Below, piece after piece: positions 1 to 33,337 of a stretch of 33,337 bases of DNA. Both the position numbers and the translations under genes were made by a program. The notes under the pieces are model-generated. The model saw only the letters and a program-made list of their open reading frames with translations. It was not told the origin of the DNA and ran no database searches. How positions within the stretch are numbered: position 1 is the stretch's first letter; each line of letters opens with the position of its first letter. This DNA is from a virus: IMG/VR virus record IMGVR_UViG_3300046167_000430, positions 1 to 33,337 of that record, one strand, 5' to 3'.

Positions 1-297
1 ATATACACTGCACCCCTCGAAAAAATTAGGGGGGGGCTTCTCGATTTCGTGGTATTTTTGCAACACTGTTGTATTTTTGCAACGTGACATTTATATCACA
101 GTCAATACCTAATCCGCATTGTCTGTTGAATTTGTCAATTGCGCGACGCCATCATCAATAGGCTCAGCGTCGATTACATCACCCTTAACCTTGCTTGCCT
201 TTAGCGCGGCAGATACACCCGCAAGCGCGGTTGATAGTGAGTCGCCAGTCTCAACCTTCACATCTAATGTATCGGCCTTGGGCAATAGGGCTGACAT
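1..297. repeat. Terminal redundancy, left copy
   Basis: This stretch is repeated at the right end of the window (33039-33337). The first 194 bases are identical. The last hundred differ by four substitutions (near 195, 232, 253, 292) and two single-base insertions in the right copy (near 212 and 279). The simplest reading is a circular, or circularly permuted, molecule assembled slightly past its start, with poorer base quality at one end. A true direct terminal repeat is possible, but the uneven divergence argues against it. Confidence 0.9.
52..83. repeat. Two 13-bp direct repeats, 19-bp spacing
   Basis: GTATTTTTGCAAC occurs at 52-64 and again, exactly, at 71-83. The repeats lie just beyond the terS stop codon in the terS-terL gap, on the far side of the iteron array. 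A 19-bp offset puts the copies on roughly the same DNA face within two helical turns, as expected for a protein-binding pair. The binder is unknown; terminase, the HTH initiator or a host protein are all possible. A small hairpin-capable CCCCT/AGGGG pair lies at 13-32. Confidence 0.6.
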
Positions 298-484
298 TGC
301 GCGAATAGGTCCCGTTCACATCTCGTTCAAGCGCGTCAGCCAATAGCACATCTAATGATTTGCCCCTTGCATCCAACTCTGAAAGCGCGCCAGTGAAGCC
401 ACGGTGAAGCTTACTTATAATATCCTTACCGTATCCAGTGCCAGCAGGACGCCCAACCTTTTTCTTAACAACATTTTTCGCCAC
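109..484 (-). CDS. Small terminase subunit-like protein, frameshifted
   Basis: Two overlapping minus-strand frames join into one 124-residue protein if one base is removed from the CCC run near 309-311. The joined frame then reads from ALERDVNGT through IRAMSALLPKA. The N-terminus is basic (KKKVGRPAGTG), followed by an alpha-helical region with the phrase DARGKSLDVLL and an acidic tail, a layout I associate with small terminase or DNA-packaging proteins of marine phages. The start is GTG at 484. On the circle it lies directly upstream of the large terminase, the usual terS-terL order. The C-terminal part is present a second time at the right end of the window. The break is probably a sequencing error. 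Assignment as terS rests on size, composition and position, not on a diagnostic motif. Confidence 0.6.
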
Positions 485-562
485 TTTTAATATCCCTAAA
501 CCATTGATTCTGAAACAACATTACCACGCAAAAAAAAATACATAAATAATGCTTTTTCCGTA

Positions 563-591
563 TTGACAAGCGCGCCCCTATGATGCAATAT
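563..591 (+). promoter_or_regulatory. Sigma70-like promoter for block A
   Basis: A perfect -35 hexamer TTGACA (563-568) is followed after 17 bases by CAATAT (586-591), about 45 bases before the first ORF of block A. The -35 is nearly palindromic. On the other strand TTGTCA (569-564) with TATTTA (548-543) forms a weaker, 15-base-spaced candidate that would read toward terS, so the site may act in both directions. The remaining gap between terS and the first + gene holds nothing else I can identify. Confidence 0.6.
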
Positions 592-601
592 GCTAATCAC
601 T

Positions 602-637
602 AGCCCGCAATAGTGCGGCAAACAAAAGGGAAACACA
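602..637 (+). promoter_or_regulatory. Leader with small hairpin and RBS, copy 1
   Basis: The leader contains hairpin CCGCA-ATAG-TGCGG (605-618) followed by an ACAAAAGGG Shine-Dalgarno region and the ATG at 638. A close copy precedes the next gene at 858-892. The repeated hairpin plus RBS suggests the two genes share translational or stability control. Confidence 0.5.
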
Positions 638-808
638 ATGTCAGAAAACGAAAGAATCGAAATGGAAACCGAACTTTTTTGGAAGCTAAAACAGTGCTAT
701 CACGCCGCGTTGGATTTAGAACTTGATGATTTGTCTGTTGCAATCGACAAAGCAGAAGGTGAGCTTGCGGAAGTTATAACAAAGAATCCCGAACTGGCTC
801 AGCAATAA
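638..808 (+). CDS. Small acidic protein, 56 aa
   Basis: Not recognised. The 56-residue protein starts MSENERIEMETELFWKLKQ, is acidic (many Glu and Asp) and is predicted by eye to be almost entirely helical. The ATG follows an AAAAGGG ribosome-binding site at good spacing. It is the first gene after the block A promoter, so it is likely expressed early. Small acidic early phage proteins often bind host factors, but nothing in the sequence shows that here. It is followed four bases later by the first of the core-sharing hairpins. Confidence 0.65.
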   Translation: MSENERIEMETELFWKLKQCYHAALDLELDDLSVAIDKAEGELAEVITKNPELAQQ

Positions 809-811
809 TCT

Positions 812-836
812 GATGCGCTGGCATAGCTGGCGCATC
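812..836 (+). promoter_or_regulatory. Hairpin 1 with shared apical core, no U-tract
   Basis: GATGCGC (812-818) pairs with GCGCATC (830-836). The 11-base middle TGGCATAGCTG can continue the helix through tandem U-G and G-U wobbles, two G-C pairs and a three-base loop. It begins three bases after the preceding stop codon. No T-run follows, so it is not a standard intrinsic terminator. It may be a processing or stability element. Confidence 0.5.
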
Positions 837-857
837 TAATGATTGCTAGGCAATCAA

Positions 858-892
858 AGCCCGCAATATCGCGGCACACAAAAGGGGAAACT
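858..892 (+). promoter_or_regulatory. Leader with small hairpin and RBS, copy 2
   Basis: Near-repeat of the leader at 602-637: AGCCCGCAATA, then a GCGG arm, then ACAAAAGGGGAAAC before the ATG at 893. The hairpin is CCGC-AATATC-GCGG (861-874). The similarity covers about 35 bases, more than a shared Shine-Dalgarno sequence would explain. Confidence 0.5.
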
Positions 893-1633
893 ATGAAAAA
901 CAAACAAGCCAAATCTGGCATTATATACCAAGGCTCGTCACTTATTGACGGCAAGCCTATCGTAGTAATCGCCACCTATTCCAACCGCAATACAAAAACG
1001 GGCGCAATGGTGCAAACCTATATCCTGCGCGCTGATATTGACCCGCGAGACGCTAATAAAAGCGGCGCGGATTATTCTATTTGCGGCAATTGCCCGCATC
1101 GCGGCACCCCGACTAATGACCCCGCCAAAAAGCTGGCTGATAATCGTTCCTGCTATGTAGTTATAGGGCAAGGCGTTCTTATCACTTACAAAGCTTTTGA
1201 ACGCGGCGTTTATGGTGACGCGCAAGGCCATGACAAAACCGCCGAATTAGGGCGCGGTCGCATGGTTCGGCTTGGCACATATGGCGACCCCGCCGCAGTG
1301 CCGTCTTATATTTGGGATAGCCTGCTATCCGAAAGCAAGGGACATACCGCCTATAGCCACCAAAGCGGCGTAAAGGGCGCACAATTTAACCCCGCTATAA
1401 TGATGCAAAGCGCGGACAATGAAGCGCAAGCGCGGGCGGCGTGGGATAGCGGCGCGCGCACATTTAGGATTGTTTCGGATGCGTCGGAAATAGTAGCAGG
1501 GCAAGAAATACATTGCCCCGCGCAAACCAAATCTATTGAGTGCCAAGCCTGCGGCCTATGCATGGGCGCAAGCAAGGCCAAATCAATAGCAGTAATTAAA
1601 CACGGTAACGGCGCAAAATATATCGCCGCATAA
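893..1633 (+). CDS. Cysteine-rich phage protein of unknown function, 246 aa
   Basis: The start is placed at ATG 893 because of the AAAAGGGG ribosome-binding site; the longer open frame from 839 would cross the leader hairpin. The protein opens with a compact region (SGIIYQGSSLIDGKPIVVIA), has a CGNC pair (C64, C67) plus C87, and ends with C208, C217, C220 and C223 (the last three as CQACGLC). The two clusters suggest zinc or iron-sulphur binding. I recall similar proteins in other phages and plasmids, all annotated as unknown. Base use is rich in GCG and CGC codons, unlike the late genes. It shares its leader with the small gene before it. Confidence 0.8.
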   Translation: MKNKQAKSGIIYQGSSLIDGKPIVVIATYSNRNTKTGAMVQTYILRADIDPRDANKSGADYSICGNCPHRGTPTNDPAKKLADNRSCYVVIGQGVLITYKAFERGVYGDAQGHDKTAELGRGRMVRLGTYGDPAAVPSYIWDSLLSESKGHTAYSHQSGVKGAQFNPAIMMQSADNEAQARAAWDSGARTFRIVSDASEIVAGQEIHCPAQTKSIECQACGLCMGASKAKSIAVIKHGNGAKYIAA

Positions 1634-1644
1634 GGGAGAATATT

Positions 1645-2013
1645 ATGAAAATGAAAATGACAAAATCACAAGCCTTGCAGATTCATTTTGAGGCAAAAAC
1701 AGCGGCGCGAGAAGCGGCGGCGTTTAAGTCCAACGCATACCGCCGCGATAATCCAAACTGCCAATATGGCGAACCTATCGCCGCTTGCGGCTTCGCATGG
1801 GTTCACATTACCAGCGGGCGCGGCACATTTGCCAAGTCCTTAAGAGAAGCGGGCGAAGCCCATAAGCATTATAGCGGGCGCGGTTTGCACGTTCATAGCC
1901 CCGCAGAATATCGCGGCCAATGTGTAGATATGCACGAAGCGGGCGCGCGGGCTTACGCTAACGTGTTGCGCCAATATGGAATTGACGCAAGTGTTCAAAG
2001 CCGCATGGATTAG
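1645..2013 (+). CDS. Hypothetical protein, 122 aa
   Basis: Not recognised by function. The 122-residue protein begins MKMKMTKSQALQIHFEAK after AAGGGAGAAT and sits 11 bases downstream of the cysteine-rich protein, so the two are probably co-transcribed. The middle holds Gly, His and Arg in a globular-looking pattern (GFAWVHITSGRG, HYSGRGLHVHSP), and the C-terminus is helical (EAGARAYANVLRQYG). I recall comparable short proteins in marine phage genomes. There is no signal peptide or membrane segment. Codon use is very GCG/CGC rich, as in the preceding gene. It is followed 12 bases later by the second core-sharing hairpin. Confidence 0.75.
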   Translation: MKMKMTKSQALQIHFEAKTAAREAAAFKSNAYRRDNPNCQYGEPIAACGFAWVHITSGRGTFAKSLREAGEAHKHYSGRGLHVHSPAEYRGQCVDMHEAGARAYANVLRQYGIDASVQSRMD

Positions 2014-2025
2014 GATTAACAGCTT

Positions 2026-2050
2026 AACAGGCTGGCACGGCTGGCCTGTT
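2026..2050 (+). terminator. Hairpin 2 with shared apical core, terminator-like
   Basis: AACAGGC (2026-2032) pairs with GCCTGTT (2044-2050) around TGGCACGGCTG. The stem differs from hairpin 1, but the 11-base centre is the same except for two bases. The 3' arm runs into TTTT, so it may terminate weakly. An outer pair ATTAAC (2015-2020) with GTTAAT (2056-2061) can extend the structure. Confidence 0.5.
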
Positions 2051-2091
2051 TTACGGTTAATTGTGACCGATTAGAAAGGGAATTAGAGAAA

Positions 2092-2172
2092 ATGAATATT
2101 GAAACAATCAAAGACACTTTGGCCTTTATCATAACCGTTTTTATTATGGGGCTTGTCTATGTCATATTGTAA
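2092..2172 (+). CDS. Single-span membrane miniprotein, 26 aa
   Basis: A 26-codon frame, MNIETIKDTLAFIITVFIMG and six more residues, preceded by AAAGGGAATTAGAGAAA. Residues 10-26 form one hydrophobic helix with a short charged N-terminus, as expected for a tiny inner-membrane protein. It overlaps the start of the next frame at 2159. It is unrecognised; a membrane-acting host-takeover or superinfection protein is a guess from size and location only. The frame is short enough that chance cannot be excluded. Confidence 0.4.
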   Translation: MNIETIKDTLAFIITVFIMGLVYVIL

Positions 2173-2296
2173 ACCAACGCAAGGGCGGCGCGTGTTTGCG
2201 CTTGGCTTCCTTGCCACCATGAAGCAACAAAGCGCGTTGCGCTTGCTATGGCTCAACATTAAGCAGGCGTTTAAACGCGCCAAGGAAAGGAAATAG
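2159..2296 (+). CDS. Small basic protein, 45 aa
   Basis: An open frame of 45 codons overlapping the end of the membrane miniprotein by 14 bases. It starts MSYCKPTQGRRVFALGFLAT and ends in a Lys/Arg-rich helix (FKRAKERK). Net charge is strongly positive. No family is recognised. The close packing between two small membrane proteins supports it, but there is no obvious ribosome-binding site. Confidence 0.4.
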   Translation: MSYCKPTQGRRVFALGFLATMKQQSALRLLWLNIKQAFKRAKERK

Positions 2297-2300
2297 AAAA

Positions 2301-2462
2301 ATGACACTAATATTTTTGGGACTATTGCTAGCCATGACGGCTACTATTGGGCTAGTGACGGGCGGGGCCAGTGTATTGCCGCCGCTTTATTGGCTGGCAT
2401 TGGCAGGCATTGGTTGTGCCGTGGTCGTTTCTGGCTTAATGCTGTTAAGAGAAACACGCTAG
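2301..2462 (+). CDS. Small two-span membrane protein, 53 aa
   Basis: A 53-residue protein preceded by AAGGAAAGGAAATAG, giving a good ribosome-binding site. Residues 1-22 (MTLIFLGLLLAMTATIGLV) and 29-50 (LYWLALAGIGCAVVVSGLML) are two hydrophobic helices joined by a Gly/Pro turn. The tail is RETR, so by the positive-inside rule the C-terminus is likely cytoplasmic. It is the last gene of block A and stops 28 bases before a strong terminator. Function unknown; holin-like by shape, but far from the lysis genes. Confidence 0.55.
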   Translation: MTLIFLGLLLAMTATIGLVTGGASVLPPLYWLALAGIGCAVVVSGLMLLRETR

Positions 2463-2489
2463 GGCATTTTACCCTTTTACCCTAGCAGG

Positions 2490-2525
2490 GGGGCAGGCTA
2501 TCACGGCTTGCCCCTTTTCTTTTTC
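2490..2525 (+). terminator. Intrinsic terminator of block A (hairpin 3)
   Basis: GGGGCA (2490-2495) pairs with TGCCCC (2509-2514), and the helix continues by GGCT/GGCT wobble pairing around ATCAC. A TTTTCTTTTT tract follows. The centre GGCTATCACGGCT resembles the centre of hairpin 2. The rest of 2463-2628, between converging blocks A and B, shows only a short direct repeat AGCCCATA (twice near 2545-2565). Confidence 0.75.
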
Positions 2526-2628
2526 CTGCTATGCCCCTAGAAAGCCCATAGAAGCCCATACAGCGCGTTTTATGGTGTCTTAGGTGTTACCCTACCCGAA
2601 AGCAGAGCAACACGAAAACAGGGGCGTT

Positions 2629-3395
2629 TTACAAGGCGTCAAAGTCTGGCACTGATTTAACAGGGTCGGCAATGTCAAACAGTCCATCCATATCATCATC
2701 AAAATCAGCGTCTGCTGGCAGGTCGTCAAACTTTGGCTTTACCATGCCCGATTTTATAAGCTCAAAGTCTGGTGCTGGTTCTGGTCGTGGTGGCAATGGT
2801 GGTTCGGTCTTTGGCGCAACCTTGGTTGCTGGTGGCGTCTCATAGGGCGTCGGGTCGCCGCCGAGTCGCCTAATCGCGGCAAGCGGTATGCGGCGCAATG
2901 ATAGCCCCATATTACGCGGCAAGCGTCCATCTGCTATCATTTCGTCAGTCATGGCCAGCTTCTCAATCGCGCCTTCAAGAGTCCAGTTTCCGCCCTTTGT
3001 GCGGTCGCTGTCCTCTTGGGATTGCTCATTACCAAAGGTGGTTTTCTTTTTTGGGTCGTCATACATTCGGTGACAATCGTTTGCAATCGGCTTGGTCGCG
3101 GCGATGCAATCAGGCAAGGCTAAACCAATAGCGCGACTTGTGGCGGCTGGTTATGCCCTTCCAGATATTGTTAAGGGCCAGAATATAGCACTCATTGTTT
3201 GGTATTGATGAAGGCAAGCGGCTATTGATTGCCTCTGCGATTTCCTTCATGTAAAGCCCTTTACCCTCGGCGTTATCCTTTGATTGCAACGTGAGGCGCA
3301 TATAGCAGGGCCATCTTTTTGCTGAAGTGTTCTTGCACAAGAGCCATGCGGCTCTCGTAGCTCATAGATTGTTTTATGTGTGTTTCGTTTTCCAT
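2629..3395 (-). CDS. Hypothetical protein, about 254 aa, two frameshifts
   Basis: Three minus-strand frames read as one protein if single bases are removed near 3317-3321 (CCC run) and near 3131. The real start is ATG 3395 after AAAGGGAAATCAA (MENETHIKQSMSYESRMAL). The next segment contains the phrases MKEIAEAINSRLPSSIP and ECYILALNNIWKGITSRHKSR. The last is joined to IGLALPDCIAATKPIANDC and a Pro-rich, Asp-rich C-terminal tail. The length is 3n+2, exactly as expected for two extra bases. I recall similar proteins in marine phages next to HTH initiators, without known function; a helicase-loader-like partner is possible from position alone. It lies 24 bases after the initiator-like gene and ends block B. 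Confidence 0.6.
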
Positions 3396-3419
3396 TTGAT
3401 TTCCCTTTGGTTAGTTTGG

Positions 3420-3884
3420 TTATGATACGGACTTTGCTAAATCTGTCCAGTCCATTGGCTTCTTTTCTTCATCATCTTCTTTTGTCTTTGCCTTAATAGA
3501 AGAAGAAGATTTAACTGATTTATTATTATGGTTTATTATGGGGGTGACACTGTGACTATGGGGGGGCGTCTGTGTGACTATAGGGGTAGTCACTGTGACC
3601 ATAGCCCCCTCCGCCGCTTTTAGGTCTACAGAATACAGCGTGGAAGTTTGCGAGCCGTTTGGTCTGGTGCGTTCTTCTGTTGTCATAAGCCCCATATCAA
3701 CCAGCATCGCAACCTTGCGCGATATGGTGCGCTTGGCTAGGCCAGTCAATTCGTTTATGCGAGACAGAGAAGGGAAAGCCTTTCCATCATTGTCGGCGTG
3801 GTGGCAAATTGCCAGCAACACCAGCTTCGCGCTGGAGTCACTGATGGGCTGTTTAAACGCCCAATCTGTTGCGTTATAGCTCAT
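3420..3884 (-). CDS. HTH replication-initiator-like protein carrying iterons
   Basis: A 154-residue protein, start ATG 3884 after GGAAGGGGAAGGC, overlapping the end of the upstream nuclease gene. Residues 1-85 form a winged-helix domain of the HTH_36/phage replication-protein type: a YNATDWAFKQPI opening, helix HHADNDGKAFPSLSRIN, recognition segment LAKRTISRKVAMLVDMGLM. Residues 95-114 are a Thr/Pro/His linker encoded by three 22-bp iterons, followed by Asn/Ser/Lys-rich sequence over AT-rich DNA. This is the arrangement of lambda O, whose gene contains ori. No polymerase or helicase is encoded, so it likely recruits the host replisome. A transcription-factor role is the alternative. Confidence 0.7.
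   Translation of the reverse strand: MSYNATDWAFKQPISDSSAKLVLLAICHHADNDGKAFPSLSRINELTGLAKRTISRKVAMLVDMGLMTTEERTRPNGSQTSTLYSVDLKAAEGAMVTVTTPIVTQTPPHSHSVTPIINHNNKSVKSSSSIKAKTKEDDEEKKPMDWTDLAKSVS
3544..3602 (-). repeat. Intragenic iteron array (3 units)
   Basis: Read on the minus strand, three units begin at 3601, 3580 and 3558 (spacing 21 and 22): TGGTCACAGTGACTACCCC, TAGTCACACAGACGCCCCCC and TAGTCACAGTGTCACCCCC. Each is a six-base arm, three bases, an imperfect inverted arm, then a C-run. They match the four iterons at 32803-32890 in length, core and C-run. Directly beyond them, about 3518-3543, comes AT-rich sequence with ATAATAAACC and ATAATAATAAATC, a likely unwinding element. Confidence 0.7.
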
Positions 3885-4330
3885 GCCTTCCCCTTCCAAA
3901 GCGTCTCGAATTTATCAACGGACAGATGCACACACGGCTCATCATGGTGGTCTTTCCCCTTGGGATTGCGCCGCTTCGGGTAGCTTGTCCCCTCGTTCTC
4001 GCCTGTCAGTTTAAGATAAGCGCACTCATCGGCCCATTGAACAACAAAGAATGAGGGCAAGCCAGTGAACTCTGACATGAGCAACATATTTTTGTATTTG
4101 TTCAGCGTGATAAAGATTGTGTCAAAATCGTGGCGCGGTGTTGAGCGCACACGGATTTCACAAAATGCCTTGCCTTGCGGAACACCATCAATGACGCCTC
4201 TGGTCAAGATGAAGTCTGCATAGCTGAACCCCTGCATCTTCTCAGAGTCACAGCCCCACATTTTCTCAACCCGTTCAATGATTTTTATCTCATTTTCTAG
4301 GTCATCTTTGTGTTCATATTTCCAGCTCAT
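3881..4330 (-). CDS. PD-(D/E)XK nuclease-like protein, variant ExR
   Basis: A 149-residue protein, start ATG 4330, overlapping the methyltransferase stop as ATGA. The fold pattern is that of phage PD-(D/E)XK nucleases: helix with E13, D39 in SYADFIL, then strand KAFCEIRVRS, a helix LNKYKNMLLMSE and strand LPSFFVVQWAD. The usual E-x-K is E58-I-R60 here, so the catalytic lysine is replaced by arginine, unless K62-region residues or K78 substitute. It sits between the methyltransferase and the initiator gene and shares a coupling sequence with the junction upstream. Function may be DNA end or branch processing, or a non-catalytic DNA-binding role. Confidence 0.55.
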   Translation of the reverse strand: MSWKYEHKDDLENEIKIIERVEKMWGCDSEKMQGFSYADFILTRGVIDGVPQGKAFCEIRVRSTPRHDFDTIFITLNKYKNMLLMSEFTGLPSFFVVQWADECAYLKLTGENEGTSYPKRRNPKGKDHHDEPCVHLSVDKFETLWKGKA

Positions 4331-5067
4331 ATCAGCCACTCCCTCTCATATCTCATAATCGTATGCCCTATTGCTTCCGCGATTTGTGGGACGATTGCGT
4401 TTCCGAGTGCTTTAAGGCGGTGTGATTGATTGGGAATCCCATTAACCACTCGACAAACATCGGGTTCAGCGGGCCAGCTTTCGAGCCCGGCTCCAGCCCC
4501 TCCTCCCTGTAAACTTGAGCTGTCAAAGCGCTGTCTCTCCGAAACTCCGCTGGCGACCCCCTCTCTTGCGATAGGTGAGCTGTTGGAGTTAGCCACAATC
4601 CAGACCCTATCTCGTTTATGCGGGGCATCGACACCGCAAGCTGGAATAACAAACGTCCAGACGGCGTAGCCCTCACCCTCCAGTGCCGAGAGAACCTCGT
4701 CGAGGCCGAGTTTAATGTGTCCACCAACATTCTCGCAAATGACCCATCGTGGCCGTAACTCTCGTATAAGTCGATGCACTTCAGGCCAGAGATGTCTTGG
4801 GTCTTGTTCACCCTTTCTATTTCCCGCTGTGCTGAATGGTTGGCACGGGTAGCCACCAACGATGACAGAGGGAACAATTCCATCTGCCTTAAGTTGCTCT
4901 CCAGTGAGTTGTTTGACATCACCGTAGATTGGTGTGTCTGGCCAATGGCGTTCGAGGACGCCTCGGCAGTACGGTTCAATCTCGCAGAATGCGACTGTTT
5001 CAAATCCGAATTTTTCGAGTCCAATGCTAAATCCTCCTATACCACTAAATAAATCTAATACTTTCAT
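4327..5067 (-). CDS. DNA cytosine-C5 methyltransferase
   Basis: A 246-residue protein, start ATG 5067 (MKVLDLFSGIGGF), overlapping the upstream nuclease as ATGA. Motif I is at residues 1-17, motif IV GGYPCQPFSTAG at 71-82 with catalytic C75, motif VI ENV at 112-114, motif VIII HKRDRVW at 150-156, and motif X RLKALGNAIVPQ at 217-228. It transfers methyl from S-adenosylmethionine to cytosine C5. The target-recognition region between motifs VIII and X is only about 60 residues, shorter than in typical 300-400-residue enzymes, so specificity cannot be inferred. It is likely protective against host restriction; the two neighbouring nucleases do not look like its cognate restriction enzyme. A long second frame overlaps it. 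Confidence 0.93.
   Translation of the reverse strand: MKVLDLFSGIGGFSIGLEKFGFETVAFCEIEPYCRGVLERHWPDTPIYGDVKQLTGEQLKADGIVPSVIVGGYPCQPFSTAGNRKGEQDPRHLWPEVHRLIRELRPRWVICENVGGHIKLGLDEVLSALEGEGYAVWTFVIPACGVDAPHKRDRVWIVANSNSSPIAREGVASGVSERQRFDSSSLQGGGAGAGLESWPAEPDVCRVVNGIPNQSHRLKALGNAIVPQIAEAIGHTIMRYEREWLI
4368..5024 (-). CDS. Overlapping ORF within the methyltransferase, 218 aa
   Basis: An uninterrupted 218-codon frame lies on the same strand as the methyltransferase, shifted in phase and almost wholly inside it. Its second half reads TPSGRLLFQLAVSMPR, then GLWLTPTAHLSQERG, and ends with PLNPMFVEWLMGFPINH. I recall phrases of this kind (W-x-TP-x-A, LNPxWVEWLMGxP) in companion or overlapping ORFs of many phage C5 methyltransferases, which suggests a true dual-coded or widely conserved product rather than a random shadow. 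There is no clear ribosome-binding site at 5024, and expression is unproven. It may be only a by-product of conserved methyltransferase motifs. Confidence 0.4.
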   Translation of the reverse strand: MDSKNSDLKQSHSARLNRTAEASSNAIGQTHQSTVMSNNSLESNLRQMELFPLSSLVATRANHSAQREIERVNKTQDISGLKCIDLYESYGHDGSFARMLVDTLNSASTRFSRHWRVRATPSGRLLFQLAVSMPRINEIGSGLWLTPTAHLSQERGSPAEFRRDSALTAQVYREEGLEPGSKAGPLNPMFVEWLMGFPINHTALKHSETQSSHKSRKQ

Positions 5068-5486
5068 ATCAACCACTCCCGCATGATTGCTAGACCGACC
5101 TCCAAGTCACAGGTCAAAGGCATGACTGCATTGCCCTCGGTGGGCCAACTAAATTGGTCGCTATCAGACGCCCAATCTGAGTTGACTGCATACATTGGCA
5201 CGGTCACACGGATAGGCTGGCGGTCATATTTCCAAATCAAAACAGGGATTGCCTCAGCTTTGGCGGCGGCGCGTTTAGCCTGAACCCACCAATCCTTTGC
5301 AAACCAGTTGCCTGACTTGTAGCGTTTACACTCGACCAAAAACGGCTCTAGGAAAATGTCTCCAAGGTCAGCGTCTTGATATTGAGATAAGTTGCGCTTC
5401 AAGTCATCTACGCCAAATTCTTCGCGCAATATCTTCACGCAAGAATTTTCAAAATTGTGTCCTTTATTGCGCGAGAGCTTCGACAT
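5064..5486 (-). CDS. PD-(D/E)XK endonuclease, Holliday-resolvase-like
   Basis: A 140-residue protein with the compact PD-(D/E)XK pattern: N-terminal KGHNFEN (E13), YQDADLGDIFLEPFLVECKRY with D43 and E52-C-K54, then a Trp/Gln helix WWVQAKRAAAKAE and a PVLIWKY strand. This layout is shared by archaeal-type Holliday junction resolvases and phage resolvase-like enzymes. Start ATG 5486 is preferred (GGAT seven bases upstream); ATG 5495 is possible. It overlaps the end of the regulator gene by 23 bases and the methyltransferase by ATGA. It probably cuts branched intermediates during recombination or before packaging. A restriction-type role cannot be excluded. Confidence 0.7.
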   Translation of the reverse strand: MSKLSRNKGHNFENSCVKILREEFGVDDLKRNLSQYQDADLGDIFLEPFLVECKRYKSGNWFAKDWWVQAKRAAAKAEAIPVLIWKYDRQPIRVTVPMYAVNSDWASDSDQFSWPTEGNAVMPLTCDLEVGLAIMREWLI

Positions 5487-5685
5487 CTTCAACATCCAAT
5501 TCTGGCACGAAGTCTAAAGCGTTCACCTTGTTCTTGCTGACCTTGGTGATGATGGCGATGCGGTAGAGCGATGGCGTTGTTTTCTCGTTAATCCATCGGT
5601 TCGCGCAGGGTTGAGTGACGCCACAGAGCTTCGCCAATTTGTAGGACGAAATGCCCTTGGTCTCACAGTATTCTTTGAGTTTCAT
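5464..5685 (-). CDS. Cro/CI-type HTH regulator
   Basis: A 73-residue protein starting at ATG 5685 (MKLKEYCETKGIS); AAAGGAG lies six bases upstream, whereas the longer frame to 5781 has an implausible Phe-rich N-terminus. Residues 8-35 give the helix-turn-helix: ISSYKLAKLCGVTQPCANRWINEK in two parts, helix 2 SYKLAKLCG and recognition helix TQPCANRWI. The size fits a Cro-like repressor without a dimerisation domain of CI length. It is transcribed away from block C over an intergenic region with two promoters and inverted repeats, so it most likely controls the B/C switch. There is no integrase, so a classical lysogeny role is uncertain. Confidence 0.8.
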   Translation of the reverse strand: MKLKEYCETKGISSYKLAKLCGVTQPCANRWINEKTTPSLYRIAIITKVSKNKVNALDFVPELDVEDVEALAQ

Positions 5686-5714
5686 TGTCATCTCCTTTTC
5701 TGAACAATGCGGAT

Positions 5715-5742
5715 ACATTATCATGTTCGTTCTGAATGACAA
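5715..5742 (-). promoter_or_regulatory. Promoter for block B
   Basis: On the minus strand, TTGTCA (5742-5737) and TAATGT (5720-5715) are spaced by 16 bases, about 30 bases before the regulator start. The spacer contains GAACGAAC, and a GAACA/TGTTC pair (5702-5728) brackets the -10, which could be an autoregulatory operator. Confidence 0.5.
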
Positions 5743-5775
5743 GTGAAAAAAAATAAAAAAGATGCGAAAAAAGTA

Positions 5776-5803
5776 TTGCACACCGATTCAACCTGTGCAT
5801 AAT
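5776..5803 (+). promoter_or_regulatory. Block C promoter with operator-like inverted repeat
   Basis: TTGCAC (5776-5781) and CATAAT (5798-5803) are 16 bases apart, just upstream of the first block C gene. A perfect inverted repeat TGCACA (5777-5782) / TGTGCA (5794-5799) with an 11-base spacer covers both hexamers. A dimeric repressor bound here would block the promoter; the divergent HTH protein is the obvious candidate. Confidence 0.55.
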
Positions 5804-5827
5804 GGGGATAGGAAAAGGAACAAGGGA

Positions 5828-6181
5828 ATGACAAAGGAACTACCAAAGCATTTGGCTGACGCCAACCTGACCTATGTGTCTCATAGCCAGCTTGAGAAGC
5901 CAGCCTGTCTTCGCATCTTCGAGTATCTATACCTAAAGGATGAGCGTCGAAACATACCTGTTGGCGTTCCAGCTACAGCAGGTGGCGCGGCGCATGACGC
6001 AATCCAAGCTGTCGTGTGTGATGGCCTAGACATTGACGAAGCAATCGAGGCGGCGCAAACGCGCATCCAAGAGCATCAGCCAATCAGTGAGCTTGATGAC
6101 CTGAAGCGTATCCAATACATCGAAGATGTTGAGCGTATCGTGCGTAACGGTGTTGCCGAAATAGAAAAACTGGAGGGTTAA
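5828..6181 (+). CDS. N-terminal half of a RecB/Cas4-type PD-(D/E)XK nuclease
   Basis: A 117-residue protein, start ATG 5828 after AAGGAACAAGGGA. It opens with a helix-rich segment (LTYVSHSQLEKPACLR) and carries GGAAHDAI (G52-x3-H56), the first motif of RecB-family nucleases. It stops before the D and E-x-K motifs, which appear in the ORF at 6346-6858. In relatives I remember, both parts lie in one protein of about 290 residues. Here a 54-codon ORF separates them. The two polypeptides may assemble into one exonuclease, acting with the Erf-like protein two genes on. First gene of block C. Confidence 0.6.
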   Translation: MTKELPKHLADANLTYVSHSQLEKPACLRIFEYLYLKDERRNIPVGVPATAGGAAHDAIQAVVCDGLDIDEAIEAAQTRIQEHQPISELDDLKRIQYIEDVERIVRNGVAEIEKLEG

Positions 6182-6184
6182 ACT

Positions 6185-6349
6185 ATGAATAAAGAAGCGT
6201 TAGAGATTATAGAAGAGGCCGCCGAAATGCTTGTCGTCTTGCGTGACAAGATAACTGATGGCGAAGAGATGGGCATTGACGAGGCAGAGGCGGCAAATCA
6301 CTACGCTCAAAAGATTTTTCGTAACATTCTAAATGGGCGGCGCGGATGA
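6185..6349 (+). CDS. Small acidic helical ORF between nuclease halves, 54 aa
   Basis: A 54-codon frame, MNKEALEIIEEAAEMLVVLR onward, ending FRNILNGRRG. It starts three bases after the upstream stop (GGAGGG lies before it) and overlaps the next start as ATGA. It is acidic and helical with a basic end. It is in the same phase as the upstream half but not the downstream half. No family recognised. It could be an independent small gene inserted within the nuclease or a linker subunit of the complex. Confidence 0.55.
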   Translation: MNKEALEIIEEAAEMLVVLRDKITDGEEMGIDEAEAANHYAQKIFRNILNGRRG

Positions 6350-6858
6350 GTAAGGGGAAATTCACAGCAGAAGAACGCATTAGCCTTTATCATTCAGCAC
6401 TCGAAAAGTCTGGGTTTGAGATAATGGGATTTGTTGACCTGACTGGCGACAGAATACTGGTCGAGATTAAAACCAAGTGGAACCCGCTCGGCCCACCACG
6501 CAAGGATGGCTCGCGCTCATTCCGCAAGGTCAAGACGCCAACGCGCCCCGACCCGTCACACGTTAGACAGGTCGCTATCTATTGGGCGGCGACAGGCAAG
6601 ATGCCCTATCTCGTCTACATCAACACTGAGGGAGCAGTCACTTTCTCACACGAAAACTGTGACCTGCTGACAGTCGAGTCTCTCTCTCATCACTTCAACC
6701 AAATCCTGCACAACGCAGTCGTGTGGGAAAACCTGCTGACCATCAGCACCGACCCGCAGGTTTTGAAATACTGGGTGCAACCAAACTGGGAGGACTTCAG
6801 ATGGCGCTTTATGCCAGACGATTACCTACAACAAGCAAAGGAGTTATTTAAGATATGA
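6346..6858 (+). CDS. C-terminal half of a PD-(D/E)XK exonuclease
   Basis: A 170-residue protein coupled to the preceding ORF by ATGA. It contains the catalytic core FEIMGFVDLTGDRILVEIKT: D31 and E40-I-K42, and the Q-x3-Y motif in VRQVAIYWAA (Q75, Y79), the RecB/lambda-exonuclease-like pattern. The N-terminal GxxxH motif is missing here and present in 5828-6181. The partner gene 6855 encodes an Erf-type annealing protein, so this is probably the exonuclease of a two-component recombination system that resects ends for annealing. No ribosome-binding site is visible, so translation probably depends on coupling. Confidence 0.72.
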   Translation: MSKGKFTAEERISLYHSALEKSGFEIMGFVDLTGDRILVEIKTKWNPLGPPRKDGSRSFRKVKTPTRPDPSHVRQVAIYWAATGKMPYLVYINTEGAVTFSHENCDLLTVESLSHHFNQILHNAVVWENLLTISTDPQVLKYWVQPNWEDFRWRFMPDDYLQQAKELFKI

Positions 6859-7409
6859 AAGAACTAGCAACAGCATTAGCAAAAGCACAGGCGGAGTTTA
6901 CCACCGTGCCGCAGAGTGGGTTCAATCCACATTTCAAAAACAAATTCTCAACACTAGAGGACTGCATCAACATGACACGACCAATCTTGTCGAAGCATGG
7001 TCTGGCAATCTCACAGATGCCAAACACACTGGACGGACAGTATGTCCTGACAACGATTCTCATGCACGAAAGCGGCGAGTCGATTGTCTCCAATCAGCCA
7101 GTGGTCAGCATGAAGCAAGACCCGCAGTCACTTGGTTCGGCACTCAGTTATTGCCGCCGATATAGTCTGACTGGGGTGCTATCGCTCGCCTCTGGCGACT
7201 TCGAGGATGATGGCAATGCGGCTACCGCACCCGCCAAAGCAACACCAGCCAAAGCAAAGGCTACCAAGAATCAGACCATCGCAGACCGTGTAAACGCTAC
7301 ACAGCATGTCGGTGAACTGATGTCTCTCTATGAAGAAGTGAAGGGACAACTCAGCGAGAATGACACAGAGTTATTCTCAAAACGTAAATCAGAGCTTACG
7401 AAAGGATAA
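6855..7409 (+). CDS. erf: Erf-type single-strand annealing protein
   Basis: A 184-residue protein overlapping the nuclease stop as ATGA. The ERF pattern is clear: FNPHFKNKFSTLEDC (residues 23-37), RPILSKHGLAISQ (42-54), VLTTILMHESGESI (64-77), QSLGSALSYCRRYSL (91-105) and FEDDGNAA (116-123). The C-terminus is an Ala/Lys-rich linker followed by a helical region. Erf proteins form rings and anneal complementary single strands in phage recombination and genome circularisation. Its place right after the exonuclease supports a working pair. Confidence 0.92.
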   Translation: MKELATALAKAQAEFTTVPQSGFNPHFKNKFSTLEDCINMTRPILSKHGLAISQMPNTLDGQYVLTTILMHESGESIVSNQPVVSMKQDPQSLGSALSYCRRYSLTGVLSLASGDFEDDGNAATAPAKATPAKAKATKNQTIADRVNATQHVGELMSLYEEVKGQLSENDTELFSKRKSELTKG

Positions 7410-7414
7410 TTGAT

Positions 7415-7678
7415 ATGAGCTATGATAACACAGGGAAAGTCAGCATGTGGTCAAACGAAAACTACACTGCTGGTGGAAAGCAACCACGTCTCAAAGGCAC
7501 GTTGTATGCACACCGCGATTACAAAGCAGGTGAGCCAATCGACATCGCTCTGTGGGACAACGAAAGCGAAAACCCACGCGCCCCTGCCTTGACTGGCAAG
7601 GTCGATGACAAGCGTGAGGCGCAAGCCCCACAAGCGCAACCAGCACCAGCACTCGCCGCCAGCGAAGTGCCGTTCTAG
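7415..7678 (+). CDS. Small protein with SSB-like C-terminal tip, 87 aa
   Basis: An 87-residue protein, five bases downstream of erf. The first 60 residues look like a small beta-rich domain (VSMWSNENYTAGGKQPRL, KGTLYAHRDYKAGEPIDIAL). The last 25 are a Pro/Ala/Gln-rich flexible tail ending SEVPF. That end resembles the conserved (D)DDIPF tip with which bacterial SSB recruits replication and repair proteins, though it has only one acidic residue. I recall proteins of this size next to annealing proteins in marine phages. It may be a reduced SSB-like or SSB-mimicking factor; the fold is not proven. Confidence 0.6.
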   Translation: MSYDNTGKVSMWSNENYTAGGKQPRLKGTLYAHRDYKAGEPIDIALWDNESENPRAPALTGKVDDKREAQAPQAQPAPALAASEVPF

Positions 7679-7690
7679 GGAGACAGTAAG

Positions 7691-8035
7691 ATGAGTGGGA
7701 CAGCTTTCAAGTGCGGACGATGCGATGGGTCAGGTGTCTTGCTCATCAATGTTTCCAGTGACGGGGAGGGTGGGAGCTTCATCGAGAAGCCCTGCCCGAC
7801 CTGCGACGGGAGAGGTATCTTGACTAAAGCAGAATTGATGACGCAGGAGGCGGATTACACACTGGAGGAAAACCAGTTTCTACCAATGCCACTGACGGGC
7901 GCGTTTCGCGTTTATGTGGACGGTGTTGTGTATCAGCGCAAAATGACTGCAAGACAGCTACGCAGATTGGCCCAATACGCCTTGAACGTGGCAATCGAAA
8001 CCGAACAATACGAAGGGGAAAAAGATGGAAATTAA
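7691..8035 (+). CDS. DnaJ-type zinc-finger protein, 114 aa
   Basis: The 114-residue protein has two C-x2-C-x-G-x-G motifs, CGRCDGSG (residues 8-15) and CPTCDGRG (35-42), as in the cysteine-rich zinc domain of DnaJ, where pairs of such repeats hold one zinc. DnaJ has four; this has two and no J domain. The C-terminal part (ARQLRRLAQYALNVAIETEQ) is a basic-then-acidic helix. Start ATG 7691 follows GGGAGACAG. Phage proteins of this type are common in replication blocks, and their role is unknown; binding an unfolded or replication protein is an inference. Confidence 0.75.
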   Translation: MSGTAFKCGRCDGSGVLLINVSSDGEGGSFIEKPCPTCDGRGILTKAELMTQEADYTLEENQFLPMPLTGAFRVYVDGVVYQRKMTARQLRRLAQYALNVAIETEQYEGEKDGN

Positions 8036-8495
8036 TATCAACGTAGATGTGAACCTAGAGACCGAAATCGAGAACGTGGCGCTGACATCAATCATTGATG
8101 CTGTGTCTGAGGTCTTTCTCGTGCCGAAGCGTGAGCTTCTAAATCACCAGCGACCAGCCTACTTAACACAAGCTAGGTTTGCGGTGTATTATCTCGGCTG
8201 GCTTGTTACCAAGCGTAGCCTTCCGAGCATCGGGCGATTCATGGATAGAGACCACACCACCATCTTGCACGGGCGCAACAGGGCTATAGAAATTATGCGT
8301 GAGAATAAGCAATACAAAGAGAAGGTGGAGCTTGCTCGTGAAATAGCCTTCGAGATACAAAGAAAGAAAATGCAAGATGTCAAAAGAATATCAGACGAAA
8401 TCAAACAACAAGTGCTTGAGCGAACAATCGCCGCAAACACTGTCGGAGAAGGCGTTGCTACAGGAACTGCTTTTGTGGAAGCGGAAGGCTCTTAA
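8025..8495 (+). CDS. DnaA domain IV-like DNA-binding protein
   Basis: A 156-residue protein, ATG 8025 after AAGGGGAAAAAG. Residues 22-95 match the DNA-binding domain IV of DnaA: ALTSIIDAVSEVFLVPKREL, then ARFAVYYLGWLVTKRSLPSI and the signature GRFMDRDHTTILHG (70-83). The AAA+ domain is absent. Domain IV recognises DnaA boxes in host origins, so the product could bind phage or host DnaA boxes, compete with host DnaA or guide the phage origin. The last 35 residues look less natural and overlap another frame from 8377, so a frameshift near 8400 is possible. Confidence 0.85.
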   Translation: MEININVDVNLETEIENVALTSIIDAVSEVFLVPKRELLNHQRPAYLTQARFAVYYLGWLVTKRSLPSIGRFMDRDHTTILHGRNRAIEIMRENKQYKEKVELAREIAFEIQRKKMQDVKRISDEIKQQVLERTIAANTVGEGVATGTAFVEAEGS

Positions 8496-8622
8496 CTCTG
8501 AATACAAGCTCATACAACTGGCCGCGATACCAAGCGACAGTCCAGAGTGGAAGAAGTTTAAACGCACTAAGGCAGAAGAACTACTAAACGATTATTATGT
8601 TGACACAGGTGATGCAGAGTAG
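8377..8622 (+). CDS. Hypothetical protein overlapping the DnaA-like ORF, 81 aa
   Basis: The 81-codon frame overlaps the DnaA-like ORF by 119 bases in another phase. Its C-terminal half (LLLWKRKALNSEYKLIQ, then SPEWKKFKRTKAEELLNDYY) looks like genuine helical protein. The overlapping end of the DnaA-like ORF is less convincing. Either this is a separate gene with an early start, or it is the true C-terminus of the DnaA-like protein after a one-base sequencing error. No function can be named. Confidence 0.5.
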   Translation: MSKEYQTKSNNKCLSEQSPQTLSEKALLQELLLWKRKALNSEYKLIQLAAIPSDSPEWKKFKRTKAEELLNDYYVDTGDAE

Positions 8623-8654
8623 TAATCTGCAAGCATAAGGAAAGGGGAAAACAA

Positions 8655-8956
8655 ATGGAAAACAATTTATCTATCAGCGAAATCCTGCAAGAGGATGGGA
8701 CACTTGGAACGGACACCAAGCTGGGGTGAGGTGGCTAGTCTGCATGACGCACTCGTGCGGGTGACGGGGGAAGACAATTTCCTTGCAAGCACCAGACTTC
8801 ACGCTTGCATATGGGGACGACTACGAGAATCCAGTAACAGACGAAATGTGGATACAGGTGGGTGCTGAGGCAAATCTGGTCGCACCTTACGCACGAGAAG
8901 TTGCGGTTGAATGGTGTCACATCGAGGCGCCAAGCTGGCAAGACCTTGGAGATTAG
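8655..8956 (+). CDS. Hypothetical protein, about 99 aa, two frameshifts
   Basis: Starts MENNLSISEILQEDGTLGTD after GGAAAGGGGAAAACAA. The frame stops at 8729, but removing the T after CTGGGG (about 8727) continues it as EVASLHDALVRVTGEDNF. Removing one base in TTCCTT (about 8779-8784) continues it as LQAPDFTLAYGDDYENP and on to EAPSWQDLGD with a stop at 8956. The total length is 3n+2, as expected for two extra bases. The spacing to neighbours is normal. The rebuilt protein is acidic with aromatic residues; no family is recognised. Confidence 0.5.
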
Positions 8957-8962
8957 AGAGAT

Positions 8963-9172
8963 ATGACAATGGAAGATAAAATAGAACCACGGGTCTTGGC
9001 GTATTTGCGGCCAGCACCAGAGCCAGAGTTTGCCGCAGAGCTTTGCGTCATGGACAAAGATGGCTACTACACAGTCATCTGCATGTCAGACCAAGCACTT
9101 CTGAATATGGCTCAGAAAGCAACCGCCCTGATGGCGGAGAGAAACTTTTTCAAAGGGGAAGACAATGAATGA
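8963..9172 (+). CDS. Hypothetical protein, 69 aa
   Basis: Not recognised. A 69-residue acidic protein beginning MTMEDKIEPRVLAYLRPAP, six bases after the rebuilt ORF and overlapping the next start by eight bases. The pattern AAELCVMDKDGYYTVICMSD suggests two short beta strands followed by a helix (QALLNMAQKATALMAER). Tight packing in block C supports it as a real gene. Confidence 0.65.
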   Translation: MTMEDKIEPRVLAYLRPAPEPEFAAELCVMDKDGYYTVICMSDQALLNMAQKATALMAERNFFKGEDNE

Positions 9173-9473
9173 ATATGAACTGAAAGAATTTGAACTACAA
9201 AGCCTGAAGCTCAAAGAATACAAGTTTGAGGGTGACGAGGGGCTAGAGAACGCCATGAGAGCGCAAGCTGTTGCCCTCATTGAGTGTGCCGAGACTGTCG
9301 CCAAGATGAACGAGACTATCGCGGGTGCGATTGCATCCCTGCACCCAGAGGTAGAAAACAAGCTGGAAGGGACAGCAACAATTCTATCTCAAGTGTTGCA
9401 GTCACTTCACCACCGCAAGGAGGAGCGCAAGTCTAAGGTGACAGAAGACAAGCATCCGACTGAGTGGCGATAA
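9165..9473 (+). CDS. Coiled-coil protein, 102 aa
   Basis: Not recognised. The 102-residue protein, ATG 9165 after AAAGGGGAAGAC, is Glu/Lys-rich and helical throughout (MNEYELKEFELQSLKLKEYK at the start, then a long helix with IECAETVAKMNETIAGAIAS). It is likely a small oligomeric coiled coil. It overlaps its upstream neighbour by eight bases and lies directly before the PAPS-reductase-like gene. Confidence 0.65.
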   Translation: MNEYELKEFELQSLKLKEYKFEGDEGLENAMRAQAVALIECAETVAKMNETIAGAIASLHPEVENKLEGTATILSQVLQSLHHRKEERKSKVTEDKHPTEWR

Positions 9474-9496
9474 TGAGTAGGGGGGAGGTGTCAGAT

Positions 9497-10249
9497 ATGG
9501 TAATGGATGGGGACACTATAGCTGTTTGGTTTAGTTGCGGAGCGGCCAGCGCGGTTGCCGCCAAGCTAACTCTTGAGAATTACAAGAGCTGTCAGGTAAG
9601 AATACTTAACTCTCCCGTAATGGAGGAGGATGAGGACAACAGGAGGTTCTTAGGTGACGTAGAAAACTGGCTCGAGAAAGAGATAGAAATTGTTACATCA
9701 GAGAATTTCCCTTCTCAGTCAGCAAGGGAGGTTTGGGAAAAAAAGAAATTTATGTCTAGTGTCTCTGGCGCTCCATGCACATCGGAGCTTAAAAAGAAGG
9801 CTCGTCAGGAGTGGGAATCTAAAAATAAAGTTGACTGGCATGTTCTTGGCTTTACCTATGAAGAAAAGAATAGGGCAGACAGATTTATGCTGACAGAGAG
9901 AGATAATCTTATACCAATCCTGATTGACCACAAAGTCAGTAAGGTTCAATGCATGGAGATTATAGCCTCAAATGGAATTGAAGTTCCTCGTGTTTATAAA
10001 ATGGGTTATCCAAACGCAAACTGCATAGGCTGTGTTAAAGCCACTAGCCCGACATACTGGAATTTGGTTAGAGAGACGCACCCAGAAGTTTTTGAGGACA
10101 GGGCAAGGCAAAGTAGGGATATAGGGGCTAGGCTAACAAGAGTAAAGGGAGAGAGGCTTTTTCTTGACCAACTCAAACCAACTGATGTTGGCTCCCCCAT
10201 AAAAGACAGTTATGGGGATTGCGGATTATTTTGCGAAGAAATAAAGTGA
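9497..10249 (+). CDS. PAPS reductase-like PP-loop protein
   Basis: Start ATG 9497 is preferred because GGGGGAGGTG lies six bases upstream; open-frame starts at GTG 9464 and ATG 9473 lack this. The 250-residue protein carries the adenine-alpha-hydrolase PP-loop (AVWFSCGAASAVAAK), a GAPCTSELKKKARQEW segment and NCIGCVKATSPTYW with a CxxC pair, then CGLFC near the end. Phage proteins of this family are common; the presumed reaction is ATP-dependent activation or sulphur transfer, but the substrate is unknown. Roles in DNA sulphur modification or sulphur metabolism have been proposed for relatives. Lower-GC codon use than its neighbours hints at separate acquisition. Last gene of block C. Confidence 0.8.
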   Translation: MVMDGDTIAVWFSCGAASAVAAKLTLENYKSCQVRILNSPVMEEDEDNRRFLGDVENWLEKEIEIVTSENFPSQSAREVWEKKKFMSSVSGAPCTSELKKKARQEWESKNKVDWHVLGFTYEEKNRADRFMLTERDNLIPILIDHKVSKVQCMEIIASNGIEVPRVYKMGYPNANCIGCVKATSPTYWNLVRETHPEVFEDRARQSRDIGARLTRVKGERLFLDQLKPTDVGSPIKDSYGDCGLFCEEIK

Positions 10250-10274
10250 CTAGGGCTTCTTAAGAAATAGCTTT

Positions 10275-10352
10275 CGCGCTCACTCTCCCTCCGAAGTTGA
10301 GCGCGTATTGAGCCAGCCGAGTTGCCCCCTTCTTCTCGGCTGGTTCTTTTTT
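10275..10352 (+). terminator. Convergent terminator between blocks C and D
   Basis: Two hairpins in a row. CGCGCTCA (10275-10282) pairs with TGAGCGCG (10298-10305). AGCCAGCCGAG (10311-10321) pairs with CTCGGCTGGTT (10335-10345, one G-T), followed by C and six T to 10352, a good intrinsic terminator for the + strand. The first hairpin could serve the minus-strand late transcript, which ends here too. Confidence 0.75.
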
Positions 10353-10758
10353 ATGACTTCTTTCTTAGACGTGCAGTTTTCTTTGCAATCTTCTTTGGCT
10401 GTTTCGAGAACTGCTTGCCAGCCTTCGTGTCTCTCCGCTTCTTAGCAGACGTTGCAACATACTCAGCCGCAGACAGCTTCTCTCTGGTGCGCTTTGGTAG
10501 GTAACGCTCCCCAGTAGCTTTCTTGCCCTGCGTGGATGGCTTGCCAGACTTCGTTCCCCATTCCTCTTTAGTCCACTTGCTCAGGCTCTTTTGTTTCTTG
10601 CCCTTGCCGCCACGGTATCCGCCGCCAGCTTTCTTATATTGCTGTGCAAGCATCTGGGCCTTACGCGCTGACCATTGTCCAGCCTTACCACCTTTACTGC
10701 CAGCCATGATTTTATTCTTCAGGCGTTCACGCAGTTTTGGCTTTGTATATTTACTCAT
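10351..10758 (-). CDS. DUF5872-like basic protein
   Basis: A 135-residue, very Lys/Arg/Gly-rich protein. Phrases RERLKNKIMAGSKGGKAGQWS, ARKAQMLAQQYKKAGGGY and SLSKWTKEEW, then RYLPKRTREKLS, match the DUF5872 family as I remember it from marine phages and large eukaryotic viruses. Function is unknown. The charge suggests nucleic-acid binding, perhaps DNA condensation in the particle. It overlaps the endolysin gene by eight bases and is the last late gene. Confidence 0.75.
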   Translation of the reverse strand: MSKYTKPKLRERLKNKIMAGSKGGKAGQWSARKAQMLAQQYKKAGGGYRGGKGKKQKSLSKWTKEEWGTKSGKPSTQGKKATGERYLPKRTREKLSAAEYVATSAKKRRDTKAGKQFSKQPKKIAKKTARLRKKS

Positions 10759-11314
10759 CGGTCAAGCCCTTCTTGTATCTCTTTCCACTGTATCGCAAAC
10801 ACTCTTTGCGGTTCTTTCCATCTGCACGATAGCTACAATGCACCCACCCAGCGTTAGGGTCATCAGGTTTGTAGAACTCCAAGATGAGTTGGTCGAACTC
10901 AAGGTTGTCTCGTATCCATTCGGCAAGTTCTAGGTTAGAGACACCAATGACCTTGAAGTCAACGGCCTGACCCTTGGCATGTTGGCTGGTCGCCTTACTG
11001 CCGATTGCTTTGCATAATTCCTTGCTTCTGTAGCCAGATGAAGGGGTGATACTACGGGCAAACTGTTTTCTACACGGCTCTAGGACGTGTAAACAGACCC
11101 CTTTCAGGGCCTCAATGTGCTTTTCGCTGGGGGTATTGTCGATACCCTTGCGGGTCGCTGTCTCACTGTAAGTAAGCTCACCTAGAGAAAAGTTCTCTGA
11201 CAGATACCCCTCACGCAAAGGGGTTACTTCTTTTTTCTTAGACTCATCAGCTTGTCCGCTCCCTTTATTCCAAAGGAACTTGAGACCGCGATGAATAGGA
11301 GATACTGATACCAT
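10751..11314 (-). CDS. Endolysin, peptidase M15 family
   Basis: The frame gives 187 residues. The catalytic domain (about 38-165) has the M15_3 pattern: LSENFSLGELTYSETA, SITPSSGYRSKELCKAIG, SQHAKGQAVDF with zinc ligands H112 and D119, and GWVHCSY with H159. This is a D,D- or L,D-type peptidoglycan peptidase that cuts cross-links at lysis. The first 30 residues overlap the holin gene and have no strong ribosome-binding site, so translation may start later, close to the holin stop (no ATG is available there). No signal peptide, so it depends on a holin for release. Confidence 0.88.
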   Translation of the reverse strand: MVSVSPIHRGLKFLWNKGSGQADESKKKEVTPLREGYLSENFSLGELTYSETATRKGIDNTPSEKHIEALKGVCLHVLEPCRKQFARSITPSSGYRSKELCKAIGSKATSQHAKGQAVDFKVIGVSNLELAEWIRDNLEFDQLILEFYKPDDPNAGWVHCSYRADGKNRKECLRYSGKRYKKGLTDE

Positions 11315-11616
11315 TCTGGAAGCTCATTCAATACTGCAAACCCAGCCTTAACGTCGTCTGTCAGGCTAGGAATAAAAACTAATATAGACGGGAGGAGTAG
11401 CACCACGAGAGCAAACTCATCTTTCCATGAGTCTTTTGTCGAGTCGGCCATTGCCGCCTCCCACTGGATTTCACCTGCCGCAACCTTTTTAGAAACCTCT
11501 GCATCCGCTTTTGCCTTTTCAACTTTAGCCACGGCCTTTGCCTTGGTCTCTTCTACTTTACCTTCGACCCAGTTACCAGCGATGCTGGCAATCGGCCCGA
11601 TTAAAGAACTCAACAT
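11224..11616 (-). CDS. Holin, GTA_holin_3TM-like
   Basis: A 130-residue protein. It starts with an amphipathic helix (MLSSLIGPIASIAGNWVEGK), followed by an Ala/Lys/Glu-rich helix, then two membrane spans at about 68-84 (FALVVLLLPSILVFIP) and 102-119 (WYQYLLFIAVSSSFGIKG), and a LRKKK tail. This matches the holin family found in marine phages and gene transfer agents. It overlaps the endolysin gene, as lysis genes often do. It forms the membrane lesion that frees the endolysin. Confidence 0.8.
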   Translation of the reverse strand: MLSSLIGPIASIAGNWVEGKVEETKAKAVAKVEKAKADAEVSKKVAAGEIQWEAAMADSTKDSWKDEFALVVLLLPSILVFIPSLTDDVKAGFAVLNELPEWYQYLLFIAVSSSFGIKGADKLMSLRKKK

Positions 11617-12053
11617 GAGAGTCTCCGTTCATCTATTTCTCTTAGCGCTTCGTCGAGTTGATGCTTCTCATCGACAGCAAGAAGTTTATCAAGAGACATA
11701 TTATAGCGCACAACATTGTGTTTGAAAACTGGCTTAAAGTAAAACCTGCGGGTGTCCAAAGCAACCAGACACAGTAGGTCTACAGAGTTGGCGTCCATCT
11801 TGGTTTTGGCTCCAGAGCCACGCGCGGTGTTCCAACAGTATCTCTTGGATACACCACTTTTCCTTCGGGGGTCTGCGCTACACTTTGATGTGGTCTTCAC
11901 CTCTACACGATAATGCGTCCCATCATCTCGCATCAGAAGCATATCAAAAGAGGATTGCTGGCAGAGGACTGTGCGGTAGCCGAGAGCCTCAATCACACCA
12001 GAAGCTAGAAGCTCGCCAGCCCTACCAATGTGAACCTCACTTAACTTACCCAC
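11610..12053 (-). CDS. PD-(D/E)XK nuclease, Hjc-like
   Basis: A 147-residue protein with E14 in GRAGELLAS, D37 in SSFDMLLM and E51-V-K53 in HYRVEVKTTS, the order and spacing of Holliday junction resolvase-like PD-(D/E)XK enzymes. The rest is helical and basic. It sits in the lysis region of the late operon, where such a nuclease could resolve branches before packaging. It overlaps the holin start by seven bases. A homing-type or group-I-intron-associated nuclease is the alternative for this fold. Confidence 0.75.
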   Translation of the reverse strand: MGKLSEVHIGRAGELLASGVIEALGYRTVLCQQSSFDMLLMRDDGTHYRVEVKTTSKCSADPRRKSGVSKRYCWNTARGSGAKTKMDANSVDLLCLVALDTRRFYFKPVFKHNVVRYNMSLDKLLAVDEKHQLDEALREIDERRLSC

Positions 12054-12460
12054 TACTTCAAAGGATTACTTGCGGCGTCTAGCCCTCTCCACAAGTCATC
12101 TATCTCCCTGTTTATCTTGCTGAAATTAGTGTCTATTGATTTGACTTTTTCGTCAAACTGTTTGACCAGCAGGTCATTCTCGCCAGTGGTTTTCTCAACC
12201 TCGGCTATGCGGTCACGCAAGTCCAGCAACTGCTTTTGATTTTCCATGATGGTCGCCAGATTAGTGCCAAGCACAGTCAGCTTTTCAGCAGTGTCCCCGT
12301 TGCCTGATACAGCTTGTTCCACAGCCTCAATCCGACCAAAGAACTCAGCCGTGGCCCAAATGCCACCGCCCACAGTAGTGCCGATAGACATAACAATAGC
12401 AATCCACACGCCGCGTAGCTTCGTGCCACCGATTGTAAGTTCTGTATCTTCTAGGCTCAT
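12053..12460 (-). CDS. Membrane-anchored coiled-coil protein, 135 aa
   Basis: Residues 18-40 (VWIAIVMSIGTTVGGGIWA) are one membrane span. Residues 45-125 form a long Glu/Lys/Leu-rich coiled coil (ENQKQLLDLRDRIAEVEK). With one N-terminal anchor and a periplasmic or cytoplasmic coiled coil, it resembles inner-membrane spanin or accessory lysis proteins in shape, but no family is certain. It overlaps both neighbours by a few bases, so it is part of the lysis block. Confidence 0.7.
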   Translation of the reverse strand: MSLEDTELTIGGTKLRGVWIAIVMSIGTTVGGGIWATAEFFGRIEAVEQAVSGNGDTAEKLTVLGTNLATIMENQKQLLDLRDRIAEVEKTTGENDLLVKQFDEKVKSIDTNFSKINREIDDLWRGLDAASNPLK

Positions 12461-13258
12461 CGCATATATGATTGTTGTTCGTTGTAAATCTGCTCGCCTT
12501 GGCCCAACACTTCGGCCGCAGTGACCATATCGCCCTGCAGAAAATTGTGAAAGCTAATGCTACCGACATTGCTTGCCCAGTCTACATATAGACTGTCATT
12601 GGTCGCAGAATAAGAGATAGTCGCCTCAGACATTGACTGATTGTAGTTCTGGGCGTGGTCGTCAGATATGCTTGTGAGGCTCTCATTCTTAGATGCGGCC
12701 AAGAACGGCTCCAGCGTCACGAGCGTTGACTGCGATGTCCTCAAGCGACTGATTATACTCGACTACAGTCTCTTGTTTGATGCTCACATCGTTCTGATTT
12801 ACATATTCCTGAACTGCAATCTGGTCATCCACGTTGTTTGTTTCTTGTGCTACCTCTGCCTTTTCAGCGACCTCCTCGACGACAGCAAGCTGGTGGCTGG
12901 CAATCACAAAATTGTCTACAGCCGCAGAGACCGCGACCATTGACTCAGCCGCCTTGTTTTCCAACGCCATTTGTGTGGTGAAATATAGTGCGCTCTCAAC
13001 ACCTGCCAGAGCATCGTTATATGCGTTCACATCCGTCTCTGTGATGAAGTAATCCTCTGTCGTGACAGAGCTATAATCTACTACGCCGCCAATGCTGGCG
13101 TAATGCTCTGCACCGTATGCCGCGTAACGCCCCTGCTCCAGCTTGACTGCAATGGTCTTGCTGGCGGCGACCAATGTGTCAATCGTTGTCTCTGCTTGAA
13201 CTGCGGAAACGCTCAGAAATGCTGAGACCAGAGTCACTATCTTCTTCATTGCCATCAT
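12457..13258 (-). CDS. Secreted protein, about 266 aa, one frameshift
   Basis: Two overlapping frames join when one base is removed in GTTCTTGG near 12697-12702, giving ...DAGAVLAASKNESLTSI. The length 3n+1 agrees. The N-terminus is a signal peptide (MKKIVTLVSAFLSVSAVQA, cleavage after AQA-like site). The mature part is acidic and repeats the phrase YNQS (EYNQSLEDI and NYNQSMSEA). The start is ATG 13258 or 13249. It lies beside another secreted protein and the lysis genes. Function unknown; a periplasmic or outer-membrane-directed role at lysis is inferred from export alone. Confidence 0.6.
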
Positions 13259-13811
13259 CCTTGCCTATCATCAAAATCTTATCGTAATACAATTTTCTTT
13301 TCTTGTAATCAGGTATAAACGTCTTCGGGTCTCGCTTCATTAAAAGAGTGGCCGCGCGGCCCACAACCAGCTTCCCATTTACTGATATTGGGCAGGGTGT
13401 AGCGCTGGCAAACATAGCCTTCCAAGTGTCTAGCGACTGGCAGAGCCTAGCAACGGAAGCGATAGACATACCTTGCTCCTTGAGGGCTTTCGCATCCCTG
13501 CGCCTGTTGCACTCCTCATCCTGCTTATAGCCACCCATAGATAGCCCAAGGACGTTTACCTGCACACCCATGCCACGCCCTATCAGACAGCTTTCATTGC
13601 CCCCAGATGGCGTACTGGGAGAGACAGCGGTGGGTGGTGGGGTAATGTTAGAAGCCGCTCCAGCCCCATTATAATTTGTTGTTGATGTGGAGCTTGGGTT
13701 GTTACTGCTAACGGTGCTGTTGAGGTTACTAGTATTCAGGTCACCCGTCTGTTCGTTTTGTGCTTTTGCCGTTGAAACGGTCAGCAGTATGACAAGAAAG
13801 AGACGGAGCAT
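13179..13811 (-). CDS. Secreted Ser/Thr/Asn-rich protein, 210 aa
   Basis: Signal peptide MLRLFLVILLTVSTAKA, then a Ser/Asn/Thr/Pro linker to about residue 75. A domain with four Cys follows (ESCLIGRGMGVQVNVLGLSM, EECNRRRDAKAL, ARLCQSLDTW, ATPCPIS), probably two disulphides in the periplasm. The C-terminus is basic then acidic. I recall similar exported proteins in marine podovirus genomes without function. It overlaps the next gene by 80 bases in another frame, which is unusually long and may partly reflect the start choice of that gene. Confidence 0.7.
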   Translation of the reverse strand: MLRLFLVILLTVSTAKAQNEQTGDLNTSNLNSTVSSNNPSSTSTTNYNGAGAASNITPPPTAVSPSTPSGGNESCLIGRGMGVQVNVLGLSMGGYKQDEECNRRRDAKALKEQGMSIASVARLCQSLDTWKAMFASATPCPISVNGKLVVGRAATLLMKRDPKTFIPDYKKRKLYYDKILMIGKDDGNEEDSDSGLSISERFRSSSRDND

Positions 13812-13815
13812 TTCA

Positions 13816-13986
13816 TTACTTAAAACGCGCGACCAGTGCTTGTATAGTCTCAGTTTCGTAGATTCTAAGAAGAACCCAGATTAGCGATGCAACAGCAGTG
13901 AACTCAGGTATCCAAGCAAAATATGCGCCTAGCGTTACGCCACCTGCGGCCATATCAATCACTGTTTTGGTTTCTTCGGTTACCAT
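13816..13986 (-). CDS. Small holin-like membrane protein, 56 aa
   Basis: A 56-codon frame, MVTEETKTVIDMAAGGVTLG to start. It has two hydrophobic segments, about 13-28 and 30-42 (FTAVASLIWVLLRIYETETI). The closing WVLLRIYETETIQ motif is typical, in my memory, of a short holin family in marine podoviruses. It stops five bases before the next gene. With the larger holin at 11224-11616, the phage would have two holin-like proteins, perhaps a holin and an antiholin or pinholin. Confidence 0.7.
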   Translation of the reverse strand: MVTEETKTVIDMAAGGVTLGAYFAWIPEFTAVASLIWVLLRIYETETIQALVARFK

Positions 13987-13995
13987 AATAAGCCT

Positions 13996-14064
13996 CTAAA
14001 TATCTAAGATTGTTTTTAGTGTATCTGTATCAGATGCCGCGTCAATGTCTCTTGTCTTGGTCAT
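13996..14064 (-). CDS. Possible 22-aa ORF
   Basis: A 22-codon frame (MTKTRDIDAASDTDTLKTIL plus two residues) begins directly after the stop of the upstream gene and ends nine bases before the small holin. The opening TKTRDIDAAS recalls the N-termini of tail-fibre proteins, so it may be a fibre remnant. Too short to be sure. Confidence 0.3.
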   Translation of the reverse strand: MTKTRDIDAASDTDTLKTILDI

Positions 14065-14379
14065 TTATTGTGTCTCCGATTTTGGATACTTGGCTTTGAC
14101 GGCCAAACACGCATCAATGTATTCCTGCTTCTGGACTTCATCGCCCTTAACAATAGCATCTAAGTAATCCTCAACAGGCGGGTATTCTTCTTTGCGGCTA
14201 CGAGCATATTGTTGCCCGTCATGCTCTGCTTGCAAGCGAGCCAACTCTGCATCAATCTCGGCATCGGTTGGCTTGGCAATGTCATCGGACAACCACAGCA
14301 AGTCAGTATCATTTGACAGCACAAACTCTGATGTAGGGTGCAAGGATTTAATGGCCGAAGCCCTATCAATTATGCTCAT
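14065..14379 (-). CDS. XkdW-like tail fibre assembly-type protein
   Basis: A 104-residue protein. The N-terminal region (HPTSEFVLSNDTDLLWL) is a small beta unit, followed by the helix PTDAEIDAELARLQAEHDGQ and the motif YARSRKEEYPPVEDYLDAI. This combination is common just after tail fibre genes in marine phages and matches the XkdW-type domain. It overlaps the fibre gene by four bases. Likely role: chaperone or accessory of fibre assembly, or a small fibre-tip component. Confidence 0.65.
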   Translation of the reverse strand: MSIIDRASAIKSLHPTSEFVLSNDTDLLWLSDDIAKPTDAEIDAELARLQAEHDGQQYARSRKEEYPPVEDYLDAIVKGDEVQKQEYIDACLAVKAKYPKSETQ

Positions 14380-15392
14380 TGTTCTACCTCTATGACTGTG
14401 ATTGAACTGGTAGTAGTCCAGTGTCCAGTGGTGTCTGAAGAATAACCGTTTCCTCGATTATAGCCCACTGCGTAGCTCGAACTAAACCCTCTAATTCTCA
14501 AGTTGTAAGTTACAGCACTTGTAGAACCTAGGCTTTCTTCAACTGTAAAAGAAACTCCAGCAGGCGCTCTAGTGTCACCTGTATATCCCGCAAAAGCACC
14601 GTGAGCAGAAAAAGTATTTGGACCAATTTGCGAGGCAACGCTACCGTCTCGATACAATTTTGCCGCCACAGCCTCACCAGAGCCAGAAGTGCTACCCAAG
14701 AAAGTATTGACTGTAATATAAAGTTTAGATGTGGAAGATAAAGGCGTGAAGCTCAAGCTCAAAGGCGTAGCTGTAAACGTGCTAACGGCATAAGTGGCGT
14801 GAGAGGTGTCGTGAGAATTTTTCACTTGCAATACTTTACCACCAGAAGGCAAGTTTGTAAGGGCAGAGCCATCACCAGTAAATGTCGTGGCCGTTACCCC
14901 ACCAGTAAACGTCGCGCCCGTTAGCATAGCCGCACCAGCAGAGGTTACGTTTGCTGTATCTGTTACATCGGCCAGAGCCTCAATACCAGCGAGCTTCGAA
15001 ATATCACCAGCAGTCGTGAACTTGTTTGTTGTCGCGGAATCGGAGATATCGTCAGCGTCGAGAACAACGGCGCCCGTTTGAGTGTTTACACTGTCTACAA
15101 GATTGACCTCTGCGCCTGACGCAATACCGTCCAGCTTTGTGCCATCTGTGGCTACGTCACGCCCATCAACCGTTCCACCGACTGTAATGTTTCCAGTGAC
15201 GCCAAGAGAGACGGCAGAGGGGCTTGTGAGAGAAACGGTGCCATCATTAACATCCGCCAAGTCCGCCATAACCTCTCTAAACGCATTGTTTACATCAGCA
15301 GGGAACATCAGGTTTTCACCCAGAGGCACATCCTCAACATCTGTGTTGTTAGCGGCTACATTGTCATATTGCGTGATATTAGATTTGGTCAT
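14376..15392 (-). CDS. Tail fibre protein A
   Basis: The 338-residue protein starts with a module also found in the fibre at 15697 (ITQYDNVAANNTDVEDV, then NNAFREVMADLADVND), probably the part that attaches to the tail. Beta-helix-like repeats follow (VSLGVTGNITVGGTVDGRDV). The C-terminal receptor-side domain is Ser/Thr/Gly-rich (SLSFTPLSSTSKLYITVNTF) and ends in a distinct TTSSITVIEVEQ strand. It binds the host surface. The start is ATG 15392, two bases after the upstream stop. Confidence 0.8.
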   Translation of the reverse strand: MTKSNITQYDNVAANNTDVEDVPLGENLMFPADVNNAFREVMADLADVNDGTVSLTSPSAVSLGVTGNITVGGTVDGRDVATDGTKLDGIASGAEVNLVDSVNTQTGAVVLDADDISDSATTNKFTTAGDISKLAGIEALADVTDTANVTSAGAAMLTGATFTGGVTATTFTGDGSALTNLPSGGKVLQVKNSHDTSHATYAVSTFTATPLSLSFTPLSSTSKLYITVNTFLGSTSGSGEAVAAKLYRDGSVASQIGPNTFSAHGAFAGYTGDTRAPAGVSFTVEESLGSTSAVTYNLRIRGFSSSYAVGYNRGNGYSSDTTGHWTTTSSITVIEVEQ

Positions 15393-15393
15393 A

Positions 15394-15693
15394 CTAACCC
15401 TCTATAACTTTTGGCTTGCGGCCCTCAGTGGCGGCAACCATAAGCTCTAAGCTGTTGTTGTTTGCCTTAACCATTTCATTCCTGAAGCTCTCTATTGCCG
15501 CCCCAGTATGATTTGTTTGTCTTCCGTTTTCAATAAGAAGAACTGGTAGCATAGCCATAGAGCAACCCCAGTCGGCCATCTCTTCGCCCGTCTGAGGATT
15601 GGAGCCTCTCAACTCAATAAACCAAGCGCAATCCATTTGCTTGCAAGGCTCAAAGTTGTTGAGCGGACAGTTATGCTTAACTTCCAGTTTCAT
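15394..15693 (-). CDS. Conserved four-cysteine protein between fibre genes, 99 aa
   Basis: The N-terminal half carries four Cys (HNCPLNNFEPCKQMDCAWFI and WGCSMAMLP), a pattern for metal or Fe-S binding or disulphides. The C-terminal half is helical. I recall this protein near the tail fibres in many marine phages, always of unknown function. It lies between two fibre genes with gaps of one and three bases, so it belongs to the same transcript. Confidence 0.75.
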   Translation of the reverse strand: MKLEVKHNCPLNNFEPCKQMDCAWFIELRGSNPQTGEEMADWGCSMAMLPVLLIENGRQTNHTGAAIESFRNEMVKANNNSLELMVAATEGRKPKVIEG

Positions 15694-15696
15694 GCG

Positions 15697-16401
15697 CTAG
15701 TCTTTCGATGCGATGATTACGTCTACATATTGAACGTCTAGGTCGATTGCTGTGCCAGTGAAAGTACCTGTGCCAGTGTGAGTGTGTTCTGCGTCTCCGC
15801 CAGAATCGCTTGACTTACCAACGTCAGCTTGAGCCCCACTATCGGCCATCAAGTAAGCCCAATCGGAACCTTGGCCTCGGTGTTGCTGGAATGGCGCGTT
15901 TTCAGTAGTAAGGTTTGCCCCGCTTAAAGTGGCAGATGAGCGCGTTGACTCAAAGGTAAAGTGACTGTGAGTTGGCATTTCAGAAATAGACAGGGCATGT
16001 CCAGCCACAGTTACGGCCACAGTACCAGCAGGGGTTTGACTAGCAAAAGCAGTCTCAAACGCTACGCTACCACCTGTGCCGACAGTTCCGTTTGTAATCC
16101 GCAAAGCCTTGTCGTTGTGCGTTGTGTCCTTTGTCCATCCAGTCGGAGCGGTTGTTTGATTAAACAACATCTTCGTGCCAGCAGGAAACGCATCAATCGC
16201 AACGCTGTTAATTGTCGCTGTGTCAAAGTCAGGAGAGACAAGAGAGACAGCACCAGAGTTGACATTAGCCAAGTCTACCATCATCTCACGAATGGCATTG
16301 TTAATGCCAGCAGGACTACAGCCCTCGTCTATGTTCACACTCTGAATGTCGGTGTTACTTCCGACTGTAGCGCTATAATCTCTAATACTATTTTTTGCCA
16401 T
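15697..16401 (-). CDS. Tail fibre protein B, tail-collar type
   Basis: A 234-residue protein. The N-terminal module (IRDYSATVGSNTDIQSVNI, INNAIREMMVDLANVNSG) is shared with fibre A. From residue 75 comes a tail-collar domain: AGTKMLFNQTTAPTGWTKDT, HALSISEMPTHSHFTFES, and a His/Gly/Thr-rich end (DAEHTHTGTGTFTGTAIDLD) leading to VQYVDVIIASKD. Collar-type tips of this kind hold iron through His pairs in T4 gp37-like fibres, and the H-x-H motifs here are compatible. It probably forms the short fibre or the host-range tip. Confidence 0.85.
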   Translation of the reverse strand: MAKNSIRDYSATVGSNTDIQSVNIDEGCSPAGINNAIREMMVDLANVNSGAVSLVSPDFDTATINSVAIDAFPAGTKMLFNQTTAPTGWTKDTTHNDKALRITNGTVGTGGSVAFETAFASQTPAGTVAVTVAGHALSISEMPTHSHFTFESTRSSATLSGANLTTENAPFQQHRGQGSDWAYLMADSGAQADVGKSSDSGGDAEHTHTGTGTFTGTAIDLDVQYVDVIIASKD

Positions 16402-16404
16402 TAT

Positions 16405-18462
16405 CTAATTTCCTTCATTGATGGACAAGAGTCCAGAAGTTGCCTCTACGGTAGGAATGGGTGCGCGTGTTAGTGCCGTCGCTGGTGCGCTTAAAAGTCC
16501 AGAGCCAATCTCTCCAAGACCTGACAATATAGACCTACCAGTGCTGGGGTCTACTTTGCCGTTTCTGATTAAAGTATCTATCGCCTCTTTCCTTGCGGCA
16601 GGTGTGCTGGCAAGGAGTATATTGGATACCTCAAGAGCTTCATCAGCGCCCATTTTACCAGTTCCAGTAAGCGCTCTAACAATGTTACCACCAGCAACAA
16701 ATGCGGCAGAGCGTTTGTTTTGCCCTGCGGCCCTACCAGCCACAGAGGGAGCAAGAATGGCTCCTTTGAGGCTTTCGAACATACTTCCTACATCCTCTGG
16801 CCCTTTAGGAGTTTTGGGCAACATTGTCTTGCCGCTTTCAGCCATTTTTACTTCAGAGCGTAGAGTTTTTACAAAGGCGTCAAATGACTCTTTGTTCGGC
16901 CAAGCCGCTCTCATGTTCTCAATCTTTTTGCTTTTTAAGAGACCCTTAATTGCTGAAATATCATTATCCGCTAAAGACTGCTTAACCTTATCCAAAACTC
17001 CGAGTCTAAACACATCTTTTTCCTGTGATGTGAATTTAGACAATTCTTTAGAAATTTGCTTTGGCGTTAATTCTTTTTTTCCAGTAGAAAAAATTTGCTT
17101 ACCTAAATTAGCGGCGCTTTCAATTTTGAACGCCCTCTCTGCTGGCTCTCTTGCCAAAGCGTAAGATGGATTTGCTTCGTCAAGGGCGTTAAGAAAGGCC
17201 TCTTTTGCAGACATCAGTCTTTTCTCTAGAGCTTTGTCTTTGGCTTCACCGCTAGCACCTCTCGCTATTCCGATTTGACGGTCTAAGATTCTTTTGGCTT
17301 CGTCAAAAACCCTCATAAGATTAGGAACTTCTTTATCTACTGTTTTGCTTAGAATTTTAGCTCCTTCAGGGAACGTAACACCCATGGTCTGGCGCTCCGC
17401 TTTAATAGCCGCTTTAACCGCTTCGTCAACAAGTTCATTGTTCAAAATCTCACTCAGCGCCATTCCCGTTTTTGGGTCTACTGCACTTAAAAACTCTTTA
17501 CGATTGGAGATTCCAGAAAGAGGAAAATTAGTTACACCCTTTGTATAGGCTTTTGTTGTTAAATTCTTTGCCTCTTCTTTTGCAATAGAAACCACGTCGT
17601 CAGCAGTTCCTTTAGGGAAGGCTCCAAACCCTTCGTCAAGCCTAGATAGACGAGCGGCCTCACGAGCCGACAGAAGGCCAGCAGTTGCTGTTCTGGGTTG
17701 ACCCACACTCTTAGCGGTTTCACCAACCAAAAACTCAAGGCCCTCTCCAGTAGATTCTGGTGCAACGGCTTCAGCAAGAGTAACTGGTCGAGTGGTTTCT
17801 ATTTGCTTTGAGGGTATGCTTTTAGGCGGCGTTCCCGCCGCTTCCATTGTTTCAACTATTCTTTCTACGGCTCTTTGTTTAGCTGGCTTAAACATTTCAA
17901 GAGCGGCGCTACCAGCACCTCTACCCACTTGAGCCAATCCCCTTAATGCACCGCCAACCACAGGAATACCCGCGCCCAATAATCCGTAAGCGCCTGCTGT
18001 TTCAAGCTCTTCTCCACGCTCAGATAAACCTAAGCCAGAAAGCAACCCGTAACCTCCCCCATACCCTACCGCTTTTGGTATATTAGATACAGGAAGCAAC
18101 AAAGAAGATGGAACCATTCCCAGAGCCTCAGACGCCTGTCCATACCCGCCAGTAAGCTCACGAGCGGACTCCACGGCTTTTTGAGGCCCTTCGACGCCAA
18201 CGGCGGCCAAACCCTTTGCGGGCAGACCTAGTGTTGCACCCTGTAAAGCAAGAAGGTCAAGGGCCTGAGCCTCTGGTGTGCGTGGGCCAAGAGGCTGAAA
18301 AGAACCCATAACATTCACGGGCATTTGTCGAGATTCTTCGCTAACCTCAAGCATATCAGAAATAGAATCAAGCAAAGACTCTGAGGGTTCTTGTGGTGGC
18401 TCCGTTACCGTCGGCTGGGATTCCTCAACCTCTTTCATCAAATCTTTAATAAAATCGTCCAT
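16405..18462 (-). CDS. Large internal virion (ejection) protein, 685 aa
   Basis: The start is placed at ATG 18462 (MDDFIKDLMKEVEESQ) after AAAGG; the longer frame to 18528 would overlap the upstream gene. The N-terminal 60 residues are acidic. A Gly/Ala-rich amphipathic stretch (GYGGGYGLLSGLG to GAGIPVVGGALRGLAQVGRG) follows, then long Lys/Glu helices. This pattern, and its place as the last of three such genes before the fibres, fits an ejection protein that inserts in the host envelope, like P22 gp16 or T7 gp16. No lytic transglycosylase motif is seen. Confidence 0.7.
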   Translation of the reverse strand: MDDFIKDLMKEVEESQPTVTEPPQEPSESLLDSISDMLEVSEESRQMPVNVMGSFQPLGPRTPEAQALDLLALQGATLGLPAKGLAAVGVEGPQKAVESARELTGGYGQASEALGMVPSSLLLPVSNIPKAVGYGGGYGLLSGLGLSERGEELETAGAYGLLGAGIPVVGGALRGLAQVGRGAGSAALEMFKPAKQRAVERIVETMEAAGTPPKSIPSKQIETTRPVTLAEAVAPESTGEGLEFLVGETAKSVGQPRTATAGLLSAREAARLSRLDEGFGAFPKGTADDVVSIAKEEAKNLTTKAYTKGVTNFPLSGISNRKEFLSAVDPKTGMALSEILNNELVDEAVKAAIKAERQTMGVTFPEGAKILSKTVDKEVPNLMRVFDEAKRILDRQIGIARGASGEAKDKALEKRLMSAKEAFLNALDEANPSYALAREPAERAFKIESAANLGKQIFSTGKKELTPKQISKELSKFTSQEKDVFRLGVLDKVKQSLADNDISAIKGLLKSKKIENMRAAWPNKESFDAFVKTLRSEVKMAESGKTMLPKTPKGPEDVGSMFESLKGAILAPSVAGRAAGQNKRSAAFVAGGNIVRALTGTGKMGADEALEVSNILLASTPAARKEAIDTLIRNGKVDPSTGRSILSGLGEIGSGLLSAPATALTRAPIPTVEATSGLLSINEGN

Positions 18463-18473
18463 AAAATAAACCT

Positions 18474-19688
18474 TTATTGATATTGTTTGCGAACGCGCTG
18501 TTTTTGGTCGTATGTTAGCTGGCTCCACAAATCATCGGTTCCCCCACTGTTATAATAACCCTCTGGAGGCCCAATCATCGGCGCATTTATAGTAGGTCGA
18601 GTTCTTCGGCCCAAGGAAGAGGCGTCAAAATTATAGTTTTCGTTCATTTCACGGTATGACAAGTATTTTTCTTGCATAACCTCCCGAACCGCTCTTCCAA
18701 TAAGCTCTGGATTCGCTGTCCAATCACCCGCATAACCACCAAGTCTTTCCATGACACGAATTGCATCTGGCTCTGTTAAAACACCAGCGCCAACAACCTC
18801 TCTCCTAATTGCGCCCAAGAGACCCTGTTGACCTCCAAGTGCCGCTTGAGATGCTAATTCCTGAGGAGTTAAGTCCTGCCCAAAGAAAGTCTTAAATTTA
18901 GACTTAATGTTTGTCATCTTGCCAGAAAAACCTCCCTCAAAGTCACTTATTCTGTCAAGGAACATTTGGCCCTGTCGTAAGGCGCTCTCTGATTCCAATA
19001 GGTCTGGCGTCGACGCGCGCAAATCTTTGGCGCTAATCTGACCTTTGCTTTGAATTGTAGATGTAGTCAGCTTATATTTTTCATTGTCTATTTCTGAAAA
19101 ATCACTCGCCCTTACATATTTCCCTGTAACGGTGTCAACTAAAGCATGAACAAAATCATTGGGGTCGTCGACGTTTACAAGTGTTTTGGAAAATTTATAT
19201 CGCGCTCCCGATTGCCCTCCACCCTTAGCCCTTTCTAATGCCGCCAATGCCTCTAGCTTCTCTATCTCTGGCTTTTGCAAAGCCAGTTTCTCTTGGGCGC
19301 GTAATGCTGGCAATGAAGCCGCAATGCCTTGAGGGGTAATGTTTTGCAGTTTGGCCAAGTCAGAGCCAAGAACCATGCTGGGCTGTGACATCTGTGCTTG
19401 CCGATAGAAGCGCTGGGTATCAATAATATCACGAGACATTTGCTCTGGGTCAATGCCCGCGACAGCCGCACGTCCCGCACCCAACAAGCCAGAGCCAACC
19501 GCCTGACCAGCGCCTAGTAGACCATCACCAATACGAGAAAGAAGACCCTGTCGCGGTGAAGCCGCCGACATAGCGGACATAGCGCGAGAAACGTCTTGGT
19601 CTGTCATTAGTGGCCGCTCTTCCATGGGGGCTTGCTGTGCCTGAATAGTAGGAATGTTCATACCAGAAAGTGGATTAACTAGAGCCAT
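18474..19688 (-). CDS. Internal virion protein, 404 aa
   Basis: A 404-residue protein overlapping the previous gene by one base. N-terminal low-complexity segment, a Gly/Ala amphipathic stretch (SRIGDGLLGAGQAVGSGLLG), helices rich in Gln/Ala, and a globular-looking C-terminal half (GGYAGDWTANPELIGRAVRE). No enzyme motif. It is the middle member of a three-gene set typical of podovirus ejection proteins, expected inside the capsid or at the portal and released with the DNA. Confidence 0.65.
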   Translation of the reverse strand: MALVNPLSGMNIPTIQAQQAPMEERPLMTDQDVSRAMSAMSAASPRQGLLSRIGDGLLGAGQAVGSGLLGAGRAAVAGIDPEQMSRDIIDTQRFYRQAQMSQPSMVLGSDLAKLQNITPQGIAASLPALRAQEKLALQKPEIEKLEALAALERAKGGGQSGARYKFSKTLVNVDDPNDFVHALVDTVTGKYVRASDFSEIDNEKYKLTTSTIQSKGQISAKDLRASTPDLLESESALRQGQMFLDRISDFEGGFSGKMTNIKSKFKTFFGQDLTPQELASQAALGGQQGLLGAIRREVVGAGVLTEPDAIRVMERLGGYAGDWTANPELIGRAVREVMQEKYLSYREMNENYNFDASSLGRRTRPTINAPMIGPPEGYYNSGGTDDLWSQLTYDQKQRVRKQYQ

Positions 19689-20722
19689 TATTGATTTCCC
19701 CCAAACATAGAGAAGTCTATAGGGGCGATGCCAATTCCTGCCGCTGAGGAAGGAGATGATGTAAAGTCATAACCAGTGGTAACGCTTTGAGTATATGGGG
19801 CGGGGTCTTCGACTCCAAATAAGTTTTTAAACCCTGCTGTAAGACCTTTTTGCAGTGACGGAGCTATGCTCGCTCGGAAGATGTCTCCAGAAGAAGCGGC
19901 GTTTGCTCCATACAGAGGCTGGCTCATTTGTTTACCAACGGTAAGTCCGCCTAGAATGTCAGAGTATTCTCTTAACGCACCCACAGGGACTTGTGACTCG
20001 GCAAACTCTTGTGCGGACAAGGCTCCCCCAAGACCAAGGGCGCGGTCAACCGAAGTGAAAGGCATAGAGGTTACAACTGGAGCGGCCTCAACACCAAGTC
20101 CAAGAGACCTGATACCTACCTCGCCTAAGCCAGCCAATCCACGGGCGCCAGCAAGTTGACGCTCTATATCCTGAGCCTGTGCCGCTTGTACATACGGAGC
20201 AATAGCAGTCGTCATTCCCCGACCAAGAGATTCACCCATTGCGCCACTACCGAGGCGACCGCCACGAGCAAACTGAGAAATAATTTTTTCTTGTGTTGGG
20301 GCAAGTAAACCAGAAACCTGAGTTGGAAGTTGAGATGCAGAACTTGGCATTGCCAATAAATCTTGATAAGCGCGAGTTGCTGGGTCTAGAAAAGACTGCG
20401 CTCCACCAAGAAGCTGTTGAGTTGCAAGTGAGGCGGGGTCGTAAAATTGGTCAGGTTGTTCTGCGAGAGCCATGCCACGCTGAATGGCGGCTCTTTCGTA
20501 TGGGCTTAGTTGTTGTACTTGACCCAATAAACCACGGTCTTGAAGGCCTGTTAAGTCTGCAACTCCTCGCTTATAAGCCTCTTCCGTATACTTAGGTGGG
20601 GCCGTTCGCGTAACCTGAGTCCCAACTTGTTGACCGCCACCGCCGCCTCCTCCGCCGCCTAGAAGGGCGCCAGTAGCCGCCGAAGCTATACCACCTGCAA
20701 CCGCCGCTGTCACTGCACTCAT
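19688..20722 (-). CDS. Internal virion protein, Gly-rich N-terminus, 344 aa
   Basis: Starts MSAVTAAVAGGIASAATGAL followed by nine glycines, an amphipathic membrane-active-looking segment. The central region has the phrase ARGGRLGSGAMGESLGRGMT, which I recall in marine podovirus internal or tail proteins, and long Ala/Gln helices. Likely the first ejection protein, comparable in place to P22 gp7 or T7 gp14. It overlaps the cupin-like gene by four bases. Confidence 0.65.
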   Translation of the reverse strand: MSAVTAAVAGGIASAATGALLGGGGGGGGGQQVGTQVTRTAPPKYTEEAYKRGVADLTGLQDRGLLGQVQQLSPYERAAIQRGMALAEQPDQFYDPASLATQQLLGGAQSFLDPATRAYQDLLAMPSSASQLPTQVSGLLAPTQEKIISQFARGGRLGSGAMGESLGRGMTTAIAPYVQAAQAQDIERQLAGARGLAGLGEVGIRSLGLGVEAAPVVTSMPFTSVDRALGLGGALSAQEFAESQVPVGALREYSDILGGLTVGKQMSQPLYGANAASSGDIFRASIAPSLQKGLTAGFKNLFGVEDPAPYTQSVTTGYDFTSSPSSAAGIGIAPIDFSMFGGNQ

Positions 20723-21306
20723 TTTTTGTTCTCCAACTCTTTAATGAACTTCTCTATTCCAGAAACGTCCAGCTTGCTGTCAACAAAACCCTCAAAGGAA
20801 TCAGTCAAAAGTTCCTCTTCGGCGTCAACGTAGTTAGTCTTATTTGTATCATGGACAGTGACAAAATGGCAACACTCATGTGTATATAAAAATCTACGAG
20901 TCCCACTCTTAGTCATCATCCAATATGGCGCCTCAATGCGTTGTGTGCCACCTTCTTCCATTATGGTTACAGAACCACTTAATAAGAAAAAGAAATGATT
21001 ATACTTATGTATCTTAGAAACTATGAAGCAGTCTGCTGGGGATTTTAGGTCTCTAAGATACTGTCCATCAGCAAAATAATGGTCTAGCGGGAAAGTTACT
21101 GACATTTCGTTTCCCTCACCCATAGAGTCATCTCTTTCTAGTATTACATTACGCAACCTGTCTGCTTGCTTTCTATAGTGCTTGCTTTCTTTTTTTGCCT
21201 CGCACCACTCAAGAAAGTCTGCAAAGCTCAGGTCGTCTGGCGCACCAACATCAGACATTATCTCAGAAAAAGACTCCTCAGCTTTTTCTAGCTTATCAGT
21301 ATCCAT
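20719..21306 (-). CDS. Cupin-like protein in the tail block, 195 aa
   Basis: The N-terminal 60 residues are helical and charged. The C-terminal part (about 85-165) shows a double-stranded beta-helix pattern: KIHKYNHFFFLLSGSVTIME, EAPYWMMTKSGTRRFLYTHE, CHFVTVHDTNKTN. Single His residues sit at the usual cupin metal positions (H in KYNHF and TVH). I recall comparable proteins in the tail block of marine podophages. It may be a structural jelly-roll, or a sugar-binding part of the tail. No substrate can be named. Confidence 0.65.
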   Translation of the reverse strand: MDTDKLEKAEESFSEIMSDVGAPDDLSFADFLEWCEAKKESKHYRKQADRLRNVILERDDSMGEGNEMSVTFPLDHYFADGQYLRDLKSPADCFIVSKIHKYNHFFFLLSGSVTIMEEGGTQRIEAPYWMMTKSGTRRFLYTHECCHFVTVHDTNKTNYVDAEEELLTDSFEGFVDSKLDVSGIEKFIKELENKK

Positions 21307-21326
21307 TCTTCCCTCTTCCGCTCAAA

Positions 21327-22130
21327 TTAACCTATCACTAAGTATGAGTATGTTTTTCCTGCAACGCTATTGGGTAGATGAGAAACCGTTGCTTGCCCCT
21401 TATCTCTTGCGCTCACATATGGCTCAAAAGCGCTACCCGTTGCTTCTGATGGTTGCTCGGTGTTTATTTCAACCATCACAGAAGGAGAGGATGGGCGAGT
21501 ATATGGTGTAGTTTGCGCGGGGTTAGCAAGAAGACTAACAACAGTATCATCAACCTCAACTATAATTTCTATGTAATCGTTAGGATTAAGCTCTAGTGGA
21601 TGCTCAATAGATGCCCTTGTTGCACCAACATTTGAACCCTGCTTATCAGATACGCCAAACCAAGATGTGCTATGTGGAACATCTGTCCCATTAACTCTCA
21701 ACCAAATAAAGGCATCGTGGATTTGAGAAGATGAATTAACAAAAGTCGCCTCTACATGAATGTTGTATAAGCCACCATATGCAACCGTAATCCTATTGCT
21801 GGCAAGAGAGGTTCCGTAAACATACTCGGAGCCGTTAAGGGTTACTATTTGCGGCGTGTTTGCCGTTGTTATAGTTTGGCTTTGGTCGCTTTCAAACAAA
21901 CCAAATGGATACTTATTAGCCGCCGCAGATGAAAGAGACGTAGGCATAAATAGAATAACTGAATCTGGGCCAATACGTCTGTCGTAAATAATGGTGCTTG
22001 TAGCCCCACCAGTGTCTAAAGTAAATTCACCAGTACTGTTAATCTTTCCTTCCATGGCATTGTTTACCACTTCAGAAATCTGACGCGAATTGCCACCCTC
22101 CTTTGGGAGAACCCTGTACTGGTTAGCCAT
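21327..22130 (-). CDS. Virion protein with jelly-roll-like domain, 267 aa
   Basis: The N-terminal part (MANQYRVLPKEGGNSRQIS) recurs in marine podovirus tail proteins. Residues about 90-225 alternate beta strands like C1q/TNF jelly-rolls: NRITVAYGGLYNIHVEATFV, DAFIWLRVNGTDVPHS, LNPNDYIEIIVEVDDTVV, PSVMVEIN. It is probably a trimeric tail or fibre component. It overlaps the tail protein 22130-23599 by one base. No catalytic motif was seen. Confidence 0.65.
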   Translation of the reverse strand: MANQYRVLPKEGGNSRQISEVVNNAMEGKINSTGEFTLDTGGATSTIIYDRRIGPDSVILFMPTSLSSAAANKYPFGLFESDQSQTITTANTPQIVTLNGSEYVYGTSLASNRITVAYGGLYNIHVEATFVNSSSQIHDAFIWLRVNGTDVPHSTSWFGVSDKQGSNVGATRASIEHPLELNPNDYIEIIVEVDDTVVSLLANPAQTTPYTRPSSPSVMVEINTEQPSEATGSAFEPYVSARDKGQATVSHLPNSVAGKTYSYLVIG

Positions 22131-23599
22131 TATCGACGCCCTCTAACTTGAGCATCAACATCAATCCCCGTAGCATTAGCCCAGTCTCCAGTAATGTTTA
22201 AACGAACTCTGTGAAAACGACCAGAGGAGCGCACAGGGCAGAAGTTATCTGATGTTGCATTAGATGCGTCACCAAATACTATAGGTTCGTTCTGCGTTTG
22301 TCTGGAGGCCATCTGGACGCTAATGGTAGCCGTAGCGCCACTTGGGTTTTCAACATATGGCATTACGTTGTTAACCAAAGAGGCTCGACCAGCCTGAATG
22401 TCAAACTCACCAGTCTCTAGCGTTGCAGGAAGCGTTGCACCAGTAAACGTCTGAATCTTGTTGTCCTTTGCACCAGCGAAGAAGTATTCGCCCCCTTTGT
22501 AAACAGGGGAATCCAGAGAACTAGGTAAAGTGTCAATACTAGTAGAAATAGTAACGAGGTTCTCAAGAGTATAGCCAGCAGTAAATAGAGGAGCCATAGC
22601 ATCCAAACCAATAGTTGCTGTACTCCAACTGTCAGTCGCATAATTGTAAATAATAAGTTCATCGGGTGTACCATCAGAGTCAGAGCTTGCGTAAGACCAC
22701 ACGACGATTTGACGAAGCGGGTCAATAACCGCACTCATTCTATTTGCAAAGTTAGATTGGAATCTTTTGAGGAAGTATCTGTTTATCCGCTCTGCGCCGA
22801 TTGGCTTCGCAGACTGACCGTCAAACATATAGAAACCGTCATCAGAGAGATAAAAGACATTGCGACCAAAGGCTACAACGCTACCAGCAACTTTACATCC
22901 GCGAGAGATTTGCACCTTGTCAAACTCAAAGATTAAAGGCGAGCCAACATACTGCGCTCGTACAATACCTTTTTCCATCAAGATGGTTGCATACTCCCCG
23001 CCTACAATACCAGTGACAGCGCCAAAGTCTGCGATGTCTTGGAAGTCCGCTTGGGTGGTTGCGCTGACCGCCCAATCTGTAGCGTCACCGATAGCAGACC
23101 AGCGAACACGATAAGGCTTCTCGCCATCAGATACATCGTTTGTGTTTCCGCACATAACGAAGTCACGCACAACAGCAATGTGTCGGGCCTTTGGCGCATC
23201 AGCACTAAGGTCTGCAAATAACCCACCCCCACCTGCGGTGATTGTCTGGATATTGTCAGCATAGTTTGTAGCAATTACGCTTTCACCAAACTGCAAAAAC
23301 TTCCAAACGTCATTTGAGCCTGATGAGTAGTTTCCAGACTTAGAGATATTAACAAGACTGCTGTCCGTCGCATCTAGCTTGTATAGCTTAGTTTCATCTC
23401 CGACATACAGCGCGGCCGCGCCAGAGTCATCCTTTGCGGCAGTCATCCCTCGAATGTAATTATCAGCCGCCCCAGAGAAGGGAAGGATGTCGCTAAGGCT
23501 GGTATAGCCATTAGCTGACGGAACCACATTATTTGCCACAGTGGCGCCAGCATTTTGATAGTCTGGCTGGTCTGGTAAAAATTGACCTAACTTTATCAT
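22130..23599 (-). CDS. P22 gp10-like tail stabilisation protein
   Basis: A 489-residue protein. Beta-propeller-like pattern with repeated blades: NYIRGMTAAKDDSGAAALYV, KPYRVRWSAIGDATDWAVS, GIVRAQYVGSPLIFEFDK, NVFYLSDDGFYMFDGQSAKP, DELIIYNYATDSW. The opening LGQFLPDQPDYQNAGATVA is typical of packaged-DNA stabilisation proteins of P22-like phages. These form the hub between portal, adaptor and tail needle or spikes. Position after the adaptor fits. I recognise the family from marine relatives, and the match to P22 itself is distant. Confidence 0.75.
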   Translation of the reverse strand: MIKLGQFLPDQPDYQNAGATVANNVVPSANGYTSLSDILPFSGAADNYIRGMTAAKDDSGAAALYVGDETKLYKLDATDSSLVNISKSGNYSSGSNDVWKFLQFGESVIATNYADNIQTITAGGGGLFADLSADAPKARHIAVVRDFVMCGNTNDVSDGEKPYRVRWSAIGDATDWAVSATTQADFQDIADFGAVTGIVGGEYATILMEKGIVRAQYVGSPLIFEFDKVQISRGCKVAGSVVAFGRNVFYLSDDGFYMFDGQSAKPIGAERINRYFLKRFQSNFANRMSAVIDPLRQIVVWSYASSDSDGTPDELIIYNYATDSWSTATIGLDAMAPLFTAGYTLENLVTISTSIDTLPSSLDSPVYKGGEYFFAGAKDNKIQTFTGATLPATLETGEFDIQAGRASLVNNVMPYVENPSGATATISVQMASRQTQNEPIVFGDASNATSDNFCPVRSSGRFHRVRLNITGDWANATGIDVDAQVRGRR

Positions 23600-24180
23600 T
23601 GTCTATTCCAGTTTTCGTTACCCTCAGAAACAACGCTCCAAGTTTCGTTCCCCTCTGAAGCGTCAACCCAATCTTCGTTACCCTCTGCCACTATAGACCA
23701 ATCCTCGCCTAAAATCTCTACCCCTGTTGCAGTAAAGTTTACAATACCAGAAAGAGAGCTAGAGCCTATAAACTCGCCATTAGCTAAAGATGTCATAATT
23801 GCGGAAACATTAGCGCTAGATGAGCCAGATAGGACAACACCACCAGCCGCAGTTGAAATTGCCTGAGTTGTCATTGCAGACTCTCCGACATGAACCCGAA
23901 CCCCCTCGGATGTAACCAGCACTGTAGCGCTGGCAGTCGATGAGCCTAGTTTTACGCAGATACCCGCAGATGTTACACTAGTCGTAGCAGAGATGGACGA
24001 CTCAAAGAACTGTATACGAAGGCAAGTAGCAGAGACAGACGCGCTTACAGAAGGGGTAGCCTCGCCCTCTCTGATTGCCAAGGTTGTCCAAAATGAATCG
24101 TCAAGAGCAACCTGACGCATCTGGTCTAGGTTGCCGTATATATTTAGCTGGTCGAGTGATGGCCCTACAATATCAGCCAT
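23596..24180 (-). CDS. Repeat-containing virion protein, 194 aa
   Basis: After a short N-terminus (DIVGPSLDQLNIYGNLDQMR), residues about 40-150 are five or six tandem units of roughly 20-22 residues, each a beta strand pair, such as TSVTSAGICVKLGSSTAS and ATVLVTSEGVRVHVGESAM. The end is four shorter units ending in W (ILGEDW, EGNEDW, EGNETW, EGNENW), encoded by near-repeats of TTCGTTACCCTC around 23615-23690 on the + strand. Similar repeat proteins occur in marine phage tail blocks. It overlaps the next gene by four bases. Likely a tail or decoration protein. Confidence 0.7.
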   Translation of the reverse strand: MADIVGPSLDQLNIYGNLDQMRQVALDDSFWTTLAIREGEATPSVSASVSATCLRIQFFESSISATTSVTSAGICVKLGSSTASATVLVTSEGVRVHVGESAMTTQAISTAAGGVVLSGSSSANVSAIMTSLANGEFIGSSSLSGIVNFTATGVEILGEDWSIVAEGNEDWVDASEGNETWSVVSEGNENWNRQ

Positions 24181-24184
24181 CGAA

Positions 24185-24574
24185 CTAAGCCGCCGTGATG
24201 TCTACGCCTGATACAGCAATCTTAAAGATGTCACCATCAGCAATGGTTTTTGATGTTGTCAACGCTGAGTGAAATAACAAGTTACCAGAAGAAGAGGCAT
24301 CGTAAATACCGATATGTGTAATTGTTCCCCAGTCACCGCCAGTAGCGGCTGGGAACTCAACAGCACCGCTATTGGAAGCAGTACCGCCAGATGATGCGCC
24401 AAATGCCATGGATTGACGTGCGTATCCAAAACCACTTACCTCTGCGCCAGTTCCAGCATCAGTAGGGTCAGCAGTATGCAGTCCAACATAAACAGCCGCA
24501 GGAGCAGATGTGCTTGCAGTTCCTAAAAAATGGTCGAGAAATTTATTCTCTAGGTAGTCGCTCATTGCGCTCAT
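24185..24574 (-). CDS. Virion protein, 129 aa
   Basis: The pattern APAAVYVGLHTADPTDAGTG, then SGFGYARQSMAFGASSGGT and GTITHIGIYDASSSGNLLFH, is one I recognise from many phage structural blocks, usually annotated as tail or virion protein. It is all-beta with a small glycine-rich core. The start at 24574 overlaps the adaptor stop (TAATG); ATG 24565 is possible. It probably belongs to the tail or head-tail joint. Confidence 0.7.
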   Translation of the reverse strand: MSAMSDYLENKFLDHFLGTASTSAPAAVYVGLHTADPTDAGTGAEVSGFGYARQSMAFGASSGGTASNSGAVEFPAATGGDWGTITHIGIYDASSSGNLLFHSALTTSKTIADGDIFKIAVSGVDITAA

Positions 24575-25200
24575 TATCGTTCTCCGTATCTTGATTTCAT
24601 AAATAGACCAGAGCCAGCATGTTTGCCGCGCTGTTCTTCGCGTTTAATTTCTTCCAGTGCGCGAGTAAATAATTGCTCGTACACAGCAGTCTTCTCATCA
24701 TCCATAAGGAATACACTAGCAGAAGCCAAAGCGCCATAGAGATATGCGTCTGGATGTCTAGTCAGGATAATGTTTGTTGTGTTGCTGTCAGACAAGTCTG
24801 GAACGCCCTCAGAGTAAACAATCTCAGCCGTATAGTCACTGTCTGGTGTTGGTGCAAATTTAATCTCGCCACCAATAATGGTATAGCCCTTTGGTCGGCC
24901 ACTGGCATTGTTGCTATAGATTTCATTTGCTCTAACTGGTGTGTAGTACTCAAGAACCTCTGTCGGGTTCGTGTTTAACTTTACAAGGCGAATGGAGCGT
25001 AAGTCCGTAGGGAGAGAAACAAAGGCGTCTCCAGATGTAAGTGTTGCTGTAGCGCGTTTCTCTTGAGTGCGAGCTTCCATCTCACGAGCCATACGAGCCT
25101 CAGCCAGAGAGATAAAATCTGGGATTTGAGCAGTCAGGTCGCTACGAGCAAGGAAGCTGGCGACAGACGCTTGAAGCTCTGAGTAGTTAGTAATAGCCAC
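24574..25200 (-). CDS. Head-tail adaptor, P22 gp4-like
   Basis: A 208-residue protein with the adaptor pattern: ITNYSELQASVASFLARSDL, IPDFISLAEARMAREMEART, ATLTSGDAFVSLPTDLRSIR, PKGYTIIGGEIKFAPTPDSD, and a C-terminal helix RALEEIKREEQRGKH. Such proteins form a ring under the portal and close the head after packaging. Its place between capsid and tail genes fits. Confidence 0.8.
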   Translation of the reverse strand: MAITNYSELQASVASFLARSDLTAQIPDFISLAEARMAREMEARTQEKRATATLTSGDAFVSLPTDLRSIRLVKLNTNPTEVLEYYTPVRANEIYSNNASGRPKGYTIIGGEIKFAPTPDSDYTAEIVYSEGVPDLSDSNTTNIILTRHPDAYLYGALASASVFLMDDEKTAVYEQLFTRALEEIKREEQRGKHAGSGLFMKSRYGER

Positions 25201-25526
25201 TATACGTTTCCTTCGCTGGTTCTAAAAAACCTATTGTCGTACTCGTTGAGCCACTTCTTCCAGCCTTTAGGGTTATCCTTAGGCTGACCTAGCTCCAGTA
25301 ATAGCTGATGATACAATGCTGTGGGTATTTCTGCAACCTTCTGTTGGTGCTTCTGTGTATCACCAATTAAGCTGTTCTTTTCAAAGCTATTGCGTTGTTC
25401 CCTGTTGGACTTAATAAGCGCATCTACATTCTGTGATGTTTCGAATACAATTTTTCCCTCTTGGTCAAAGTGCGCCCAAGTCTCTTTCCCTGTAATCTCG
25501 TCTTTTTTAACTAATCGTTTTTGCAT
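25200..25526 (-). CDS. Hypothetical protein, 108 aa
   Basis: Start ATG 25526 after AGGGAAAGAAA; the longer frame to 25604 runs back over a hairpin and the capsid stop. A charged, helical protein (MQKRLVKKDEITGKETWAHF, ending NEYDNRFFRTSEGNV). Not recognised. It lies between the capsid and adaptor genes and overlaps the adaptor start by one base, so a minor head-completion role is possible. Confidence 0.6.
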   Translation of the reverse strand: MQKRLVKKDEITGKETWAHFDQEGKIVFETSQNVDALIKSNREQRNSFEKNSLIGDTQKHQQKVAEIPTALYHQLLLELGQPKDNPKGWKKWLNEYDNRFFRTSEGNV

Positions 25527-25543
25527 TTTCTTTCCCTGAAAGT

Positions 25544-25573
25544 AAAAGGGGGGGCGACCCGAAAGCCGCCCCC
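25544..25573 (-). terminator. Terminator-like hairpin after the capsid gene
   Basis: On the minus strand GGGGGCG (25573-25567) pairs with CGCCCCC (25556-25550) around GCTTTCGGGT, followed by CCTTTTACTT. It lies right after the major capsid stop, the usual place for a leaky terminator that keeps capsid mRNA abundant over downstream tail mRNA. Confidence 0.6.
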
Positions 25574-25581
25574 AGCAGTAC

Positions 25582-26520
25582 TTATGACAAGTCGTAAACT
25601 GCACCGTGAGCTTTTGGCGCTGAAACTTTCAGCGTCCACTCAGTTACAATTTGGAACTTCTCGCTGTCACCAGTTTTCGCAAGTTCGCTTACAGCGAAGT
25701 TACGGCTTGGCAACGTGCAGACTGAAGCGTAGTCACTGTCGAGCAGGAATACGCGGTCGTCTTGAGCAAAGCGGTCAATTACAACGTCCAGTTGGCCGAA
25801 GTCAGACAGGTACAAAGAAACAGAACCAACGATAGCGGCTTCACGTGGAGCAGTATAGTTGATTTGGTTTGTTGCAACTGAACCTGAGTTCAAGTCACTG
25901 AAAGCAACTTTTTTGGCAGGAGAAACAACCAGCATGTTTGGCTGTCCACCGTCCGTGTAAGCGGCTTGCATTGCATTGTCTACTTGGGCCAGAGTCAGGG
26001 CGCGGTTTGTACCTGCCATGTCTGGAACATCAGAACCGTCACCAGTCGCGGCAGAAGTGCCAGAGGCATCGTCTACATTGGTAATCCAGCTTGACAGTGA
26101 ACCAGCTTTACGAGGGTCAGAGCCGCTACGAGCAGTGTCGGAGTGGAGTGATTTCTCGATGTCACGACGAAGCTCCAGACCTTTCAGAACTTTCTGATAG
26201 GCCGTTTCTTTGTCACGACCAGCTTTGTCAACTGAATCCAAAGTGCCAGAAACTTGTGCGTCTTTGACTGAGATTTGCATGTAGTTGCCGAGACGGCTTG
26301 TGGCGGTTGGTGTTGCGTAAGTAGCGTCAGCACCTTCGTTCACATGGTTGTCGTCAACTGCGGCGGCAAGCTCTTGCACTTGCCACTCAACAAATACACC
26401 ATTTCCTGTCTCTTTTTTCAGAGCAGAAAATACTGGGGTTTCTTCTGGGTCAATCCGAGTGATTACATCACTCAGGTCTTCGCGCTCGCCAACGGCGTTT
26501 GCAGTAGTAAAAGTAGCCAT
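25582..26520 (-). CDS. Major capsid protein, SU10-like
   Basis: A 312-residue protein of HK97 fold type. The opening FTTANAVGEREDLSDVITRI, then DPEETPVFSALKKETGNGVF, the TATSRLGNYMQISVKDAQVS region, helix YQKVLKGLELRRDIEKSLHS (E-loop to spine-helix border) and PNMLVVSPAKKVAFSDL with FGQLDVVIDRFAQDDRVFLL near the end are characteristic of the SU10/DUF5309 capsid family. It directly follows the scaffold gene and precedes a terminator-like hairpin. Hundreds of copies are expected per particle. Confidence 0.9.
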   Translation of the reverse strand: MATFTTANAVGEREDLSDVITRIDPEETPVFSALKKETGNGVFVEWQVQELAAAVDDNHVNEGADATYATPTATSRLGNYMQISVKDAQVSGTLDSVDKAGRDKETAYQKVLKGLELRRDIEKSLHSDTARSGSDPRKAGSLSSWITNVDDASGTSAATGDGSDVPDMAGTNRALTLAQVDNAMQAAYTDGGQPNMLVVSPAKKVAFSDLNSGSVATNQINYTAPREAAIVGSVSLYLSDFGQLDVVIDRFAQDDRVFLLDSDYASVCTLPSRNFAVSELAKTGDSEKFQIVTEWTLKVSAPKAHGAVYDLS

Positions 26521-26521
26521 A

Positions 26522-27589
26522 TTAAGACCTCATTCTTTCTAAAAGTAAATCAACGGCAGCATCTTTGCTACCAGTTTTGTTTAGGCGTTCTAGTGCCTTT
26601 TTTCCGCGATTTGCATTAGCTTGGGCTTTAGTAGCTGGTTTTCCAGAGCGAGTTACTTTCGGGGCTTTCTTTACTTTCTTTTGAGCCTGTGGCTTTTTAG
26701 CCATCAACTCATCATAAAGATAAGCCTTGCGAAGAGCCAAGACACCACGGCTGTCAGAAATGTTGGCAACTTCTTCGTCACTGAATCCCAAGCTTCGCTG
26801 GGCGTAACTAATAATTGCCTGTTTCTCTGAGTTTGCAACCTCTGGGTCGTTCCACTCTGGTAGCACTGATAAAAGCTTTTCGTTCTCATCAGCTAGATAT
26901 TGTTGACGCGCAACCTGTGCCTGCTGAATAGACTCTTGTTGTACTCGCTGTTGCTCGGCTTGCACGTTTTGTAAGGCTTCCTTACGGTCACGATGAACCT
27001 CGCGTTGACGGACAAACTCAGCAGGATTATCTGCGTACAACTTGTCCCAGTACTCTTGAGTCGGCTCTTCAGTAGAGTTTAGTTGGTTGTTCAACTGCTC
27101 TAAAGCCTGAGCATATTGCTCACGCTGTTGCGCTAAAGTTTGCATTTCCACTTCAGAGTTCTTACGAAGCTCTGCCGCTTCTTGCATACGCTTTTGCGCC
27201 GCCTGTTCTAATTGGTAGGATTTGACAAGCTCGTCGGCCTTAACTTGCTTCTCCTCTCCATCAACCTTCACAGTGTAATAAGTATCTTCGTCTTCAACTT
27301 CCATAACCTCGGAAGCGTCAACTTCATACTCTTCATCATCATCATCTTCATCATCAGAATCGGATAGCTCAACAGCGTCCTCATCATCAAAATCATCCTC
27401 AGATGTCGCCTCGACCTCTTCAGCTTCTTCAAGAGTTTCCTCTTGCTCCACTTCGTCCATCTCGGCATTAGGCTCTAAAACGTCCTCGCTTGCCTCTTCG
27501 GGGGCGTTGACATTTAAGAGTTCGTCAATCGCTTGACTTTTCGTTAGGGACTCACCTGCACCCAGTAGGGTAGTAGTTTCGTCAGCCAT
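26522..27589 (-). CDS. Scaffolding protein
   Basis: A 355-residue protein with the usual scaffold make-up. The N-terminal 110 residues are extremely acidic (runs such as SDSDDEDDDDEEYEVDAS). The middle is a long Gln/Glu coiled coil (MQTLAQQREQYAQALEQL). The C-terminus is basic (KKPQAQKKVKKAPKVTR), where scaffolds bind the capsid shell. It lies one base upstream of the capsid gene. No protease domain, so removal is likely by exit or host proteolysis. Confidence 0.85.
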   Translation of the reverse strand: MADETTTLLGAGESLTKSQAIDELLNVNAPEEASEDVLEPNAEMDEVEQEETLEEAEEVEATSEDDFDDEDAVELSDSDDEDDDDEEYEVDASEVMEVEDEDTYYTVKVDGEEKQVKADELVKSYQLEQAAQKRMQEAAELRKNSEVEMQTLAQQREQYAQALEQLNNQLNSTEEPTQEYWDKLYADNPAEFVRQREVHRDRKEALQNVQAEQQRVQQESIQQAQVARQQYLADENEKLLSVLPEWNDPEVANSEKQAIISYAQRSLGFSDEEVANISDSRGVLALRKAYLYDELMAKKPQAQKKVKKAPKVTRSGKPATKAQANANRGKKALERLNKTGSKDAAVDLLLERMRS

Positions 27590-27592
27590 TCT

Positions 27593-27865
27593 CTATCTCC
27601 TCTTCATGTTAGTCTGGAAATCCACTTCCAGTTTAGCTAAGTTGCCAGTCTCGACAACTTCTGTAAGATGGCCGCGCACCACCATTAGCGCTTGGTACAT
27701 CTTAAAGAGCCACTCACGTTCATCCTGAGATGACGTGACATCTTTAACGGCGTTAAGGTATCTTTCCTCAAGAACCTCAAACGCCTCAGCAAGTATCGGG
27801 TCGCGCAATAAAGATGCGGCGTGTTCGCCCCGTGCTTGCTCTCCCCTTAATTTTCCTTCACTCAC
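27593..27865 (-). CDS. Small head-block protein, 90 aa
   Basis: GTG start at 27865 with GAGGAGA upstream. Helical (EQARGEHAASLLRDPILAEA, YLNAVKDVTSSQDEREWLFK) with a basic MKRR end. I recall a similar small protein between portal and scaffold in other marine podophages. Function unknown; assembly of the portal or scaffold complex is inferred from position. Confidence 0.65.
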   Translation of the reverse strand: MSEGKLRGEQARGEHAASLLRDPILAEAFEVLEERYLNAVKDVTSSQDEREWLFKMYQALMVVRGHLTEVVETGNLAKLEVDFQTNMKRR

Positions 27866-27888
27866 AAACAGTCTCCTCTACTGTTGCT

Positions 27889-27916
27889 AAAATATCACAC
27901 AATACTTTTTACGCAA
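27889..27916 (-). promoter_or_regulatory. Possible internal late promoter
   Basis: In the only sizeable gap inside the head block, the minus strand has TTGCGT (27916-27911) and TATTTT (27894-27889) with 16 bases between. It would boost expression of the scaffold and capsid genes just downstream. Confidence 0.4.
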
Positions 27917-27919
27917 TAA

Positions 27920-29977
27920 CTAGGCGCGTGGCAAGTTTGTTGATATATCTCCACCAGCTTCTTTTTCAAGCTCACGAAGACGCGCTTCCATTGCAAGCTC
28001 ATCACGACGAAGTTGAAGCTCTGCCTCAGCCTGCTCTCGTTTAAGCTCGAAGTCCAAACGCATTTGCTCTGCTTTCATTTCTTGCTGGGCAACAAACTCT
28101 GCTTGTTTCATTTGCATCTCAGCTTGGAACTTCTGCATCTCTAGGGCGATAGCTGGGTCTTGTTGTGGCCCTTGCTGTTGTGCCGCCGCTTGTTGTTGCT
28201 GTAGTTGCATTTCAATCTGCTGTGCAGGTGCATAGAACTGGTCTGAGTCCTTAAAGCCAGAGAGTTCAGCAATCTTAGCTAGTGTATTGCGGTACTGAGC
28301 GAGGCTGACCATCGGGTTGTTAGGCCCCATTTGAGCAATGATTTGCTCCTGTTTTGCGGCAGTTTGCATCAAGAAGCCAATCTGCTGGTCTTTCTGTGCT
28401 GTACCCAATCCAACATTGATTTGGATGTCGTACATATTATCCCACTCACGAGGGTCAACAGTCACAAAGTTGTTGTTCAGGCGAATCATCTTCTCTTTGT
28501 TTTGGTATTTAGTGGAGAGATGAAGGATGCCACGGAACAGGTCGCGCACACCAGTCTCAGCAAACACACGGGCAATCATTTCAATCTTACCCTGTGATGC
28601 GGCTTGCATTGCGGCTACAGCAGTTGCGGTAGTTGATTGCAGTGCATCTGCGTCAAGGCCCATAGACTGCTTGTTCATACCAGTGCGTTGCTCTTTTACG
28701 TTATCCATATAGCCAAGAGCATTAAAGACAGCGCCAGACACATCGCTAACTGCCAACGGCTGAACTGCACCGATTTGACGTGCGCGAACAATACCAGCAG
28801 GGCGATTGGTCATAAGGTCATCAAGATTAACCTGACCCTCAAGAGCTACAACGCGGGAGTTGTTTGTGTTGTAGATGTTGTCCAACAACTGACGCATCAG
28901 GGTTGATTTAATCAACTGCAAGTCCATAACCAAGTCAGCAATAGAGCGGCCAATGGCACGGTGAGGCATCAGGATTGGAGACAGAGTTGCGAATGGAATG
29001 TGGTCAAACTCCTCATTCTCAAGAACGTAGTATCCATTGCCAATAGTCAAAACACGACGAAGCTCTGCTACACCATCACCATCGTAGTCAGACATAATGT
29101 AGGACTCGGTAACAAGAACATTCCGCATTGCGGGGTCGTGGCTGTCGTAGGTAAGGCCAGACTCAATATCCTCAAAACGCTTTGTGCGCTCTTCGTTCAT
29201 GTCTAGGTCTGTGAAACCAGCGTAGCGCTCGACCTCTTCCTTGTCGTAACCCATGTCAACAAGCTCACCAACAGTCATTGTCGTGCGATGTGCAACAAAG
29301 TCTGCGTCGTGAAGGCTCTTGGCGCGGTTGCTAATCAAGAACTCTTCTGGCGGCACATTATCAAGAGCAATGCGCCCATTGGTTTCTGTACGCTTTAGCT
29401 TCACGTTGTATGCGATACCTGCTGGGATGACCATACCATCTGGCGTCACTTCTTCTGGAGAGACCAAAATCTCTTCCTGCTCAACAACCTCTACATCTGC
29501 GTCAGCAACAAGCATTGTAAGCTCTTCAGACGTGAGCATTTCATACTCTTCGGTTTTGACATCTTCTGTCTCATCCCAGTAGTACTTCACAACGCCGAGC
29601 TTGAGGATTAGGGAATCCTTGAACCAGTTGTGCATGATTTCAAAGCCACGATTGTCGGTGTTAATCACCCAGTTTGCATAATCGCTGGCCTGCTCTGCAC
29701 CTGCCACATCCTCTGGGCCATTAGGCGCAAAACGCACATACTCGTCTGATTGCGTAAAGATACGCATCAGGCTTGGCATAATCTGTTCAATCGTGTCACT
29801 GACTTCAGTGCTTACGATTTGAGAGCGCCCTTCTTCTTCATTACCGAAAGGCTCACCAAGATAGTAGTCCATTGCGTCAAGACGGTCTTGTGAGTACTCC
29901 GTGTCGTAGTAGCCAATAGACTGTTCAATCTCATTACGAAGAATAGCCTGAAACTCGATGTCGTTCATCTTTGCCAT
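27920..29977 (-). CDS. Portal protein, P22-like
   Basis: A 685-residue protein. N-terminal region: RNEIEQSIGYYDTEYSQDRL, SQIVSTEVSDTIEQIMPSLM, DEYVRFAPNGPEDVAGAEQA, HNWFKDSLILKLGVVKYYWD, the P22-type portal opening. The middle contains HIPFATLSPILMPHRAIGRS and VVALEGQVNLDDLMTNRPAG. The last 130 residues are a Gln/Glu coiled coil matching the barrel of P22 portals. It forms the dodecameric channel for DNA. Ten bases separate it from the zinc-ribbon gene upstream. Confidence 0.92.
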   Translation of the reverse strand: MAKMNDIEFQAILRNEIEQSIGYYDTEYSQDRLDAMDYYLGEPFGNEEEGRSQIVSTEVSDTIEQIMPSLMRIFTQSDEYVRFAPNGPEDVAGAEQASDYANWVINTDNRGFEIMHNWFKDSLILKLGVVKYYWDETEDVKTEEYEMLTSEELTMLVADADVEVVEQEEILVSPEEVTPDGMVIPAGIAYNVKLKRTETNGRIALDNVPPEEFLISNRAKSLHDADFVAHRTTMTVGELVDMGYDKEEVERYAGFTDLDMNEERTKRFEDIESGLTYDSHDPAMRNVLVTESYIMSDYDGDGVAELRRVLTIGNGYYVLENEEFDHIPFATLSPILMPHRAIGRSIADLVMDLQLIKSTLMRQLLDNIYNTNNSRVVALEGQVNLDDLMTNRPAGIVRARQIGAVQPLAVSDVSGAVFNALGYMDNVKEQRTGMNKQSMGLDADALQSTTATAVAAMQAASQGKIEMIARVFAETGVRDLFRGILHLSTKYQNKEKMIRLNNNFVTVDPREWDNMYDIQINVGLGTAQKDQQIGFLMQTAAKQEQIIAQMGPNNPMVSLAQYRNTLAKIAELSGFKDSDQFYAPAQQIEMQLQQQQAAAQQQGPQQDPAIALEMQKFQAEMQMKQAEFVAQQEMKAEQMRLDFELKREQAEAELQLRRDELAMEARLRELEKEAGGDISTNLPRA

Positions 29978-29986
29978 AATTTTGCC

Positions 29987-30196
29987 TTAGTCTGTTGCGT
30001 CATCGCCCATACCTACAATAGTAGGTTTGATGCGAGCTTTTTTAACTTTGGTTTTCTTTGTCTCTTTTTTAAGAGCGGGAGCTTTCTTTGGTTTAGGCTT
30101 TTCCTCAACCCTAGCGACCAAAGGGTTCCGACAGCTTTTGCAAGAGCCAGTTACGTTTGTGTGTGTGGGATAGCCACAGTTAGGACAGTTAGTCAT
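29987..30196 (-). CDS. Zinc-ribbon protein with basic tail, 69 aa
   Basis: CPNC (residues 4-7) and CKSC (19-22) form a zinc ribbon, followed by a Lys/Pro-rich segment (KPKPKKAPALKKETKKTK) and a short acidic end. The layout suggests nucleic-acid or terminase binding. No family beyond zinc ribbon is recognised. It sits between the tiny basic gene and the portal. Confidence 0.65.
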   Translation of the reverse strand: MTNCPNCGYPTHTNVTGSCKSCRNPLVARVEEKPKPKKAPALKKETKKTKVKKARIKPTIVGMGDDATD

Positions 30197-30198
30197 GT

Positions 30199-30327
30199 CT
30201 ATGCTTTCTTCTTTGATGTTTTCTTTTTGCCGTATTTAACTTTTACGCCACGCTTCTTAGCGGCGGCCTTCGCCTTTGCCATACCCTCTTTGGTATACTT
30301 GTAATGCTTCTTCCCGACTTGCGGCAT
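30199..30327 (-). CDS. Tiny Lys-rich protein, 42 aa
   Basis: A 42-codon frame, MPQVGKKHYKYTKEGMAKAK to start, ending KKKTSKKKA. A third of the residues are Lys. I recall the same type (MPxVGKKxF/YxYTxxGMAKAK) as a very common small protein next to portal genes in marine phages. Probably DNA-binding in the head; function unknown. Confidence 0.7.
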   Translation of the reverse strand: MPQVGKKHYKYTKEGMAKAKAAAKKRGVKVKYGKKKTSKKKA

Positions 30328-30336
30328 ACTAAACTC

Positions 30337-30612
30337 CTACCACTTAACTTTGTGCGACCAGTACTTTGCAGACAACTTAGTTGTCGGCTTACCCTGCGCG
30401 TTGTGTCTGGCATAATACGATTTTTTTCGTGCTTTGTCTTTAGCTGTCTTGGGGTTTTTCCCAGCGCCCTTAACACCCTGCTGACCGAAGCGAATAAGGC
30501 GAATCTTGTCACCTTCTTTTGCGAGAACCGCATGGCTCTTTTTTGGATGCTTGGGGGTGCGTTTTGGTTTGTTATAGCCAGCAAACCGCTCGCCGCGATA
30601 TTCAATAGCCAT
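30337..30612 (-). CDS. DUF6321-like basic protein, 91 aa
   Basis: The pattern KIRLIRFGQQGVKGAGK followed by KSYYARHNAQGKPTTKLSAK and YWSHKVKW matches a family of small marine-phage proteins I know as DUF6321. Basic, no enzyme motif. It overlaps the gene upstream by one base. It may bind DNA or the capsid interior. Confidence 0.75.
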   Translation of the reverse strand: MAIEYRGERFAGYNKPKRTPKHPKKSHAVLAKEGDKIRLIRFGQQGVKGAGKNPKTAKDKARKKSYYARHNAQGKPTTKLSAKYWSHKVKW

Positions 30613-31010
30613 TAGTCTTTTCTCATATCAAATTTAATTGCTGACTCTGGTACGTTACCATAGTCACTTTCGGATTTATATTTTTGGTAAAGATTTAAGA
30701 TAGTATTGTATTTTGATTTTGGGATACCAAAATCTCCATATTTTTTTTGAAGCGAACCAGACTCTAACATTGGGATATACTTTTCATACGCTTCGTCCTC
30801 TGACATCAGACTGCCAGAATTTCTATCGTATGCTGGAACTTCATAAATTTTCCCCTGAAATGGTATTCCGCGACTGTATACGGTAGTTACCTCTCCATTT
30901 TCTTGTCTTAATGCAAGACCCTTGTTTACCGTGTCATTATGATAATCGTGAATGAATTGCATATAAGGAAGGGTCGCCTTTAATAATTCATTTGAGTTCA
31001 TTTTTGCCAT
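30612..31010 (-). CDS. Hypothetical protein, 132 aa
   Basis: Not recognised. Mixed alpha/beta with many Tyr and Lys (MAKMNSNELLKATLPYMQFI, RGIPFQGKIYEVPAYDRN, YNTILNLYQKYKSESD). Its DNA is clearly more AT-rich than the flanking head genes, suggesting separate acquisition. It overlaps both neighbours by one base (TAATG), so it is translated as part of the late operon. Confidence 0.65.
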   Translation of the reverse strand: MAKMNSNELLKATLPYMQFIHDYHNDTVNKGLALRQENGEVTTVYSRGIPFQGKIYEVPAYDRNSGSLMSEDEAYEKYIPMLESGSLQKKYGDFGIPKSKYNTILNLYQKYKSESDYGNVPESAIKFDMRKD

Positions 31011-31243
31011 TAGGCGTCTCCGTAAATTCCGTCTTCAGTGACCTTGATGGAGCGCACTCTCATCATGTAGTCATCTGGGTGCATGTCCGCTTCTTGGGCG
31101 CAGAAGGCAGAGGCAAGCAGGCATGTGTCAATCAACTCGTCCCAATCTTGTCCCTGCTCAGAGAGTTGAAAAAGCACAAGGGCCAGCATCTCAAATGCTG
31201 TGTCTTCGATTGGCTCTCCGTCGAAAGTGGTTAGACTATCCAT
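31010..31243 (-). CDS. Small acidic protein after terL, 77 aa
   Basis: Not recognised. An acidic helical protein (EPIEDTAFEMLALVLFQLSE, DWDELIDTCLLASAFCAQEA) with a short beta tail. It overlaps the terL end by 13 bases, with its start inside the terL C-terminus, which implies coupling. It could be a packaging accessory, from position only. Confidence 0.65.
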   Translation of the reverse strand: MDSLTTFDGEPIEDTAFEMLALVLFQLSEQGQDWDELIDTCLLASAFCAQEADMHPDDYMMRVRSIKVTEDGIYGDA

Positions 31244-32628
31244 TTTTGTGACCCATAACTAAGTTTCGAGTTCCACTTGTGCTTGCTTCCGCTAGTGGCA
31301 ATACTAGCACGAGAAGCAAAGGTAAGGCAAAAGGCATCTGCAAGGTCGGGACTGTTCAACCCGCGCCGTTTCATCTCATCTTTTCCTTCTACTTTCAGCT
31401 TACCATTAGATAGGAAAGAAAATCTAGGCTTAGATAGGTCTTCAATAAGTTCTTCTTGGAGGGGTATTGTGCAGTCGCGCATCTCAAACCACTCTTTACC
31501 GAGGAACCACAGTTCATCACGCAAGCGGCCATAACGCTCTCCCATGGAGGCGGACTCTGCTACGTTTATACCACGAACAGGTAGGTCAAGCTCTGTGAGT
31601 CTATCGACAACACCAGCGCCAAGCCCAATGCTATCAACAAGGATTTCAACAGGCCTATCTGCCCATGTGGTTGTTTCATATTCATTTAGGATAATCCCGC
31701 ACATTTCCATCAAATCTTTATTACGCCACGATTTGATAGGCTCAGTTACCACATTACCCTTTCTCTTGCAAAGGGCAGATTTATCAGTGCCAAATCGCGC
31801 CACGTCGAGACCCCATACAACGGGTGTCGTCTCGGCAGGTACTTGCTCGCGCTCGGCGGCGGACTGCAAAAGGTGTAACGGAATGACCACGTCATCGTCA
31901 GCCTCAGGCCACTCACCCAAAACACGCACACGGAAGATATTGCTATCCTCCCCATATTTTATTTTCATGTCTTCGATGAACTTCGGCCCAACCTGCGTAC
32001 TATCCTGCGAGGCAACCTTCATTGTGTAGAAGCTATCTCTCATTTTATTGAAGGCTTCGTAGAAGTAGCCAGATGTACGGGTGGGGTTTCCTGTCATCAC
32101 AGTCTTAGCACCCTCTGTAGACATAGCACCCTCACCAACCTCAAAGATGATGTCATCAACGCCTGATGCCTCATCTACGAGAAACAACATATTGGGGCTG
32201 TGAAATCCCTGCAACGCCTCTGGTGTCTCACGACGAGCAGTACGGGCAACCGCGAAGCTATCTTGACCAGTAAGTTCTACCTTTGCAGACGTTACCTCGA
32301 TAAGCTCCTTCAATCCTTCAGGCATACGACGATGCCATTTGGCAACCTCGGCCCACAAGATGTCGGATAGCTGACTAGCAGTGTTGGCAGTGCAAGCAAT
32401 ACGGGAAGGGGAACGGGTTAGAACCCACCACAGTATGAGCCAAGATAGAAATGCAGTCTTACCGATACCGTGTCCAGACCGAATAGCCACCCTGTCATTG
32501 TCACGCACAGCATAAAGTGCCTCTCTTTGCCATTTCTCTGGTTTGGCGTCCAACACGCCCTCTACGAATAAAACGGGGTCTAGCGCGATTGCCAGCAAAA
32601 GCTCCCCAACGTCATTTTCCTCTGCCAT
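31231..32628 (-). CDS. terL: Terminase large subunit
   Basis: A 465-residue protein, ATG 32628 after AAAGGAAAGAG. ATPase: Walker A SGHGIGKT (51-58), Walker B MLFLVDEAS (147-155), coupling motif VMTGNPTRTSG (about 177-187). Nuclease: GLDVARFGTDKS with its Asp, LVDSIGLGAGVVD and NSPDLADAF near the end, the RNase H-like acidic set. It powers DNA translocation and cuts the concatemer. The small subunit lies upstream across the circle junction. The type (headful or cos) cannot be read from the sequence alone. Confidence 0.95.
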   Translation of the reverse strand: MAEENDVGELLLAIALDPVLFVEGVLDAKPEKWQREALYAVRDNDRVAIRSGHGIGKTAFLSWLILWWVLTRSPSRIACTANTASQLSDILWAEVAKWHRRMPEGLKELIEVTSAKVELTGQDSFAVARTARRETPEALQGFHSPNMLFLVDEASGVDDIIFEVGEGAMSTEGAKTVMTGNPTRTSGYFYEAFNKMRDSFYTMKVASQDSTQVGPKFIEDMKIKYGEDSNIFRVRVLGEWPEADDDVVIPLHLLQSAAEREQVPAETTPVVWGLDVARFGTDKSALCKRKGNVVTEPIKSWRNKDLMEMCGIILNEYETTTWADRPVEILVDSIGLGAGVVDRLTELDLPVRGINVAESASMGERYGRLRDELWFLGKEWFEMRDCTIPLQEELIEDLSKPRFSFLSNGKLKVEGKDEMKRRGLNSPDLADAFCLTFASRASIATSGSKHKWNSKLSYGSQKWIV

Positions 32629-32649
32629 ATATCTCTTTCCTTTTGAAGT

Positions 32650-32690
32650 GAGAGGGGACAGTCAAAGGGAAAAGAAAACTGCCCCCTCTC
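32650..32690 (-). promoter_or_regulatory. Strong hairpin in the terL leader
   Basis: GAGAGGGGACAGT (32650-32662) pairs with ACTGCCCCCTCTC (32678-32690), 13 bp with one mismatch and a 15-base A-rich loop. It ends about 20 bases before the terL start and just upstream of its ribosome-binding site. It could be a leader hairpin controlling terL, or a DNA site for terminase. Confidence 0.55.
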
Positions 32691-32696
32691 GTTCAG

Positions 32697-32741
32697 GAGC
32701 GCCTAAGGAGGAGTGCGCTCGACCGAATATGTTTACTCCTC
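32697..32741 (-). promoter_or_regulatory. Possible H-type pseudoknot
   Basis: GAGCGC (32697-32702) can pair with GCGCTC (32715-32720). The loop between them contains GAGGAGT (32708-32714), which is complementary to ACTCCTC (32735-32741). The interleaved order and the directly adjacent stems (714/715) are those of an H-type pseudoknot or of two competing hairpins. Confidence 0.4.
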
Positions 32742-32750
32742 TGGATGCAG

Positions 32751-32778
32751 TTTATACATGATTTGAACCCCTCCGCAA
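32751..32778 (-). promoter_or_regulatory. Candidate terL promoter
   Basis: Minus strand: TTGCGG (32778-32773), 16 bases, TATAAA (32756-32751). It lies between the iterons and the terL leader structures, so initiator binding to the iterons could influence late transcription. Confidence 0.45.
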
Positions 32779-32802
32779 TACGATACAGATAACACACCCC
32801 TA

Positions 32803-32890
32803 TAGTCATGGTGACTATGCCCCCTAGTCAGTGTGACTACCCCCCATAGTCATGGTGACTACCCCCCATAGTCAGGCTGTCTACCCCTTA
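32803..32890 (+). repeat. Intergenic iteron array (4 units of 22 bp)
   Basis: Units start at 32803, 32825, 32847 and 32869, exactly 22 bases apart. Each has TAGTCA, three variable bases, TGACTA (TGTCTA in the fourth) and a C-run. Units 1-3 are imperfect palindromes, TAGTCA-N3-TGACTA. The strict period of two helical turns puts all sites on one face of DNA. The same sequence occurs in the initiator gene at 3544-3602. Confidence 0.85.
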
Positions 32891-32935
32891 ATAAGTAAAC
32901 TAATAAGTAAGTTAATAAGTCATTTAATAGGGCGG
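32888..32935 (+). repeat. AT-rich 12-bp direct repeats (3-4 units)
   Basis: Directly beside the iterons: TTAATAAGTAAA (32888), CTAATAAGTAAG (32900), TTAATAAGTCAT (32912) and a decayed TTAATAGGGC (32924), with an exact 12-base period. Regular AT-rich short repeats next to iterons are the classical form of a DNA unwinding element. Confidence 0.75.
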
Positions 32936-33038
32936 GTCTAAAAAATATAAAAAAATTTTTAGTGGGGGCATAGGTGGCGTTTAGAAAGATGAGGGGGGGG
33001 GTAATGAAATAAGGGTCACGTTATTTGGATTGTTATAT

Positions 33039-33337
33039 ATATACACTGCACCCCTCGAAAAAATTAGGGGGGGGCTTCTCGATTTCGTGGTATTTTTGCA
33101 ACACTGTTGTATTTTTGCAACGTGACATTTATATCACAGTCAATACCTAATCCGCATTGTCTGTTGAATTTGTCAATTGCGCGACGCCATCATCAATAGG
33201 CTCAGCGTCGATTACATCACCCTTAACCTTGCCTGCCTTTAGCGCGGCAGGATACACCCGCAAGCGCGGTCGATAGTGAGTCGCCAGTCTCCACCTTCAC
33301 ATCTAATGTATCGGCCTTTGGGCAATAGGGCCGACAT
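33039..33337. repeat. Terminal redundancy, right copy (with partial terS)
   Basis: Repeats bases 1-297 with four substitutions and two extra bases, all in the last 105 bases. The inserted G near 33251 and T near 33319 both break the terS reading frame that the left copy keeps open here, so the left copy is the better sequence for this part. Bases 33147-33337 hold the C-terminal half of the terS-like gene on the minus strand. Confidence 0.9.

Follow-up and report, generated by a model that had tools for sequence, protein, structure and literature searches.

In SPP1, the initiator G38P serves two distant origins, oriL and oriR, each composed of direct repeats and an AT-rich unwinding element, one of them lying inside the initiator gene and the other in an intergenic region of the late genes (PMC6316719, PMC3485210). 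G38P bound at oriR has been proposed to act as a roadblock for the replication fork (PMC3485210, PMC6316719). In ori-lambda, the iterons and the AT-rich tract are embedded centrally in the gene of the initiator (PMC7466680).

The DNA analyzed here (hereafter the window) is the whole of a 33,337-base virus record from a marine phage. Its ends overlap imperfectly (1–299 versus 33039–33337), which implies a circular or permuted genome of about 33.04 kb. A module of iterons and AT-rich repeats occupies the intergenic region (the gap) between the gene for the terminase large subunit, TerL, and the small ORF preceding it, and its iterons recur inside the gene of an O-like replication initiator, Rep. 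In satellite phage P4, crr is likewise a second iteron-bearing cis element, located several kb from ori and bound by the same initiator; the window resembles P4 in having a second iteron array kilobases away, and differs from it in the initiator, alpha being a primase–helicase–initiator unrelated to Rep.

Two copies of an iteron module

Four 22-bp iterons with exact spacing, directly joined to AT-rich 12-bp repeats, were described in the original prediction. These repeats stand far above shuffled sequence: the gap contains 35 pairs of near-identical 13-mers, as compared to a mean of 0.46 and a maximum of 4 after shuffling. The position given for the module also proved right, the first unit running from 32797 when the C-tract is counted. 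The iterons follow one another at exactly 22, 22 and 22 bp, and their cores are imperfect palindromes reading AGTCATGGTGACT, AGTCAGTGTGACT, AGTCATGGTGACT and then a degenerate AGTCAGGCTGTCT. They are followed without interruption by TTAATAAGTAAAC-TAATAAGTAAGT-TAATAAGTCATT, i.e. 3.5 copies of a 12-bp period. With at most one mismatch, AGTCANNNTGACT has five matches (0.99 expected), four of which lie in the gap. When duplex stability was ranked from nearest-neighbor energies over the whole genome, the AT block of the gap came out as the least stable 42-mer (-41.8 kcal/mol versus a mean of -58.4, sd 4.2).

Table 1. Coordinates of the features discussed in the text
Feature	Position	Strand	Basis or details
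Presumed terminase small subunit	109–484	-	position only; frameshift within the ORF in this record
Rep, O-like replication initiator (HTH_36 winged helix and disordered tail)	3420–3884	-	PHROG 1032/270/8540/391, PF13730, AlphaFold model
AT-rich block behind the rep iterons	3494–3535	-	fourth least stable 42-mer of the genome
Three rep-internal iterons of the gap type	3544–3607	-	at 3544, 3566, 3587; spacing 21–22 bp
TerL, terminase large subunit	31231–32628	-	PHROG 2, PF03237
Leader RNA pseudoknot between promoter and TerL	32693–32741	-	pair counts
Putative TerL promoter	32751–32778	-	TTGCGG -35 at 32773–32778, 16 bp, TATAAA -10 at 32751–32756; inspection only
Four 22-bp iterons of the gap module	32797–32887	+	starts 32797, 32819, 32841, 32863; cores 32804–32816, 32826–32838, 32848–32860, 32870–32882
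AT-rich 12-bp direct repeats (putative unwinding element)	32888–32929	+	repeat period, duplex stability
Extra A/T tract beyond the 12-mers	32937–32962	+	sequence inspection

When the whole window was searched with a matrix derived from the gap iterons alone, the top seven matches were the four iterons themselves and three sites in rep, which form the only other cluster of the motif in the genome. The PHROGs matched by Rep are replication-initiation families, and its residues 1–92 are modeled by AlphaFold with high confidence as a winged helix, the top PDB match of the model being the N-terminal domain of DnaD (a weak match, E 1.4e-3). Rep is about half as long as lambda O, and its tail is short and disordered. 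We propose that Rep is the iteron-binding protein.

The rep-internal copy has the layout of ori-lambda, with iterons and an AT-rich tract inside the gene of an O-like, HTH_36 initiator, and the imperfect-palindromic iterons fit a dimeric initiator. The phage differs from lambda in the 12-bp repeats of the AT block and in having an extra complete copy outside the initiator gene, in the intergenic region before TerL. In this respect it resembles SPP1: two distant sites carry matching direct repeats, each beside an AT-rich element, and the covariation with the DNA-binding domain of Rep described below suggests that one initiator would serve both. It differs from SPP1 in its initiator, Rep being a short O-like winged-helix protein from a different phage lineage. 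Moreover, about 3.7 kb of the circle separate the putative second origin, which directly precedes TerL, from the first (about 13 kb in SPP1), and many specificity types co-switch here at both sites. The original prediction treated a shared protein that links replication to packaging as undescribed; G38P, with oriL and oriR, already has an own-gene and a late-region origin, so the idea is not unprecedented. Literature searches brought up no relevant description of a phage in which a second iteron origin is located at the terminase.

The original prediction placed the module in a terS–terL gap. TerL is borne out by family matches, and the small ORF is presumed to encode TerS from its position: no family was matched in a PHROG/Pfam-type profile comparison, and its homologues gave no credible hit either. 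The frameshift in the small ORF, like the few base differences between the two copies of the terminal overlap, is likely assembly noise at the contig ends.

Array and Rep types in related phages

The search of the genome and of relatives suggested in the original prediction found the motif again in rep and the module at the same place in related phages. Indeed, in a comparison of TerL homologues, the module lies upstream of TerL in nearly all relatives with >86% TerL identity. The iteron sequence differs by lineage, and among the sequences that contain both rep and gap, the gap array of each phage, L027 excepted, matches the iterons of its own rep: AGTCA...TGACT in the window and L070, CGGCA...TGCC in L020, L065, L068 and L101 (type B), GGGCA in L103, L015, L016 and L121, GACA...TGTC in L011 and L014, TGACA in L025, and GTCTC...GAGAC in L028, L029 and L106. 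With eight types, the true rep–gap pairing was the single best of 40,320 permutations, and with nine types it was reached by none of 200,000 random permutations, as was also the case with ten genomes including the mismatched L027, although these numbers overstate independence, given the relatedness of the genomes and the fragmentary state of most of them. A search outside the gap with the gap iterons placed the best match in rep for 12 of 13 loci, rep making up 2–12% of the sequence searched. By pattern search, the gap arrays of L028–L033 have three sites each, the total reaching seven in L028 as well as in L029, and several genomes have one more iteron beyond the AT block, in both copies. L019 was not counted as lacking rep, its contig beginning downstream of the expected rep position.

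The AT-rich repeats also match between the gap and rep copies within genomes, only 9 of 100,000 permutations reaching the observed sum when the AT segments had been bounded by hand beforehand. For instance, ACCAGTCA is present in both copies of L028 and ATAAGTCA in both copies of its near relative L029, while L025 has AGAACTAGTAACTTAA in the gap and rep copies alike. Such matching may mean that one machinery melts both modules, or may result from gene conversion between the copies.

The type of the gap array varies with the DNA-binding domain of Rep (Mantel r = 0.66, p = 0.0002; 0.82 without L027) and shows no significant correlation with the presumed TerS (r = 0.12, p = 0.14). L065 and L070 have TerS proteins that are 97% identical, and different arrays and Reps, whereas L068 and L065, like L028 and L029, share array and Rep type with TerS proteins that are about 30% identical. 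Furthermore, residue X of the (V/I)-X-RK motif in the recognition helix of Rep tracks the iteron half-site: Q goes with CGGCA or CGACA, R with GGGCA, S or T with AGTCA, Y with GTCTC and H with TGACA. The Rep of L103, which is 94% identical to the type-B Rep over the first 85 residues, has Q replaced by R at this position, and its iteron is GGGCA instead of CGGCA; L015 and L016 likewise combine R with GGGCA. Since the array type follows Rep and not TerS, and since residue X tracks the half-site, dependence on Rep is the best reading of the array; from this sequence covariation, we infer that one protein, Rep, binds both the gap and the rep sites directly. The specificity of the gap array does not follow the presumed small terminase, as it should at a cos or pac site.

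L027 is the exception (926–1414 and 4880–5320): its Rep is of the TGACA type and its gap array of the CGGCA type, with a TerS identical to that of L068. It is either a natural recombinant or an assembly chimera.

The presumed TerS occurs in several divergent versions (about 30% identity) in L028, L029, L031, L065, L068 and L101, and these reassort freely against Rep and array type. A separate observation concerns the promoter-proximal end of the array: the type-B gap arrays and the gap of L027 have there an element, GGGGTGACAATCTGAC, of another iteron type than the rest, the corresponding odd-type element of L103 being GGGGTGACAGAATGTCA. These elements may be relics or sites for another protein.

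Two array-free relatives covered by a long contig or by much upstream sequence, L041 and L044, showed no HTH_36 protein, and both still keep the small ORF and TerL. A distant phage, C72C1 (TerL 58%), has an initiator with internal iterons and no second cluster; a second copy is therefore not needed for such replication in general. Taken together, these cases make the second copy look like a gain within this lineage.

A probable second origin and other possible roles for the gap array

The gap feature is probably a second, complete copy of the Rep-dependent replication origin of the phage, in the style of oriL and oriR. The presence of the module, its conservation at this site, the match between the copies, the co-switching with Rep and the instability of the AT block are established by the sequence, and the switching of the array together with the rep iterons and the recognition helix of Rep supports the origin proposed in the original prediction. 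Its guess that a binding protein is shared also gains support, since both sites switch together with Rep. In the mechanism that we infer, Rep would bind each imperfect-palindromic iteron as a dimer and form a nucleoprotein complex over the array, whereupon the abutting AT-rich 12-mers would melt and let the helicase load. With a first origin copy of the same layout inside rep, the copy between the small ORF and TerL might function as an ordinary origin or else, as a late origin or a block to forks, trigger the switch to concatemers. Against a second origin stand the L027 mismatch, the silence of GC skew and C72C1, with its internal cluster only.

The gap array might instead not be fired at all, and Rep bound there could form a roadblock or control site that stalls the fork and triggers the theta-to-sigma switch to concatemers, or that titrates or handcuffs Rep. 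We regard this as possible, if rather less than probable: SPP1 provides a precedent in the fork block proposed for G38P at oriR (PMC3485210, PMC6316719), the array has a late-gene position beside TerL, and the AT blocks of the two copies face each other in most genomes. On the other hand, the AT-rich 12-mers are conserved and matched together with the iterons, which a pure binding site would not need, and rep does not keep one orientation with respect to TerL, being inverted in L011, L015 and L016. An operator function, in which Rep would repress or activate late transcription from upstream of the TerL promoter, accounts for the fact that about 19 bp separate the array from the TTGCGG/TATAAA promoter in the window and that the array lies right upstream of comparable boxes in most relatives. 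It is nevertheless unlikely, because the array of L015 and L016 is located beside the small ORF, about 600–700 bp from TerL, with other sequence in between and the promoter retained, because promoter boxes occur without an array in L035, L037 and L040–L045, and because matched AT-rich 12-mers would serve no need. L121 carries the same sites as L015 and L016, its array also lying away from the TerL promoter. The separation of array and TerL in L015 and L016 indicates that the array need not keep a fixed distance from the TerL promoter.

Direct repeats are typical of cos and pac binding sites, and the array lies between the presumed TerS gene and the TerL gene, as would suit a cosB- or pac-like packaging site bound by the small terminase, the alternative offered in the original prediction. 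This role is highly improbable for the iterons, given that the presumed TerS varies independently of array type, that L041 and L044 keep the small ORF and TerL without HTH_36 Rep or array, and that the sole other cluster of the motif is inside rep; besides, it is a presumption that the small ORF encodes TerS at all.

If the gap feature is indeed a second origin, Rep bound before TerL could couple replication to packaging physically and temporally, by stalling or re-firing replication at the packaging locus and by gating the TerL promoter or its pseudoknot leader. This link between replication and packaging is a hypothesis, and one that we hold to be quite doubtful; were it true, a single specificity-switching protein would govern replication as well as the start of packaging, and the iteron type would exclude rival phages from both. 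The second-origin reading would in itself extend the dual-origin layout, for which SPP1 is the best-studied case, to an environmental phage lineage that looks unrelated, with at least nine natural initiator/iteron specificities and both origins switching together. Initiator–DNA recognition becomes readable from sequence in this lineage, one recognition-helix position tracking the iteron half-site, and the system is a tractable one in which to study why a second origin is retained next to the packaging genes.

Other signals in the window and the TerL leader

GC skew, named in the original prediction as a check, was rejected as origin evidence: it follows gene direction and, being confounded by gene orientation, neither supports the proposed origin nor moves it elsewhere. 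The product of another gene in the window (8025–8495, plus strand) has the C-terminal DNA-binding domain of DnaA (PF08299, E 4.7e-15). Host DnaA boxes gave one match in the window versus 3.4 expected, near neither module and without any cluster, so this protein could not be tied to the origin. A search for a prophage or host via TerL in sequenced genomes yielded only 33% and 46% matches.

The TerL leaders of the window and of L005–L071 contain a conserved, covarying H-type RNA pseudoknot, formed by GAGGAG/CTCCTC and CGG..GAGCGC/GCGCTC..CCG. No Rfam family was found in the window. Paired cells make up 95.3% over 20 leaders, and 16 changes are double-sided, as compared to 50–70% pairing in slid controls. 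For the CUCCUCCUU arm, pairing with the ribosome-binding site of TerL is also conceivable.
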